From NCBI GenBank assembly GCA_024403435.1, contig JAKSRV010000004.1:1-49803 (forward strand): 49,803 nt of DNA, given 5' to 3'. Made by a program: the position numbers and the translations under genes. This stretch comes from Lachnospiraceae bacterium. GTDB lineage: Bacteria; Bacillota; Clostridia; Lachnospirales; Lachnospiraceae. Of this stretch, positions 1 to 49,803 are shown piece by piece. Position 1 is the first letter of the stretch; each line of letters opens with the position of its first letter. The notes under the pieces are model-generated. The model was not told the DNA's origin and searched no databases. It saw nothing but the letters and a program-made list of their open reading frames with translations.

Positions 1-166
1 CCATTGTAACCTTGTCTCCGGGAAGAATTCTAATGAAATTCTGACGGAGCTTACCACTGATTGTTGCAAGAACCTGATGACCATTCTCAAGTTCAACCTT
101 GAACATGGTATTAGGAAGTTTCTCTACAACAGTTCCTTCAATTTCGATAACATCACTTTTTGACAT
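1..166 (-). CDS. infA: Translation initiation factor IF-1 (3' end outside window)
   Basis: Reads [20 protein letters not shown] onward, about 55 of the usual 72 residues before the window edge. IF-1 is a single OB-fold protein that binds the A site of the 30S subunit during initiation. The ATG at 166 sits behind GGAGAAGTGA on the minus strand, a good ribosome site. It lies 18 nt after map, the usual end of the spc cluster in Firmicutes. The gene is cut by the window, not broken. Confidence 0.95.
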
Positions 167-184
167 TTTTTCACTTCTCCCTGA

Positions 185-943
185 TTATCTCTGTCCCAAT
201 GTAAGGACTTCAGGCTCTCCTTCTGTAATTAAAATAGTATTTTCATAGTGTGCAGCCCAAGATCCGTCGGCAGTTACTACCGTCCAGTCATCATCGAGCC
301 ATTCCACCTCATCGGTTCCGATTGCAACCATGGGCTCAATTGCAAGGGTCATACCCTTTTTAAGAGCAGGTCCTTTTTTGCTTACCGCATAGTTGGGAAT
401 CTGAGGTTCTTCATGTAAATGTGTTCCTATGCCGTGTCCGCACAAATCTCTGACAATTCCGTCATAGCCGTTGCCCATCAAGCTGCAGGCAATTGCATTT
501 GAGATATCATGCAGATATCCTCCGGCCTTGGCCATCTTTATTCCGTCAAAGAAGCTCTGCTTAGTCGCCTCAATCAGTGCCAGAGCCTCAGGCGATGCCT
601 GACCCACAGGATAGGTTCTTGCTGCATCCGAATGATAACCCTTATATATAAGGCCGCAATCCAGACTCACAATATCGCCTTCTTTGAGGATACGCTCAGC
701 CTTTGGAATTCCGTGAACCACCTCATCATTTACCGAAACGCACACACTGGCCGGATATCCTTGATAGTTCTTGAAGTTAGGTATTCCACCCACCTTTGCT
801 ATCATAGACTCACCAAATCTGTCAATATCAAGAGTTGATATTCCGGGTTTGATGATCTCCGCCATCTCATCATGCACTATAGAAAGAAGTCTGCAAGACT
901 CTCTCATCAGTGCAATTTCGTCTTCTGTCTTTATGGTAATCAT
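185..943 (-). CDS. map: Methionine aminopeptidase type I
   Basis: Removes the initiator methionine from nascent proteins in the cytosol. The 252-residue protein has the pita-bread fold pattern: the substrate-site His in VVHGIP (about 78), metal ligands Asp in SLDCG and HSDAA, His in GHGIGTHLH, Glu in AIEPM and Glu in HYENT. A longer frame opens at 976 but would overlap adk by 29 nt, whereas the ATG at 943 lies 4 nt after the adk stop and matches the family start, so I prefer it. There is no clear Shine-Dalgarno at 943, which suggests coupling to adk termination. No N-terminal zinc/SH3 extension, as expected for bacterial type I. Confidence 0.96.
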   Translation of the reverse strand: MITIKTEDEIALMRESCRLLSIVHDEMAEIIKPGISTLDIDRFGESMIAKVGGIPNFKNYQGYPASVCVSVNDEVVHGIPKAERILKEGDIVSLDCGLIYKGYHSDAARTYPVGQASPEALALIEATKQSFFDGIKMAKAGGYLHDISNAIACSLMGNGYDGIVRDLCGHGIGTHLHEEPQIPNYAVSKKGPALKKGMTLAIEPMVAIGTDEVEWLDDDWTVVTADGSWAAHYENTILITEGEPEVLTLGQR

Positions 944-947
944 TTTA

Positions 948-1589
948 TTAGCCCAGAATTGCACAGATAGCTGCAAATACGTCCTTCATATCTACAGTAC
1001 CGTCAACAGTCTTGAGTACACCCTTCTCGGTATAGAAATCGATAAGGGGCTGGGTCTGGTCATGATAAACCTTAAGTCTGTTAAGAACAGTCTCGGGCTT
1101 ATCGTCGTCTCTGAGTACAAGTTCGCTACCACATGTATCGCAGATACCCTCAGTCTTGGGGGGGATATGCTCAATATGATATGTAGCGCCGCACTTAAGA
1201 CATGCACGTCTTCCTGACATTCTCTTTACAATGTTCTCATCGGGAACATCTACATTTACAGCATAGTCGATAGCATCGCCAAGCTTTGTAAGTGCCTCAT
1301 CAAGAACATTTGCCTGAGGAATAGTACGAGGGAATCCGTCAAGAACATATCCGTTAGCACAATCAGCCTGTGCTACTCTGTCGAGGAGAATCTTAACAGT
1401 AAGCTCATCGGGAACAAGAAGTCCCTGATCCATATACTGCTTTGCTTCCTTACCAAGATCGGTTCCGTTCTTAATGTTTGCACGGAAAATGTCTCCGGTA
1501 GATACGTGAGGAATTCCGTACTTATCAGCAATCATCTTTGCCTGAGTGCCTTTTCCTGCGCCGGGAGCGCCCAACATGATAATCTTCAT
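948..1589 (-). CDS. adk: Adenylate kinase, zinc-lid type
   Basis: Catalyses AMP + ATP to 2 ADP. The 213-residue protein has the P-loop GAPGAGKGT near the N-terminus, the GFPRT motif (about 85) and a long LID carrying two CxxC pairs (CLKCG and CDTCG), the structural zinc site usual in Gram-positive enzymes. The frame is open to 1613, but the ATG at 1589 follows AAAGGAG at proper spacing and gives the standard MKIIMLG start. Placed between secY and map as in most Firmicutes. Confidence 0.97.
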   Translation of the reverse strand: MKIIMLGAPGAGKGTQAKMIADKYGIPHVSTGDIFRANIKNGTDLGKEAKQYMDQGLLVPDELTVKILLDRVAQADCANGYVLDGFPRTIPQANVLDEALTKLGDAIDYAVNVDVPDENIVKRMSGRRACLKCGATYHIEHIPPKTEGICDTCGSELVLRDDDKPETVLNRLKVYHDQTQPLIDFYTEKGVLKTVDGTVDMKDVFAAICAILG

Positions 1590-1626
1590 ATGTGTTTCTC
1601 CTTTATTCTTCATTAATAACTACGAG

Positions 1627-1658
1627 AAGCCACGCAGCAGTTTAGTGCCACGTGGCTT
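1627..1658 (-). other. Stem-loop in secY-adk spacer
   Basis: A perfect 8-bp inverted repeat (1627-1634 with 1651-1658, AAGCCACG/CGTGGCTT) with a 16-nt loop that can form a further 3-bp pair. It lies in the 82-nt space between the secY stop and the adk start. On the minus transcript it is not followed by a U run; on plus it is followed by TTTTGT. It may be a processing or partial attenuation site separating secY from adk-map-infA. Function is inference. Confidence 0.4.
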
Positions 1659-1671
1659 TTGTATTTGAAAA

Positions 1672-3015
1672 TTAGTTCTCTAAAAATCCCTTGTAATTAC
1701 GTACAAGCATCATTGACTCTACCTGCTTAATTGTCTCAATAGTTACACTAACTACGATTATCAGGCTGGTACCGGTTGTAGCAACGCTTACATTAAATAC
1801 TCCACTAAATACATAGGGAAGTGTGCAAACGATGATAAGACCAACAGCACCGATAAATACGATATAATTAAGTACCTTATTCAGGTAATCACTGGTAGGC
1901 TTGCCGGGACGAATACCGGGAATGAATCCACCCTGTCTCTTCAAATTATCTGCAACCATAATAGGATTGAAGGTAATTGATGTATAGAAGTAAGCAAAGA
2001 AGATTACAAGTGCGATATACACTAACAAACCAACTGAATACTTAAGCTCTGAAATAGGCTTAAATACACACCAGTTGCCGCTGTTCATATATCTTGATAT
2101 TTCTGCCCAAACTCCTGTAGCGCCCTTACCATTAGTTACAAAAGAAGTAATAATGATAGGCAACTGAAGCAGTGACTGTGCAAAGATGATAGGAATAACA
2201 CCTGAGGTGTTAACCTTAAGAGGAATGCTTGATGAAGCTGCGCCCATCTGTCTGCGTCCTCTTACATTCTTTGAGTACTGAACAGGAATATTACGTACTG
2301 CATCATTCAAGATGATTACAAGGATAACCATTCCGATGAAAATAGCAATGATGATTAAAATAATCAGAATTGCTGTAGCCGGACCGTTATCAAATCTCGG
2401 AGCAACCTTTGTATCGTACAAAGTCTTAAGATCTTCAGGAATTCTCGAGATAATATTGATAGTAAGTACTATTGAAATACCGTTACCAATACCATGTTCT
2501 GTAATCTGTTCACCAACCCACATAAGGAATGCAGAACCTGCAGTAAGTGCTACGATGCAGATTGCATATGAATACCACTGCTTACCGATAACTCTGTTAG
2601 AAGCAAAGCTGATAGCCATTGCTGTTGACTGCAATAATGCAAGTCCTACAGTAAGATATCTGGTAATAGTAGTAAGCTTCTTTCTTCCGTCTTCACCATC
2701 ACGCTGAAGCTCTTCGAGCTTAGGAATTGCAATAGTGAGCAACTGGATGATAATTGATGAAGTAATGTAAGGGTTAATGTTCAATGCAAAGATGGACATT
2801 GTTGTGAATGAACCACCTGTTATTGCATCGAAAAAGTCGAATGCGCCACCACCTGCATTTACGAGCGGATCAAGATATTTCGCAAGCGCTGCACTATCAA
2901 TACCCGGCACAGGAAGCTGTGATCCGATACGGATCACAACTAACATAGCCAACGTAAATAATAACTTAACTCGGATTTCTTTTACCTTAAATGCGTTCTT
3001 AAGTGTAGTGAACAT
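1672..3015 (-). CDS. secY: Preprotein translocase subunit SecY
   Basis: Channel-forming subunit of the SecYEG translocon. 447 residues, the full family length, with ten hydrophobic segments starting at KLLFTLAMLVVIRIGSQLPVPG and the plug/NPYIT region (about 80-90) characteristic of SecY. The C-terminal loop GIRPGKPTSDYL (about 375) is the conserved SecA/ribosome-contact loop. Its ATG overlaps the rplO stop by one base (TAATG) and the ribosome site GAGGTGATC lies inside the end of rplO, so it is translationally coupled. Confidence 0.98.
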   Translation of the reverse strand: MFTTLKNAFKVKEIRVKLLFTLAMLVVIRIGSQLPVPGIDSAALAKYLDPLVNAGGGAFDFFDAITGGSFTTMSIFALNINPYITSSIIIQLLTIAIPKLEELQRDGEDGRKKLTTITRYLTVGLALLQSTAMAISFASNRVIGKQWYSYAICIVALTAGSAFLMWVGEQITEHGIGNGISIVLTINIISRIPEDLKTLYDTKVAPRFDNGPATAILIILIIIAIFIGMVILVIILNDAVRNIPVQYSKNVRGRRQMGAASSSIPLKVNTSGVIPIIFAQSLLQLPIIITSFVTNGKGATGVWAEISRYMNSGNWCVFKPISELKYSVGLLVYIALVIFFAYFYTSITFNPIMVADNLKRQGGFIPGIRPGKPTSDYLNKVLNYIVFIGAVGLIIVCTLPYVFSGVFNVSVATTGTSLIIVVSVTIETIKQVESMMLVRNYKGFLEN

Positions 3016-3455
3016 TAGATCACCTCAGCACTTCCGCCAGCAGCTTCGATCTTAGCTTTTGCAGACTCTGAGAATGCATTTGCCTTAACATCGAGCTTCT
3101 TGGTCAATTCTCCATTTCCAAGGATCTTTACTCCATCTCTGGGATTCTTAATAACGCCTGCTTCAATAAGAGCTGCAACATCAACAGTTGCACCTGCCTC
3201 GAAACGCTCAAGATCGCTCAAATTAATTGCAACGATGTTAAGAGTGTTACGATTCTTGAAGCCCCTCTTGGGAAGACGTCTGTACAAAGGCATCTGACCA
3301 CCTTCAAATCCGGGTCTGGGTGCGCCTGAACGAGCCTTCTGGCCCTTGTGACCCTTACCAGCGGTCTTGCCGTTACCTGAGCCGTGTCCACGGCCTCTTC
3401 TAAAATTATCGCTCTGCTTTGAACCATCAGCAGGTCTTAAGTTGGATAATTCCAT
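3015..3455 (-). CDS. rplO: 50S ribosomal protein L15
   Basis: 146 residues with the glycine/arginine-rich N-terminal extension ([19 protein letters not shown]) that threads into 23S rRNA, and the [18 protein letters not shown] signature. The open frame extends 10 codons further upstream, but the ATG at 3455 follows AGGAGGTTTCTCACC and matches the family start. Stop overlaps the secY start. Standard position after rpmD. Confidence 0.97.
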
Positions 3456-3471
3456 GGTGAGAAACCTCCTA

Positions 3472-3657
3472 TTATACTTCTTCAACCTTTACCAAGTGAT
3501 TGATCAGACGAATCTGACCCTTTGTCGCATCATTGTCAGGAAGGACAACGCTCTGTCCGATCTTGCGGAGACCCATAGACTTTGCAATTGCAACATTCTT
3601 GGGAACCTGTGCAATAAGGGACTTGCTAAGAGTAACCTTTAACTTCTTGTCTGCCAT
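3472..3657 (-). CDS. rpmD: 50S ribosomal protein L30
   Basis: 61 residues, full length for bacterial L30 (ferredoxin-like fold at the large subunit surface). Motif [20 protein letters not shown] is the L30 signature. Located between rpsE and rplO as in other Firmicutes, with 14-16 nt spacers. Confidence 0.96.
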
Positions 3658-3671
3658 TGTTTTACTCCTCC

Positions 3672-4181
3672 TTATGCCTGAACTTCTGCTACAGCCTTGC
3701 CACGCTTCTTAGCTACCTCTTCAGGGCGCTTAAGCTCTGAAAGGCCGGTAAGAGTTGCAAGAACTACGTTCTGCTTGTTGTTTGAACCAAGTGACTTGGT
3801 ACGGATATTCTTGATACCAGCAAGCTCACATACGATACGAGCGGGACCACCTGCGATGATACCGGTACCTTCGGGAGCTCTCTTGAGCAGTACGTTTGAG
3901 GAACCATACTGTCCAATATAATCATGTGTAATAGAATTGTTCTCATCAAGTGCAATTTCGATGATATGCTTCATAGCATCTTCCTTGCCCTTACGGATAG
4001 CTTCAGGAACTTCCTTAGCCTTTCCAAGACCTACACCTACATGGCCGTTGCCATCACCTACTACTACAAGTGCGGTAAAACGTGAGTTTGAACCACCCTT
4101 TACAACCTTGGTAACGCGCTTAATGGTAACAACCTTATCTTCTAATTCTAACTGGCTTGCATCTACGATTGTACGCTTCAT
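3672..4181 (-). CDS. rpsE: 30S ribosomal protein S5
   Basis: 169 residues. Double-stranded-RNA-binding-like N-terminal half ([19 protein letters not shown], about 11-30) followed by the S5 C-terminal domain with [20 protein letters not shown]5 helps form the decoding centre and mRNA entry. ATG at 4181 with a purine-rich AGGAAGAGGAAA upstream. 18 nt after rplR. Confidence 0.97.
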
Positions 4182-4199
4182 GTGTTTCCTCTTCCTTTC

Positions 4200-4568
4200 C
4201 TAGAATTCAAGGCCAGCTTCTCTGGCTGCATCAGCTAATGCTGCGATCTTACCCTGATAGATAAATCCGCCTCTATCGAAGACAACCTCTTTGATTCCCT
4301 TCTCAATTGCACGCTTAGCAATAACGGTGCCTACATATGCTGCTGCTTCAACATTATTTGTCTTATCCAGTTCAGCCTTGATTTCCTTTTCCATAGTGGA
4401 AGCGGATACAAGTGTCTTACCTTCAACATCATCGATAATCTGAGCATACATATGATTGTTGCTTCTGAATACTGCGAGACGAGGTCTTGCAGCAGTACCA
4501 CTGAAGCGGTTACGAATTCTGTTGTGCTTCTTAACACGAATTTCTACTCTTGATTCTTTACTAACCAT
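4200..4568 (-). CDS. rplR: 50S ribosomal protein L18
   Basis: 122 residues, full length. L18 binds 5S rRNA in the central protuberance. Basic N-terminus ([21 protein letters not shown]), the [17 protein letters not shown] segment and the C-terminal [26 protein letters not shown] pattern are all typical. AAGGAG ribosome site ahead of the ATG at 4568. Confidence 0.97.
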
Positions 4569-4587
4569 TTCATACTCTCCTTATCGA

Positions 4588-5130
4588 TTACTTCTTACCT
4601 GTCTTACCAACCTTGCGGCGGATGGTCTCGTCAGCATACTTAATACCCTTACCCTTATAAGGTTCAGGAGCACGCTTAGATCTGATTTCGGCAGCGAACT
4701 GTCCAACCTTCTCTTTATCGATACCCTTGACAATGATAATATTCTGACCGTCTACTGCGGTCTCGATGCCTTCAGGATCCTCCATCTCAACGGGATGAGA
4801 GTAACCAAGGTTAAGTGTAAGCTTCTTACCCTGCTTTGCAGCACGATAACCAACACCGTTTACCTCAAGCTTCTTCTCGTAGCCGGTGGTAACACCTACT
4901 ACCATGTTGTTGATAAGAGTTCTGGTAAGGCCATGAAGAGACTTACTTCTCTTAAGGTCGTTGGGTCTGGTTACGATAACTTCAGCACCCTCTACCTTGA
5001 TCTCCATATCTTCTGCGAATACTCTCTCGAGAGTACCCTTAGGTCCCTTAACGGTAACCTTGTTGTTCTCTGCTACTTCTACAGTTACACCTGCAGGGAT
5101 AGCAACGGGCAATTTACCAATTCTGGACAT
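4588..5130 (-). CDS. rplF: 50S ribosomal protein L6
   Basis: 180 residues with two tandem L6 domains and the C-terminal signature ([14 protein letters not shown]). L6 lies near the GTPase-associated region. The ATG at 5130 follows AAGGAGGAAAAAAGGC. Unlike its neighbours it is separated from the preceding gene (rpsH) by 184 nt, which hold a hairpin and a consensus-like promoter, so rplF onward may be transcribed independently of the upstream ribosomal genes. Confidence 0.97.
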
Positions 5131-5226
5131 GCCTTTTTTCCTCCTTAAATGTTTTCAGGATAAATAATTTTGCCACAATCCGGTGAAGAATCGTCTCCCC
5201 CATCAACTTGCGACTGCAACCTATTA

Positions 5227-5256
5227 ATAATACTTCAAAATATATAATAATGTCAA
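5227..5256 (-). promoter_or_regulatory. Internal promoter before rplF
   Basis: On the minus strand: -35 TTGACA (5251-5256), 18-bp spacer, -10 TATTAT (5227-5232). This sigma-A-like match lies in an AT-rich spacer between rpsH and rplF and would give a leader of about 90 nt to the rplF ATG. The -35 overlaps the 3' arm of the adjacent hairpin. Not experimentally shown. Confidence 0.55.
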
Positions 5257-5291
5257 ATCCGTTAGTCAAAATTATTTTGACCACGGATTTG
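5254..5291 (-). terminator. Hairpin after rpsH (attenuator/terminator candidate)
   Basis: Inverted repeat of 9 bp (5254-5262 with 5283-5291) continued by 6 bp (5265-5270 with 5276-5281) and a 5-nt loop. On the minus transcript it starts about 23 nt after the rpsH stop and is followed by an AU-rich, U-containing stretch rather than a clean U run. It may partially terminate or protect the upstream rpsJ-rpsH message. Confidence 0.5.
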
Positions 5292-5314
5292 TCATCATCA
5301 CATTTTGAAATTTA

Positions 5315-5716
5315 TTACCATACGAATGCGAGAACTTCGCCGCCGACATTAAGCTCACGAGCCTTCTTGTCGGTGATGATGCCCTGGTTGGTAGAAACGA
5401 TTGCAACACCGAGACCACCGAGAACCTTAGGCATATCGTCCTTGCCTGCGTATACACGAAGACCGGGCTTAGAAATTCTCTTGATGCCTGAGATTACTCT
5501 CTCAGACTTATTTGCATTGTACTTAAGGGTGATGTGGATGTTCTTGAAAGAACCAGCATCAACGAGATCATACTTCTCTACATATCCTTCATCAACAAGG
5601 ATATCAGCGATAGCAAGCTTCATCTTGGAGCTGGGAACATCTACAGTATCATGTTTTGCAGTGTTAGCATTACGAATTCTTGTAAGCATATCTGCAATAG
5701 GATCGCTCATAGTCAT
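5315..5716 (-). CDS. rpsH: 30S ribosomal protein S8
   Basis: 133 residues. Primary 16S-binding protein; motif [15 protein letters not shown] at the N-terminus and the C-terminal [20 protein letters not shown] are diagnostic. Start chosen at the ATG at 5716 (AGGAGG nine bases upstream); a second ATG at 5710 would give the shorter MSDP start but with 15-nt spacing. In E. coli S8 represses the spc operon; no equivalent site is obvious here, but the following spacer is unusually structured. Confidence 0.96.
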
Positions 5717-5730
5717 TTTGTTCTTCCTCC

Positions 5731-5916
5731 TTACCAACTTGCCTTCTTAACTCCGGGAATCTCGCCCTTGTAAGCGAGCTCACGGAAACATACTCTGCAG
5801 ATGCCATACTTCTTCAGTACTGAATGAGGACGGCCGCAAAGCTTGCAACGTGTGTATGCCTGAGTAGAGAACTTAGGCTTGCGCTGCTGTTTAATTTTCA
5901 TGGATGTCTTAGCCAT
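5731..5916 (-). CDS. rpsZ: 30S ribosomal protein S14, zinc-binding type
   Basis: 61 residues, the short C+ form of S14 with CKLCGRPH and CRVCF (two CxxC pairs) binding zinc. Complete, with GVKKASW as the standard C-terminus. Zinc-type S14 in the spc cluster is usual for Firmicutes. Zinc-limited cells often have a second zinc-free copy; none is in this window. Confidence 0.97.
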
Positions 5917-5933
5917 TTAACGTATCCTCCTAA

Positions 5934-6473
5934 TTACTTAGCGAACGGCATGTTGAAGAGTCTGAGAAGCTCACGAGCTTCCTCATCAGTCTTAGCCGTG
6001 GTAACAAAGATGATGTCCATACCTCTGGTCTTGTCGATCTTATCGAACTCGATCTCAGGGAAAATGAACTGCTCCTTGATGCCCAGAGCGTAGTTGCCTC
6101 TGCCATCAAATGCATTAGCGTTTACACCTCTGAAGTCACGTACACGGGGAAGTGCAAGGTTCACAAGACGATCAAGGAACTCATACATCTTCTCTCCGCG
6201 GAGAGTGGTCTTACATCCAATATTCTGACCCTCACGGATCTTAAAGTTTGCTACTGAATTCTTAGCCTTGGTAAGAACTACCTTCTGTCCGGTAATAGCT
6301 TCCATATCAGCTACTGCGTTCTCAAGAACCTTCGGGTTATCCTTAGCTTCGCCAACACCCATATTAAGAACGATCTTATCAAGCTTGGGAACCTGCATAA
6401 CGTTTGTGTAACCAAACTTTTTGGTCATTGCAGCAACGATCTCGTCGTTGTATAAATCTTTTAATCTGCTCAA
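5934..6473 (-). CDS. rplE: 50S ribosomal protein L5 (TTG start)
   Basis: 179 residues; binds 5S rRNA and contacts S13. [16 protein letters not shown] start, [11 protein letters not shown] motif and the C-terminal [19 protein letters not shown] are standard. The start codon is TTG (minus strand, 6473-6471), seven bases after AAGGAG; no ATG at a suitable place exists upstream. A TTG start may set a lower initiation rate than in adjacent genes. Confidence 0.96.
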
Positions 6474-6490
6474 CGTTTTTCTCCTTCCAA

Positions 6491-6796
6491 TTAATCGATA
6501 ACTTCGCCGGTCTTCTTAGCAACACGAACCTTCTTGCCGTCTTCAATCTTGAAGCCAACGCGGGTCTTCTGTCCCTTAACAACCAGCATTACATTTGAAG
6601 CATCAATAGGAGCTTCCTTCTCAACGATGCCACCATTAGGATTAGCCTGAGAAGGCTTAGCATGCTTGGTTACCATGTTAAGGCCTTCAACAACAACCTT
6701 ACCATTCTTAGGATCTACAGACTTAACCTTGCCTTCTGATCCCTTATCCTTACCTGCGATAATCTGTACGGTATCGCCCTTCTTAATCTTCTGCAT
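6491..6796 (-). CDS. rplX: 50S ribosomal protein L24
   Basis: 101 residues with the N-terminal KOW motif ([20 protein letters not shown], about 5-24), which starts 23S rRNA assembly. Full length. ATG at 6796 with AAGGAGGTGCCC upstream. 12 nt after rplN. Confidence 0.97.
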
Positions 6797-6808
6797 TAGG
6801 GCACCTCC

Positions 6809-7177
6809 TTACAATACTTCCGGAGCAAGTGATACAATCTTCATGAACTGCTTGTCACGAAGCTCTCTTGCAACGGGTCCAAAAATACGAGTTCCTTTAG
6901 GGGTCTTATCCTCCTTGATGATAACTGCAGCGTTCTCATCAAACTTGATATAAGAACCATCCTTGCGGCGAGCGCCTTTAACGCTACGAACCACAACAGC
7001 CTTAACAACATCGCCCTTCTTGACAACACCGCCGGGTGTTGCATCTTTTACGGAAGCAACGATGATATCGCCAATCTGCGCATATCTTCTGGTTGAGCCG
7101 CCCATAACGCGGATGCAAAGGAGCTCCTTAGCACCGGTGTTATCAGCAACCTTCAGTCTAGTTTCCTGCTGAACCAT
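6809..7177 (-). CDS. rplN: 50S ribosomal protein L14
   Basis: 122 residues, exact family length. [24 protein letters not shown] start and the [15 protein letters not shown] segment are the L14 signature. The frame is open nine codons further upstream, but the ATG at 7177 follows AAAGGAGGAAATA and matches all homologues known to me. L14 contributes to an intersubunit bridge. Confidence 0.97.
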
Positions 7178-7212
7178 TATTTCCTCCTTTGTGCCGAATT
7201 GCACATACTAAC

Positions 7213-7467
7213 TTATTTTGCTCTCTCTACGATTTCAACCAGTCTGAATCTCTTATCCTTTGAAAGAGGTCTGGTTTCCATAACCTTTACGGTATCGCCG
7301 ATCTTGCACTCGTTGTTCTCGTCATGTGCCTTCAGCTTATAGGTGCGCTTTACAACCTTGCCATACAGAGGATGCTTTACGTGCTCTTCGATTGCAACAA
7401 CGATTGTCTTGTCCATCTTGTCACTGGTAACCTTACCAGTACGAGTTTTTCTTAAATTTCTTTCCAC
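7213..7467 (-). CDS. rpsQ: 30S ribosomal protein S17 (GTG start)
   Basis: 84 residues, OB-fold primary 16S binder. Motif [17 protein letters not shown] and [19 protein letters not shown] are typical. Starts with GTG at 7467, nine bases after AGGAGG. Full length and intact. Confidence 0.96.
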
Positions 7468-7481
7468 GGCTTTAATCCTCC

Positions 7482-7685
7482 TTAAGCTCTTGACTTCTCA
7501 GTGATTACAGTCTGAATTCTGGCAATGTTCTTTCTAACTTCCTTAATTCTAGCTGTATTATCGAGCTGGTTGGTCGCATTCTGGAATCTCAAGTTGAAGA
7601 GCTCTTTCTTAGCCGCAACAAGTTCATTCTGAAGTTCTTCAGCTGACTTAGTCTTCAGTTCTTCGATATACTTATTAGATTTCAT
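7482..7685 (-). CDS. rpmC: 50S ribosomal protein L29
   Basis: 67-residue two-helix protein at the polypeptide exit, near the signal recognition particle and trigger factor docking site. [27 protein letters not shown] and the C-terminal [13 protein letters not shown] are diagnostic. Its ATG overlaps the rplP stop by one base (TAATG), so it is translationally coupled. Confidence 0.96.
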
Positions 7686-8113
7686 TAGTTTGCACCGCCT
7701 TCCAAATCTTCCTTAGAAACGATCTTGCACTTGCAAGGAAGCTTGTGCATAGCAAGACGAAGTGCTTCTCTTGCCTGCTCCTCAGGAACTCCACCGATCT
7801 CGAAAAGTACGCGACCGGGCTTAACAACTGCTACCCAATACTCAAGTGAGCCTTTTCCTGAACCCATTCGAGTTTCAGCAGGCTTTGCTGTAACGGGCTT
7901 ATCAGGGAAAATCTTAATCCAAACTTTACCAACACGCTTGGTGTAACGGGTAAGAGCGATACGAGCTGCCTCGATCTGATTTGACTTGATCCAGCAAGGC
8001 TCAGTTGCTACAAGACCATACTCACCATAAGCAATGGTATTTCCGCGAAGTGCTTTTCCGGCCATAGTGCCACGGAACTGCTTACGACGCTTAACTCTCT
8101 TAGGCATTAACAT
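7685..8113 (-). CDS. rplP: 50S ribosomal protein L16
   Basis: 142 residues; binds at the A-site tRNA elbow region of 23S r[18 protein letters not shown] start, the [22 protein letters not shown]-like core and [15 protein letters not shown] are standard. The ATG overlaps the rpsC stop (TAATG), giving translational coupling. Confidence 0.97.
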
Positions 8114-8778
8114 TATTTGTCGCTCCCTTCCGGCTTGTTGTTCTTAGTAGGAAGAACTTCGCCCTTGTAAATCCAAACCTTAACACCTACCTTACCGTAG
8201 GTTGTATCTGCCTCTGCAAAGCCGTAATCAATATCAGCTCTGAGAGTCTGAAGAGGAATAGTACCCTCACTGTAGAACTCTGTACGTGCGATATCAGCAC
8301 CGCCAAGACGTCCTGAGCAAGCTGCCTTGATACCAAGAGCGCCTGCCTTCATGGTTCTACCCATGCAAGACTTCATAGCACGTCTGAATGAAACACGGTT
8401 CTCAAGCTGCTGAGCAATGTTCTCAGCAACAAGCTGTGCATCGCGATCAGGTCTCTTGATTTCCTTGATATCTACGAGAACCTTCTTACCTGCGGTAAGC
8501 TTTGCGATCTCGTTCTTGGTTACTTCGATCTCTGTGCCACCCTTACCGATGATGAAGCCGGGCTTTGCAGTGTAGATGATAACCTTTACTCTGTCGGATG
8601 CTCTTTCAATCTCAATCTTAGAAACGCCGGCATTACCGAGCTTCTTCTTGAGAAACTTTCTGATCTTCTGATCCTCTACGAGGTAATCTGAGAATTCCTG
8701 GTCATTTGCATACCATCTGGAATCCCAATCCTTGATTACGCCAACTCTGAGGCCATGAGGATTAACTTTCTGTCCCAT
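8113..8778 (-). CDS. rpsC: 30S ribosomal protein S3
   Basis: 221 residues. N-terminal KH type 2 domain with [20 protein letters not shown] (GxxG loop, about 70-90) and the C-terminal S3 domain with [21 protein letters not shown]3 is part of the mRNA entry tunnel and its helicase activity. Complete. 20 nt after rplV. Confidence 0.97.
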
Positions 8779-8798
8779 AAATTTTTAAGCTCCTTTCC

Positions 8799-9188
8799 TT
8801 ACTTCTTCTCATCGAGCACGATAGTGATGTTGCTCATTCTCTTTTCGATTCTGTAAGCTCTGCCCTGTGCACGGGGTCTTACTCTCTTCATGATAGGACC
8901 CTGGTTAGCATAGCACTCTGCAATGTAGAGATTCTCGGGATTCATTCCGTTGTTGTTCTCTGCATTTGCAACAGCAGATGCAAGCAGCTTTTTGACAACG
9001 CTTGAAGCATATCTGGGATTGTACTCCAAAATAGCAGCAGCGGTAGTTACATCCTTACCTCTGATAGCATCAAGTACGAAGCAAGCCTTCTGTACTGATA
9101 CTCTAGCGTAAGACAACTTTGCTGAAGGACGGGTATCCTTCTGAGCATTTCTTTCTCTCTTGTATTGAGATCTATGTCCGTTAGCCAT
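8799..9188 (-). CDS. rplV: 50S ribosomal protein L22
   Basis: 129 residues; its beta-hairpin lines the exit tunnel (macrolide resistance mutations occur there in other species). ARVSVQKACFVLDAIRGKDV and the C-terminal PRAQGRAYRIEKRMSNITIV hairpin are diagnostic. A short basic N-terminal extension (MANGHRSQYKRERNAQKDTR) precedes the family core, as often seen in Lachnospiraceae. Confidence 0.97.
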   Translation of the reverse strand: MANGHRSQYKRERNAQKDTRPSAKLSYARVSVQKACFVLDAIRGKDVTTAAAILEYNPRYASSVVKKLLASAVANAENNNGMNPENLYIAECYANQGPIMKRVRPRAQGRAYRIEKRMSNITIVLDEKK

Positions 9189-9216
9189 AGATTTACACTC
9201 CTTTCAACTGATGAAC

Positions 9217-9498
9217 TTACCTAACCTTAGACTTCTTCTCGTCCTTGCCGTGTCCTCTGTAGGTTCTGGTTGCTACAAACTCACCCAACTTGTGTCCTAC
9301 CATATCTTCGGTAACATATACAGGAACGTGCTTACGTCCATCATGTACTGCGATGGTGAGTCCAACGAAGGAAGGGAAAATTGTGGATCTACGAGACCAA
9401 GTCTTGATTACAGACTTCTGTCCTGATGCGTTCATTGCATCAACCTTCTTAAGCAGTTCAGCGTCTGCGAAAGGTCCTTTTTTAAGTGATCTAGCCAT
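9217..9498 (-). CDS. rpsS: 30S ribosomal protein S19
   Basis: 93 residues, full length. [20 protein letters not shown] start and [22 protein letters not shown] end are the S19 pattern; S19 with S13 sits in the 30S head near the A site. AGGAGG ribosome site before the ATG at 9498. Confidence 0.97.
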
Positions 9499-9513
9499 TT
9501 TTGTTCCTCCTGA

Positions 9514-10356
9514 TTACTTGATTGCCTTGCCGTCACGTCTTCTTACGATCAACTTGTTAGAAGCCTTCTTCTTCTTTCTGGTCTTAAGACCAAGAGCAGG
9601 CTTACCCCAAGGAGTTGAAGGGCCGGGTCTACCGATACCGGTCTTACCTTCACCACCACCATGAGGATGGTCATTGGGGTTCATAACAGAACCACGAACG
9701 GTAGGACGGATGCCCATGTGACGCTTACGACCTGCCTTACCAATCTTGATAAGGTTGTGGTCAACATTACCTACGATACCAACGGTAGCGCGGCAGTTAA
9801 GAGGAACCATTCTCATCTCGCCAGAAGGGAGTCTAAGGGTTGCATACTTGCCTTCCTTAGCCATAAGCTGTGCGCCGTTACCAGCGGAACGAACCATCTG
9901 GCCGCCCTTTCCGGGATAGAGCTCAATGTTGTGTACCATAGTACCAACAGGAATGCACTCGAGAGGGAGGCAGTTGCCTACTCTTACTTCTGCTTCAGGT
10001 CCATTCATAACCTTCATTCCATCGGTAAGTCCTTCGGGAGCGATGATGTATGCCTTCTCACCATCTGCATAGCAGATAAGTGCAATGTTAGCAGTTCTGT
10101 TAGGATCGTACTCGATTCCGATAACGGTAGCAGGGATGCCATCCTTAAGTCTCTTGAAATCTACCATACGATACTTCTGTCTATTTCCGCCACCGTGATG
10201 TCTAACGGTGATCTTGCCCTGGTTGTTACGTCCGGCATTCTTCTTCAGTGAAACGATGAGGCTCTTCTCAGGAGTGGTCTTGGTGATCTCAGCGAAATCA
10301 GAACCGGTCATGTTTCTTCTGGAGGGGGTGTAGGGATTGTATGTCTTAATTCCCAT
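9514..10356 (-). CDS. rplB: 50S ribosomal protein L2
   Basis: 280 residues; the most conserved large subunit protein, needed for subunit association and peptidyl transferase assembly. It has the OB-fold half, an SH3-like half and the C-terminal [20 protein letters not shown] loop, including the essential His. Preceded by a 66-nt spacer with a small stem-loop. Confidence 0.98.
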
Positions 10357-10383
10357 TTTTCTAATCTCCTTTGTTAATTTAGC

Positions 10384-10400
10384 ACGGCATCATGTGCCGT
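10384..10400 (-). other. Stem-loop in rplW-rplB spacer
   Basis: Perfect 6-bp inverted repeat (10384-10389 with 10395-10400, ACGGCA/TGCCGT) with a 5-nt loop, in the 66-nt spacer before rplB. No U run follows on either strand, so termination is unlikely. It may be a processing or pausing site. Confidence 0.35.
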
Positions 10401-10422
10401 ATACGTTGCGGTTAATTGTTAA

Positions 10423-10722
10423 TTACAGACCTGAGAAAATCTCGATGTCCTTGCTATCCTCAGTAAGCCATACCATAGCCTTCTTAGTCTTAGCAGTCTT
10501 ACCGGTAACCATACCGCGTCTCTTGTTCTTTCCGTCAAGGTTAAGGGTGTTAACCTTCTTTACCTTAGCGCCTTCGAACATCTTCTCTACAGCTTCCTTG
10601 ATCTGTGACTTGTTAGCCTCAGTGTGTACAAGGAATGTATACTTCTTTTCGCCCATGCCGCTCATTGACTTCTCAGTTACAACCGGCGCGAGGATTACGT
10701 CATAGTATTTAATATCAGCCAT
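10423..10722 (-). CDS. rplW: 50S ribosomal protein L23
   Basis: 99 residues; exit-tunnel protein that docks trigger factor and [16 protein letters not shown] start, [20 protein letters not shown] core and [15 protein letters not shown] loop are typical. Its ATG overlaps the rplD stop by one base (TAATG). Confidence 0.97.
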
Positions 10723-11342
10723 TATGCGTATACCTCCTCAATCTTAGCAACAGCATCCTTGGTAAGAACCAGGGTCTTTGCATTAAGAACGTCGTATACG
10801 TTGATCTCGTTAACAACTGAAGTTGAAACGGTCTCAATGTTTCTTGCGCTCTTTACTACGTTTTCGTTGTTATCAGCGATAACTACAAGTCCGCTCTCAA
10901 CCTTAAGGTTGTTAAGAACTGTAACGAACTGCTTTGTCTTGATCTCGTCAAACTTAAGCTCATCAACAACTACGAGCTTACCAGCCTGTACCTTATCGGT
11001 AAGAACTGACTTAAGAGCAGCTCTCTTTTCCTTCTTATTAAGCTTGAAAGAATAATCTCTGGGAACGGGTGCGAATACTACACCACCGTGTGTCCACTGA
11101 GGAGCTCTTGTAGAACCCTGTCTTGCATGACCGGTTCCCTTCTGTCTCCAAGGCTTTCTTCCGCCGCCTGATACTTCAGAACGAGTCTTAGCCTTCTGAG
11201 TTCCCTGGCGATTATTTGCAAGCTGCTGTACAACTGCCATGTGAACAAGATGCTCATTGATTTCTACACCAAATACTGCATCATTCAGCTCGATTGTACC
11301 AACTTCCTTGCCTTCCATATTGTAAACATTAACGTTTGCCAT
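10722..11342 (-). CDS. rplD: 50S ribosomal protein L4
   Basis: 206 residues. The tunnel loop ([20 protein letters not shown], about 52-71) and [19 protein letters not shown] segment identify L4. In E. coli L4 is the autogenous repressor of the S10 operon, acting on the rpsJ leader; whether it also does so in Firmicutes is not established, but a structured leader is present here (12545-12813). Confidence 0.97.
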
Positions 11343-11369
11343 TTTTATTGGTCCTCCTTTCGCTCTGAA

Positions 11370-12053
11370 TTAGCACTCTGCCTTAGTAGTCTCTTTGATG
11401 GTAACAAGAGCCTTCTTTGATCCGGGTACTGCGCCCTTTACAAGAAGAAGATTCTTCTCAGCATCTACTCTAACTACTTCGAGGTTGCGTACGGTAACCT
11501 TTACGCTACCCATGTGACCAGGCATTCCCTTGCCCTTGAATACACGGCTGGGAGATGAACAAGCACCGTTTGAACCCTGATGACGATGGAACTTAGAACC
11601 GTGCTTCATGGGTCCTCTGCTCTGACCAAGTCTCTTGATAGCACCCTGGAATCCCTTACCCTTTGAGATAGCAGTTGCATCTACCTTATCGCCGTTAGCG
11701 AAGATATCTGCCTTAATCTCAGCTCCAAGGCTGTACTCGTCAGCATTTTCAAAGCGAAACTCTCTGACATATTCTTTAGATGTTGTGCCGGCCTTCTTGA
11801 AGTGGCCCTGCTCTGCCTTAGTAGCACCGTGACGGTTGTAAACCTTCTTGCTACCCTTGCCATCCTTGTTTACGACTCTGTCCTTCTTCTCGCCGAAGCC
11901 TACCTGAATTGCGCTGTAGCCATCGTTCTCAACAGTCTTAACCTGAGTTACTACACAGGGACCTGCCTGAAGAACGGTTACAGGGATCAGAGAGCCATCT
12001 TCTGCGAAGATCTGAGTCATGCCAATCTTGGTTGTCAAAATTGCTTTCTTCAT
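11370..12053 (-). CDS. rplC: 50S ribosomal protein L3
   Basis: 227 residues. [20 protein letters not shown] start and the central loop with [17 protein letters not shown], which reaches toward the peptidyl transferase centre, identify L3. Separated from rpsJ by a 173-nt structured spacer, unusual within this compact cluster. GGAGG lies about 11 nt before the ATG at 12053. Confidence 0.97.
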
Positions 12054-12075
12054 TTTCTTTCTTAACCTCCGTTTG

Positions 12076-12202
12076 CTCTACATTGGACTAAACACGGATC
12101 ATACGTTGCTAATTCGTCCGGCGGTTTATTCTTGCTAGAATCTTAGTACACATTGTAGAGGTTTGTTAAAATGTTTCTATGTAATCGCCTATAGCGTATT
12201 AC
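12076..12202 (-). promoter_or_regulatory. Structured rpsJ-rplC spacer RNA
   Basis: The 173 nt between rpsJ and rplC hold several inverted repeats: a hairpin at 12181-12202 (8 bp with one bulged base, loop CTATA on plus), a hairpin at 12128-12141 (5 bp, 4-nt loop), GGAC/GTCC at 12085-12088 with 12116-12119, and a 7-bp long-range pair (12076-12082 with 12154-12160, CTCTACA/TGTAGAG) enclosing the last two. No U-run terminator and no convincing promoter are seen. Possible r-protein binding or RNA processing site just before rplC. Confidence 0.4.
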
Positions 12203-12226
12203 TTATAATAATGTAGCCTCGATGAA

Positions 12227-12544
12227 TTACCTATTCTTCATCTTGATGTCGATGTAAACACCGGCAGGCATTTCAAGACGCTGAAGAGCCTCAGCAGTCT
12301 TCTGAGTGGGAGAGATGATGTCGATGAGTCTCTTGTGAGTTCTCTGCTCGAACTGTTCTCTTGAATCCTTATACTTATGAGTAGCTCTGAGGATTGTTAC
12401 AACTTCCTTCTTAGTAGGAAGAGGAACAGGTCCGCTTACCTGAGATCCGTTCTTCTTAACAGTCTCAATGATCTTAGCAGCTGATGCGTCGATAAGCTGA
12501 AAATCATAAGCCTTAAGGGTAATTCTCATAATTTGACTTGCCAT
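12227..12544 (-). CDS. rpsJ: 30S ribosomal protein S10
   Basis: 105 residues; 30S protein and (as NusE) a transcription antitermination factor. [24 protein letters not shown] and the [23 protein letters not shown] segment are diagnostic. First gene of the S10 cluster. AGGAGG lies 11-16 nt before the ATG at 12544, at the end of a roughly 270-nt leader. Confidence 0.97.
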
Positions 12545-12551
12545 AAAAAAA

Positions 12552-12720
12552 GTCGCCTCCTAATTCGCACAAATTTCGTATGCGACAAGCGGTGACTGTA
12601 CACTCAACCGTGTGTGTCCTAAACCTTAGCAACGTTCAGGCAGGATTATTTTGCTCTTTCAAGCTTCCACACGTAGTTTCTGTCCTGAGACAGACTTAAT
12701 TGTAGTACAGTGACTTGTCG
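12552..12720 (-). promoter_or_regulatory. Structured S10 operon leader with possible ribosome-site switch
   Basis: The minus transcript leader folds on itself. A closing helix pairs 12714-12720 with 12583-12589 (CGACAAG/CTTGTCG) and 12705-12710 with 12596-12601 (CTGTAC/GTACAG). Inside lie a hairpin at 12679-12694 (6 bp, 4-nt loop) and a branch 12668-12673 with 12609-12614, capped by short pairs at 12617-12626 with 12638-12645. Bases 12582-12586 (GTCGC on minus) can instead pair with GCGAC at 12552-12556, which abuts AGGAGG of rpsJ; a third option is TCGCA/TGCGA (12581-12585 with 12565-12569). Mutually exclusive helices touching the ribosome site suggest regulation by an r-protein (inference). 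Confidence 0.6.
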
Positions 12721-12820
12721 TCAGTTTAATAACTTGACATTCGCTCCACGGAAAACCTGCATCCAGTTACCTGTCAGCAGCAACCTCACGCTTCACAGCT
12801 ATCATGCCACAGCAAGGAGT

Positions 12821-12849
12821 AGTATATCTTTTTATTTCTAAAAATGCAA
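12821..12849 (-). promoter_or_regulatory. Promoter of the S10 operon
   Basis: Minus strand -35 TTGCAT (12844-12849), 17-bp spacer, -10 TATACT (12821-12826), embedded in AT-rich DNA with A/T tracts upstream (an UP-element-like setting). Predicted start near 12813-12815, about 270 nt before rpsJ. Confidence 0.65.
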
Positions 12850-12897
12850 CAACTTTTTGAAAAAATATTGTTAAATCATACAAATTTATTTTTTTCA

Positions 12898-12931
12898 CCA
12901 TAAAAAGGCACTAATTTAGGCCTTTTCATGG
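12898..12931 (-). terminator. Intrinsic terminator after dusB
   Basis: Inverted repeat AAAAGGC/GCCTTTT (12903-12909 with 12920-12926), extended by CCAT/ATGG after one mismatch, with a 10-nt loop and five T on the minus strand. It lies 37 nt after the dusB stop and would end the long run that starts near 25880. It is close to symmetric and could work on either strand. Confidence 0.65.
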
Positions 12932-12967
12932 CATTTTGACATATATCAAAGCTCAATAATTCGTTTT

Positions 12968-13933
12968 TTAGGCATCAAATATCTCATTAACACCCGCCAG
13001 GAGCTGTTCCATCGTCTCCATCGAATTGATTCTTTGTCTGAATTTTGAAGAATTCGGCATCCCCGCAGTATACCAGGCCAAATGCTTACGCATTTCCTTT
13101 GTCGCAATATACTCACCCTTGTACTGCAGCATCAGCTCGGCATGTCTGATTGCCACCGCTTTCTTCTCTTCTCTCGTAGGAGCCGGCAAAAGTTCACCGG
13201 TTTCAAGATAATGCTTCACATCTCTGAATATCCAGGGATTACCTTCAGCACCTCTTCCTATCATTATTCCGTCGCAACCGGTCATCTCGGTAAGTCTCTT
13301 AGCCTTTTCGGGGCCGGTGACATCTCCGTTACCGATTACCGGAATACTTACTGCAGCTTTAACCTGTCCTATGATATCCCAATCGGCTTCACCGCTGTAA
13401 TACTGAGCTCTGGTTCTTCCGTGAACAGCCACGGCATTCACACCTGCAGCCTCAGCCGCTTTTGCTATTTCAACCGCATTCACATGTTCAGAATCAAACC
13501 CTTTTCTAAACTTAACGGTTACAGGCTTGGTCGAATGCTTAACCAGCTGTTCCATTATTTTGAATGCGAGGTCCGGATTCTTCATAAGCGCCGAACCCTC
13601 ACCGTTATTAACAACCTTGGGCACAGGACATCCCATATTAAAATCCAATATATCGTTCGGATTATTGTTAATCTCCTCGACCACTTCGCCTATGAGTTCA
13701 GGTTCGGATCCAAAAAGCTGCATTGATACAGGATGCTCGCCTTCATAGATTTTCATCAAATCCACTGTATTCTTATTATGATATGAAAGTGCTTTTGCAC
13801 TAATCATCTCCATACATACCATTCCGGCGCCGAGTTCTCTGCACAGAATACGAAATGGCAGGTCTGTTACTCCTGCCATCGGTGCAAGCACTATGTTATT
13901 TTCCAGTTCGACATTTCCAATCTTCAATCTCAT
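12968..13933 (-). CDS. dusB: tRNA-dihydrouridine synthase, DusB type
   Basis: FMN enzyme that reduces uridines in the tRNA D loop with NAD(P)H. 321 residues. N-terminal TIM barrel with VLAPMAGVTDLPFR (FMN site), the active-site Cys in NMGCPVPKVV (about 97), the KFRKG and VHGRTRAQYYSG motifs, and GNGDV / GRGAEGNPW near the end of the barrel; a helical RNA-binding domain follows. ATG at 13933 with GAGGAG upstream is preferred over 13954, which would overlap the previous gene. Last gene before a terminator. Confidence 0.93.
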   Translation of the reverse strand: MRLKIGNVELENNIVLAPMAGVTDLPFRILCRELGAGMVCMEMISAKALSYHNKNTVDLMKIYEGEHPVSMQLFGSEPELIGEVVEEINNNPNDILDFNMGCPVPKVVNNGEGSALMKNPDLAFKIMEQLVKHSTKPVTVKFRKGFDSEHVNAVEIAKAAEAAGVNAVAVHGRTRAQYYSGEADWDIIGQVKAAVSIPVIGNGDVTGPEKAKRLTEMTGCDGIMIGRGAEGNPWIFRDVKHYLETGELLPAPTREEKKAVAIRHAELMLQYKGEYIATKEMRKHLAWYTAGMPNSSKFRQRINSMETMEQLLAGVNEIFDA

Positions 13934-13940
13934 CGGAAAA

Positions 13941-14351
13941 CTACTCCTCACCAAGCTCCTTAAGTATCTCCTCAGGCTTTTCGCCGAGTACCAGCATTCT
14001 GTAATAGAGACTCAGTGATTCCATCAGTTCCTGTCTGGTTCTTCTGATTTCTCCTATCAGCAATCCGGATGATACTTCATCATAATAAATGTCATCCGCA
14101 TCTGCATTAGTCTCGAGGCTTATTCCACCATCTGCATCAAATACTATATAAAAAATACCGCCAACCTCTTCAGTAAAGAGAACACAGATTATATTCAATT
14201 CCTTCTGAATAGATTCAGGCAGTTTTGAAAATCTCTTATTAAAATAGAATTTCTGCTCGTATGAATTTGCACCGCACAAAACAACTCTTCCGTCAGGAAG
14301 GACTCCGTTGTCATCAGTTGCAAATTTATCCTTAACTTCATTATCAGACAT
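13941..14351 (-). CDS. Conserved small protein (DUF6145-like)
   Basis: 136 residues, soluble and acidic. Recognisable segments are VVLCGANSYEQKFYFN, FSKLPESIQKEL and CVLFTEEVGGIF; from memory this resembles a Lachnospiraceae family labelled DUF6145, usually found beside dusB and birA. No catalytic motif is visible. It overlaps birA by 8 nt and ends 7 nt before dusB, so it is co-expressed with both. Role unknown; the LCGANSYEQKFYFN part suggests an alpha/beta core. Confidence 0.75.
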   Translation of the reverse strand: MSDNEVKDKFATDDNGVLPDGRVVLCGANSYEQKFYFNKRFSKLPESIQKELNIICVLFTEEVGGIFYIVFDADGGISLETNADADDIYYDEVSSGLLIGEIRRTRQELMESLSLYYRMLVLGEKPEEILKELGEE

Positions 14352-15390
14352 ATCCGTATATTCCTCTCACCGAAACCTCTCCGGCATACACTTCCGTCAC
14401 ATTATTATCATCTGTCTTAACCAACAGCTCACCGCTGTCGTTAATTCCGAGAGCTGTTCCTCTGTACTCCCCCTTCGGGTCAAGCACGCAAACCTCTCTG
14501 CCCTTGTTTACCAAAAGCTCTTCATACTCAGCTTTAACAGGGCTCAGATTCTCAGTCGTCTCAAACTCCTTATAATGTTTCTCAAATGTTTCCATTATAA
14601 GGCCTATCAATTTGCTTCTTGATACAAACATACCAAGTTCAGTCTCAACCGAAGAAGCATGAGCAGCATAATCAGCATCAAAAACCTGCTGTTTAACATT
14701 AATGCCTGTGCCGATTACCACATACTGAATATAGTCATGTTCGACGCTCATCTCTGTCAAAATGCCGCATACCTTTTTCCCGTTAATCACGATATCATTT
14801 GGCCACTTAATCCTAGCCTTTGCATCACCTGCTGTATCGCCCTTTGCGTCGGACGATTTATCCGCTGCATCTGCATTAGTGTCCGTTCCGGGCAACTTGT
14901 TCAGCGCTTCAGCAACCGCCAATGCCATCACAAGTGTAAGCATCGGAGCCTGTGCCGGAGCAAATTCAGGCTTGAGCAACAGCGAAAAGTAAATATTGGT
15001 TCCTTCGGGACTCTCCCAGGTTCTTCCGCGTCTGCCCTTTCCTGCAGTTTGCCTGTCGGCAACCACCAAGGTTCCGCTTTCGGCGCCCTCCTCGGCAAGT
15101 CGCTTTGCCTCGGTATTGGTCGAACCTATTATATTATAGAAGAAACTGTTTCTTCCTATATAATCTGTTTTAATAGATGCATCAATCTCAGCTTTATTGT
15201 AGACATCGCTACCGTTCGTAACCAAACGGTAGCCCCTGTTTCTTACAGCCTCGATAATATATCCGTCTTTTTTCAATTGTTCCACTGCCTTCCATACTGC
15301 GGTTCGTGAAACATTAAAATGCTCACACAATTCCTGTCCCGAAATATAATCCGCATTTTTACGAAGCAGTTCAAGAATCTGATTCTTCAT
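14344..15390 (-). CDS. birA: Bifunctional biotin-protein ligase / biotin repressor
   Basis: Activates biotin with ATP and attaches it to carboxylase lysines. 348 residues: N-terminal winged helix (about 1-60, EHFNVSRTAVWKAVEQLKKDGY), catalytic domain with GKGRRGRTWESPEGTNIYFS (ATP/biotin loop), KWPNDIVINGKKVCGIL and GTGINV, and a C-terminal SH3-like domain. The winged helix suggests biotin operon repression as well. Odd: a hydrophilic Ala/Asp/Lys-rich insertion of about 25 residues (near 172-197) just before KWPND. One base separates its ATG from the argF stop. Confidence 0.93.
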   Translation of the reverse strand: MKNQILELLRKNADYISGQELCEHFNVSRTAVWKAVEQLKKDGYIIEAVRNRGYRLVTNGSDVYNKAEIDASIKTDYIGRNSFFYNIIGSTNTEAKRLAEEGAESGTLVVADRQTAGKGRRGRTWESPEGTNIYFSLLLKPEFAPAQAPMLTLVMALAVAEALNKLPGTDTNADAADKSSDAKGDTAGDAKARIKWPNDIVINGKKVCGILTEMSVEHDYIQYVVIGTGINVKQQVFDADYAAHASSVETELGMFVSRSKLIGLIMETFEKHYKEFETTENLSPVKAEYEELLVNKGREVCVLDPKGEYRGTALGINDSGELLVKTDDNNVTEVYAGEVSVRGIYGYV

Positions 15391-15391
15391 A

Positions 15392-16375
15392 TTATACAGT
15401 CGCGTCGATTACAGCCTTAATGGTATGCATACGGTTTTCAGCCTCCTCAAACACACGGCTGGCTGCTGATTCAAATACCTCGTCTGTAACCTCAAGCTCA
15501 GAAATGCCAAACTTTGCACCAACCTCTGCACCAATCTTAGTCTTAAGGTCATGGAATGCAGGAAGACAATGCATAAAGATAGCCTTTTCCGATGCATTTT
15601 TCATAATTGCCGAATTAACCTGGAATGATTTAAGATCAGCAATTCTTTCTGCCCAAATCTCATCGGGCTCGCCCATTGATACCCATACATCGGTGCATAC
15701 TACATCGGCACCCTTGGTACCTTCCATTGCATCTTCGGTAAGAGTTATGCTTCCGCCTGTAGTCGCTGCGATCTCCTTTGCAGTAGCAACAAGCTCAGCG
15801 TTGGGCCAATACTTCTTGGGCGCACATCCATAGAAATGCATTCCCATTTTTGCACATACAACCATAAGTGAATTACCGGTGTTATAACGTGCATCACCCA
15901 TGTATGCGAGCTTGATACCCTTTAAGTATCCAAACTCCTCACGAATGGTAAGAAGGTCTGCCAACATCTGTGTAGGATGGAATTCGTTTGTGAGTCCGTT
16001 CCATACGGGAACCTTAGAATACTTAGCAAGCTCTTCAACGATTTCCTGGCCATAGCCTCTGTATTCAATACCGTCAAACATACTTGCAAGTACTCTTGCG
16101 GTATCTGCGATAGATTCCTTTTTACCAATCTGTGATCCTGAAGGGTCGAGATAGGTTGTACCCATGCCAAGATCATGAGCTGCGATTTCAAAAGAACAGC
16201 GGGTTCTTGTACTGGTCTTCTCAAAAATAAGAGCAATATTCTTTCCTCTGTGATGATCTACAGGGATACCCTTCTTTTTCTTATCCTTTAAATCTGCTGC
16301 GAGATCTACCAAATAGGTAATCTCTTCAGGTGTATAATCAAGCAACTTCAAAAAATCTCTTCCGCGTAAATCCAT
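15392..16375 (-). CDS. argF: Ornithine carbamoyltransferase
   Basis: Makes citrulline from ornithine and carbamoyl phosphate. 327 residues with the carbamoyl phosphate motif [20 protein letters not shown] and the ornithine-site HCLPAFHD. The ATG at 16375 (after AAGGAG) matches the family start; a longer frame to 16396 lacks support. No other arginine genes are adjacent, so anabolic versus arginine-deiminase use cannot be decided here; no arcA or arcC nearby favours biosynthesis. Confidence 0.95.
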
Positions 16376-16389
16376 ATCCGTCTCCTTCA

Positions 16390-16902
16390 CTACCATTTTC
16401 TGTCTCTACCATTATATGTAGGATCGAGGCTTCCTTCAGAAACCTCCAGTTCCACATTGCCGTCCATTACCTCATCAAGGCATATCACAAGCTTGCCCTC
16501 ATACACTCCGGTAACGTCGATTATCGCGCCAACGGGAATTATTACATTTTCCTCCTCGCTGACTGCACTCCATTCCTGCCCTTGCACATTTACCTGACCT
16601 ATACCGCGCCAATTATCAATCTCGCTGATAACTCTTCCGCGCTTGCCAATCAGCTTGTAGGCATTCTCTTTGCGTCGTCCGCGCCTTAATCTCTTTTGAG
16701 CCACCGGGCGGACAAACGCAAACATTATAAAACTGATAATCACAAAGGCAATCCATTGTGTCCACACAGGTGCATTAAACACCGCCAATATTGCCGCAGC
16801 TCCTGCGCCGCAAGCAAAACATATTGTTGTGAACTTCATCGTAATCAATTCAATAATTATAAGTATGGCCAGTATAACCAGCCAGCCAATCAACCAATTC
16901 AT
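16390..16902 (-). CDS. NfeD-like membrane protein
   Basis: 170 residues. Three hydrophobic helices in the first 70 residues ([20 protein letters not shown], a glycine/alanine-rich second helix, [15 protein letters not shown]) followed by an OB-fold-like domain with [20 protein letters not shown] and [20 protein letters not shown]. This is the short NfeD class, usually paired with a flotillin/SPFH protein in membrane quality control. No SPFH gene adjoins here; neighbours are argF and dapL, so the partner is elsewhere. Confidence 0.85.
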
Positions 16903-16944
16903 ACAGCCTCCAAAACAAGCCTTGGTCTATATACAGCCTTATAA

Positions 16945-18165
16945 TTACAGGTTAATCTTCTTAATTCTGTCAACTGCCTCAACAGTATTCTCATAAGTAC
17001 CGAATGCAGTAAGTCTGAAATAGTGCTCGCCTGAAGGTCCGAATCCCGAACCGGGAGTACCTACTACATTTACATTGGTAAGAAGATAATCAAAGAATTC
17101 CCAGCTGGTCATATTGTTGGGAGCCTTGAGCCAGATATAAGGAGCATTCACGCCACCTGATACGGTAAAGCCTGCGCTCTTAAGTCCGTCATAAATATAC
17201 TTTGCATTATTCATATAGTAAGCAACCTGCTGCTTAAGCTGAGCCTTACCTGCCTCTGAATATACTGCCTCGCCGGCCTTCTGAATAATGTAAGGAGCTC
17301 CGTTGTACTTGGTGCCGTGTCTTCTTGCCCAAAGTGCATGGAGATTAACATCGCCTGCCTTGAGTTCCTTGGGGATAACGGTGAAACCAAGTCTTACGCC
17401 GGTAAAACCTGCATTCTTTGAGAATGATCTAAGCTCGATAGCGCAAGTTCTTGCACCCTCGCACTCATAAATGCTGTGAGGAACATCTGCCTCTGAAATA
17501 TATGCTTCGTATGCAGCATCATAAAGAATGATTGCACCAACCTTATTGGCATAATCAACCCACTCCTGAAGCTGTGCCTTGGTAATGGTTGAACCGGTAG
17601 GGTTATTGGGGAAGCACAGATAGATAAGATCGGGAGTCTCCTTGGGAAGCTCGGGTGCAAAATTATTCTCTGCTGTACAAGGCATATAAATAACATCACT
17701 CCAGGTCTCGGTCTTAGCATCATAAGTACCGGTACGTCCTGCCATTACGTTTGAATCTACATAAACAGGATATACGGGATCGCAAACAGCAATCTTATTA
17801 TCAAGGCTGAAAATTTCCTGAATATTAGAGCAGTCACACTTAGCTCCGTCAGATACAAAGATTTCATCTGCAGTAATATCGCATCCTCTTGCCTTATAAT
17901 CGTTATCAGCGATAGCATTTCTGAGGAACTCGTATCCAAGATCGGGAGCATAACCCTTGAAGGTCTCTCTTGCTGCCATCTCATCTACTGCTCCGTGAAG
18001 TGCATCGATAATAGCGGGAGCAAGGGGCTGAGTAACATCACCGATTCCGAGTCTGATGATCTTTGCATCAGGATTTGCTGCGCTGTATTCTCTAACCTTC
18101 TTTCCTATTGTAGAAAAGAGATAACTTCCGGGAAGTTTAAGATAATTGTCATTTGCCTTTACCAT
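16945..18165 (-). CDS. dapL: LL-diaminopimelate aminotransferase
   Basis: PLP enzyme that converts tetrahydrodipicolinate directly to LL-diaminopimelate, bypassing the acyl branches of lysine synthesis. 406 residues with [13 protein letters not shown] near the N-terminus, the [14 protein letters not shown] segment, FPNNPTG, and the PLP lysine in [15 protein letters not shown] (about 265). ATG at 18165 follows GAGGAG and removes a non-homologous 20-residue lead of the open frame. dapF lies immediately upstream, so the two final steps to meso-DAP are co-expressed for lysine and peptidoglycan. Confidence 0.94.
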
Positions 18166-18259
18166 TGTTTTGGTACTCCTCTCGTTGTAAAAAATATATT
18201 CAGGGATTATTCCCTCAATCATCACATTTCTTTCATCTGTCCTTAATCAGGCAGATGTA

Positions 18260-19135
18260 CTAAACAATAACATCACCCTCAAATACGGTTGTTGCCGGTC
18301 CGGTCATATAAATCAAGTTTTCTTTTCTGTCCCACTCAATCTCAAGTGTACCTCCGAGCAAGTGCACATTTACCTTGTCGTCGGTCAATCCGTTCAGCAC
18401 ACATGCAACCGCCGTAGCACAGGATCCGGTTCCGCAAGCCAAAGTCTCACCGGTACCTCTCTCCCACACACGCATATTCACATTGTTTCTGTCGATCACC
18501 TCAACAAATTCAGTATTGGTTCTCTTCGGAAAAAGCTTATGATTTTCAAAATCCGGACCTATCTTTTCAATATCAAGTCCGGCAACATCTTTCATAAAAA
18601 TAACTGCATGAGGATTGCCCATGGATACGCAGGTCATTTTGTATTCATTTCCCTGCACCTCAATCGGGACATTAATCGCAGTATCACCCTCAGCAACAAC
18701 AGGAATTTCTGCCGGCACCAATATAGGTGAACCCATATTTACCCTCACCTTGACTACTTCTTCGCCATGAGCGGTTCTATCGCTTTTTTCTGTTGTAAGA
18801 ACGAGGTACTTTATCATCCCCGCACTGACAATACTGATATTCTTAGAATCAGTAAGGCTGTGATCGAACACATACTTTGCCACGCATCTGATTCCGTTGC
18901 CGCACATCTCGGCTCTGGTACCGTCCGCATTCCACATTTCCATTTCAAAATCAGCCACATCAGACGGATTGATAAATATCACGCCGTCCCCGCCGATACC
19001 GAAATGTCTGTCACTCAATGCCCTCACAATATCGGGTTTCTTATCGGCATCAAGCTTGTATTCAGCTCCGTTTATATACACATAATCATTGCCGCAGCCA
19101 TGCATCTTGGTAAATCTGATATTCATTTTTTCCAT
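18260..19135 (-). CDS. dapF: Diaminopimelate epimerase
   Basis: Interconverts LL- and meso-diaminopimelate without cofactor. 291 residues, two mirrored domains, each with a catalytic Cys: MCGNGIRC and ACGTGSCA. N-terminal FTKMHGCGNDYVYI is the family signature. Start at 19135 is chosen because AAGGAGGG sits 6 nt upstream; ATG at 19126 is the alternative. Followed by dapL 94 nt later. Confidence 0.95.
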   Translation of the reverse strand: MEKMNIRFTKMHGCGNDYVYINGAEYKLDADKKPDIVRALSDRHFGIGGDGVIFINPSDVADFEMEMWNADGTRAEMCGNGIRCVAKYVFDHSLTDSKNISIVSAGMIKYLVLTTEKSDRTAHGEEVVKVRVNMGSPILVPAEIPVVAEGDTAINVPIEVQGNEYKMTCVSMGNPHAVIFMKDVAGLDIEKIGPDFENHKLFPKRTNTEFVEVIDRNNVNMRVWERGTGETLACGTGSCATAVACVLNGLTDDKVNVHLLGGTLEIEWDRKENLIYMTGPATTVFEGDVIV

Positions 19136-19145
19136 AACACCCTCC

Positions 19146-19694
19146 TTAATTCCTCATAAGGGTAAGTATCATCTTGGCGGTTTCCACCAAACTGTTACCA
19201 CTGTCCATGCTGTTTTTCTGTATATAGCGGTGCGCCTCATCCTCTGTCATATGATTTCGCACCATCAGCACCTCTTTTGCTTCAGCAATCAATTGAGTAT
19301 CTTTTTCATTTCTGACCTTAGGTGCCAGGCGCGCTCTTCTTCTCCTGCGCTCAAGCTCTTCCGCCATCATGTTGACCGTGCTCATAAAATCGTTCAACTT
19401 AAGCGGCATCGCAAGACACACTATATCATTTCCATAGCATTCACTGATAAATTTCTGTGAAGCCAATATTAGCATTTCAAAACCATCCGGAATGTTCTGC
19501 TTCAGCTCACTGTATACCATGTCCTGAAGCTTATAACCGCATATAACTATGCCGTTCTCATAATCCTCAGCCTGACTGATAGCCTGTGCACCCGTATTAC
19601 ATACATACAAGGATCGATAACCGTTGCGGGCAAGTATGTTTTTTATTCCGGTGCATTCTTCCGGTTTTGGCAATGCAACAATTATATTAACCAC
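19146..19694 (-). CDS. ANTAR-domain antitermination regulator with pseudo-receiver
   Basis: 182 residues, GTG start behind AAGGAGGTG. The C-terminal part (about 120-180) has the ANTAR pattern (AKEVLMVRNHMTEDEAHRYI, then SMDSGNSLVETAKMIL), which binds paired RNA hairpins to prevent termination. The N-terminal half has receiver-like spacing but lacks the acidic pair and the phosphorylatable Asp (VICGYKL where a D is expected), so phosphorylation is unlikely. An Arg-rich linker (ERRRRRARL) precedes ANTAR. It directly follows glnA; in some clostridia such a protein (GlnR) antiterminates glnA, so nitrogen control is the likely role. Confidence 0.88.
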   Translation of the reverse strand: MVNIIVALPKPEECTGIKNILARNGYRSLYVCNTGAQAISQAEDYENGIVICGYKLQDMVYSELKQNIPDGFEMLILASQKFISECYGNDIVCLAMPLKLNDFMSTVNMMAEELERRRRRARLAPKVRNEKDTQLIAEAKEVLMVRNHMTEDEAHRYIQKNSMDSGNSLVETAKMILTLMRN

Positions 19695-19764
19695 CTGCCC
19701 ACCTCCTTTGCAGTAAAATAAAATGTCTGTCGGGCGTTAATCAATACGCTTGTCAAGTGATCAA

Positions 19765-21099
19765 TTAATAGCGGTTAAGGTATTCTTTGAGTTCCCACTC
19801 CGAAACCTTTGTATTATAATCGTTCCATTCTTTTTCTTTCACAAGAACATATTTCTCGAAAGCGGCATCTCCGAGGGCTTTTCTGATAAACTCATCCTTT
19901 TTGAATTCATCCAAAGCTTCAATAAGTGTTCCGGGAAGCTTCTTGATTCCCAACGTTGCTCTCTCCGCATCTGTCATCGCGTTGATGTCGGCATCAACAG
20001 CCTTGGGCGGCTCAATCTTATTCTGTATACCGTCAAGTCCTGCTGCCAGGCAAAGGGCCAATGTAAGATAAGGATTTGCCGATGAGTCCGGGCTTCTGAG
20101 CTCGATTCTTGTAGATTTGCCTGTCATCTTTGAAGGCACTCTTATCATCTGATTTCTGTTCTTTGAGCTCCATGCCACATATACGGGCGCTTCATATCCG
20201 GGAATCAGTCTCTTGTATGAATTAACCAACGGATTGGTAACGGGAGCCATTCCGGGAAGATGCTTCATCAGACCTCCGATAAACCAATATGCTTCCTTTG
20301 AAAGACCATTTTCGTCATCGGGATCACTGAATATATTTACACCATTCTTACGAAGCGACATATTAATGTGCATACCCGAACCGTTTACATCATTGCGGGG
20401 CTTGGGCATAAATGTTGCATGCAGACCATGTCTCTTGGCAAGAGTACGAACAGCAAGCTTAAATGTAATGATACTGTCAGCCACATCGAGTGCCTCACCG
20501 TACGCAAGATCAATCTCGTGCTGTGCAGGGGCAGCCTCATGATGTGAAGCTTCTATTTCAAAGCCCATATCCTCAAGGTTCATTACAATATCACGGCGGG
20601 CATTTTCACCTTCATCAAGAGGACCAACGTCAAAATAACCTGCCTGTTCATGAGTAATTACCGTAGGATTGGTATTCTCGTCTGTTTCAAAAAGGAAGAA
20701 CTCACACTCGGGTCCAACCTCAAAGGTATATCCAAGCTCGGCCGCACTCTCAAGAGTTCTTCTGAGTATATATCTGGGGCCAACCTCTGAAGGCTTTCCT
20801 TCGGGAAGATGTACCTCGCACAGAAGTCTTGCCACCTTACCCTGCTGTGGTCTCCAGGGAAAAATCTCGAATGTAGAAAAATCCGGAACAAGCACTCTCT
20901 CGGAATCTGTCACTCTGCGCACACCGTCGATTGCAGATATGTCAAAAAGGCATCCGTTATCAAGCACCTTCTCCAACTGATTTGCTGTGATTGCCACATT
21001 CTTTAATACGCCGAGAAGATTGGTAAACTGGAGTCTGATAAACTCAACATCTTCTTCGCGAACCAGATTAAGTACGTCCTCTTTTGTGTAATTATTCAT
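19765..21099 (-). CDS. glnA: Glutamine synthetase type I
   Basis: Makes glutamine from glutamate, ammonia and ATP. 444 residues, GSI-alpha length. FIRLQFTNLLGVLKN N-terminus, the metal/ATP site segments EFFLFE and HHEAAPAQHEIDL, NGSGMHINMS and the NPYLTLA region are all there; the adenylylation loop of GSI-beta is absent, as usual in Firmicutes. Start set at 21099 (GAGGT 9 nt upstream, family-like MNNYTKEDV); the frame is open to 21129 without a ribosome site. No separate promoter or ANTAR-type double hairpin was found in the 51 nt after hslO. Confidence 0.96.
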   Translation of the reverse strand: MNNYTKEDVLNLVREEDVEFIRLQFTNLLGVLKNVAITANQLEKVLDNGCLFDISAIDGVRRVTDSERVLVPDFSTFEIFPWRPQQGKVARLLCEVHLPEGKPSEVGPRYILRRTLESAAELGYTFEVGPECEFFLFETDENTNPTVITHEQAGYFDVGPLDEGENARRDIVMNLEDMGFEIEASHHEAAPAQHEIDLAYGEALDVADSIITFKLAVRTLAKRHGLHATFMPKPRNDVNGSGMHINMSLRKNGVNIFSDPDDENGLSKEAYWFIGGLMKHLPGMAPVTNPLVNSYKRLIPGYEAPVYVAWSSKNRNQMIRVPSKMTGKSTRIELRSPDSSANPYLTLALCLAAGLDGIQNKIEPPKAVDADINAMTDAERATLGIKKLPGTLIEALDEFKKDEFIRKALGDAAFEKYVLVKEKEWNDYNTKVSEWELKEYLNRY

Positions 21100-21150
21100 T
21101 TTCTGTACCTCGTTTTCGGCCTTCGCCATTAATGTTAAAAAGATTAGTAG

Positions 21151-22029
21151 TTAGTTGCTCTTGGTGAGCAGGTCAGAAAGTTCATTTATTGTAAATTCAT
21201 ATTTTGAGTTGCAGAACTGACAACCGACCTCAACAGATTTTCCTTCATCTATCATTGACTGAAGTTCCTTCCTTCCAAGGCTGATCATTACCTTTTCCAG
21301 CCGTTCTCTGCTACAGGTGCATTTGTACGCACAAGGTCTTGTTCCCGTAAACTCAACATCAAATCCGTCAAGCACTCTCTTGAGCATATCCTCTGGTGTA
21401 TCTCCTCCGTCGAGCATTGTCGTTACCGAAGGAATAGCCTTCAGATTTTCCTCAAGCTTTGATATCACCTCATCACTTGCAAAAGGAAGCAGCTGAATGA
21501 TAAATCCTCCCGCCTGTCTTACGGTGTTGTCCTTATTCATCAAAACACCGAGTCCCACAGACGAAGGTACCTGTTCAGATACCGCAAAATAATATGTAAA
21601 ATCCTCAGCAATCTCTCCTGTCTGAAGATCGATTTCTCCAACATAGGGTTCCTTCAAGCCCATATCCTTGATTACCCTCATAGTTCCGGGACCTACCGCT
21701 CCGGAAACATCAAGCTTTCCGTTGGGCTTTGCGGGAATAATAACATCCGGTACCTCTGCGTATCCCCTTACATTTGAAGATGAATCGGTTGCTACCGTAA
21801 TTCCTCCCACAGGTCCTGCACTCTTAATCTGGATAGAAATAACATCCTTTTCTCCCTTGAGCATGCTTCCCATCATTGTTGCCGCAGTAAGCATTCTTCC
21901 CAAAGCAGCCGTGATTACGGGACTGGTGTTATGTATTTCCCTTGCGTGCTCCACGAGATTTCTTGTGGTACATGCAAATACTCTTATCTGTTCATTAGCG
22001 GCCATTCCGCTTACAATATAATCTTCCAT
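21151..22029 (-). CDS. hslO: Hsp33 redox-regulated chaperonin
   Basis: Holdase chaperone activated by oxidation. 292 residues; N-terminal substrate-binding domain followed by a zinc switch with C237, C239, C270 and C273 (KCTC and CQFC), all present. ATG at 22029 after GAGG. Preceded by an 88-nt spacer with a 12-bp repeat; followed by glnA. Confidence 0.95.
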   Translation of the reverse strand: MEDYIVSGMAANEQIRVFACTTRNLVEHAREIHNTSPVITAALGRMLTAATMMGSMLKGEKDVISIQIKSAGPVGGITVATDSSSNVRGYAEVPDVIIPAKPNGKLDVSGAVGPGTMRVIKDMGLKEPYVGEIDLQTGEIAEDFTYYFAVSEQVPSSVGLGVLMNKDNTVRQAGGFIIQLLPFASDEVISKLEENLKAIPSVTTMLDGGDTPEDMLKRVLDGFDVEFTGTRPCAYKCTCSRERLEKVMISLGRKELQSMIDEGKSVEVGCQFCNSKYEFTINELSDLLTKSN

Positions 22030-22089
22030 GTATGCCTCAAATATAATTTATCTCCCGAATAAAATCATTATTCTTGAAGTATAAACATT

Positions 22090-22125
22090 TTGTTTACTTA
22101 ATTGTTTACTTAATTGTTTACTTAA
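22090..22125 (-). repeat. Three perfect copies of a 12-bp tandem repeat over a stop codon
   Basis: Plus-strand unit TTGTTTACTTAA, three times in a row. The first unit met by the ribosome overlaps the end of the methyltransferase gene. Since 12 is a multiple of 3, each copy carries the same reading (I-K-stop-T), so the frame meets three in-frame TAA codons in series. A copy-number change would not alter the protein. Confidence 0.9.
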
Positions 22126-22942
22126 TGCAGCGAGCGATTACAAAAATTCTCTCGCTCTCATCATCAGCCTCATTTTCGGTATCGGAATCAATCATTTTGA
22201 CTATGTCAAATCCTGCCGATACCAGCATCTCTTCCATCTGCTTCTTATCGTAACCCTTCTGGAAATGAGTCTCGGAAAACTTTCTGAACAAGCCTTCCTC
22301 TTCTTCAACAAAAATAGTCAAATCATACTCATTGATTTTCTCTTCAGGGTCGTAGAAATTCTCCCAGATAAAGCTGCAGTCATCACGATTCTCAGCAATC
22401 GTCGTATCCCCGATGACCTCTCTGTATTTATAATCAGTATTAAAATCAAATATAAACAAGCCGTTCGGATAAAGGTAATTATGAATCAATCCGAGCGTAA
22501 GTCTGACATCTTCCTCATCGGTAAGATAATTAATCGAATCGCATACACTGATAACCGTACCCACCGTAGAATAGAGTTCCAATTCTCTCATATCCTGATT
22601 GAGATACAGTATCTCAGAACCCGATTCTGCCTTCTTATCCATAGCTTTTTCCAGCATAGATTCCGACATATCGATGCCAATCATGTCATAACCTTCAGCA
22701 TAGAGCATCTCGGTCAAAGTACCCGTTCCGCATCCAAGATCCACAACAAGATTTCTCTCGGATTCAAGCAGTTCTTCCTCAGTGATATTTCCATCCTCGA
22801 AAAAATCCTCCGCACTCTTAACCGGCTTACTGATTCCATACTCATTCATAGCTTCGACAATACGATTCTTCCAAAGCTCATAGGGTGTCTCGTCCATCAG
22901 TTCGTCATAAACCTGTGCAAAATCAGTATAGCTTTCTGACAT
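22118..22942 (-). CDS. SAM-dependent class I methyltransferase
   Basis: 274 residues. Rossmann methyltransferase with motif I VVDLGCGTGTLTEML (about 66-80), an acidic motif II (GIDMSESMLEKA) and the NQDMRELEL segment; an acidic C-terminal beta region (YDLTIFVEEEEGLFRKFSE) matches the YqeM/CapM-like small-molecule group. An acidic insertion sits before motif I (about 42-64). Substrate unknown. Neighbours (membrane exporter-like gene, hslO) do not indicate a pathway. Confidence 0.8.
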   Translation of the reverse strand: MSESYTDFAQVYDELMDETPYELWKNRIVEAMNEYGISKPVKSAEDFFEDGNITEEELLESERNLVVDLGCGTGTLTEMLYAEGYDMIGIDMSESMLEKAMDKKAESGSEILYLNQDMRELELYSTVGTVISVCDSINYLTDEEDVRLTLGLIHNYLYPNGLFIFDFNTDYKYREVIGDTTIAENRDDCSFIWENFYDPEEKINEYDLTIFVEEEEGLFRKFSETHFQKGYDKKQMEEMLVSAGFDIVKMIDSDTENEADDESERIFVIARCIK

Positions 22943-22976
22943 AACTTCATTCCTCTTACCGGATACTCATCCGTAA

Positions 22977-23717
22977 TTAAATAAACATTCCCAGCAAACC
23001 GTATGACAGTATTGATACGATTATTGTAGCAATAACAATGCCTACCAATTCAGCCGCTATAGCCTTCTTGAAATCAATCTCCAAAAGTGCCGCAATGAGT
23101 GAACCCATCCACGCACCTGTTCCGGGAATCGGAATACCTACGAACAATACCAGTCCGAGGAATTCTCCCTTTGAAAGAGCTGAGCTCTTTTTCATTGCTC
23201 TGGCCTCAAGTTTCTCAATAAGCTTGTGGAAAAGCTTGGTCTTGCCCATCCACTTAAATATCTTCTTGATAAAAAGAAGAATAAACGGAATGGGAATAAT
23301 ATTTCCGAGTACACAGATAGGAATCGCCACTCTGATATCAAAATTCAAAAACTTTGCCACGAACAGTCCTGCTCTGAGCTCCAAAATAGGCATCATTGAA
23401 ACCAAAAGAACAATTGCCCAATCAGGAATATATTTACCGAGAGAATCGGCAAACTTTGCTGCGATTTTTTCGGTAAAACCAAGCTTCTCTTCCTCTTCAA
23501 CAGCCTTATCGTCAGCAGCCTCTGAGACTGTCACCTCGGTATCATCTGCAGAACCGGTAGTTGTAATAGTTGCATCCTCCGAAGCCTCCGCAACTGAGGT
23601 TATAAAATAATCGTTTACATCTTCATTACCTGCAGCATGTACACTGACAGGACTTGTCGATACCAAAATTGACAAGCATAATACTGCTACCAATATCTTA
23701 CCAATACTGTTTTTCAT
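22977..23717 (-). CDS. Small multidrug export family membrane protein with secreted N-terminal domain
   Basis: 246 residues. The C-terminal 150 residues match the small multi-drug export family (PF06695-like): VSMMPILELRAGL, VLGNIIPIPFILLFI, FVGIPIPGTGAWMGSLIAAL and a final helix. Odd: the N-terminus has a signal peptide (LVAVLCLSILVSTSPVSVHA, cleavage about residue 29) and then about 60 Thr/Ser/Glu/Asp-rich residues, which would place an acidic tail outside the cell before the first membrane helix. Transport activity of the family is weakly supported. 12 nt after hisC. Confidence 0.8.
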   Translation of the reverse strand: MKNSIGKILVAVLCLSILVSTSPVSVHAAGNEDVNDYFITSVAEASEDATITTTGSADDTEVTVSEAADDKAVEEEEKLGFTEKIAAKFADSLGKYIPDWAIVLLVSMMPILELRAGLFVAKFLNFDIRVAIPICVLGNIIPIPFILLFIKKIFKWMGKTKLFHKLIEKLEARAMKKSSALSKGEFLGLVLFVGIPIPGTGAWMGSLIAALLEIDFKKAIAAELVGIVIATIIVSILSYGLLGMFI

Positions 23718-23729
23718 TACTGACGCTCC

Positions 23730-24782
23730 TTAACCGAGATATGCTTCCAATGCAGCTATCAGCAACTGCATCTGTGAATCTGTGCCTATGGTAATACGGA
23801 GCGAATTATTGATTCTGTCCTTATTCCAATATCTGACATAGATATTCTGCTGTCTCAGATAATTGAAGATATCTGCAGCAGGGACACTCTTGTGACTTGC
23901 AAAAATAAAGTTTGCCTTTGAATCGGGGAATGTGAATCCCAATCTTGTAAGCTCCTTCTTGGTCCACTCTCTGGTTGCGATTATCTTACCGGTGATTTCT
24001 TTGAAATATGCATCATCCTGTACTGCCGCAGCGCCGAGTGCCTGTGAAGGTCTGTTCATTGTATATGAGTTAAATGAGAACTTAACATCATTCAGGTACT
24101 TAATCAGCTTCTCGTTTCCGATACAGAAACCGATTCTGAGACCTGCCATTGCTCTTGATTTAGAGAATGTCTGAATTACCAAAAGATTGTCATACTTCTC
24201 CAAAAGAGGAAGTGCACTCTTTCCTCCAAAATCAATATATGCCTCATCAACCATTACAACCACATCGGGATTAGCCTTGATGATTTCTTCAACATACTCA
24301 AGATCCATATAAAGGCCTGTAGGAGCGTTGGGATTGGGGAAAATCACGCCACCGTTCTCCTGCTTGAAGCCTTCTACATCTATACTCCAATCATCCTTAA
24401 GAGCCACTGTCTTGTAAGGAATGTGATAAAGATCCGCCCATACGTCATAGAATGAATAGGTTACATCGGGGAACAGTATCGGCTTCTCATTATTAAAGAA
24501 AGTCAGGAAAGCCATGCTGATTACATCATCGGAACCTACACCTACAAATACCTGCTCCTTCTTCACTCCGTAATACTCCGCAAGCGCGGTTACAATAGGA
24601 GTGGTATCGGGATCGGGATAAAGTCTGAATGCATCGGTATCAAGATTCTCGGCAAGCTTTGCAACCGCAGGTGCCGGAGGATAAGGGCATTCGTTTGTAT
24701 TTAACTTAATAACATCCTTCTGCTTGGGCTGTTCGCCTGCAACATAAGGAACTACTTTTCTAACACTATCTTCCCAGGACAT
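23730..24782 (-). CDS. hisC: Histidinol-phosphate aminotransferase
   Basis: PLP enzyme of histidine synthesis (imidazole acetol phosphate to histidinol phosphate). 350 residues with LNTNECPYPPAP near the N-terminus, the FPNPNAPTG motif, VDEAYIDF and the PLP lysine in QTFSKSRAMAGLRIGF. It is a lone his gene here; related enzymes also act on aromatic amino acids, so specificity is by family match only. Confidence 0.9.
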   Translation of the reverse strand: MSWEDSVRKVVPYVAGEQPKQKDVIKLNTNECPYPPAPAVAKLAENLDTDAFRLYPDPDTTPIVTALAEYYGVKKEQVFVGVGSDDVISMAFLTFFNNEKPILFPDVTYSFYDVWADLYHIPYKTVALKDDWSIDVEGFKQENGGVIFPNPNAPTGLYMDLEYVEEIIKANPDVVVMVDEAYIDFGGKSALPLLEKYDNLLVIQTFSKSRAMAGLRIGFCIGNEKLIKYLNDVKFSFNSYTMNRPSQALGAAAVQDDAYFKEITGKIIATREWTKKELTRLGFTFPDSKANFIFASHKSVPAADIFNYLRQQNIYVRYWNKDRINNSLRITIGTDSQMQLLIAALEAYLG

Positions 24783-24815
24783 TTTATTACCTCTGTTTCT
24801 ATAAACTTACATTAA

Positions 24816-25826
24816 TCAATCATTTGTATATTTAGCCAGTTCATTGCAGTAATGCGCTTCCAGTTCGGCATTTCCGCACTGCCTGTAGACAGCCGTCAAA
24901 TGTCGAAGCGGATCTGCATTTCCTGCTGTCGCCTTCAATATGGGAGTGGTCTCATAAGCAGCGTTATAATACCAAATCGCAGCCTCTTCCCAATCTCCGA
25001 GAGCTTCGTAATGAAGTCCCATCTCCATGCATATTTCCGAGCAACCTTCTCCGGCCACCAATTTAACCGCATACTTGAAAAAACAATTTATATCATTCTC
25101 GGCGCGGGCCGAATGGACTAAAATCAAACTCAATATCTGATGAAGCTCCGGTGACACATCGCCCGCTACCTTTTTCTCAAAATGTCGGCGTGCTTTTATA
25201 AAATCATCATCGGTTCCGGCAAGATACAGTTCTCTGGCATACATTTCCCACAGTCTGTCTGATAAATCACCGTCACGCTCGATAGCTCTCTCAAAGACCA
25301 TAAAATCACGACCGCTGTGATTAGTCTCAGGCATATGCGTAATCACTATATCGCTGTCAAACACTACGGGATCCAATCGAACCTGCTCATGTACCGGCTC
25401 AATCCACACAAACTCTCTCAGCCTTTTGAAAAGCTTCGGTCTGTATTCCTCATCGAAATTGTAAACCGTACCGTAACTCAACTGATTACCGTACTTCATC
25501 TGTACAATCTCGATCTCGGGAAGAATATTATCCTTCAGCTGCTTGAAGAGTATTCTGTTCTTATCATCAAGCACCTCATCCGCATCTGCAGAATAGATAT
25601 AATCCATAGTTGCATGTGTGAAAGCAAAATTACGTGCGGCACTGAAATCATTTACCCAAACAAAATCATAAATCTTGTCAGTGTAGCGACTTGCAATCTC
25701 TTTGGTCTTGTCAGTCGAACCGGTATCCACAATTATCAATTCCTCGTACAATCCGGCAAGGCTGTCCAAACATCTCGCAAGTACTCTCTCTTCATTTTTT
25801 ACAATCATGCATACCGATATTGTCAT
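24816..25826 (-). CDS. Family 2 glycosyltransferase with TPR-like C-terminus
   Basis: 336 residues. N-terminal GT-A domain: ISVCMIVKNEERVLARCL, IVDTGSTDKTKEIA, the DFSAARNFAF segment and the metal-binding SADADEVL (DxD). C-terminal part (about 190-336) is helical with TPR-like repeats (ALGDWEEAAIWYYNAAY). This class (SunS/WaaE-like) glycosylates surface polymers or peptides; the acceptor is unknown. ATG at 25826 (GAGG upstream) is preferred over the longer open frame. First gene after a strong promoter. Confidence 0.85.
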   Translation of the reverse strand: MTISVCMIVKNEERVLARCLDSLAGLYEELIIVDTGSTDKTKEIASRYTDKIYDFVWVNDFSAARNFAFTHATMDYIYSADADEVLDDKNRILFKQLKDNILPEIEIVQMKYGNQLSYGTVYNFDEEYRPKLFKRLREFVWIEPVHEQVRLDPVVFDSDIVITHMPETNHSGRDFMVFERAIERDGDLSDRLWEMYARELYLAGTDDDFIKARRHFEKKVAGDVSPELHQILSLILVHSARAENDINCFFKYAVKLVAGEGCSEICMEMGLHYEALGDWEEAAIWYYNAAYETTPILKATAGNADPLRHLTAVYRQCGNAELEAHYCNELAKYTND

Positions 25827-25887
25827 TTCAATCCTCGATGTAACACTCAAATATTGCAAAAAGATATACTATCCCATAATCTGTGTA

Positions 25888-25916
25888 ATTATACCAAAAA
25901 TTCATGCGTTTATCAA
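25888..25916 (-). promoter_or_regulatory. Promoter of the glycosyltransferase-to-dusB run
   Basis: Minus strand -35 TTGATA (25911-25916), 17-bp spacer, perfect -10 TATAAT (25888-25893). Predicted start near 25880, about 55 nt before the glycosyltransferase. No comparable promoter was seen in the short gaps downstream as far as dusB. Confidence 0.75.
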
Positions 25917-25982
25917 GAAAAGTGTACAAAACAGCTTGTCGCTTATTATCTTTAATATTTTCGCATTTTATATCAAAAAACA

Positions 25983-26011
25983 TTGTAGTCATGCTCACTA
26001 TCTGATAAAAT
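25983..26011 (+). promoter_or_regulatory. Promoter of the 53-residue protein gene
   Basis: Plus strand -35 TTGTAG (25983-25988), 17-bp spacer ending in TGA, -10 TAAAAT (26006-26011), so an extended -10. It is divergent from the promoter at 25888-25916. Confidence 0.6.
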
Positions 26012-26050
26012 AAAACTTGCTTTAATCTACAGAAAAATGTGGGGTATACC

Positions 26051-26212
26051 ATGAATACAGCAATTTTATTGGCAGAAGAATCAAGTTCACAGGCACAGTC
26101 ACTTTTCTTCCTTTTGGGAGGCGCTCTTTTACTCATCATCATCGTAGTAATCGTAGCAGTAGTGGCAGCAGTTACTTCAGCTGTAGCTGCAGAGACAGAT
26201 ACCGAAGACTAA
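26051..26212 (+). CDS. Small single-pass membrane protein, 53 residues
   Basis: ATG at 26051 to TAA at 26212. Polar N-terminus (LLAEESSSQAQS), one hydrophobic helix of about 28 residues (SLFFLLGGALLLIIIVVIVA followed by VVAAVTSAV), and an acidic tail ETDTED. Supported by its own promoter 40 nt upstream and a strong terminator 80 nt downstream; ribosome site is weak (GTGGGG). Composition is uniform with a real small membrane protein, but I recognise no family. Too short for most gene callers. Confidence 0.65.
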   Translation: MNTAILLAEESSSQAQSLFFLLGGALLLIIIVVIVAVVAAVTSAVAAETDTED

Positions 26213-26293
26213 TCATAATTTCTGCAATCGACATGTGAACACTTTGAATATTGTTTACAGCACCGATTCACAAAACCACATATGATAACAAAC

Positions 26294-26333
26294 AAGGACC
26301 TCAGACTCAAATCAGATTGAGTCCAAGGTCCTT
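26294..26333. terminator. Bidirectional intrinsic terminator
   Basis: Stem of 8 bp (26294-26301 with 26326-26333, AAGGACCT/AGGTCCTT), a 2x2 internal loop, then 7 bp (26304-26310 with 26317-26323) and a 6-nt loop. Followed on plus by TTTTCTTATT. Lies between the convergent 53-residue gene and the serine hydrolase gene, so it probably serves both. Confidence 0.85.
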
Positions 26334-26413
26334 TTCTTATTCACGCGTCTGCCATTTACTTTACATCTGCTTTTGTTTTTGCAAACGTTATATGTTTTGC
26401 AACCGCAATACGC

Positions 26414-27589
26414 TTAATCTATATTCGCATAAGTAACCGCTCTCAGTTTTCTTACCACAGGTGTGGTTCCCGCTCCGCGTCTTTGAATAAAATACAGCAG
26501 TACCAGATTATTTACCGGATCGATAGCCACATAATTACCTGTCCATCCGTCCCATCCAAACTCTCCGAGAGGCACCTGACTACCTGACTTGGTCTGATCT
26601 ATATGCACTCTCATGAGGCATCCGTATCCATATCCGAGATTGGTATCCCAATCCAGTGAGTATGCCTGCTCTACAGTCAAATGATTTGTAGCCATGAACT
26701 TGACGCTATGTGCACCGAGAATTCTTCTTCCCTTATAGATACCGCCGTTAGCCAGCATCATTGCAAAATGCGCATAATCGTCAATAGTGGTTACAAGTCC
26801 GCATCCGCCGGCCTCATACCCAACATCCTCATGATAATACTCCATCAGATGCGAGCTGTCACACGCAACGAGTTTGCATTCTTCAAGCGGATCGTAGCTC
26901 ATTGCAAATCTGTCTGCTTTTTCCGCAGGCACATAGAAACCTGTATCGGGCATCTGAAGCGGATCAAAGATTTCTCTCTTCAGGAATTCACCGTATCTCA
27001 TTCCTGTAGCCACCTCAAGAGCTGCTGCCAGAATATCCGCAGACAATCCGTACATCCATCTCTCACCGGGCTCGAATGCTATAGGATTGGAAGCTATTCT
27101 TTTTACCACTTCACGGGTAGACAACCTCTCACCCTTTGCCAGTCCGTCGAGCATCTCATCAAAAATCACCTGCATGCGACGTCCTACTTCACTGCAGCCT
27201 TCCCAGTCCTCGCCGTAAGGGATTCCTGAAGTCATCGTGAGCAGATTCATAATGGTAATCCGCTTCTGCGCAGGCTTAAGAGATCCGTCTGCCTGAAGCA
27301 CCTGCATATTAGAAAATTCCGGAAGATACTTACTTACGGGATCAAGCACATCTATTAATCCTCTCTCCTGCGCAATCATTACAGCCACAGCAGTCACGGG
27401 TTTAGTCATGGAAAACAGTCTGATTATGGTATCCCTTTTCATGGGAACACCTTTTTCAGCATCGGCATATCCAAAATTATTGTAGTAAATCTCCTCACCG
27501 TCCTTAAGCACCAGCGCAGAGTTACCCTTTACAAAACCTCTCTCCACTTCGTTACGTAGGAGTCCGTTCATTGTCTCATAATAATTCAT
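26414..27589 (-). CDS. Serine hydrolase of the beta-lactamase class C/esterase family
   Basis: 391 residues, no signal peptide, so probably cytosolic. Active-site SxxK is S60-M-T-K63 (LFSMTKPVTAVAVM); a Tyr in RWMYGLSADIL corresponds to the YxN position; the KTG-like motif is degraded to GWTGN. Such proteins are usually esterases or D-aminopeptidases rather than resistance enzymes. ATG at 27589 follows AAGGG; a GTG at 27610 overlapping the potD stop (GTGA) is the alternative. Last gene of the pot operon, an unusual partner for polyamine uptake. Confidence 0.85.
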   Translation of the reverse strand: MNYYETMNGLLRNEVERGFVKGNSALVLKDGEEIYYNNFGYADAEKGVPMKRDTIIRLFSMTKPVTAVAVMIAQERGLIDVLDPVSKYLPEFSNMQVLQADGSLKPAQKRITIMNLLTMTSGIPYGEDWEGCSEVGRRMQVIFDEMLDGLAKGERLSTREVVKRIASNPIAFEPGERWMYGLSADILAAALEVATGMRYGEFLKREIFDPLQMPDTGFYVPAEKADRFAMSYDPLEECKLVACDSSHLMEYYHEDVGYEAGGCGLVTTIDDYAHFAMMLANGGIYKGRRILGAHSVKFMATNHLTVEQAYSLDWDTNLGYGYGCLMRVHIDQTKSGSQVPLGEFGWDGWTGNYVAIDPVNNLVLLYFIQRRGAGTTPVVRKLRAVTYANID

Positions 27590-27606
27590 ACCAAATACCC
27601 TTATAA

Positions 27607-29163
27607 TCACTTCACTCTGTTATTAATTCTGGTCCTGATCATGATAAACACCGCAGCCGCAAATGCCGCGCCGATTACTATCCACAACCATACGGGAATA
27701 CTATTTGCATTGAAGCATCTGACATTAATCCACATCTGGTTTACACGTGCATTGGCCTCTGTGTCGAAATACCACATGATAGCACTTCTATCGATAGCAT
27801 CCTTGGGCGGATACTGCGCATAGAGCTGTCTTCTGGTCTGGTCTTCAGTGGCATAGATAATATAATCCTCACTGTCCTCCTCGCCGGTAAAATAATAGCC
27901 GACATTGTACTCTACGATATTCTCTGGATCCTCATCCTCATCGGCGCTGTAGGTCCAGTCAATATACTGGAACACGGTATCATCATACTCTCCGCCGGTG
28001 ATTGCGGAAGTATAGCCGATATAATACATATTTCTGACCGCACTCTCGGGCATAGACATATAGTTTACAAATGCCTCGGCAGCTTTCTGCTTTGCCGCAT
28101 CGTTTCCGATACCGTTTTTAAGCATTACCCAGCCGTCAAACCAGAGGTTGGTACATTCATCGGGAATAGCAAACTCGAGATAATAATCATCTTCCTCTGC
28201 CTGGTCCATAGCATATACCGCGTCACCTGACCACTGAAGATTAGCCAATACCTTGCCGGTAATCATATCTGCTTTACCGCTGTCACTCTCAAAAGAATAT
28301 GCATTCTTTCTGACCTCCTGGATATACTCCTGGAGCTGCATAAGTGTCTCTTCTGATACATCATTCATCTCATCACGAAGTCTCATTGAATAATTCTCTG
28401 AATTGATGAAGTCCTCCGACATCAGCAGGTCGCTCTTGAGTGCGCCCATTGCGGCAAACATTGTATCACGAACGTTATCCTTAACGGTTACCTGACGATA
28501 ATAGTCCGAATTACTGATAATCCTCCATGACATTGCATCCTCTCTCGGAACCTCATCGGGATTGTACAGCATTCCGGTCACGCCCCACATATAGCAGGCT
28601 GCATAATTTTTCCACGCCTCACCGTTTATCTCGTTCTCCTCAAATGCCTGCTGGATAAAGGGCGATGCACCTCTTACATAATAGTTCTCTTCATTCTCGG
28701 TATCGAAAAAGCCTTCCGAAAAAGCCACAAGCTTGCCCTCTGACATCAGCTTCATAATCATATAGTCCGAAGGACAAACAAGATCGTACACGTCACCTAT
28801 GGTAAGCATATTGTACAGCTCTTCATTGGTACCAAAGCAGCTGTATTCAATAACCACCTTCACACCGGTCTTCTCGAAATACCACTCGGCAAAATCCTCG
28901 TATATAGGATTCTCTCCGAAAATATCTCCGTTGTCGAGGTCGATTACCTCATCCTCTTCCCACTCACCGAGATCGATATATTCTTCCCAGTTACATACTC
29001 TCAAAACGACAGTTTCACCTGTAGCTGCCACTTCCTCATCCGCAGCAAAAGTATTCCGGGCAAGAAGTCCGACCGTACCGGTCACAGCAAAAACAGTAGC
29101 CAATGCACCGGCCATAATTTTTGCAATTTTAGATGAGCCTGAATTCATCATTTTTCCAATCAT
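27607..29163 (-). CDS. potD: Polyamine-type ABC substrate-binding protein, membrane-anchored
   Basis: 518 residues. Signal peptide with an Ala-rich end (ARNTFAADEE, cleavage about 41) but no lipobox cysteine, then a type 2 periplasmic-binding fold starting VVLRVCNWEEYIDLG, as in PotD/PotF, with DLVCPSDYMIMKL and WFDGWVMLKNG. Odd: a C-terminal transmembrane helix (IPVWLWIVIGAAFAAAVFIM, about 489-508) with a basic tail anchors it instead of a lipid. Spermidine versus putrescine cannot be told from sequence by eye. Follows potC by 11 nt. Confidence 0.9.
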   Translation of the reverse strand: MIGKMMNSGSSKIAKIMAGALATVFAVTGTVGLLARNTFAADEEVAATGETVVLRVCNWEEYIDLGEWEEDEVIDLDNGDIFGENPIYEDFAEWYFEKTGVKVVIEYSCFGTNEELYNMLTIGDVYDLVCPSDYMIMKLMSEGKLVAFSEGFFDTENEENYYVRGASPFIQQAFEENEINGEAWKNYAACYMWGVTGMLYNPDEVPREDAMSWRIISNSDYYRQVTVKDNVRDTMFAAMGALKSDLLMSEDFINSENYSMRLRDEMNDVSEETLMQLQEYIQEVRKNAYSFESDSGKADMITGKVLANLQWSGDAVYAMDQAEEDDYYLEFAIPDECTNLWFDGWVMLKNGIGNDAAKQKAAEAFVNYMSMPESAVRNMYYIGYTSAITGGEYDDTVFQYIDWTYSADEDEDPENIVEYNVGYYFTGEEDSEDYIIYATEDQTRRQLYAQYPPKDAIDRSAIMWYFDTEANARVNQMWINVRCFNANSIPVWLWIVIGAAFAAAVFIMIRTRINNRVK

Positions 29164-29174
29164 GATTTTTCACC

Positions 29175-29969
29175 TCACCTTTCCTTCTTTGCTGCACGTG
29201 CGGCAGATACATTCATGCCGATTGCCACGCAAAGAACAATTACAAAGATTACTGTTGAAAGCGCCCAAAGTGCAGTCTTAATTTCAGTCTGCGAACCTCT
29301 GGTAGCATTTACAACATAGGTACTGATGGTATCAAAAGTAGCAGGCTTGGTATATGTTGCAATGAAATAATCATCCAATGAAAGGGTGATTGCCATAGCA
29401 AAGCCTGAGACAATTCCTGAGAAAATCTGAGGAATGATTACCTTGGTAAGTGCCACTGCGGGAGATGCTCCGAGATCGAGTGCAGCCTCATAAAGACTGG
29501 GGTCCATCTGCTTAAGCTTGGGCACTACAGAAAGATATACAAAGGGCGCGCTGAGTGTAACATGACCGATAACAAGCGGTATATATGTATCCTTGCTCAA
29601 GCCAAATACAACCACGAGCAGAATGCAAAGTGAGAAACCTGTTACAACATCCGCATTAACTACAGGCACCTGGTTTGCAATACCTACTATTGCCTGTACA
29701 CGCTTTTTTGAATAAAAGCTTCCGATAGCTCCGGCAGTACCGAGAATGGTAGCAATCACAGAGCTTACAAGTGCAAGAAGCAATGTTCCGCCAATCATGT
29801 TTACAAGGCTCTCCGTAGTAAAAAGTGTGACATAATTGGTCATTGTAAAGCCACCGATTTGTCCGATGGTGGTGGCGTCGGTAAAGCTGTATACACCAAG
29901 AATCAGTATAGGTGCATACATAAACAATAATCCGAGAGTGATAATAATAGGTCCGATTGCTTTTTTCAC
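29175..29969 (-). CDS. potC: Polyamine-type ABC transporter permease PotC
   Basis: 264 residues, six membrane helices. The EAA loop (EAALDLGASPAVALTKVIIPQI, about 162-183) that docks on the ATPase is clear. GTG start overlapping the potB stop (GTGA), with GAGGAGG inside the end of potB, so coupled. Family and operon order identify it as PotC. Confidence 0.92.
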   Translation of the reverse strand: MKKAIGPIIITLGLLFMYAPILILGVYSFTDATTIGQIGGFTMTNYVTLFTTESLVNMIGGTLLLALVSSVIATILGTAGAIGSFYSKKRVQAIVGIANQVPVVNADVVTGFSLCILLVVVFGLSKDTYIPLVIGHVTLSAPFVYLSVVPKLKQMDPSLYEAALDLGASPAVALTKVIIPQIFSGIVSGFAMAITLSLDDYFIATYTKPATFDTISTYVVNATRGSQTEIKTALWALSTVIFVIVLCVAIGMNVSAARAAKKER

Positions 29970-30757
29970 AGTAACGCACCTCCTCTCCTGCCGTCTTCCT
30001 CCGACTCTCCGGAAAGAAGGGTAAACACACCGATGATAGCCAGCAAAATCAATGCAATCATTGATCCGTTGTGCCAGTCATATGCAGAGAAGTAGCTTCC
30101 GATAAGGCTACCCATGATATATGTACTGTTGTAGAGCATATCGTTTACAACATAGTTGGTCATAGCGGGCAAAAATACCATAGACACACCACTGATAACA
30201 CCGGGCATTGAAAGCGGAACGGTGATTTTGAAAAATGTCTGTCTGCGTCCTGCACCCAGATCCTGTGCCGCCTCAATGAGACTTCCGTCAAGCTTAACGA
30301 TAGTGTTGTAAAGAGGAAGAATCATGAAGGGTAGGAAATCGTAGGTCATACCTATCACTGAGTTGAGGAAGGGATAGTACGCCAAGTTACCTTCAATCAG
30401 GTTGAGTATTTCCTTAAGCGCAGTAAGTCTGAGTGTAAAGTTAATCCACATGGGCATTACAAACAGCATCACAATTACAGCCTTAGACTTGAACTTACTC
30501 CTTGCAAGCACATAGGCAATCGGATAAGCGATGACCAGACATGCCACCGTCACCACCATAGCCAGGCACAGTGAATAAATGAGTGTACCGATTGTGTTGG
30601 AATCGGTGAAAAATCCTGCAAGATTTGCAAGCGTAAAATGACCTGTGCTATTGGTAAATGCATAATAAAACAGAACTACCAGGGGAGCTATTACAAACAG
30701 TACCAAATAGACTGCGTACGGTATCCCCAGATATTTTCTGGCAAATGTTTTTTTCAT
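29966..30757 (-). CDS. potB: Polyamine-type ABC transporter permease PotB
   Basis: 263 residues, six helices, with the EAA loop EAAQDLGAGRRQTFFKITVPL. ATG at 30757 (AAGGA 8 nt upstream) begins the typical MKKTFARKYLGIPYAVYLVL. The longer open frame to 30796 has no support. 69 nt after potA. Confidence 0.92.
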   Translation of the reverse strand: MKKTFARKYLGIPYAVYLVLFVIAPLVVLFYYAFTNSTGHFTLANLAGFFTDSNTIGTLIYSLCLAMVVTVACLVIAYPIAYVLARSKFKSKAVIVMLFVMPMWINFTLRLTALKEILNLIEGNLAYYPFLNSVIGMTYDFLPFMILPLYNTIVKLDGSLIEAAQDLGAGRRQTFFKITVPLSMPGVISGVSMVFLPAMTNYVVNDMLYNSTYIMGSLIGSYFSAYDWHNGSMIALILLAIIGVFTLLSGESEEDGRRGGALL

Positions 30758-30826
30758 TTTGCAGATCCTTTCCGTAATAATCTGTGACTCAATCACATTT
30801 ACTGTTCGTTGTATTTATCTACTCCA

Positions 30827-32263
30827 TTACTTCTTAACAGCAAAAGTCATCTTGTCCTCGGGAAGAATGAGACCAACCTGGTCATCCATATTCCAGAGAT
30901 ACTCGTCATCAACAATGAGGTCATGTCCGTGAATGGTACGTACTACATAGCTGTAATGGTCACCCTTGTAAATAAGGTTGACGATACGTCCGCTTGTAAG
31001 TCCTGCCTCCTCGTCATCACTAAGCTCAATGTCTCCGGGTTCGATGGAAACCAAAATCTTGGTCTTCTCTATATCTACGGGCTCATTCTGAGCATCATAA
31101 AGTACACCGTCCTTAATCTTGGAACCGGGAATAACCTTTGTCAGATCACAATGAATGGTATGGTCTGAATATGTAAGTGTCAGGTCTGATGCAATCTCTG
31201 CCTCAAATCTGGTAGTATGGTCCTCCGCAATCATAATATGAATTCCGTCGGGCTCGAGTGTCATTCCGATGGTATCTCCGACTGTTGCGGATTTTGTTGA
31301 CTGAATGAGCATCTCATTCTTGCCGGATTCTACAGTAATCTCATAGTGAATTCCCTTAAAGATAACTGATGTAACCTTACCGTCGATAATGCCCTCACCC
31401 TTCTTGGTCATAATCACATCCTCGGGACGTACTACAACATCGACCAAAGTTCCTTCAGGTACATCATCCATGCACTCAAACTCACCGCCGGCAAAGCGAA
31501 CCTTTTTGGTACCTGTCATAATTCCCTTGAAGATATTACTCTCACCGATAAAGTCTGCAACGAAAGCGTTCTTGGGCTCATTGTAGATATCCTCGGGAGT
31601 ACCGATCTGCTGAGTCTTACCGTTACTCATTACCACGATCTTGTCAGACATGGTAAGTGCCTCTTCCTGATCGTGAGTTACATATATAAAGGTAATGCCG
31701 AGCTTGTCGTGCATATTCTTAAGCTCCAACTGCATTTCCTTTCTCATCTTCAAATCAAGTGCTCCGAGAGGCTCGTCCAAGAGCAAAATCTCAGGCTCGT
31801 TTACCAGCGCTCTTGCGATAGCGATACGCTGCTGCTGACCACCCGAAAGAGTAGACACCTTACGATTTTCAAAGCCCTCGAGGTCTACCATCTCAAGTAC
31901 ATGACTTACCTTCTTCTTAATTTCATCAGCAGGAAGCTTCTTGAGCTTGAGTCCGAATGCTATGTTCTCATATATGTTCATATGAGGGAAAAGCGCATAA
32001 CGCTGAAATACAGTATTGATAGGACGCTTATTGGGAGGAAGCTGCGCTATATTCTTTCCGTTCAAAAGAATCTCTCCGCTTGTGGGGAGTTCAAATCCCG
32101 CAATCATTCTCAATGTGGTAGTCTTACCACATCCCGAAGGTCCTAAAAAGGTAACAAACTCACCACGTTTGACCTTAAGATTAAAATCCTCTACTGCAGT
32201 AAAGCCGTTGTCATCATAAGTCTTTGTAATGGATTTCAATTCGATAATGTAATCTTCTGCCAT
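30827..32263 (-). CDS. potA: Polyamine-type ABC ATPase with duplicated TOBE domain
   Basis: 478 residues, about 110 longer than typical PotA. ATPase domain: Walker [11 protein letters not shown] loop, signature LSGGQQQR, Walker [12 protein letters not shown] and switch His in VTHDQEEA. After it come two TOBE-like repeats: [19 protein letters not shown] with [12 protein letters not shown], and about 110 residues later [20 protein letters not shown] with [12 protein letters not shown]. The extra copy may bind substrate or control the ATPase (inference). First gene of the operon, behind a 200-nt structured leader. Confidence 0.92.
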
Positions 32264-32343
32264 TTTACACTCGGTTCCCTTCTATCATTCTATTGATCCT
32301 CTGTCGGAGTATCCGTTCGAGGCATATTATGTACAACACAAAA

Positions 32344-32471
32344 CCCGGGCGAAAAATATCTTTGTACAAACTCAACCATCAGTCATTTACTAAACAATGA
32401 GCTTCTTTAGTTCCGAAACTCAAGGAAGGTAATGACCCGTTAAATTTGGACAACGACACTCTTCGCCCGGG
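32344..32471 (-). promoter_or_regulatory. Candidate regulatory leader RNA of the pot operon
   Basis: On the minus transcript a 10-bp perfect helix pairs 32462-32471 (CCCGGGCGAA) with 32344-32353 (TTCGCCCGGG), followed by UUUUGUGUUGU. The 108-nt interior has a compact domain: 32431-32436 with 32382-32387 plus 2 bp after a bulge, stacked on a hairpin at 32402-32428 (CTTC/GAAG, AGTT/AACT, loop UCGG). The predicted transcript begins a few bases before the 5' strand. GTACAA/UUGUAC (32364-32369 with 32331-32336) could form an alternative helix spanning the U tract. It resembles a riboswitch/attenuator layout; I recognise no known class. Confidence 0.55.
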
Positions 32472-32481
32472 CATTTTATAC

Positions 32482-32490
32482 ATTGTAGCA
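32482..32490 (-). promoter_or_regulatory. Extended -10 promoter of the pot operon
   Basis: Minus strand TGCTACAAT (extended -10, TG-n-TACAAT) with only a poor -35 (TTTAAA about 16 bp upstream) in AT-rich DNA. Predicted start near 32475, leaving a leader of about 210 nt before potA. Confidence 0.5.
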
Positions 32491-32646
32491 TTATTGAGAA
32501 AAATTTAAAGCATAAAAACGTATTTTTATTAAATAAATGCATAAAATATTTTAATATTTCCTTTTTGCAAAAGTGTGTCTATATGATCAATTCTATTTTC
32601 GCGTACAAAACTAATCCGTATCTTGCTCGATATTATCTACGGTCTA

Positions 32647-32655
32647 TGCTATATT
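32647..32655 (+). promoter_or_regulatory. Extended -10 promoter of the MalY/PatB-like gene
   Basis: Plus strand TGCTATATT, an extended -10 with weak -35. The start would fall near 32662, so the message begins almost at its ribosome site AGGGGG (32662-32667). Confidence 0.45.
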
Positions 32656-32674
32656 AGGCATAGGGGGTATTTGT

Positions 32675-33889
32675 ATGACATTTGATTTTGACAAGGAAAT
32701 AAACAGATTAAATACAAGCAGTTACAAGTGGGATTTGTACGGAGACAAGTATATTCCTCTCTGGGTTGCGGATACGGATTTTGAGGTTCCACCGGCAGTT
32801 ACCGATAGACTTCAAAAGCTCGTTGATAAAAAGGTATACGGATATCTGCTGACAGGTAACGGAATATATGATGCCATCACAGATTGGTTTAAGAGAGAGT
32901 ACGATGCAGAGATAGAAGGAAAGCCCTGGATAAAAATTATTCCGGGAATAGTACCGGCACTTGCGGTTGCCAGCAACCTTGGTCTGGAAGAGATAGAGCC
33001 CGCAAAGGTCGACGGTAAATGGCAGCAGCAGACAGAGTCTGTTACGGCAGTACCCAACTATAGTGCATTGATAGAGGCGCCCGAAACCGCCGGTAATATC
33101 ATGAAGCAGGTCCAAATGAAATGCGAGATGAAAGCGGATGAGTCGGGCTATGAATATGAATATTACAGCCTGGATTTTGATGCGTTGCAGGAAGCGGTTA
33201 CCGACAAGACCAAGGTGCTCTATCTGTGCAATCCCAATAATCCTGTGGGCAGGGTATATTCATATGATGAACTTAAGCAGGTGAGTGAATTCGCGAAAAA
33301 GAACAACCTGATTGTGGTATCCGATGAGGCTCACTGTGAGGTGGTTTATGAGGGGAAACATATACCCTTCTTTACTGTGGATGAGTATGCGCATGAGAAT
33401 TCTATTTCGTTATATTCGAATGGTAAGCTCTGTAATCTGCCTGATTTGATAATGGCTTTTGCGGTGATTCCCAATGCAGAGTTAAGAGACAGATTTGAGA
33501 AGCTTTCATATGCATTCGGTGAAGAACATGTGATGAATGTAGAAGCAGGAATCGCTTCATACGCAGAGTCCGATGAATGGAAGAGACAAATGGTGGCTTA
33601 CCTAAAGGCCAACAGAGACTACCTGGATTCAGAGCTTAAGAAGAGGTTCCCCAAGGATAAGTATCCTGAGTTTAAGATGACTCATCTTGAAGGAACATAT
33701 CTGTTGTGGTTGGATTTCGGAAATCTCAATTCAGAATGGTTTATGGATAATGCCGGAGTATTCATGTCGGACGGTTCGTTTTTCGGAGGAGCCGGTCACG
33801 TGAGACTTAATTTTGCCACGAGAAGAGAATTGCTCACGGAGGCTCTCGATAAAATCGAAGAGGCGGTAAAAAAACAGATAAAAATATAA
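32675..33889 (+). CDS. Divergent MalY/PatB-like aminotransferase (C-S lyase family)
   Basis: 404 residues, fold type I PLP enzyme. Start FDFDKEINRLNTSSYKWD and LWVADTDFEVPPAV match cystathionine beta-lyases of the MalY/PatB group; NPNNPVGRVYSYDEL and VVSDEAHCEVVYEGKHIPF (PLP Asp) are there. The PLP-lysine region is unusual: family APSKTFNLAGL becomes YSNGKLCNLPDL, keeping Lys but replacing the Ser that holds the phosphate. The expected tyrosine-rich substrate loop is also changed (VPNYSALIEAPE). It may have a different substrate or weak PLP binding. AGGGGG ribosome site. Confidence 0.8.
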   Translation: MTFDFDKEINRLNTSSYKWDLYGDKYIPLWVADTDFEVPPAVTDRLQKLVDKKVYGYLLTGNGIYDAITDWFKREYDAEIEGKPWIKIIPGIVPALAVASNLGLEEIEPAKVDGKWQQQTESVTAVPNYSALIEAPETAGNIMKQVQMKCEMKADESGYEYEYYSLDFDALQEAVTDKTKVLYLCNPNNPVGRVYSYDELKQVSEFAKKNNLIVVSDEAHCEVVYEGKHIPFFTVDEYAHENSISLYSNGKLCNLPDLIMAFAVIPNAELRDRFEKLSYAFGEEHVMNVEAGIASYAESDEWKRQMVAYLKANRDYLDSELKKRFPKDKYPEFKMTHLEGTYLLWLDFGNLNSEWFMDNAGVFMSDGSFFGGAGHVRLNFATRRELLTEALDKIEEAVKKQIKI

Positions 33890-33974
33890 GAAAATATCTG
33901 TCTGAGCATATCGAACATTGATATTTTGTATTATCATATATAGCACTCAAGTGTATTTTGAAAGGAGAACAAAA

Positions 33975-34484
33975 ATGGGGGCAAACAATGAGTCAGTTAC
34001 AATAACTTTTAATTCACTTCCTACCGGCATAGCAGAGCTTCAAGCTCTTCCTGAGGCAAGTCTTGATACACCGTTCAAGACAACAGCTCTTGCAATTGCG
34101 GTTCTTTGCAATTATGAGAAGAATCCTGCCGCTACTATCGAAATGATGAATTTCCTTAAGGGACCCGAACCTATGAGCAATTATGAGCAGAGCTTTATCA
34201 AGGAGCGTCTGGCAGGTAAGTATTACAAGACCTTTTCATTCTTTGCGGGAGCAACCGTAGAGAATAATTATACACCTACACAGCCTTATCAGATTACTGT
34301 AAGCGCTAATCCCTATTCTTTTACTGAAGAGAACTGGGCAACTATGTATGTGCAGAGTGCAGGAGCCGATTCACCCAGATCCGTAAAGCTTCGTAAGAAG
34401 CCGTCAACCGGTCAGTGGTTTATCACCGAGGTACAGTGTCTTTCAGACATTCGCACTCCTGTAGCCGCAGATCCTTGGGCATAA
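33975..34484 (+). CDS. Conserved cytosolic protein (DUF6935-like)
   Basis: 169 residues, no signal peptide or membrane helix. Segments FNSLPTGIAELQALPEASLD, MMNFLKGPEPMS, FFAGATVENNYTPTQPY, GADSPRSVKLRKKPSTGQWF and a C-terminal DPWA recall a Firmicute family I remember as DUF6935; function unknown. ATG at 33975 follows AAAGGAG; upstream in-frame codons are not family-like. Follows the aminotransferase by 85 nt and ends before a strong terminator, so probably a separate or co-transcribed last gene. Confidence 0.8.
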   Translation: MGANNESVTITFNSLPTGIAELQALPEASLDTPFKTTALAIAVLCNYEKNPAATIEMMNFLKGPEPMSNYEQSFIKERLAGKYYKTFSFFAGATVENNYTPTQPYQITVSANPYSFTEENWATMYVQSAGADSPRSVKLRKKPSTGQWFITEVQCLSDIRTPVAADPWA

Positions 34485-34492
34485 ATATTCAG

Positions 34493-34521
34493 AAGGCTTG
34501 CCGTTTTGGCAAGCCTTTTTT
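34493..34521 (+). terminator. Intrinsic terminator
   Basis: Perfect 10-bp stem AAGGCTTGCC/GGCAAGCCTT (34493-34502 with 34508-34517), 5-nt loop, then a run of six T (34516-34521). Begins 9 nt after the DUF6935-like gene. Could also help stop thrS transcription from the other side. Confidence 0.92.
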
Positions 34522-34568
34522 GTTAAATGTAAAAAGACCTTATATTTTTGATTGTTTTCCTAGATTAA

Positions 34569-36338
34569 TTACGCCATTTCTTCCGCTTTGAGCATATCTA
34601 TCAGTTCAGCTATACTCATTGCTCCGAGTTCCTGCTTATCTACCTCGGCATCTCTCATTCTTACCGATACACTTCCTTCGCTTTGTTCCTTCTCACCTAC
34701 GATAACCATGTAGGGAACCTTGCTCATACGCGCCTCTCGAATCTTGTATCCGAGCTTCTCATCACGATCATCTACCTCGACTCTGAAGCCATTCTCTCTA
34801 AGCAACTGCTCTACATTTTTTGCATAGTCCATGTACTTATCCGATACAGGCAATACCTTTACCTGAACCGGTGACAGCCACAGCGGGAACTTGCCTGCAT
34901 AATGCTCGATCAGGATACCCATAAATCTTTCGATTGATCCGAACACTACTCTGTGAAGCATTATAGGTCTGTGCTTTTCTCCGTCCGAACCGATGTATTC
35001 GATTTCAAATCTCTGAGGCAACTGGAAGTCGAGCTGAATCGTTCCGCACTGCCACGTTCTTCCGATTGCATCCTTGATATGGAAATCAAGCTTGGGTCCG
35101 TAGAAGGCTCCGTCGCCTTCGTTTACCACATATGATTTGCCCATACCGACTACAGCCTCTATGAGTGCATTCGTTGCAAGCTCCCACTCCTCATCGCTTC
35201 CGATTGAGCTTTCCGGTCTCGTAGACAACTCTATCTCATATGAAAATCCAAACTTGGCGTAGACCTCATCAATCAGTCTCATTACACCCTGAATTTCATC
35301 CATCACCTGATCTTCCCTCATAAAAATATGAGCATCATCCTGCGTACAGCAACGCACTCTCATCAGTCCGTGCAACTCACCGGATTTTTCACATCTGTGT
35401 ACGATTCCAAGTTCACCCATTCTGAGCGGCAGGTCTCTGTATGAATGTGATTCAGACTTGTATACCAGCATTCCTCCGGGACAGTTCATAGGCTTGATGG
35501 CATAGTCGACATCCTCCTTAGAGCTCGTATACATCTTATCCATGTAGTGCTCCCAGTGACCTGATTTTTCCCACAGCTCTCTGACAAGCATAATCGGCGT
35601 AGAGATTTCTTTATACCCGTTTTTCACATGGATTTTTCTCCAATATTCGATAAGCTGATTTTTGAGAATCAATCCGTTGGGAAGGAAAAACGGATAACCG
35701 GGGCCTTCATCTGCCAGCATGAAAAGTTTCAATTCCTTGCCAAGCTTTCTGTGATCGCGTGCCTTAGCTTCAGAGAGCATGTAGCGATACTGTTCAAGCT
35801 CCGCTGCCTTCGGAAATGATATTCCGTAGATTCTCGTCAGCATTTTGTTTTTCTCATCACCACGCCAGTATGCACCTGCCACCGAAAGCAATTTAATTGC
35901 CTTTATCTGACACACATTTGAGATATGGGGGCCTGCGCAAAACTCTTCGTAATCTCCCTGCTTGTAGAAGCTGATGACCTCTGATTCATCCAGCTCGCGA
36001 ATCATTTCAACCTTGTAATCCTCACCTGCGGCAACCATATAATCAATTGCCTCCTGCTTGGATTTTTCATACACCTGCAATGACAAAGATTCCTTTACTA
36101 TCTTTCTCATCTCCTCTTCAACCTCTGCCAAATTCTCCTCTGAGAAAGGAAATGAAAAATCAAAATCATAATAAAATCCGTTTTCGATTGCAGGTCCGAT
36201 TGCACACTTGGCATCGGGGTAAAGTCTCTTTACCGCCTGTGCCAACAGATGTGCACTCGTGTGCCAAAATGCCTTCTTGCCTTCAGCCTGTTCAAAGCTT
36301 GCTTCAACTACACTTCCGTCTTTTCTAAGTACCTTCAT
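34569..36338 (-). CDS. thrS: Threonyl-tRNA synthetase lacking most of the TGS domain
   Basis: 589 residues against about 640 usual. Editing domain: HTSAHLLAQAVKRLYP and ECxGPH-like EFCAGPH (zinc-like His/Cys set), so proofreading of Ser-tRNA is kept. Catalytic domain: zinc Cys in MNCPGGM, RMGELGIVHRCEKSGELHGL, His in AHIF and His in MLHRVVFGSIERF. C-terminal anticodon-binding domain ends normally. The N-terminus starts like a TGS domain (MKVLRKDGSVVEA) but after 15 residues jumps to the editing domain, so about 45 TGS residues are absent. Controlled by a T-box. Confidence 0.95.
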   Translation of the reverse strand: MKVLRKDGSVVEASFEQAEGKKAFWHTSAHLLAQAVKRLYPDAKCAIGPAIENGFYYDFDFSFPFSEENLAEVEEEMRKIVKESLSLQVYEKSKQEAIDYMVAAGEDYKVEMIRELDESEVISFYKQGDYEEFCAGPHISNVCQIKAIKLLSVAGAYWRGDEKNKMLTRIYGISFPKAAELEQYRYMLSEAKARDHRKLGKELKLFMLADEGPGYPFFLPNGLILKNQLIEYWRKIHVKNGYKEISTPIMLVRELWEKSGHWEHYMDKMYTSSKEDVDYAIKPMNCPGGMLVYKSESHSYRDLPLRMGELGIVHRCEKSGELHGLMRVRCCTQDDAHIFMREDQVMDEIQGVMRLIDEVYAKFGFSYEIELSTRPESSIGSDEEWELATNALIEAVVGMGKSYVVNEGDGAFYGPKLDFHIKDAIGRTWQCGTIQLDFQLPQRFEIEYIGSDGEKHRPIMLHRVVFGSIERFMGILIEHYAGKFPLWLSPVQVKVLPVSDKYMDYAKNVEQLLRENGFRVEVDDRDEKLGYKIREARMSKVPYMVIVGEKEQSEGSVSVRMRDAEVDKQELGAMSIAELIDMLKAEEMA

Positions 36339-36444
36339 AATGACTCCTTTTCCTGCGCCTATTTATGCGCAATGTTTGTGTGACATTTATAAATGTCGTT
36401 TACTGTTACAAACATAAGAAAAGCAGCCACCGAAATGTTTAAAC

Positions 36445-36738
36445 TAAAGAAGCACCCATACGACCATAAATAATACAGTCGTAAGGGTGCTGTTAGCACG
36501 GTTCCACCTTAACTTTTAACTTCAGATTCTATCAAATCCTATCCTTTCACGCAGGCTCACGGTAACGCTTACTGATTCAATCCGAATACCATAATCAAAT
36601 ATTCAAATGAACTTCGGCCCTACAGCTCGGGAATGGTTTTCGTCTACCTTCTGCATAAACAGCTTCCACCAAATGCTGTTCTCTCTGGATGTTTCCAACT
36701 AAACTACTCTTTTCCGTCATCGCTTTTCTTATGTTATT
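36445..36738 (-). promoter_or_regulatory. T-box riboswitch of thrS
   Basis: Leader between promoter and thrS with the T-box sequence AAGGTGGAACCGTG (36497-36510, minus), read by the uncharged tRNA acceptor end. Stem I features include GAGTAG (loop E) and AGAGAG (AG bulge); a likely specifier ACC (Thr) is at 36635-36637 in AAAACCATT, followed by A as usual. The terminator stem pairs 36451-36457 with 36485-36491 and inner arms, ending near UCUUUAGUUU. Low charged tRNA-Thr would favour read-through into thrS. Confidence 0.92.
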
Positions 36739-36744
36739 GAGCGT

Positions 36745-36773
36745 ATATTATCAGAGCAAAAATAATCTGTCAA
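36745..36773 (-). promoter_or_regulatory. Promoter of thrS
   Basis: Minus strand -35 TTGACA (36768-36773), 17-bp spacer ending TGA, -10 TAATAT (36745-36750). Start near 36738, about 400 nt upstream of thrS. Confidence 0.8.
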
Positions 36774-36826
36774 CACCTGTTTTTTCAAATCGCTCATAAT
36801 GACTTTTGCTAATGACTTTGCAATTC

Positions 36827-37462
36827 TCAATAAGTTCTCGGTGGCATCACAAAATAATCCTCACAGCATAATACTCCGTTATCGATGCCTTCATTTATCT
36901 GCTCGACAGTAACTCCTTCATTGCAGCAAACATATTGATTATTTTCTATATACAGTCCGGTGCTGTACGAATATATCCATTCTCCGTCCTTATATACCGC
37001 CCTGTTTCCTCTCGCTACCAGGAGAAAATCTCCGTCACAATAATCGCCCAAACTCAACAATCCATATTGCTCGGTTTCTATTGACGAAAATGACAATTCA
37101 TCAACCGATATTTCCTTACAGCTACGTAATTTTCTGATCTGCGGCATATGTGTAAAACCGGCAATCCCGCCATCCAAAAAAGTGACATCGGCCACAATCT
37201 CATAAAATGCCCCATCCACAGGCATCTCTTCAAGCGGCATATCTATCTCATAACAATGCTCCGTCTCGATGCATTTATCACCGTATCTGAATGCATAAAT
37301 CGTCACTTTGTTTTCATCGGTTTGAAACATCTGGTCGGGATAACCGTATCCGCCGTTTGTGTTGCCGCCGTGATTCGCATTTAAGTTGAGTCCGCACCCC
37401 GGCAGTATTAAACATGATGCCATCATCAGACATATTATAATATTTGCCCTTGTTTTATTCAT
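36827..37462 (-). CDS. Predicted lipoprotein downstream of ECF sigma module
   Basis: 211 residues. Lipoprotein signal peptide with lipobox LPGC (Cys about residue 23), then a Gly/Asn-rich linker and a beta-rich domain with several cysteines (KCIETEHC, SCKE, YVCCNEG, LCCEDY). No recognised family. ATG at 37462 follows GAGGAG. Starts 17 nt after the sigma partner gene, so probably part of the same signalling operon and located at the outer face of the membrane. The Cys pairs may form disulphides. Confidence 0.75.
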   Translation of the reverse strand: MNKTRANIIICLMMASCLILPGCGLNLNANHGGNTNGGYGYPDQMFQTDENKVTIYAFRYGDKCIETEHCYEIDMPLEEMPVDGAFYEIVADVTFLDGGIAGFTHMPQIRKLRSCKEISVDELSFSSIETEQYGLLSLGDYCDGDFLLVARGNRAVYKDGEWIYSYSTGLYIENNQYVCCNEGVTVEQINEGIDNGVLCCEDYFVMPPRTY

Positions 37463-37478
37463 AATAACTCCTCGCATT

Positions 37479-38042
37479 TTATTCTCTTACGTAAAATGCG
37501 TAGGCACCGTTCACTTCTATGATGCAAATACTGTCATCATCCTCACGTGAAGCAAAATGATATACCGTCAAACCGTTCAAAGCCTTCTTCGTACTCTTCT
37601 TGATTACCCCCATCTCCGAACCAATATCATCATCGGTGATAACATACATATTCTGTACGGACTGACCTGCAGCTTCATCAAGTACCAGTCCATACTCAAG
37701 CCGCTCATCCCATGTTATCGGATGGTACCGGTCACCGTTAAGCTTAAATCCTATCTTTTGTGACTGCGCCGTTGTACCGCTTGTGATAGTCTGTACATAA
37801 GGATTAGCACTCGGTCCGAAAGCATTACTGCCATATCCATTATTTCTGCTGTTCAAAGCAACAATCGCAGAAATCGATATAACCGCTAGGAAGAGAGCTG
37901 CCGCTATTGAGCCACCAATCGCCAAGTACTTGATTTTACTTTTGGATGTACTGCCTTTATTGCTCTTTGGAGTATAATTTTCGGCCTTTTCAATCAGACT
38001 ATCATCAATAAACCCAAGCGTATCTAAGATGTCATCTCTCAT
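37479..38042 (-). CDS. Single-pass membrane partner of the ECF sigma factor (putative anti-sigma)
   Basis: 187 residues. Cytosolic N-terminus RDDILDTLGFIDDSLIEKAE (seen in Lachnospiraceae sigma-partner proteins), a basic stretch, one membrane helix (about 39-63, YLAIGGSIAAALFLAVISIS), then an external domain ending NGAYAFYVRE. ATG overlaps the sigma stop by 4 nt (ATGA), the usual layout for sigma/anti-sigma pairs. No zinc-type anti-sigma (HxxxCxxC) motif, so assignment rests on context and topology. Confidence 0.7.
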   Translation of the reverse strand: MRDDILDTLGFIDDSLIEKAENYTPKSNKGSTSKSKIKYLAIGGSIAAALFLAVISISAIVALNSRNNGYGSNAFGPSANPYVQTITSGTTAQSQKIGFKLNGDRYHPITWDERLEYGLVLDEAAGQSVQNMYVITDDDIGSEMGVIKKSTKKALNGLTVYHFASREDDDSICIIEVNGAYAFYVRE

Positions 38043-38599
38043 AGTGTGTAACCCTCACCGATAAGGAAGTCTCTGAGTTCGTTACGAATACGAAACAGTG
38101 TGGTTTTAACCTTGCTCTCACGGATTGCAAGACGTTTTGCAACCTCTGAAATCGAATCCAGATAGAAGTACCTACGCACAAACATTACCTGCTTTTCGTC
38201 AGATAATGTAAACAGAAAACGACTGATTGCCTCACCAAGGAGCTTTGCTTCCACATCATCCGCCACATCATTGACTGCCGGAATACACATCTCCATTTCT
38301 TCCGTCAATTCCACTATGTGACCGTCACGCTTTAGCCTTGTGTTCTCACGCACTCTGTCGATTGAAAGTGCACGCGTGATTCTTGCCAGAAAAGCAAAAA
38401 AATAATCCTTGGGCGAATTCGGAGGTATCAGATTCCAGGTCTTCATATAAGTGTCACTTTCACACTCCTCGGCAGTCTCTCTGTCACAGGTAATTCTGTA
38501 TGAAACCGCCTTAAGCTTAGAACCGTACTTTTCCGAAGTTTGTTTAATCGCATCCTCGTCTCGATCAAGATACAATTGCACAATCTTGCCGTCTTCCAA
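38039..38599 (-). CDS. ECF-type RNA polymerase sigma factor
   Basis: 186 residues, sigma-70 family group 4. Region 2 with AEECESDTYMKTWNLIPP and FFAFLARITRALSIDRVRE, a linker, then region 4 with SDEKQVMFVRRYFYLDSISE and the helix-turn-helix IRESKVKTTLFRIRNELRDFL. Start is TTG at 38599, six bases after AGGAGG. It heads sigma / membrane partner / lipoprotein and is probably autoregulated through an ECF-like promoter at 38639-38667. Signal unknown. Confidence 0.9.
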   Translation of the reverse strand: MEDGKIVQLYLDRDEDAIKQTSEKYGSKLKAVSYRITCDRETAEECESDTYMKTWNLIPPNSPKDYFFAFLARITRALSIDRVRENTRLKRDGHIVELTEEMEMCIPAVNDVADDVEAKLLGEAISRFLFTLSDEKQVMFVRRYFYLDSISEVAKRLAIRESKVKTTLFRIRNELRDFLIGEGYTL

Positions 38600-38638
38600 G
38601 TCTATCCTCCTTCCGTCATTTTTAGGTCTTCACCCTAC

Positions 38639-38667
38639 TAATCGTTTTTTTCGTACTCTTGGTTACA
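38639..38667 (-). promoter_or_regulatory. ECF-type promoter of the sigma operon
   Basis: Minus strand TGTAACC (38661-38667), 16-bp spacer with an A7 run, then CGATTA (38639-38644). An AAC -35 core plus CG -10 at 16 bp is the ECF sigma signature. The TAA within TGTAACC is also the stop codon of the upstream acyltransferase gene. Predicted leader about 35 nt. Confidence 0.6.
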
Positions 38668-39739
38668 CTTTTCTAAAAAATATTTTTGTAATACCGATTG
38701 CCACGGCTTCAACTGCCAATCCTACGAGAATAATTCCCCACCATGACAAGCTGCCCTCAATACCGACTGCCGTAACTATAGCAGTGGTATACGCAATGAT
38801 AATCCATTGAATGATATATATGATATTAAGCTTCTTGCTGCAAAAGCTTACAAATTTTCCAAAACCTGTATTCTCAATCTTGCCGTACATGAAATAACTC
38901 ATGCCCAACGCAATAAATACAACCGACATAGTCCACAGCGTGCTGATAACAGTCTGGTGATAATACGAATCATCTGCCAACGCATATATCATGCGAATAT
39001 CGTGACCTGCAAAACATAACCATACAGACACTGCCGCCAACACCACTGCTCCTACCGATGCCATTCTGCGGTACAACACAGCCCTGTCCTTAACCGTTTT
39101 AAGGTACTCTGCAAATACCATTCCGGCAGTAGGATATACCAGCCATAAAAACATAGGGAATGCCACTCTGTCACCTGTCGGGAGCAACAGTCCCAACAGA
39201 TTTCCCCACACAATATTTGTAAATGTATATTTCAAAGCCCATATTCCGGCAGCCTGTAACACCACACTGATAAGTAGCATCGCCCATGCCTTTACCTTGG
39301 CTTTTTTCAGTATGCCTACAGTAATAAAGCTCATTCCTGCGAACTCTAAAATATCTATATTCAAAAATCCGCCCATTATTTCGTCAAATGAAAACTCCAT
39401 ACCAAAGGCCAGGTTACCAATGATTTTCGGGACCGCCTCTCTGACAAAATTAAGGGCAAAGCCTATCAGTAAAAGTTTAAAACCGCGCTTTATAAATTCA
39501 CCTACGGTATTGTGACGTGTATAAATCATTCCGATACCCATGGTAAACATGAAAATCGGTGCCGCCAAAGGACCGCCCGCAAATTCCATCAAATTACGGA
39601 ACATACCGTTAGGAAGAACTGAGAAATCATAGCGGCCCAACTGTTCGTAAACATGAATGCATATCATGAAAAAGATTGCAAAGAACTTAACGCAATCAGC
39701 TTCAAACAATCTGTTCGAACCATTTTTTTTGATTTCCAT
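38663..39739 (-). CDS. Multi-pass membrane acyltransferase-like protein
   Basis: 358 residues with about ten membrane helices. N-terminal RLFEADCVKFFAIFFMICIHVYE has the conserved basic-acidic and His pattern of acyltransferase 3/heparan-alpha-glucosaminide N-acetyltransferase-like proteins, which move acyl groups across the membrane onto sugars. ATG at 39739 is six bases after AGGAGG; the ATG at 39745 touches it and cannot be used. Substrate unknown. Follows the DUF3592-like gene by 22 nt. Confidence 0.75.
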   Translation of the reverse strand: MEIKKNGSNRLFEADCVKFFAIFFMICIHVYEQLGRYDFSVLPNGMFRNLMEFAGGPLAAPIFMFTMGIGMIYTRHNTVGEFIKRGFKLLLIGFALNFVREAVPKIIGNLAFGMEFSFDEIMGGFLNIDILEFAGMSFITVGILKKAKVKAWAMLLISVVLQAAGIWALKYTFTNIVWGNLLGLLLPTGDRVAFPMFLWLVYPTAGMVFAEYLKTVKDRAVLYRRMASVGAVVLAAVSVWLCFAGHDIRMIYALADDSYYHQTVISTLWTMSVVFIALGMSYFMYGKIENTGFGKFVSFCSKKLNIIYIIQWIIIAYTTAIVTAVGIEGSLSWWGIILVGLAVEAVAIGITKIFFRKV

Positions 39740-39761
39740 CGGCATCCTCCTTGTATATATG

Positions 39762-40160
39762 CTACGTAAGCATCAGGAACAATCCCACGATAAGCAATAC
39801 GATCTCGCCGAACTCTGTGGCAATCTTTTTATCTGCCAGACATTCCGACGGATTCGCAGGATTATATCTTACTCTCCTCACCGTATTCAATGAATCATAC
39901 TTGGGTTCAACCGCCTTGTATTTACCTATCCCGCGATACGTCTTGCCATCAACCGTATATTCATATATCGGGGCATAATACGGTTGGATATTACGGGGCG
40001 ACGCCATCTCCATACGCACATCATATTCAACCAGCTTCCCCATCACGGAAGCCCTGCAATGAATAAACTGCAGAAAATCATTTGTAAGTAAAATCATGGC
40101 GGCTGAAGTAAATGCAATACCCAAAAGCATCCACAATAATTCACCAAAACTCAAACCCAT
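39762..40160 (-). CDS. Small membrane protein (DUF3592-like)
   Basis: 132 residues. Helix at about 8-28, then an exposed beta domain (GKLVEYDVRMEM, YYAPIYEYTVDGKTYRG, RVRYNPANPSECLAD) and a second helix at the C-terminus. The pattern of a YxPxYxYxVDGKxY strand followed by YNPxNPxE matches DUF3592. Function unknown. ATG at 40160 is 8 nt after GAGGGGG. Probably co-transcribed with the acyltransferase. Confidence 0.75.
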   Translation of the reverse strand: MGLSFGELLWMLLGIAFTSAAMILLTNDFLQFIHCRASVMGKLVEYDVRMEMASPRNIQPYYAPIYEYTVDGKTYRGIGKYKAVEPKYDSLNTVRRVRYNPANPSECLADKKIATEFGEIVLLIVGLFLMLT

Positions 40161-40166
40161 ACTCAA

Positions 40167-40256
40167 GTCCCCCTCAAGTTGTTTTGATTATGTAAAAAAA
40201 CGACCTATATCGTACTAAAAAAAATATACAGAACTCATTAAAAAACTATATCATAC
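40167..40256 (-). other. Spacer with weak terminator after the HAD gene
   Basis: AT-rich. On minus, ACGATATAGGTCGT followed by seven T (around 40195-40215) is a 4-bp hairpin with U run, a weak terminator candidate for the HAD/MutS-like operon. A promoter for the next gene is not clear. Confidence 0.35.
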
Positions 40257-41003
40257 TCATTTCAAAGCATGTACGAAATCATCAATCACCATATCGATTC
40301 TTACATTCTCTTCGCGTGAAACCTCTTCGGCACTTCTACCCGATGCCTTCTCATCATACCAGCATGTCCTGATACCCACATTGTTGCCGAGGCGCATATC
40401 CGATGTCAGTGAATCTCCGATGATTACCATATCCTGCAACATCACATCGGGTATCAGTTCCTTGGCCTTGACCAATACCGGAGCAAAGAAAAGAGGATTC
40501 GGCTTCTCACTTCCGACATCTTCCGAAATAAAAATCGCATCGAATATTTGGTCCAAACCGGACAATGCCAGCTTTCTTTGTTGAGCTCGCTTGGTTCCGT
40601 TGGTAACGGCAAACTGAACCATACCTCTTCGCTTGAATTCTTCAATCTTCTCTCGCACACCGTCTGTAAAACATATAGTGTCTCCCAGACGAATCTGATA
40701 CTCATCGTTAAACGCATCAATCAATTCTTCGCTTGATAATCCGACATTTTTTATACCGTATTTTGAGAAAAACTCCCTGAATCTGCCTGCCAGCACCTCA
40801 GGCTTTGTAATCTCACCGCGTTCCAACGCCTTCCAGTATTTATGATTTATACCATCATAATCCGCAAGCATTTCATCAGTGCATTCTCCCAATTCGAACT
40901 TGGCAAAGCATGCTCTGATAGCGTTTTTTTGTGACTCTGTGAAATTCAAAACAGTTCCGTCCACATCCCACAGTACAATTTTTATCTCATCAAAATTAAT
41001 CAT
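40257..41003 (-). CDS. HAD hydrolase, YjjG-like nucleotidase
   Basis: 248 residues. All HAD motifs intact: nucleophile DVDGTVL (Asp 11, 13), motif II VTNGTKRAQQ, motif III Lys in SEKPNPLFF and motif IV GDSLTSD. The cap and NGTKRAQQRKLALSGL segment match YjjG/YfnB-type 5'-nucleotidases, which remove phosphate from noncanonical nucleotides. The ATG at 41003 overlaps the MutS-like gene by 8 nt; the frame is open to 41057 without support. Overlap with two MutS-like ATPases hints at a nucleotide- or DNA-linked role. Confidence 0.85.
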   Translation of the reverse strand: MINFDEIKIVLWDVDGTVLNFTESQKNAIRACFAKFELGECTDEMLADYDGINHKYWKALERGEITKPEVLAGRFREFFSKYGIKNVGLSSEELIDAFNDEYQIRLGDTICFTDGVREKIEEFKRRGMVQFAVTNGTKRAQQRKLALSGLDQIFDAIFISEDVGSEKPNPLFFAPVLVKAKELIPDVMLQDMVIIGDSLTSDMRLGNNVGIRTCWYDEKASGRSAEEVSREENVRIDMVIDDFVHALK

Positions 41004-42615
41004 TGTTAAGTACCTGCTCGTACAGCTCCAATCCAAAGCTCGTAAGCTCCGGTGCATGAGGAATCATCTTAAAGGTTCTGGTTCCGTCCTCTAAGTGTTC
41101 CGCACTTAAAAATGCCACCTCAGAATCCTTATCATCCTTAACTTCATCATACATCCTCTGTGCAAAGGAAAGAAGATGGGTTACCGTCATAATTCTGACA
41201 TGCTCTTCCTTAAGCGCCTTGATAATACCATAAGCGATGTTCGAGCCCTCTATCTCCGTTGTGGTAGCGAAAGACTCGTTAAGAAGAATGAGTGAATTCT
41301 CTCCCACATGGCTCACGATTCTGTCCATTCTCTTAAGCTCTTCATCCAATCTACCGCTGTTCATCGCACTGTCTTCACGCCTGGTAAAATGAGTAAAGAA
41401 ATTAGGATAGATACTGCTGCTGTACTGTTTTGCGCCCACCACAAGTCCGCACTGCATCATTACCTGTGCAATACCGACACTTCTTAAGAAAGTAGATTTA
41501 CCACCCTGGTTTGCTCCGGTAATAACAGTGAGTATTTTACCGTCGATGTTACCGGTATTACCGACCGCATCCTTTTTCTGCTCAGCAAGCATTACTATTT
41601 CTTTAAGATCGTCATAATTGAGTGCATCGCCATCCTTCACAACAGGGAAACAGTAATCAGTGTTGAGCCTATACAGCTGACGGGTGATATTAACGGCCGC
41701 TCTGTAAAATCCAATCTGGAAATACAGCTGGTCAAAGAAAAATCCAAGTGAATAAAGTACTTCACTGCAGTATGACATTACATAACTTACAACCTCAAAT
41801 TCAAGATTAGCTATGTTCTCCTGAATCGGTGGATTATTGTACAACGAAATACTATTGTTGGATAATTTTCCGAAGCTTCCCTGAAGCTTACCGATAATAC
41901 CGTTCGGATCTATACTGCTTATCTTTGTTTCCAATTCCGCAAGCTTCAAATCACCAAACTTAAGGCCATCATAAATACCACACTCAAAACTAATTTTGGG
42001 TACATTTACAGTGTACTTATTTTTTTCTTTTTCATGCGGCATCGAGTCTATATAAAACGATATATTGTTCAGTAAAATTTCAATACTTCTCTCAAGCTCC
42101 GGGGAGAATTCTTCCTCCATTCTGTTATAGAGATTTTGAAATCCCGCAGACACAAGTTTATCAAGCTTGGACTTAAGCAGACTTCTGACTGCACCCATAC
42201 TCGGTAAAAGAAGACTAAGTACACTAATATCCGTAACCAAACCTGCTCTGCTGTCTTTTGTGCCGGAATTAGTCTTCTTTCTTCCCAATTGATCCCAGTC
42301 ATAAAGAACCGTTGCCACAAGCTGATAAAGCTCTTCAATTACTTCTCTGTTGTTTATACAATCCTTAAGTATTTCCTGACGATAAAGAATCTCCTCTTTG
42401 GTCTTAAGCGGCACACGCATAACCTTACCCATCACGTCGCCCAAATGAGCATCCGGTCGCGTAATGTACATAATTCTGGTGCCCTTCATCACCAGGTCAC
42501 TCATCGACATATCAACTATAGTCCGGAGTCCGAGATCTTTGTATATACTGTCCCAATCATAATATGACTGAGTCTTAACCCAGTCCTTGTCGGAATAAAG
42601 CAAATTTACATTCAT
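40996..42615 (-). CDS. MutS-like ATPase, first of a pair
   Basis: 539 residues. C-terminal MutS domain V: Walker A GANQGGKST (about 367-375), an N-loop region FTHFTRREDSAMNSGRLDEEL, a Walker B-like LILLNESFATTT with Asn 446 in place of Asp, and VTHLLSF. The middle is helical, as in MutS domains III/IV. No mismatch-recognition domain I (no FxE) and no Smr nuclease tail, so it is not MutS1 or MutS2. Overlaps its upstream partner by 4 nt. Role unknown. Confidence 0.85.
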   Translation of the reverse strand: MNVNLLYSDKDWVKTQSYYDWDSIYKDLGLRTIVDMSMSDLVMKGTRIMYITRPDAHLGDVMGKVMRVPLKTKEEILYRQEILKDCINNREVIEELYQLVATVLYDWDQLGRKKTNSGTKDSRAGLVTDISVLSLLLPSMGAVRSLLKSKLDKLVSAGFQNLYNRMEEEFSPELERSIEILLNNISFYIDSMPHEKEKNKYTVNVPKISFECGIYDGLKFGDLKLAELETKISSIDPNGIIGKLQGSFGKLSNNSISLYNNPPIQENIANLEFEVVSYVMSYCSEVLYSLGFFFDQLYFQIGFYRAAVNITRQLYRLNTDYCFPVVKDGDALNYDDLKEIVMLAEQKKDAVGNTGNIDGKILTVITGANQGGKSTFLRSVGIAQVMMQCGLVVGAKQYSSSIYPNFFTHFTRREDSAMNSGRLDEELKRMDRIVSHVGENSLILLNESFATTTEIEGSNIAYGIIKALKEEHVRIMTVTHLLSFAQRMYDEVKDDKDSEVAFLSAEHLEDGTRTFKMIPHAPELTSFGLELYEQVLNND

Positions 42616-44102
42616 GAAAATCTCTCCTTTATCTGACTATAGGTTAATCTATACTTCTCAACCTGTGTGTTGGCACCCGCTATTTCTCTTGCATTTTCGC
42701 GTCCAACCTTAAAGGTTTGCTTGGCATTTTCATCTGTCGCTGCTCTGAAACTCACTACATTTTCATGCGATTTTGCAAGATCGTTTAAGTGAGTAACATA
42801 TATTCCGTAGCATCCGTTTCCAATAAAGAAATCGAGAACCTTTTTACCCATCTCACAGGCATCGAAATTAGCCGCTGTCGTAAAGAGCTCGTTTATTACC
42901 ACAAAAGCTCCCACATAATCCTTGTTCATCATCGGCTTAAGACGAACCAATTCATCCATCAGCTTACCGCGTCCGGTCTCGGCACTTTCCTCTACCGAAA
43001 AGTGTGAGAGAATCTGTGAGTAATACGGCACGCAGGCTCTTTCTGCAGCCACCGAGAGTCCCATTTTGGTAAAATAAATCATCTGTCCGAGACTTCTTGC
43101 GAACGTAGTTTTTCCACCCTGATTAGGTCCGGTTAAAACTATAAACTTTTCACCGTCACGAAGGTCAAAATCATTGGATACTACTTCCTTTTGAGCCTCG
43201 TAATTGGTGCACGCAAGAGCAAGATCATACATCTCTGACGCTGACAACTTTTCGCCTCCGGCTTCAGGATCACAAAAAGCAAATCCTCTCTCCTTCATCT
43301 TATTCATAAACTTAATGAACGAAAGATAATATGAGAATTCCTTCGGAAGATTCATTACCTCCCTGTTTACATACTTGTCTTTATTTTTTGCAAAAGCTGC
43401 AACTTTTACAAAAAAATCCTTATGGCTTTTTTTATACAATCTTATAACGGCATCCTCTAAATCAGACAACTCATCCGAGGCGCTGAACGGAGTCCTGAAG
43501 TTTCTTTTTACATTTGGAAAACTTTTACTAAGGAACTCCTCATAAGGCAGTCCACCGATTCCTTCATCAACAAAAATCTTGCCATTATCATAAGTAATCA
43601 GTACTTTGAAGCTACGAAGCTCGGCAAGAAGCATTTCTGCATTTTTACTGAGTTCTGTGTATTCCTTGGTATCCGTATATGTTTTGATAAAATCCCTTAA
43701 TCTGTTAATCCCCTCAGACTTAAGATTACTGTTGGCGAGTATGCTTTTAAGCAGCTCAACGGCTTCAAAATAAACGCCCACCTCTCTTAGGTACCACACA
43801 TTTTTTTGATCATGATCAGAGAGATTTTCAATCTTGGCCTTACATTCATTGCGCTCTTTTATCAGGTCCAAAAAAGCCATCAGTTTTTCATAGGTATCAT
43901 CCTTACAGATGTCCCTGTATACGCCACGTCTGTAATCCTCTTCACCGCGGCCGTCGGGCATAATATAATACAGTTGCCTAATCTCATCGCCCCAGTCTTC
44001 AGTGATTCTGTCAATTATCTGATCCAGATTTAGGTCAACAAAAAAAGCCGGAATAACACCGGGTTCTTGTATCTCTTTATCCTTAAATAATAAACTGTTC
44101 AT
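42612..44102 (-). CDS. MutS-like ATPase, second of a pair
   Basis: 496 residues, distinct from its downstream neighbour. C-terminal MutS ATPase: GPNQGGKTT (about 325-333), SVEESAETGRGKLMDELVRL, Walker B-like FVVINELFTTAA with Asn 404 in place of Asp, and VTHLNDLAKS. N-terminal half is helical (about 80-320) with a short beta part ITYDNGKIFVDEGI; no mismatch domain and no Smr domain. First gene of the three-gene operon with the other MutS-like gene and the HAD gene; GGGGAG and GGGGG precede the ATG. The two may form a heterodimer (inference). Confidence 0.85.
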   Translation of the reverse strand: MNSLLFKDKEIQEPGVIPAFFVDLNLDQIIDRITEDWGDEIRQLYYIMPDGRGEEDYRRGVYRDICKDDTYEKLMAFLDLIKERNECKAKIENLSDHDQKNVWYLREVGVYFEAVELLKSILANSNLKSEGINRLRDFIKTYTDTKEYTELSKNAEMLLAELRSFKVLITYDNGKIFVDEGIGGLPYEEFLSKSFPNVKRNFRTPFSASDELSDLEDAVIRLYKKSHKDFFVKVAAFAKNKDKYVNREVMNLPKEFSYYLSFIKFMNKMKERGFAFCDPEAGGEKLSASEMYDLALACTNYEAQKEVVSNDFDLRDGEKFIVLTGPNQGGKTTFARSLGQMIYFTKMGLSVAAERACVPYYSQILSHFSVEESAETGRGKLMDELVRLKPMMNKDYVGAFVVINELFTTAANFDACEMGKKVLDFFIGNGCYGIYVTHLNDLAKSHENVVSFRAATDENAKQTFKVGRENAREIAGANTQVEKYRLTYSQIKERFS

Positions 44103-44191
44103 AGCCCCCGCTCCCCTGATAGATTTTATATTTTATATTATTCCATAAATCATCCAAATAATATACCGAATAATTGCTCAAATACGAGAAA

Positions 44192-44232
44192 CAAAAATGA
44201 CGTGCAAAAAATAACTCCTTTTTCGCACGTCA
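44192..44232 (-). terminator. Intrinsic terminator after the FUSC/HAD gene
   Basis: TGACGTGC/GCACGTCA (44198-44205 with 44225-44232) continued by an A/T-rich inner stem, followed on minus by ATTTTTGTTT. It begins 12 nt after the FUSC-HAD stop and separates this operon from the MutS-like genes. The remaining spacer to 44103 is AT-rich; no clean promoter was defined. Confidence 0.8.
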
Positions 44233-44244
44233 CATTTTACAGCC

Positions 44245-45543
44245 TTATATACTCTTTTTAATTCCAAACATCGGCTCATATCTGCGTCTGACATTTCTTA
44301 CCATATCATCAAAATTATTTTCTTTTATGATGATATCATACCTGCCCTCTATGGTACCAAGAGTCATGGTATTTTCTATGTCATAATTCTCCTTCAGATA
44401 CAACAGCATGTTTTCCTTGGAAGCATTTTTATTATAGATTTTAATGTATGAATAGCCGGGATAATCATTAGACTCATACTTAAGTATTTTCAGACGCTTA
44501 TCGTATTCATTTTCACATAACACCTCATAGAAAGCATCTATTTTGTCTGATTTATCAAGCAGCATAAAATAAACTACATTTTCATCGCCAGGGAATTCTC
44601 TTTTTATATAATTTCTAAACGGAGAAGTCTTCAACGTATTAACCAGTCTGCAATTAACTTCATCATCTGTATCGCCATAATAAATCAGCAGTGTATCATC
44701 AATAATAACATTGACATACGGACTAAAATCATGCTGCTTTATCAGGCTGTTGATCTCAGATGCCGATTTCGATGAGATCACATATTCCTTGACATACTCA
44801 CTGTTTTTGACGTCATATAAAGCGGCACCGTCCATCACTATTATCGGATACTTAAAATTGATATCAGACAGTGGTTCGATTACCGAAGCCGCAGTACGTT
44901 TTGTCGCAAGTGTAAAACGCATTCCGTCCTCTATCATACGATTGAGCTCGACCTTGGAAAACGCACTGATTTTATTATTCTCATCTACCAGAATATCGTC
45001 TACCCCGGATACAAACAATGTTCGTCTGTCCGGTCTGAAACATAAGCGTACGTTGTTGATCAGTATACCAATTACAATACCTATCATCGTATCCAGGAAT
45101 CTGTTCCACACAAAGCTGTACGGATTAACATCTCCGATATGATTGATAACAATACTCAAAAATACTACGCAGGAAAAATACGATGCCTGCTTTTTCTTAA
45201 TCAGTACCGTGGTATATAAAACCAGCACTATGCTTACGAACAGACATATAGCTTCTATCAAAAAATTGTGTCCGACTCCCCTGACAATATATGGATATCC
45301 CAGTATATATATCAATCCATACACCGCACCGGCTATTGTGCCGACTGTTCTTTGAATCGCATTACTTATAGTATTGCTTCGATACATTTGAATGCACCAG
45401 AGCGCAGCAAGCATTGAATAGAACACCATTCCCGATCCATTACGCAGCAGGTCAATCAACAAACACAAAGCCACTGCAATCGCGGATTTAATTATACGCA
45501 TTCCTATGCCCGGTATTCGGACTTTTTTACTCTTACCGGCCAA
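44245..45543 (-). CDS. FUSC/ArAE-type membrane protein fused to a degenerate HAD domain
   Basis: 432 residues, TTG start. N-terminal six helices (about 15-165) fit the aromatic-acid exporter (ArAE_1/FUSC) family: MRIIKSAIAVALCLLIDLLR, TVGTIAGAVYGLIYI, the second pore-like repeat RFLDTMIGIVIGILINNVRL. The C-terminal 260 residues align with Cof-type HAD phosphatases, but motif I DxDGTLL is GVDDILVDE (nucleophile Asp to Gly 180), TGR is TKR 214-216, and the metal site GDxxND is GTIEGRYD. The Lys in SKENML stays. So it is catalytically dead, perhaps a ligand-sensing domain. Three nt after the degenerate M14 gene, hence co-expressed. Confidence 0.8.
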   Translation of the reverse strand: MAGKSKKVRIPGIGMRIIKSAIAVALCLLIDLLRNGSGMVFYSMLAALWCIQMYRSNTISNAIQRTVGTIAGAVYGLIYILGYPYIVRGVGHNFLIEAICLFVSIVLVLYTTVLIKKKQASYFSCVVFLSIVINHIGDVNPYSFVWNRFLDTMIGIVIGILINNVRLCFRPDRRTLFVSGVDDILVDENNKISAFSKVELNRMIEDGMRFTLATKRTAASVIEPLSDINFKYPIIVMDGAALYDVKNSEYVKEYVISSKSASEINSLIKQHDFSPYVNVIIDDTLLIYYGDTDDEVNCRLVNTLKTSPFRNYIKREFPGDENVVYFMLLDKSDKIDAFYEVLCENEYDKRLKILKYESNDYPGYSYIKIYNKNASKENMLLYLKENYDIENTMTLGTIEGRYDIIIKENNFDDMVRNVRRRYEPMFGIKKSI

Positions 45544-45546
45544 GGC

Positions 45547-46476
45547 TTATTCATCTCCCAGCATCTTTATTACAGAGGTATTGGCGTATGTGAGAGGTGC
45601 ATTGTGGATAAAGAATATTGTACCGTCCACAGGTGCATACAGAGTCTCCAAAATAGTAGCCTCATAAGGATCCAAAATATTAGCTAAAGGAGTGCCCGCA
45701 TCAACCTTCTCACCTGCCTTGACCATAGGCTCAAAGAAGCCCGACTTCTCGGTTCTTACAGAAATGAGTTCCGTATCTTCAATTACACGAGTCTTCTTTT
45801 CGCTTATAGCGCTGTACTTGATGATTCCGCTGTTGGCAAGGAAATTCATTACAGCGATAACAGCCTGTCCTGCTCCGGTATTACTGATTCTCTCAGTAGC
45901 ATTGGTATAAAGAGAAAAAGCAGTGGTATCCCATACCTGCCAGTTGTAGTTAAGAGTAGCAGTATCATAAGGTCTTACACTTCTCTCTACAATATACTTC
46001 ATGCCAAACTTCTTGGCTTCCTCGGCAGTGGTATAACCCTCCTTCATATATCTTACGTGAGGCACAAAATCGCCCGGAGTATAGAAGGAAGTGAACTGAA
46101 TACCGTACTTATAATCCATGATTTCTTTGAACACACCGCCGGCTATTCTCTGTGTGGTTTCTCCCAAATCATAACCGGGGAACATTCTGTTAATATCCGT
46201 GTTATCGGTAGGCCAGAAACGCTTTTGAATATTTACGGAATAAGGATTAATAGAAGGTATAATCAGAATCTTGCAATTCTTCTTAATTCTTCCTTCATCC
46301 TCGAGCTGCTTCATTTTTTTAATCAACTGTGAGCAGCAATAAATCTGCTGAATTTCGTTACCGCGAGTATTACCTACTATACATACAGATTTGTCACCGC
46401 TTCCGAACTCATATCCGGTCACTCTGAAATCATCTCTGTACATTCCTTTTATTTCAAAAATAATTTTCTTATTCAT
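45547..46476 (-). CDS. Aspartoacylase/AstE-like protein lacking the zinc site
   Basis: 309 residues. Paralogue of the next gene upstream: same order, VCIVGNTRGNEIQQ, IPSINPYS, DINRMFPG (substrate Arg kept) and a C-terminal barrel with FFEPMVKAGEKVDAGTPLA ending in APVDGTIFFIHN. But zinc ligand His is Arg 38 (TRGNE for HGDE), the second His is lost (GIQFTS for LDIHA, near 129), and the catalytic Glu segment is changed. So it is probably a binding or regulatory subunit. Overlaps the active paralogue by 8 nt. Confidence 0.75.
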   Translation of the reverse strand: MNKKIIFEIKGMYRDDFRVTGYEFGSGDKSVCIVGNTRGNEIQQIYCCSQLIKKMKQLEDEGRIKKNCKILIIPSINPYSVNIQKRFWPTDNTDINRMFPGYDLGETTQRIAGGVFKEIMDYKYGIQFTSFYTPGDFVPHVRYMKEGYTTAEEAKKFGMKYIVERSVRPYDTATLNYNWQVWDTTAFSLYTNATERISNTGAGQAVIAVMNFLANSGIIKYSAISEKKTRVIEDTELISVRTEKSGFFEPMVKAGEKVDAGTPLANILDPYEATILETLYAPVDGTIFFIHNAPLTYANTSVIKMLGDE

Positions 46477-47422
46477 ACTTGCAGACCTCCTCCTTAAGAA
46501 TTCTTCCCATCAAAGAACCCTCATCAACTATAGGATATTCTCTGATAGTAAAAAGCATTCCTGCCAGAGGTGCGCGCACTTCATCAAGCACCCTTCCGCA
46601 CAGGGGATCTACAATTCTTCCGACTAAATCATTCGCCTGAAGTCTTGCACCATGGCTGACCTCGGGAATAAACAATCCGCTTGCAGATGCATTCAGATAG
46701 CTTACATCATCGGGCTTTCTGGATATCATAGGTTCTCTAACCTCAGCCACTTCTCCCGTCCATATTCCCAGTTCCTTCATCAGGTTAAAAATACCGTCAA
46801 TGAGCTGATCTCCATAGGTCTTGGTCAATCTCATTCCCACGCCCATCTCAACTACCAGTACGGGAGTACCGATACTGTTCAAGCTGTGAGCAAAAGTAGA
46901 TTCCAAAACAGTGCTTGCTCCATGCACCCAAATAAAGTCCACATTCGCCTTCTGCGCAAGTGGAACCAGGGTCTTCTCATGAAGCTCGTTAATTCTGATT
47001 TGGGGGATCTCTGTAAGATAAATATTGCTTGCATGAATATCAAGAACACAATCGGAACCTGCAACGTCCTCCATTATTCCCGCTGCCAAATACTCGGTCA
47101 TATTACCGTCAATATTTCCGGGGAACAATCTGTTCATATCGAGGTCAAAAGCAGGTATACCTCTGGTGATTGAATCTATGCCCAGAGGATTCATTGCCGG
47201 ATATATATCTACTATTCCGGCGAGCTTATCGCTTTCCTGTGCAATTCTTCTCTGCAACTCGTAGCACACATACTGACCTTCTAGCTCGTCACCGTGAATA
47301 CCGGTTACGATGCTGATTCTTTTCATATCACCGTCAGCCTTGAGTGCAGGCTTAATTCTGTTTTTTTGAATCATCAATTTTTCATCGATAGGCAAACCTA
47401 CCGATGCAATTACTTCTACCAT
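46469..47422 (-). CDS. Aspartoacylase/AstE-like zinc amidohydrolase (M14 family)
   Basis: 317 residues. Zinc ligands H43 and E46 in TGIHGDELEG and H130 in VLDIHAS; DMNRLFPG and VVEMGVGMRL supply substrate Arg and catalytic Glu; a C-terminal barrel-sandwich-like domain (GLFIPEVSHGARLQANDLVG, about 237-256) follows, with RAPLAGMLFTIREYP. The family removes acyl groups from N-acyl amino acids (aspartoacylase, succinylglutamate desuccinylase). In this cluster it may hydrolyse an amide made by the ATP-grasp. 29 nt after the transglutaminase gene. Confidence 0.85.
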   Translation of the reverse strand: MVEVIASVGLPIDEKLMIQKNRIKPALKADGDMKRISIVTGIHGDELEGQYVCYELQRRIAQESDKLAGIVDIYPAMNPLGIDSITRGIPAFDLDMNRLFPGNIDGNMTEYLAAGIMEDVAGSDCVLDIHASNIYLTEIPQIRINELHEKTLVPLAQKANVDFIWVHGASTVLESTFAHSLNSIGTPVLVVEMGVGMRLTKTYGDQLIDGIFNLMKELGIWTGEVAEVREPMISRKPDDVSYLNASASGLFIPEVSHGARLQANDLVGRIVDPLCGRVLDEVRAPLAGMLFTIREYPIVDEGSLMGRILKEEVCKYE

Positions 47423-47451
47423 ATTGTTACCTCTTATCCCTAATTATGCGA

Positions 47452-48246
47452 TCAATAATACTTTTCAACCTTAACCATAATGTCCTGAGTCTGCGTTCCG
47501 CCTCCCCACATTACACCGCGGTTGATAGCGCAATCCGTTGCGTCTCTTCCCACACCCAACTTGATATACTCATCTGTAATCTCGGTATCGTGAGTAGGAT
47601 CAAATGCGATATACTTGCCATCACATGCAGCTTCAACCCATGCATGACTTTTGCCCTCTCCGACAATCAGTCCGCACACATATCTGGCAGGAATTGAAAA
47701 CAGTCGGAGTAAGCAAATATAGATATGTGAAAAATCCTGGCACACACCTTTACCGCTCGAGAAACTTTCCTCAGCGGTAGTAGATACTTCCGTGCTTCCA
47801 CTCTCATAAATCATTCTTTCGTAGAGTCTGTGCATTATCTGATAGCACTTGTCTTTGTCTGAAGCAAATCCCATCACTTCGTCCCTTATTTCCTCTGCGA
47901 AGGCTTTGATGTCGTCTCCCGGGATACATTTTCCGTGCGGATATTTATACATTCCGACGGTATTGGAACTTACTCCTTCCGTAATACTAACAGGATGTGT
48001 CTCTACAAGACCTTTGATTGTAAAAACAAATTCTCCGTGAGGTTCACCCTCGCTTCCGATTATCTGAATGTTTCCAAAAGAATCTTTACTTTCAGAGTAT
48101 GTGGTCGGCGGAGTCAAGCTGATATCATACGATATACCAATCTGTCTGAAATCATTTGCCGGAATAGATTTTATTGTAAAGTAGCATTTATCAACCGGTT
48201 CCGAATAACTGATTTTCATAGAATATTCGTAGTTCAAAAAAGCCAT
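47452..48246 (-). CDS. Transglutaminase-like cysteine protease
   Basis: 264 residues. N-terminal beta domain (bacterial transglutaminase N-like, about 1-95), then the papain-like core with Cys 169 (GVCQDFSH), His 201 (SHAWVEA) and Asp 216 (FDPTHD), and the C-terminal RDATDCAINRGVMWGGGTQ, typical of the group next to alpha-E and circularly permuted ATP-grasp proteins. No signal peptide, so cytosolic. Likely a peptidase or amide-bond transferase on the product of the ligase. Confidence 0.9.
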   Translation of the reverse strand: MAFLNYEYSMKISYSEPVDKCYFTIKSIPANDFRQIGISYDISLTPPTTYSESKDSFGNIQIIGSEGEPHGEFVFTIKGLVETHPVSITEGVSSNTVGMYKYPHGKCIPGDDIKAFAEEIRDEVMGFASDKDKCYQIMHRLYERMIYESGSTEVSTTAEESFSSGKGVCQDFSHIYICLLRLFSIPARYVCGLIVGEGKSHAWVEAACDGKYIAFDPTHDTEITDEYIKLGVGRDATDCAINRGVMWGGGTQTQDIMVKVEKYY

Positions 48247-48263
48247 TTTAACACCTTCATTCT

Positions 48264-48929
48264 TTACGCAATAATAGCCTCTACGTTAGCTATTATTCCT
48301 TGATAATCTGTATTACTTTCATTGATAAGTGTACTTACGGTACTGAGAGAAGGCTCGTCATACTTGATTCCGCTTCTGAGTACTCTGGGAATCATTCTCT
48401 GAATCTCTCTCTTTAACTTATTCTTATCAAGTCTGAGACGAGCATATAAATCGATACGTTCTATACGCTTGCCGGCCTTGATTATATTTCTGATCTGCTC
48501 TACATCAATCTGGTCATCTACGATACCCCAGAATGACAATATCTCATCCATAATCTGCTGAAGCTCAATCATTGGAGAGCTGCTCTTTGCCGCATTGTTC
48601 ATGGCATAAATAGAAAGCTGAATATAAGACAACGCATCGGAACCGATAGTCTCTCGGAGTACAATAGCATTGTCATAAGCTCTGATCAGATTGCTGATGA
48701 TAGAGTCTGCTATAGTCTCGTCAAAGGGATATCTGCGCAGGAAATCCTCCTTTGATTCATAGATATCCGGTATATCCAAAGACTTGCAATACTTGTGATA
48801 AATTTCATCGTCTGCATCAATCATCATGTCGAAACTCTTGGCAAACAGATTGAGTGTTGTATAAACTCTCTCTGTATATCTGCCCAACCAATAAAGATGA
48901 TCAACCTGTTCTACTGAGATAATACCCAT
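48264..48929 (-). CDS. Alpha-E domain protein
   Basis: 221 residues, all helical, about two thirds of the usual 310. Start ISVEQVDHLYWLGRYTERVYTTL matches the alpha-E family (DUF403), which always accompanies circularly permuted ATP-grasp ligases and transglutaminases in comparative genomics; its job is unknown. ATG at 48929 overlaps the ATP-grasp gene by 19 nt. Only one repeat of the helical unit seems present, so it is a compact form. Confidence 0.85.
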   Translation of the reverse strand: MGIISVEQVDHLYWLGRYTERVYTTLNLFAKSFDMMIDADDEIYHKYCKSLDIPDIYESKEDFLRRYPFDETIADSIISNLIRAYDNAIVLRETIGSDALSYIQLSIYAMNNAAKSSSPMIELQQIMDEILSFWGIVDDQIDVEQIRNIIKAGKRIERIDLYARLRLDKNKLKREIQRMIPRVLRSGIKYDEPSLSTVSTLINESNTDYQGIIANVEAIIA

Positions 48930-49803
48930 GTGTCTTTGAAACCTCCGCCTTGTGATGAATTAACAATAAATGAATCAGGGTTACGTGAAAATCTTGTGAG
49001 GCCGCTTGCCCAAACTAAGGGTTCGTCAGCCATCAGTACAAATGCTCTTAAGTCTGCCTTTCTTGCTACTATCTCTCCCTCGTCCATGATATCGAGATCC
49101 TGGAAATCGATTACTTCCTGAGCAATAAATCTTCTGGGCTCAGCTTTCAGAAGAGTGATGAAATCCTCCTTCTGCTTAGCAGTCATGGTATTGCCGAATA
49201 CAACTCCGTAACCGCCCGCCTCAGCTACATCCTTGAGTACCAAATCATCGAAATGCTCAAGTACATATTTCATATCATCCTCATAGAAAGGAAGATAAGT
49301 AGGTGCGTTTTTAAGAATAGGCTCCTCATCCAGATAATACTTAATCATCTTGGGTACGAAATAATAAATACCCTTATCATCCGCAACGCCGTTACCGGGT
49401 GCATTGAGAAGCGCTACATTGCCTTTTCTGAATACGTCATATATATGAGGAATACCAATCAGTGATTCGGGATTAAAGTTCATCGGATCGAGGTATTCAT
49501 CGGAAATTCTTCTGTATACTGCTCCGATTTTTTCCTTCACTCCGCTCGCACCTACGTAATAAAGCAAATCATTTTCTACGAACAATTCCGAACCGGTAAC
49601 AAGATGTGCGCCGGTCTTCTCTGCCAGATACGAATGCTCAAAATAAGCTGCATTGTAACGTCCCGGAGTAAGTATTACGGTATGACCGCCGGTATTAACA
49701 TTATCCATTGTTCTGCGAAGGAGATCTGCATAGTTACGGTTATCAATCAACTTGATATTCTGGAATGTTTCCGGCGAACTCTTTCTGCAGAGGTCTCTCG
49801 CAA
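48911..49803 (-). CDS. Circularly permuted ATP-grasp amidoligase (5' end outside window)
   Basis: At least 296 residues visible; the frame stays open to the window edge and a TTG at 49750 is internal. Signature elements: NVALLNAPGNGVADDKGIYYFVPKM, VLKDVAEAGGYGVVFG (ATP loop), RRFIAQEVIDF, ADLRAFVLM and the C-terminal SSQGGGFKDTWVL, all characteristic of the DUF404/407 circularly permuted ATP-grasp family. These enzymes probably form peptide or amide bonds. Most upstream gene seen of the ligase cluster; N-terminal part missing only because of the edge. Confidence 0.92.
   Translation of the reverse strand, partial: ARDLCRKSSPETFQNIKLIDNRNYADLLRRTMDNVNTGGHTVILTPGRYNAAYFEHSYLAEKTGAHLVTGSELFVENDLLYYVGASGVKEKIGAVYRRISDEYLDPMNFNPESLIGIPHIYDVFRKGNVALLNAPGNGVADDKGIYYFVPKMIKYYLDEEPILKNAPTYLPFYEDDMKYVLEHFDDLVLKDVAEAGGYGVVFGNTMTAKQKEDFITLLKAEPRRFIAQEVIDFQDLDIMDEGEIVARKADLRAFVLMADEPLVWASGLTRFSRNPDSFIVNSSQGGGFKDTWVLSQ

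Follow-up and report, generated by a model that had tools for sequence, protein, structure and literature searches.

The locus at the end of a 49,803-nucleotide contig (C103) of a Lachnospiraceae bacterium, a stretch referred to here as the window, raises the question of what a predicted amide-forming ligase set does beside two proteins of the M14 zinc amidohydrolase family, and which of the adjoining genes form a unit with it. Six genes lie there, all on the minus strand and at the positions given by a first-pass annotation. From the contig end downward they encode a circularly permuted ATP-grasp ligase (48911–49801), represented by its C-terminal 296 residues, with the 5′ part beyond the contig end at 49803; a short form of Alpha-E of 221 residues (48264–48929); a transglutaminase-like cysteine enzyme (47452–48246); an apparently intact M14 amidohydrolase of the AstE/AspA type, M14a (46469–47422); M14b, a putative pseudo-enzyme with the same fold (45547–46476); and FUSC-HAD, a FUSC/ArAE membrane protein that starts with TTG and ends in a Cof-type HAD domain (44245–45543). 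The successive spacings are −19, 17, 29, −8 and 3 nt, in agreement with the gaps of 3 to 29 nt or overlaps described earlier. A terminator had been placed at 44192–44232, and close to this site we computed a terminator-like hairpin on the same strand (44197–44233) with a 15-pair stem and a T-run in its tail, TTTTGTTTCT. This match alone is weak evidence, since a scan of 9.8 kb found 8 terminator-like sites where 5.8 are expected in shuffles; conservation across the loci of relatives is what makes the six-gene arrangement more than chance. Two MutS-like genes downstream are outside the unit, and a single one of the 99 related loci has such genes close to the core.

The first three genes correspond to an ATP-grasp/Alpha-E/transglutaminase set already recognized as such in the first-pass annotation, and this identification is borne out by profile matches and residues. 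All Pfam matches of the six proteins exceed the cut-off of each family; the ATP-grasp protein matches CP_ATPgrasp_2 (PF14403) with 291.5 bits against a cut-off of 32, and PF04174 with 263.7 bits. Its full-length relatives are mostly of about 440–480 residues, and one solved relative is 3n6x, a putative glutathionylspermidine synthase (E 2e-120). Alpha-E scores 72.4 bits with PF04168 (cut-off 20.8), covering only profile positions 6–164 of 294; no significant match to a solved structure was obtained for it. The Alpha-E and ATP-grasp genes share a 19-nt overlap that is exactly the same in 85 of 91 measurable loci, and because this overlap recurs almost everywhere, a complex of the two proteins is probable. 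The third protein matches Transglut_core (PF01841, 63.6 bits) and PF08379 (37.1 bits), and its Cys169, His201 and Asp216, which we take to be the transglutaminase catalytic triad, are conserved in all 79 aligned rows. The amidoligase set was reportedly proposed in 2009 by Iyer, Aravind and colleagues; no product of it was found in the literature searched.

The comparison of 99 related loci revealed that the unit is a five-gene core of gut bacteria (ATP-grasp, Alpha-E, transglutaminase, M14a and M14b) with FUSC-HAD as an option. All five genes are present in 89 of these loci; nine of the remaining ten reach a contig end, and the other (L023) carries a transglutaminase-M14a fusion of 605 residues. 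Likewise, among 246 genomes of the order, all 17 that carry Alpha-E have M14b within 3.5 kb, and the proposed pair of an intact and a degenerate aspartoacylase-like protein thus proves to be one of fixed partners. The gene order is conserved, the gaps are mostly short or overlapping, and the same arrangement occurs in two diverged genomes of f81. Alpha-E has about 220 residues in the core and about 300–340 in the f81 genomes and in two genomes with only the trio; in a survey of the phylum, three of nine Alpha-E genomes carry the trio without M14b matches. At one Treponemataceae locus (L189) the genes are scattered, M14a and M14b being 4 kb apart, and no ATP-grasp was seen in the 1.1 kb examined upstream of Alpha-E.

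M14 pairs that stand alone bring up the alternative that M14a and M14b are a separate two-gene device merely travelling with the ligase trio. A second pair without ligase genes is present in the window's own genome (contig C78), pairs without Alpha-E occur in 5 of 22 genomes of the order, the trio is missing beside the pair in G098, G115 and G139 and, as judged from profile matches, in G093 and G193, and five Treponemataceae genomes have the pair without the trio, followed by genes that encode hybrid histidine kinases in the two cases scanned. The ligase product is thus not necessarily what M14a acts on. As an account of the whole unit, however, a separate device is improbable given the invariable linkage within the order, the kept order and spacing, the fusion in L023 and the f81 arrangement; moreover, four solo pairs cluster together in both halves of the M14 tree, with support of 95/92 for M14b and of only 88/52 for M14a.

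The two M14 proteins differ in their residues. Both match AstE_AspA_cat (PF24827) above the cut-off, M14a with 86.4 bits and M14b with 41.9 bits. In M14a, His43, Glu46 and His130, Asn97-Arg98 and Glu192 are invariant in 21 rows and also in 79 of 79, and align to those of DoeB and relatives (6twm, 3na6, 3cdx, 2qj8); following the M14 literature, we take them to be the zinc ligands, the Asn-Arg motif and the catalytic glutamate, respectively. In M14b, Arg38 and Phe128 stand in place of the two histidines and Tyr190 in place of the glutamate, so that two zinc ligands and the catalytic glutamate are gone; Glu41 is the sole ligand or catalytic residue left, and Asn96-Arg97 is retained. Nevertheless, M14b has its own set of invariant residues across relatives and is under purifying selection similar to that on M14a, and on these signatures it is best described as a conserved, predicted catalytically dead twin and not as a decaying copy. 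The term degenerate, applied to it before, therefore suits its catalysis but not its gene. The trees of M14a and M14b are for the most part mirror images and split once, and in two diverged genomes the second M14 protein has no general base yet keeps the zinc ligands; the loss of catalysis may have been stepwise, with apparent intermediates remaining.

FUSC-HAD behaves differently. The first-pass annotation had proposed a six-part set for the synthesis of an N-acyl or peptide-like amide, its cleavage by M14a and its sensed export through this protein, and had expected the neighbourhood to be conserved as a whole; the M14 genes do stay beside the trio, but full-length FUSC-HAD is present in only 4 of the 17 core genomes, linked to the core in 3, and 22 of its 26 carriers have no core. 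FUSC-HAD is thus an optional accessory and not a fixed member, and the six-part set is not supported as a unit, even though such genes are enriched around the core (32 of 99 loci, compared with 1 of 60 control regions), in several arrangements that include Spirochaetota loci; we consider that model very improbable. The protein scores 45.3 bits with FUSC_2, 38.4 with ArAE_1 and 71.5 with Hydrolase_3, and its membrane part resembles plant ALMT channels in fold. Cof-type HAD phosphatases have a nucleophile Asp in motif I and an Asp in motif IV. In the tail of FUSC-HAD the nucleophile is replaced by Gly180, invariant in 17 rows and likewise in the alignment to 1nf2, where the motif IV Asp is also replaced; since the nucleophile is missing, the tail is not expected to act as a phosphatase of the standard HAD kind. 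The tail alone found no match in the PDB by phmmer, whereas a profile search did match. Sensed export by this protein would at best be conjectural.

Genes that recur near the core give hints on the substrate. Out of 99 loci, 15 carry gamma-glutamyl-GABA hydrolase-like (PuuD) genes, 13 isocitrate dehydrogenase and 9 citrate synthase (in L013 between Alpha-E and the transglutaminase); the corresponding numbers for 60 control regions are 0, 1 and 0. These counts are to be read knowing that the families were picked from the very loci then counted and that independence of the loci does not hold: those with PuuD collapse to 8 groups at 90% identity, and the 19 survey loci alone give 3 for PuuD and 0 for each of the other two. 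Glutamyl or isopeptide amides fit these neighbours at least as well as an N-acyl product. The Burkholderia cenocepacia DUF404/407, DUF403 and transglutaminase genes are NtrC-dependent, as stated in part of PMC5491218. A product with a cysteine or gamma-glutamyl-cysteine unit, serving as a thiol or sulfur store, would account for another group of neighbours, picked in the same way: cysteine synthase (CysK, 9/99), cystathionine gamma-synthase/lyase (CGS, 9/99) and PatB-like C-S lyase (7/99), against 0, 0 and 1 of 60, any of the three being present in 14 loci against 1. In addition, away from the core, locus L207 of genome G150 joins CysK, PatB and CGS to an amino-acid ABC transporter, a cytidylate-kinase-like gene, FUSC-HAD and PPDK_N, the same accessory genes that stand beside the core elsewhere, and GshA and EgtC-like genes occur in L029, L038 and L040. 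On the other hand, among the 19 survey loci CysK is found in only one and CGS and PatB in none, and glutamate-cysteine ligase (PF04262) has a single carrier among the 17 core genomes, compared with 40 carriers among all 246; a glutathione-type thiol is not supported, and the sulfur version in general seems quite unlikely.

A scan of 26 of the 99 loci for a riboswitch or T-box that might indicate the ligand gave none in the 1 kb preceding the core; the matches to Rfam away from the core front were two tRNAs, a group I intron, glmS, a T-box and one sRNA, and those in the window are at 36480–36729 and 12715–12804. Anti-phage defence was also considered and rejected, as none of the six proteins has a PADLOC match.

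The reading that we favour, with a probability of roughly one half, is that the unit is an ATP-grasp system for the synthesis and turnover of an amide or isopeptide, in which a complex of M14a and M14b is the hydrolase; gene content and order, conservation, the residue losses and the mirrored trees of the pair are observations, whereas complexes, reactions, substrate and direction are inferred. The ATP-grasp enzyme, probably complexed with Alpha-E, would convert a carboxylate to an acyl phosphate that is then joined to an amine, the transglutaminase-like enzyme would transfer or open amides, and M14a, in complex with M14b, would cleave a carboxylate-bearing amide. As M14b keeps the carboxylate-binding Asn-Arg motif, it is proposed to be a structural, substrate-gating or regulatory subunit. 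The substrate may belong to glutamate or nitrogen metabolism, and FUSC-HAD, where present, could be a channel or exporter of organic anions, specific to certain lineages, whose phosphatase domain is dead. A bolder and rather doubtful extension assigns to gut Lachnospiraceae and Treponema a common isopeptide cycle, not described before and linked to glutamate or nitrogen. It would parallel cyanophycin metabolism, and its dedicated hydrolase, an obligate complex of M14 enzyme and pseudoenzyme whose M14b lost catalysis stepwise, would have taken over from Anbu.

The position of the pair in the place of Anbu also agrees with protein tagging, where the trio would link proteins to an amino acid or peptide that the M14 pair would later take off, in the de-tagging role proposed for Anbu. 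This has been published for the Anbu version, with Iyer et al. cited, in part of PMC6376114, and part of PMC5666114 speaks of a peptide-synthesis system; nevertheless, the nearest relatives of M14a and M14b are deacylases of small molecules and hydrolases of dipeptides, and the recurrent neighbours scanned belong mostly to small-molecule metabolism and transport, which makes tagging unlikely. The presence of the core in cultured gut bacteria with a paralogous hydrolase pair offers a new handle on the ligase set; cultured carriers include Eubacterium plexicaudatum ASF492 (L045), Roseburia sp. 1XD42-69 (L076) and Lachnospiraceae bacterium A4 (L034). Because zinc amidohydrolases related to the M14 side have been studied, the substrate of M14a could point to what the ligase makes. 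As a bacterial system of enzyme and pseudoenzyme in which steps of the decay apparently survive, the pair also makes a good study case. No earlier account that joins M14 to an ATP-grasp/Alpha-E set was found in a literature search whose coverage did not include Iyer et al. 2009, nor was any activity, complex or metabolite of the M14 version found reported.

Among known systems, the Anbu operon is the nearest, having the trio in the same order as here, where the transglutaminase triad is intact; it differs in that Anbu is absent here and an M14 enzyme and pseudo-enzyme are found instead. Anbu (PF00227) is without a match in the window's own genome, which is 80.9% complete, and in all 17 core genomes of the order, which argues against a copy hidden elsewhere in them, and no PF00227 match adjoins the Alpha-E cluster in 8 further genomes; by this comparison, the M14 pair appears to occupy the place of Anbu in the proteobacterial operon. 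Part of PMC6376114 reports that the ATP-grasp protein encoded in the Anbu operon of Yersinia bercovieri liberates phosphate from ATP, that Anbu expression is high under nitrogen starvation, and that no complex among the operon proteins was detected. The DoeB/AstE-AspA branch (N-acetyl-diaminobutyrate deacetylase, aspartoacylase) belongs to the same family as M14a, which has all its catalytic residues, and the predicted model of M14b has its fold; however, M14a reaches only 68.2 bits with the DoeB profile, far under the cut-off of 402.7, and is paired with a dead copy. The cyanophycin system likewise combines an ATP-grasp synthetase (CphA) with an M14 dipeptide hydrolase (CphZ), but no CphA above the cut-off is present here: with TIGR02068, 0 of 22 genomes exceeded it, the best reaching 296 of 850 bits, and cyanophycin as the product is rejected for these genomes. 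The vertebrate M14 pseudopeptidases AEBP1, CPXM2 and CPD domain III resemble M14b in that, as described in part of PMC11266112, the general-base glutamate is replaced by tyrosine and at least one zinc ligand is lost, although they belong to the carboxypeptidase branch and have no operon pairing to an active twin. What was already known is therefore the ATP-grasp/Alpha-E/transglutaminase trio, and what is added here is an M14 enzyme-pseudoenzyme pair in Anbu's place.

In the window, six minus-strand genes run from the contig end (49803 bases) down to a terminator-like stem at 44197–44233, with spacings, from the ATP-grasp gene downward, of −19, 17, 29, −8 and 3 nt, which confirms the run noted in the first-pass annotation. 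The contig end cuts the ATP-grasp gene, whose full-length relatives mostly have about 440–480 aa. The further claim of a six-part set was upheld in part: the two M14 genes, i.e., M14a (an intact AstE/AspA-type zinc amidohydrolase) and M14b (its catalytically degenerate conserved twin), belong with the ATP-grasp, Alpha-E and transglutaminase (TGase) trio to a five-gene core that is real and well conserved, while the gene for the FUSC/ArAE membrane protein with a HAD tail (FUSC-HAD) is accessory.

With M14a as the query, 305 relatives were found in GTDB genomes, and the best 80 of these were examined together with 19 loci from surveys of the order and phylum. The resulting 99 loci form 65 groups at 90% M14a identity and are not all independent, since at least one contig is seemingly present in both sets (L011 and L116 have contigs of equal length). 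The complete core is present in 89 of the 99 loci (19/19 survey loci and 70/80 M14a-scan loci), and in nine of the ten incomplete loci the contig ends before the missing gene (L006, L012, L017, L035, L042, L048, L049, L072 and L080). TGase of L017 is separated from the contig end by citrate synthase and isocitrate dehydrogenase (ICDH), so that the ATP-grasp and Alpha-E genes of this locus are unseen rather than proven. In the tenth incomplete locus, L023, TGase and M14a are fused in a single open frame of 605 aa. The 19-nt overlap between the ATP-grasp and Alpha-E genes is exact in 85 of 91 loci. Gaps within the core are sometimes long: 1458 nt in L013, with citrate synthase inserted between Alpha-E and TGase, and at most 1525 nt, in L106, where a NADAR-domain gene (7646–8503) lies between TGase and M14a. 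In L108 (6669–8204, minus strand) M14b is a protein of 511 aa with a C-terminal methyltransferase domain.

In the surveys genomes were taken unselected. Alpha-E was found in 17 of the 246 genomes of the order survey, in all 17 with an M14b match at most 3.5 kb away on the same contig; a strong M14b match (>380 bits) occurs in 22, and M14b without Alpha-E in five (G093, G193, G098, G139 and G115). In the phylum survey (348 genomes) Alpha-E (Pfam) occurs in nine, of which four have a full M14b (G000, G489, G535 and G578) and three trio-bearing genomes lack an M14b match (G267, G462 and G413); G544 and G566, of family f81, show a diverged arrangement of ATP-grasp, Alpha-E, TGase, M14 and M14. The family of a Treponema locus (145 genomes) has a strong M14b match in ten, and 8 of these 10 regions were examined. 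The core is present in L190; in L189, Alpha-E, TGase, M14a and M14b are scattered across 9.5 kb, and no ATP-grasp gene was found in the 1.1 kb examined upstream; L188 starts with M14b at a contig end, and FUSC-HAD follows.

In the Treponemataceae loci L191–L195 the M14 pair is present and the trio is absent. The pair of L191 (6175–13044) precedes a nucleotide cyclase gene and one that encodes a hybrid histidine kinase with an ABC_sub_bind domain; in L192–L195 the pair precedes a gene of ~3.5 kb, which encodes a hybrid histidine kinase in L193 (8042–13501), the one scanned. The assembly of the window itself has a second tandem M14a/M14b pair on contig C78 (L086:5733–7718), behind a TetR-type gene and without ligase genes. 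A tree of 50 rows separates M14a and the first f81 protein from M14b and the second f81 protein with support of 100/99, which is not proof, given a warning that long branches meet. In the second f81 protein the zinc ligands are retained and the general base is lost; this protein has in common with M14b the stretch around DINRMFPGY and GETTQRIAD. The simplest reading of the two f81 genomes would be a single duplication followed by stepwise catalytic loss. In the M14b half of the tree (100/96) and in the M14a half (91/71), two Spirochaetota rows pair with one and the same Clostridia row, and the four solo pairs (C78, G098, G139 and G115) cluster in both halves, with 95/92 for M14b and only 88/52 for M14a; these like groupings suggest that M14a and M14b travel jointly. 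Compared with L007, the ATP-grasp and Alpha-E genes of the window (operon at 44245–49801) have a dS of 0.52, and TGase, M14a and M14b have values of 1.2–1.8; judged from these unequal values, the operon may have a mosaic history.

Other features of the window were also recorded. Two neighbouring MutS_V-type ATPase proteins of 496 and 539 aa (40996–44102, minus strand) weakly resemble KamC (lysine 5,6-aminomutase reactivase ATPase), far under its cut-off, and L007 is the one locus of the 99 that has such genes close to the core. A T-box leader barely above cut-off (36480–36729) and an S10-Clostridia leader (12715–12804) lie on the minus strand.

Neighbour families were picked from the 80 M14a-scan loci, named by scanning one protein per family, and counted in all 99 loci and in 60 control regions (813 kb) from 20 core-carrying genomes; the enrichment p-values are optimistic, because the families were chosen from counted loci and the loci are kin. 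A PuuD-like (gamma-glutamyl-GABA hydrolase-like) gene is near the core in 15/99 loci versus 0/60 controls, ICDH in 13/99 versus 1/60, citrate synthase in 9/99 versus 0/60, and any of the three in 27/99 versus 1/60. The corresponding values are 13/99 versus 2/60 for a cytidylate-kinase-like gene and 8/99 versus 1/60 for an amino-acid ABC permease, and the amino-acid ABC ATPase is not enriched (18/99 versus 11/60). CGS/CGL occurs in 9/99 versus 0/60, as does a gene that we take from inspection of its sequence to be CysK, PatB occurs in 7/99 versus 1/60, and any of CysK, CGS or PatB in 14/99 versus 1/60; GshA and EgtC-like genes (each 3/99 versus 0/60) are not significant. The 19 survey loci alone have PuuD in 3, FUSC-HAD in 3, CysK in 1, and ICDH and citrate synthase in 0. 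In G150, locus L207, whose contig is not that of the core, holds amino-acid ABC, cytidylate-kinase-like, FUSC-HAD, PPDK_N, CysK, PatB and CGS genes together. The idea of a thiol failed at the genome level, with PF04262 in 1/17 core genomes versus 40/246 overall. FUSC-HAD is present without the core in the f17 family loci L196–L203 and L211, in 8/9 of which it adjoins a gene named by eye as ThiF/TcdA-like.

The trio is predicted to make an amide via an acyl phosphate. One study measured phosphate release from ATP by the Yersinia bercovieri ATP-grasp protein, saw no specific complex among the proteins of its operon and, citing earlier work, links Anbu, a proteasome-family protein (PF00227), to nitrogen starvation (PMC6376114); the Burkholderia trio is under NtrC control (PMC5491218). 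Among M14 enzymes with an AstE/AspA annotation there are isopeptidases, the cyanophycin dipeptide hydrolases, which act on the breakdown product of an amide polymer (PMC10206079). From these nitrogen links and isopeptidases, and from the glutamate-side neighbours, a glutamate- or nitrogen-linked amide is proposed with modest confidence. Cyanophycin synthetase was over the cut-off in 0/22 genomes; therefore, the product is probably other than cyanophycin.

In the known operon Anbu stands alongside the trio (PMC5666114, PMC6376114). None of the 17 core genomes of the order yielded a PF00227 gene; eight further Alpha-E genomes have a PF00227 match, above cut-off in seven and below in one, and none of these adjoins the Alpha-E cluster. 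The M14 pair thus occupies Anbu's place. A prior description of the core with the M14 pair was not found in the literature searched, which does not include the founding paper of the system. The trio is common to the Anbu operon and to the version in the window, which differs in having an enzyme–pseudoenzyme M14 pair instead of Anbu.
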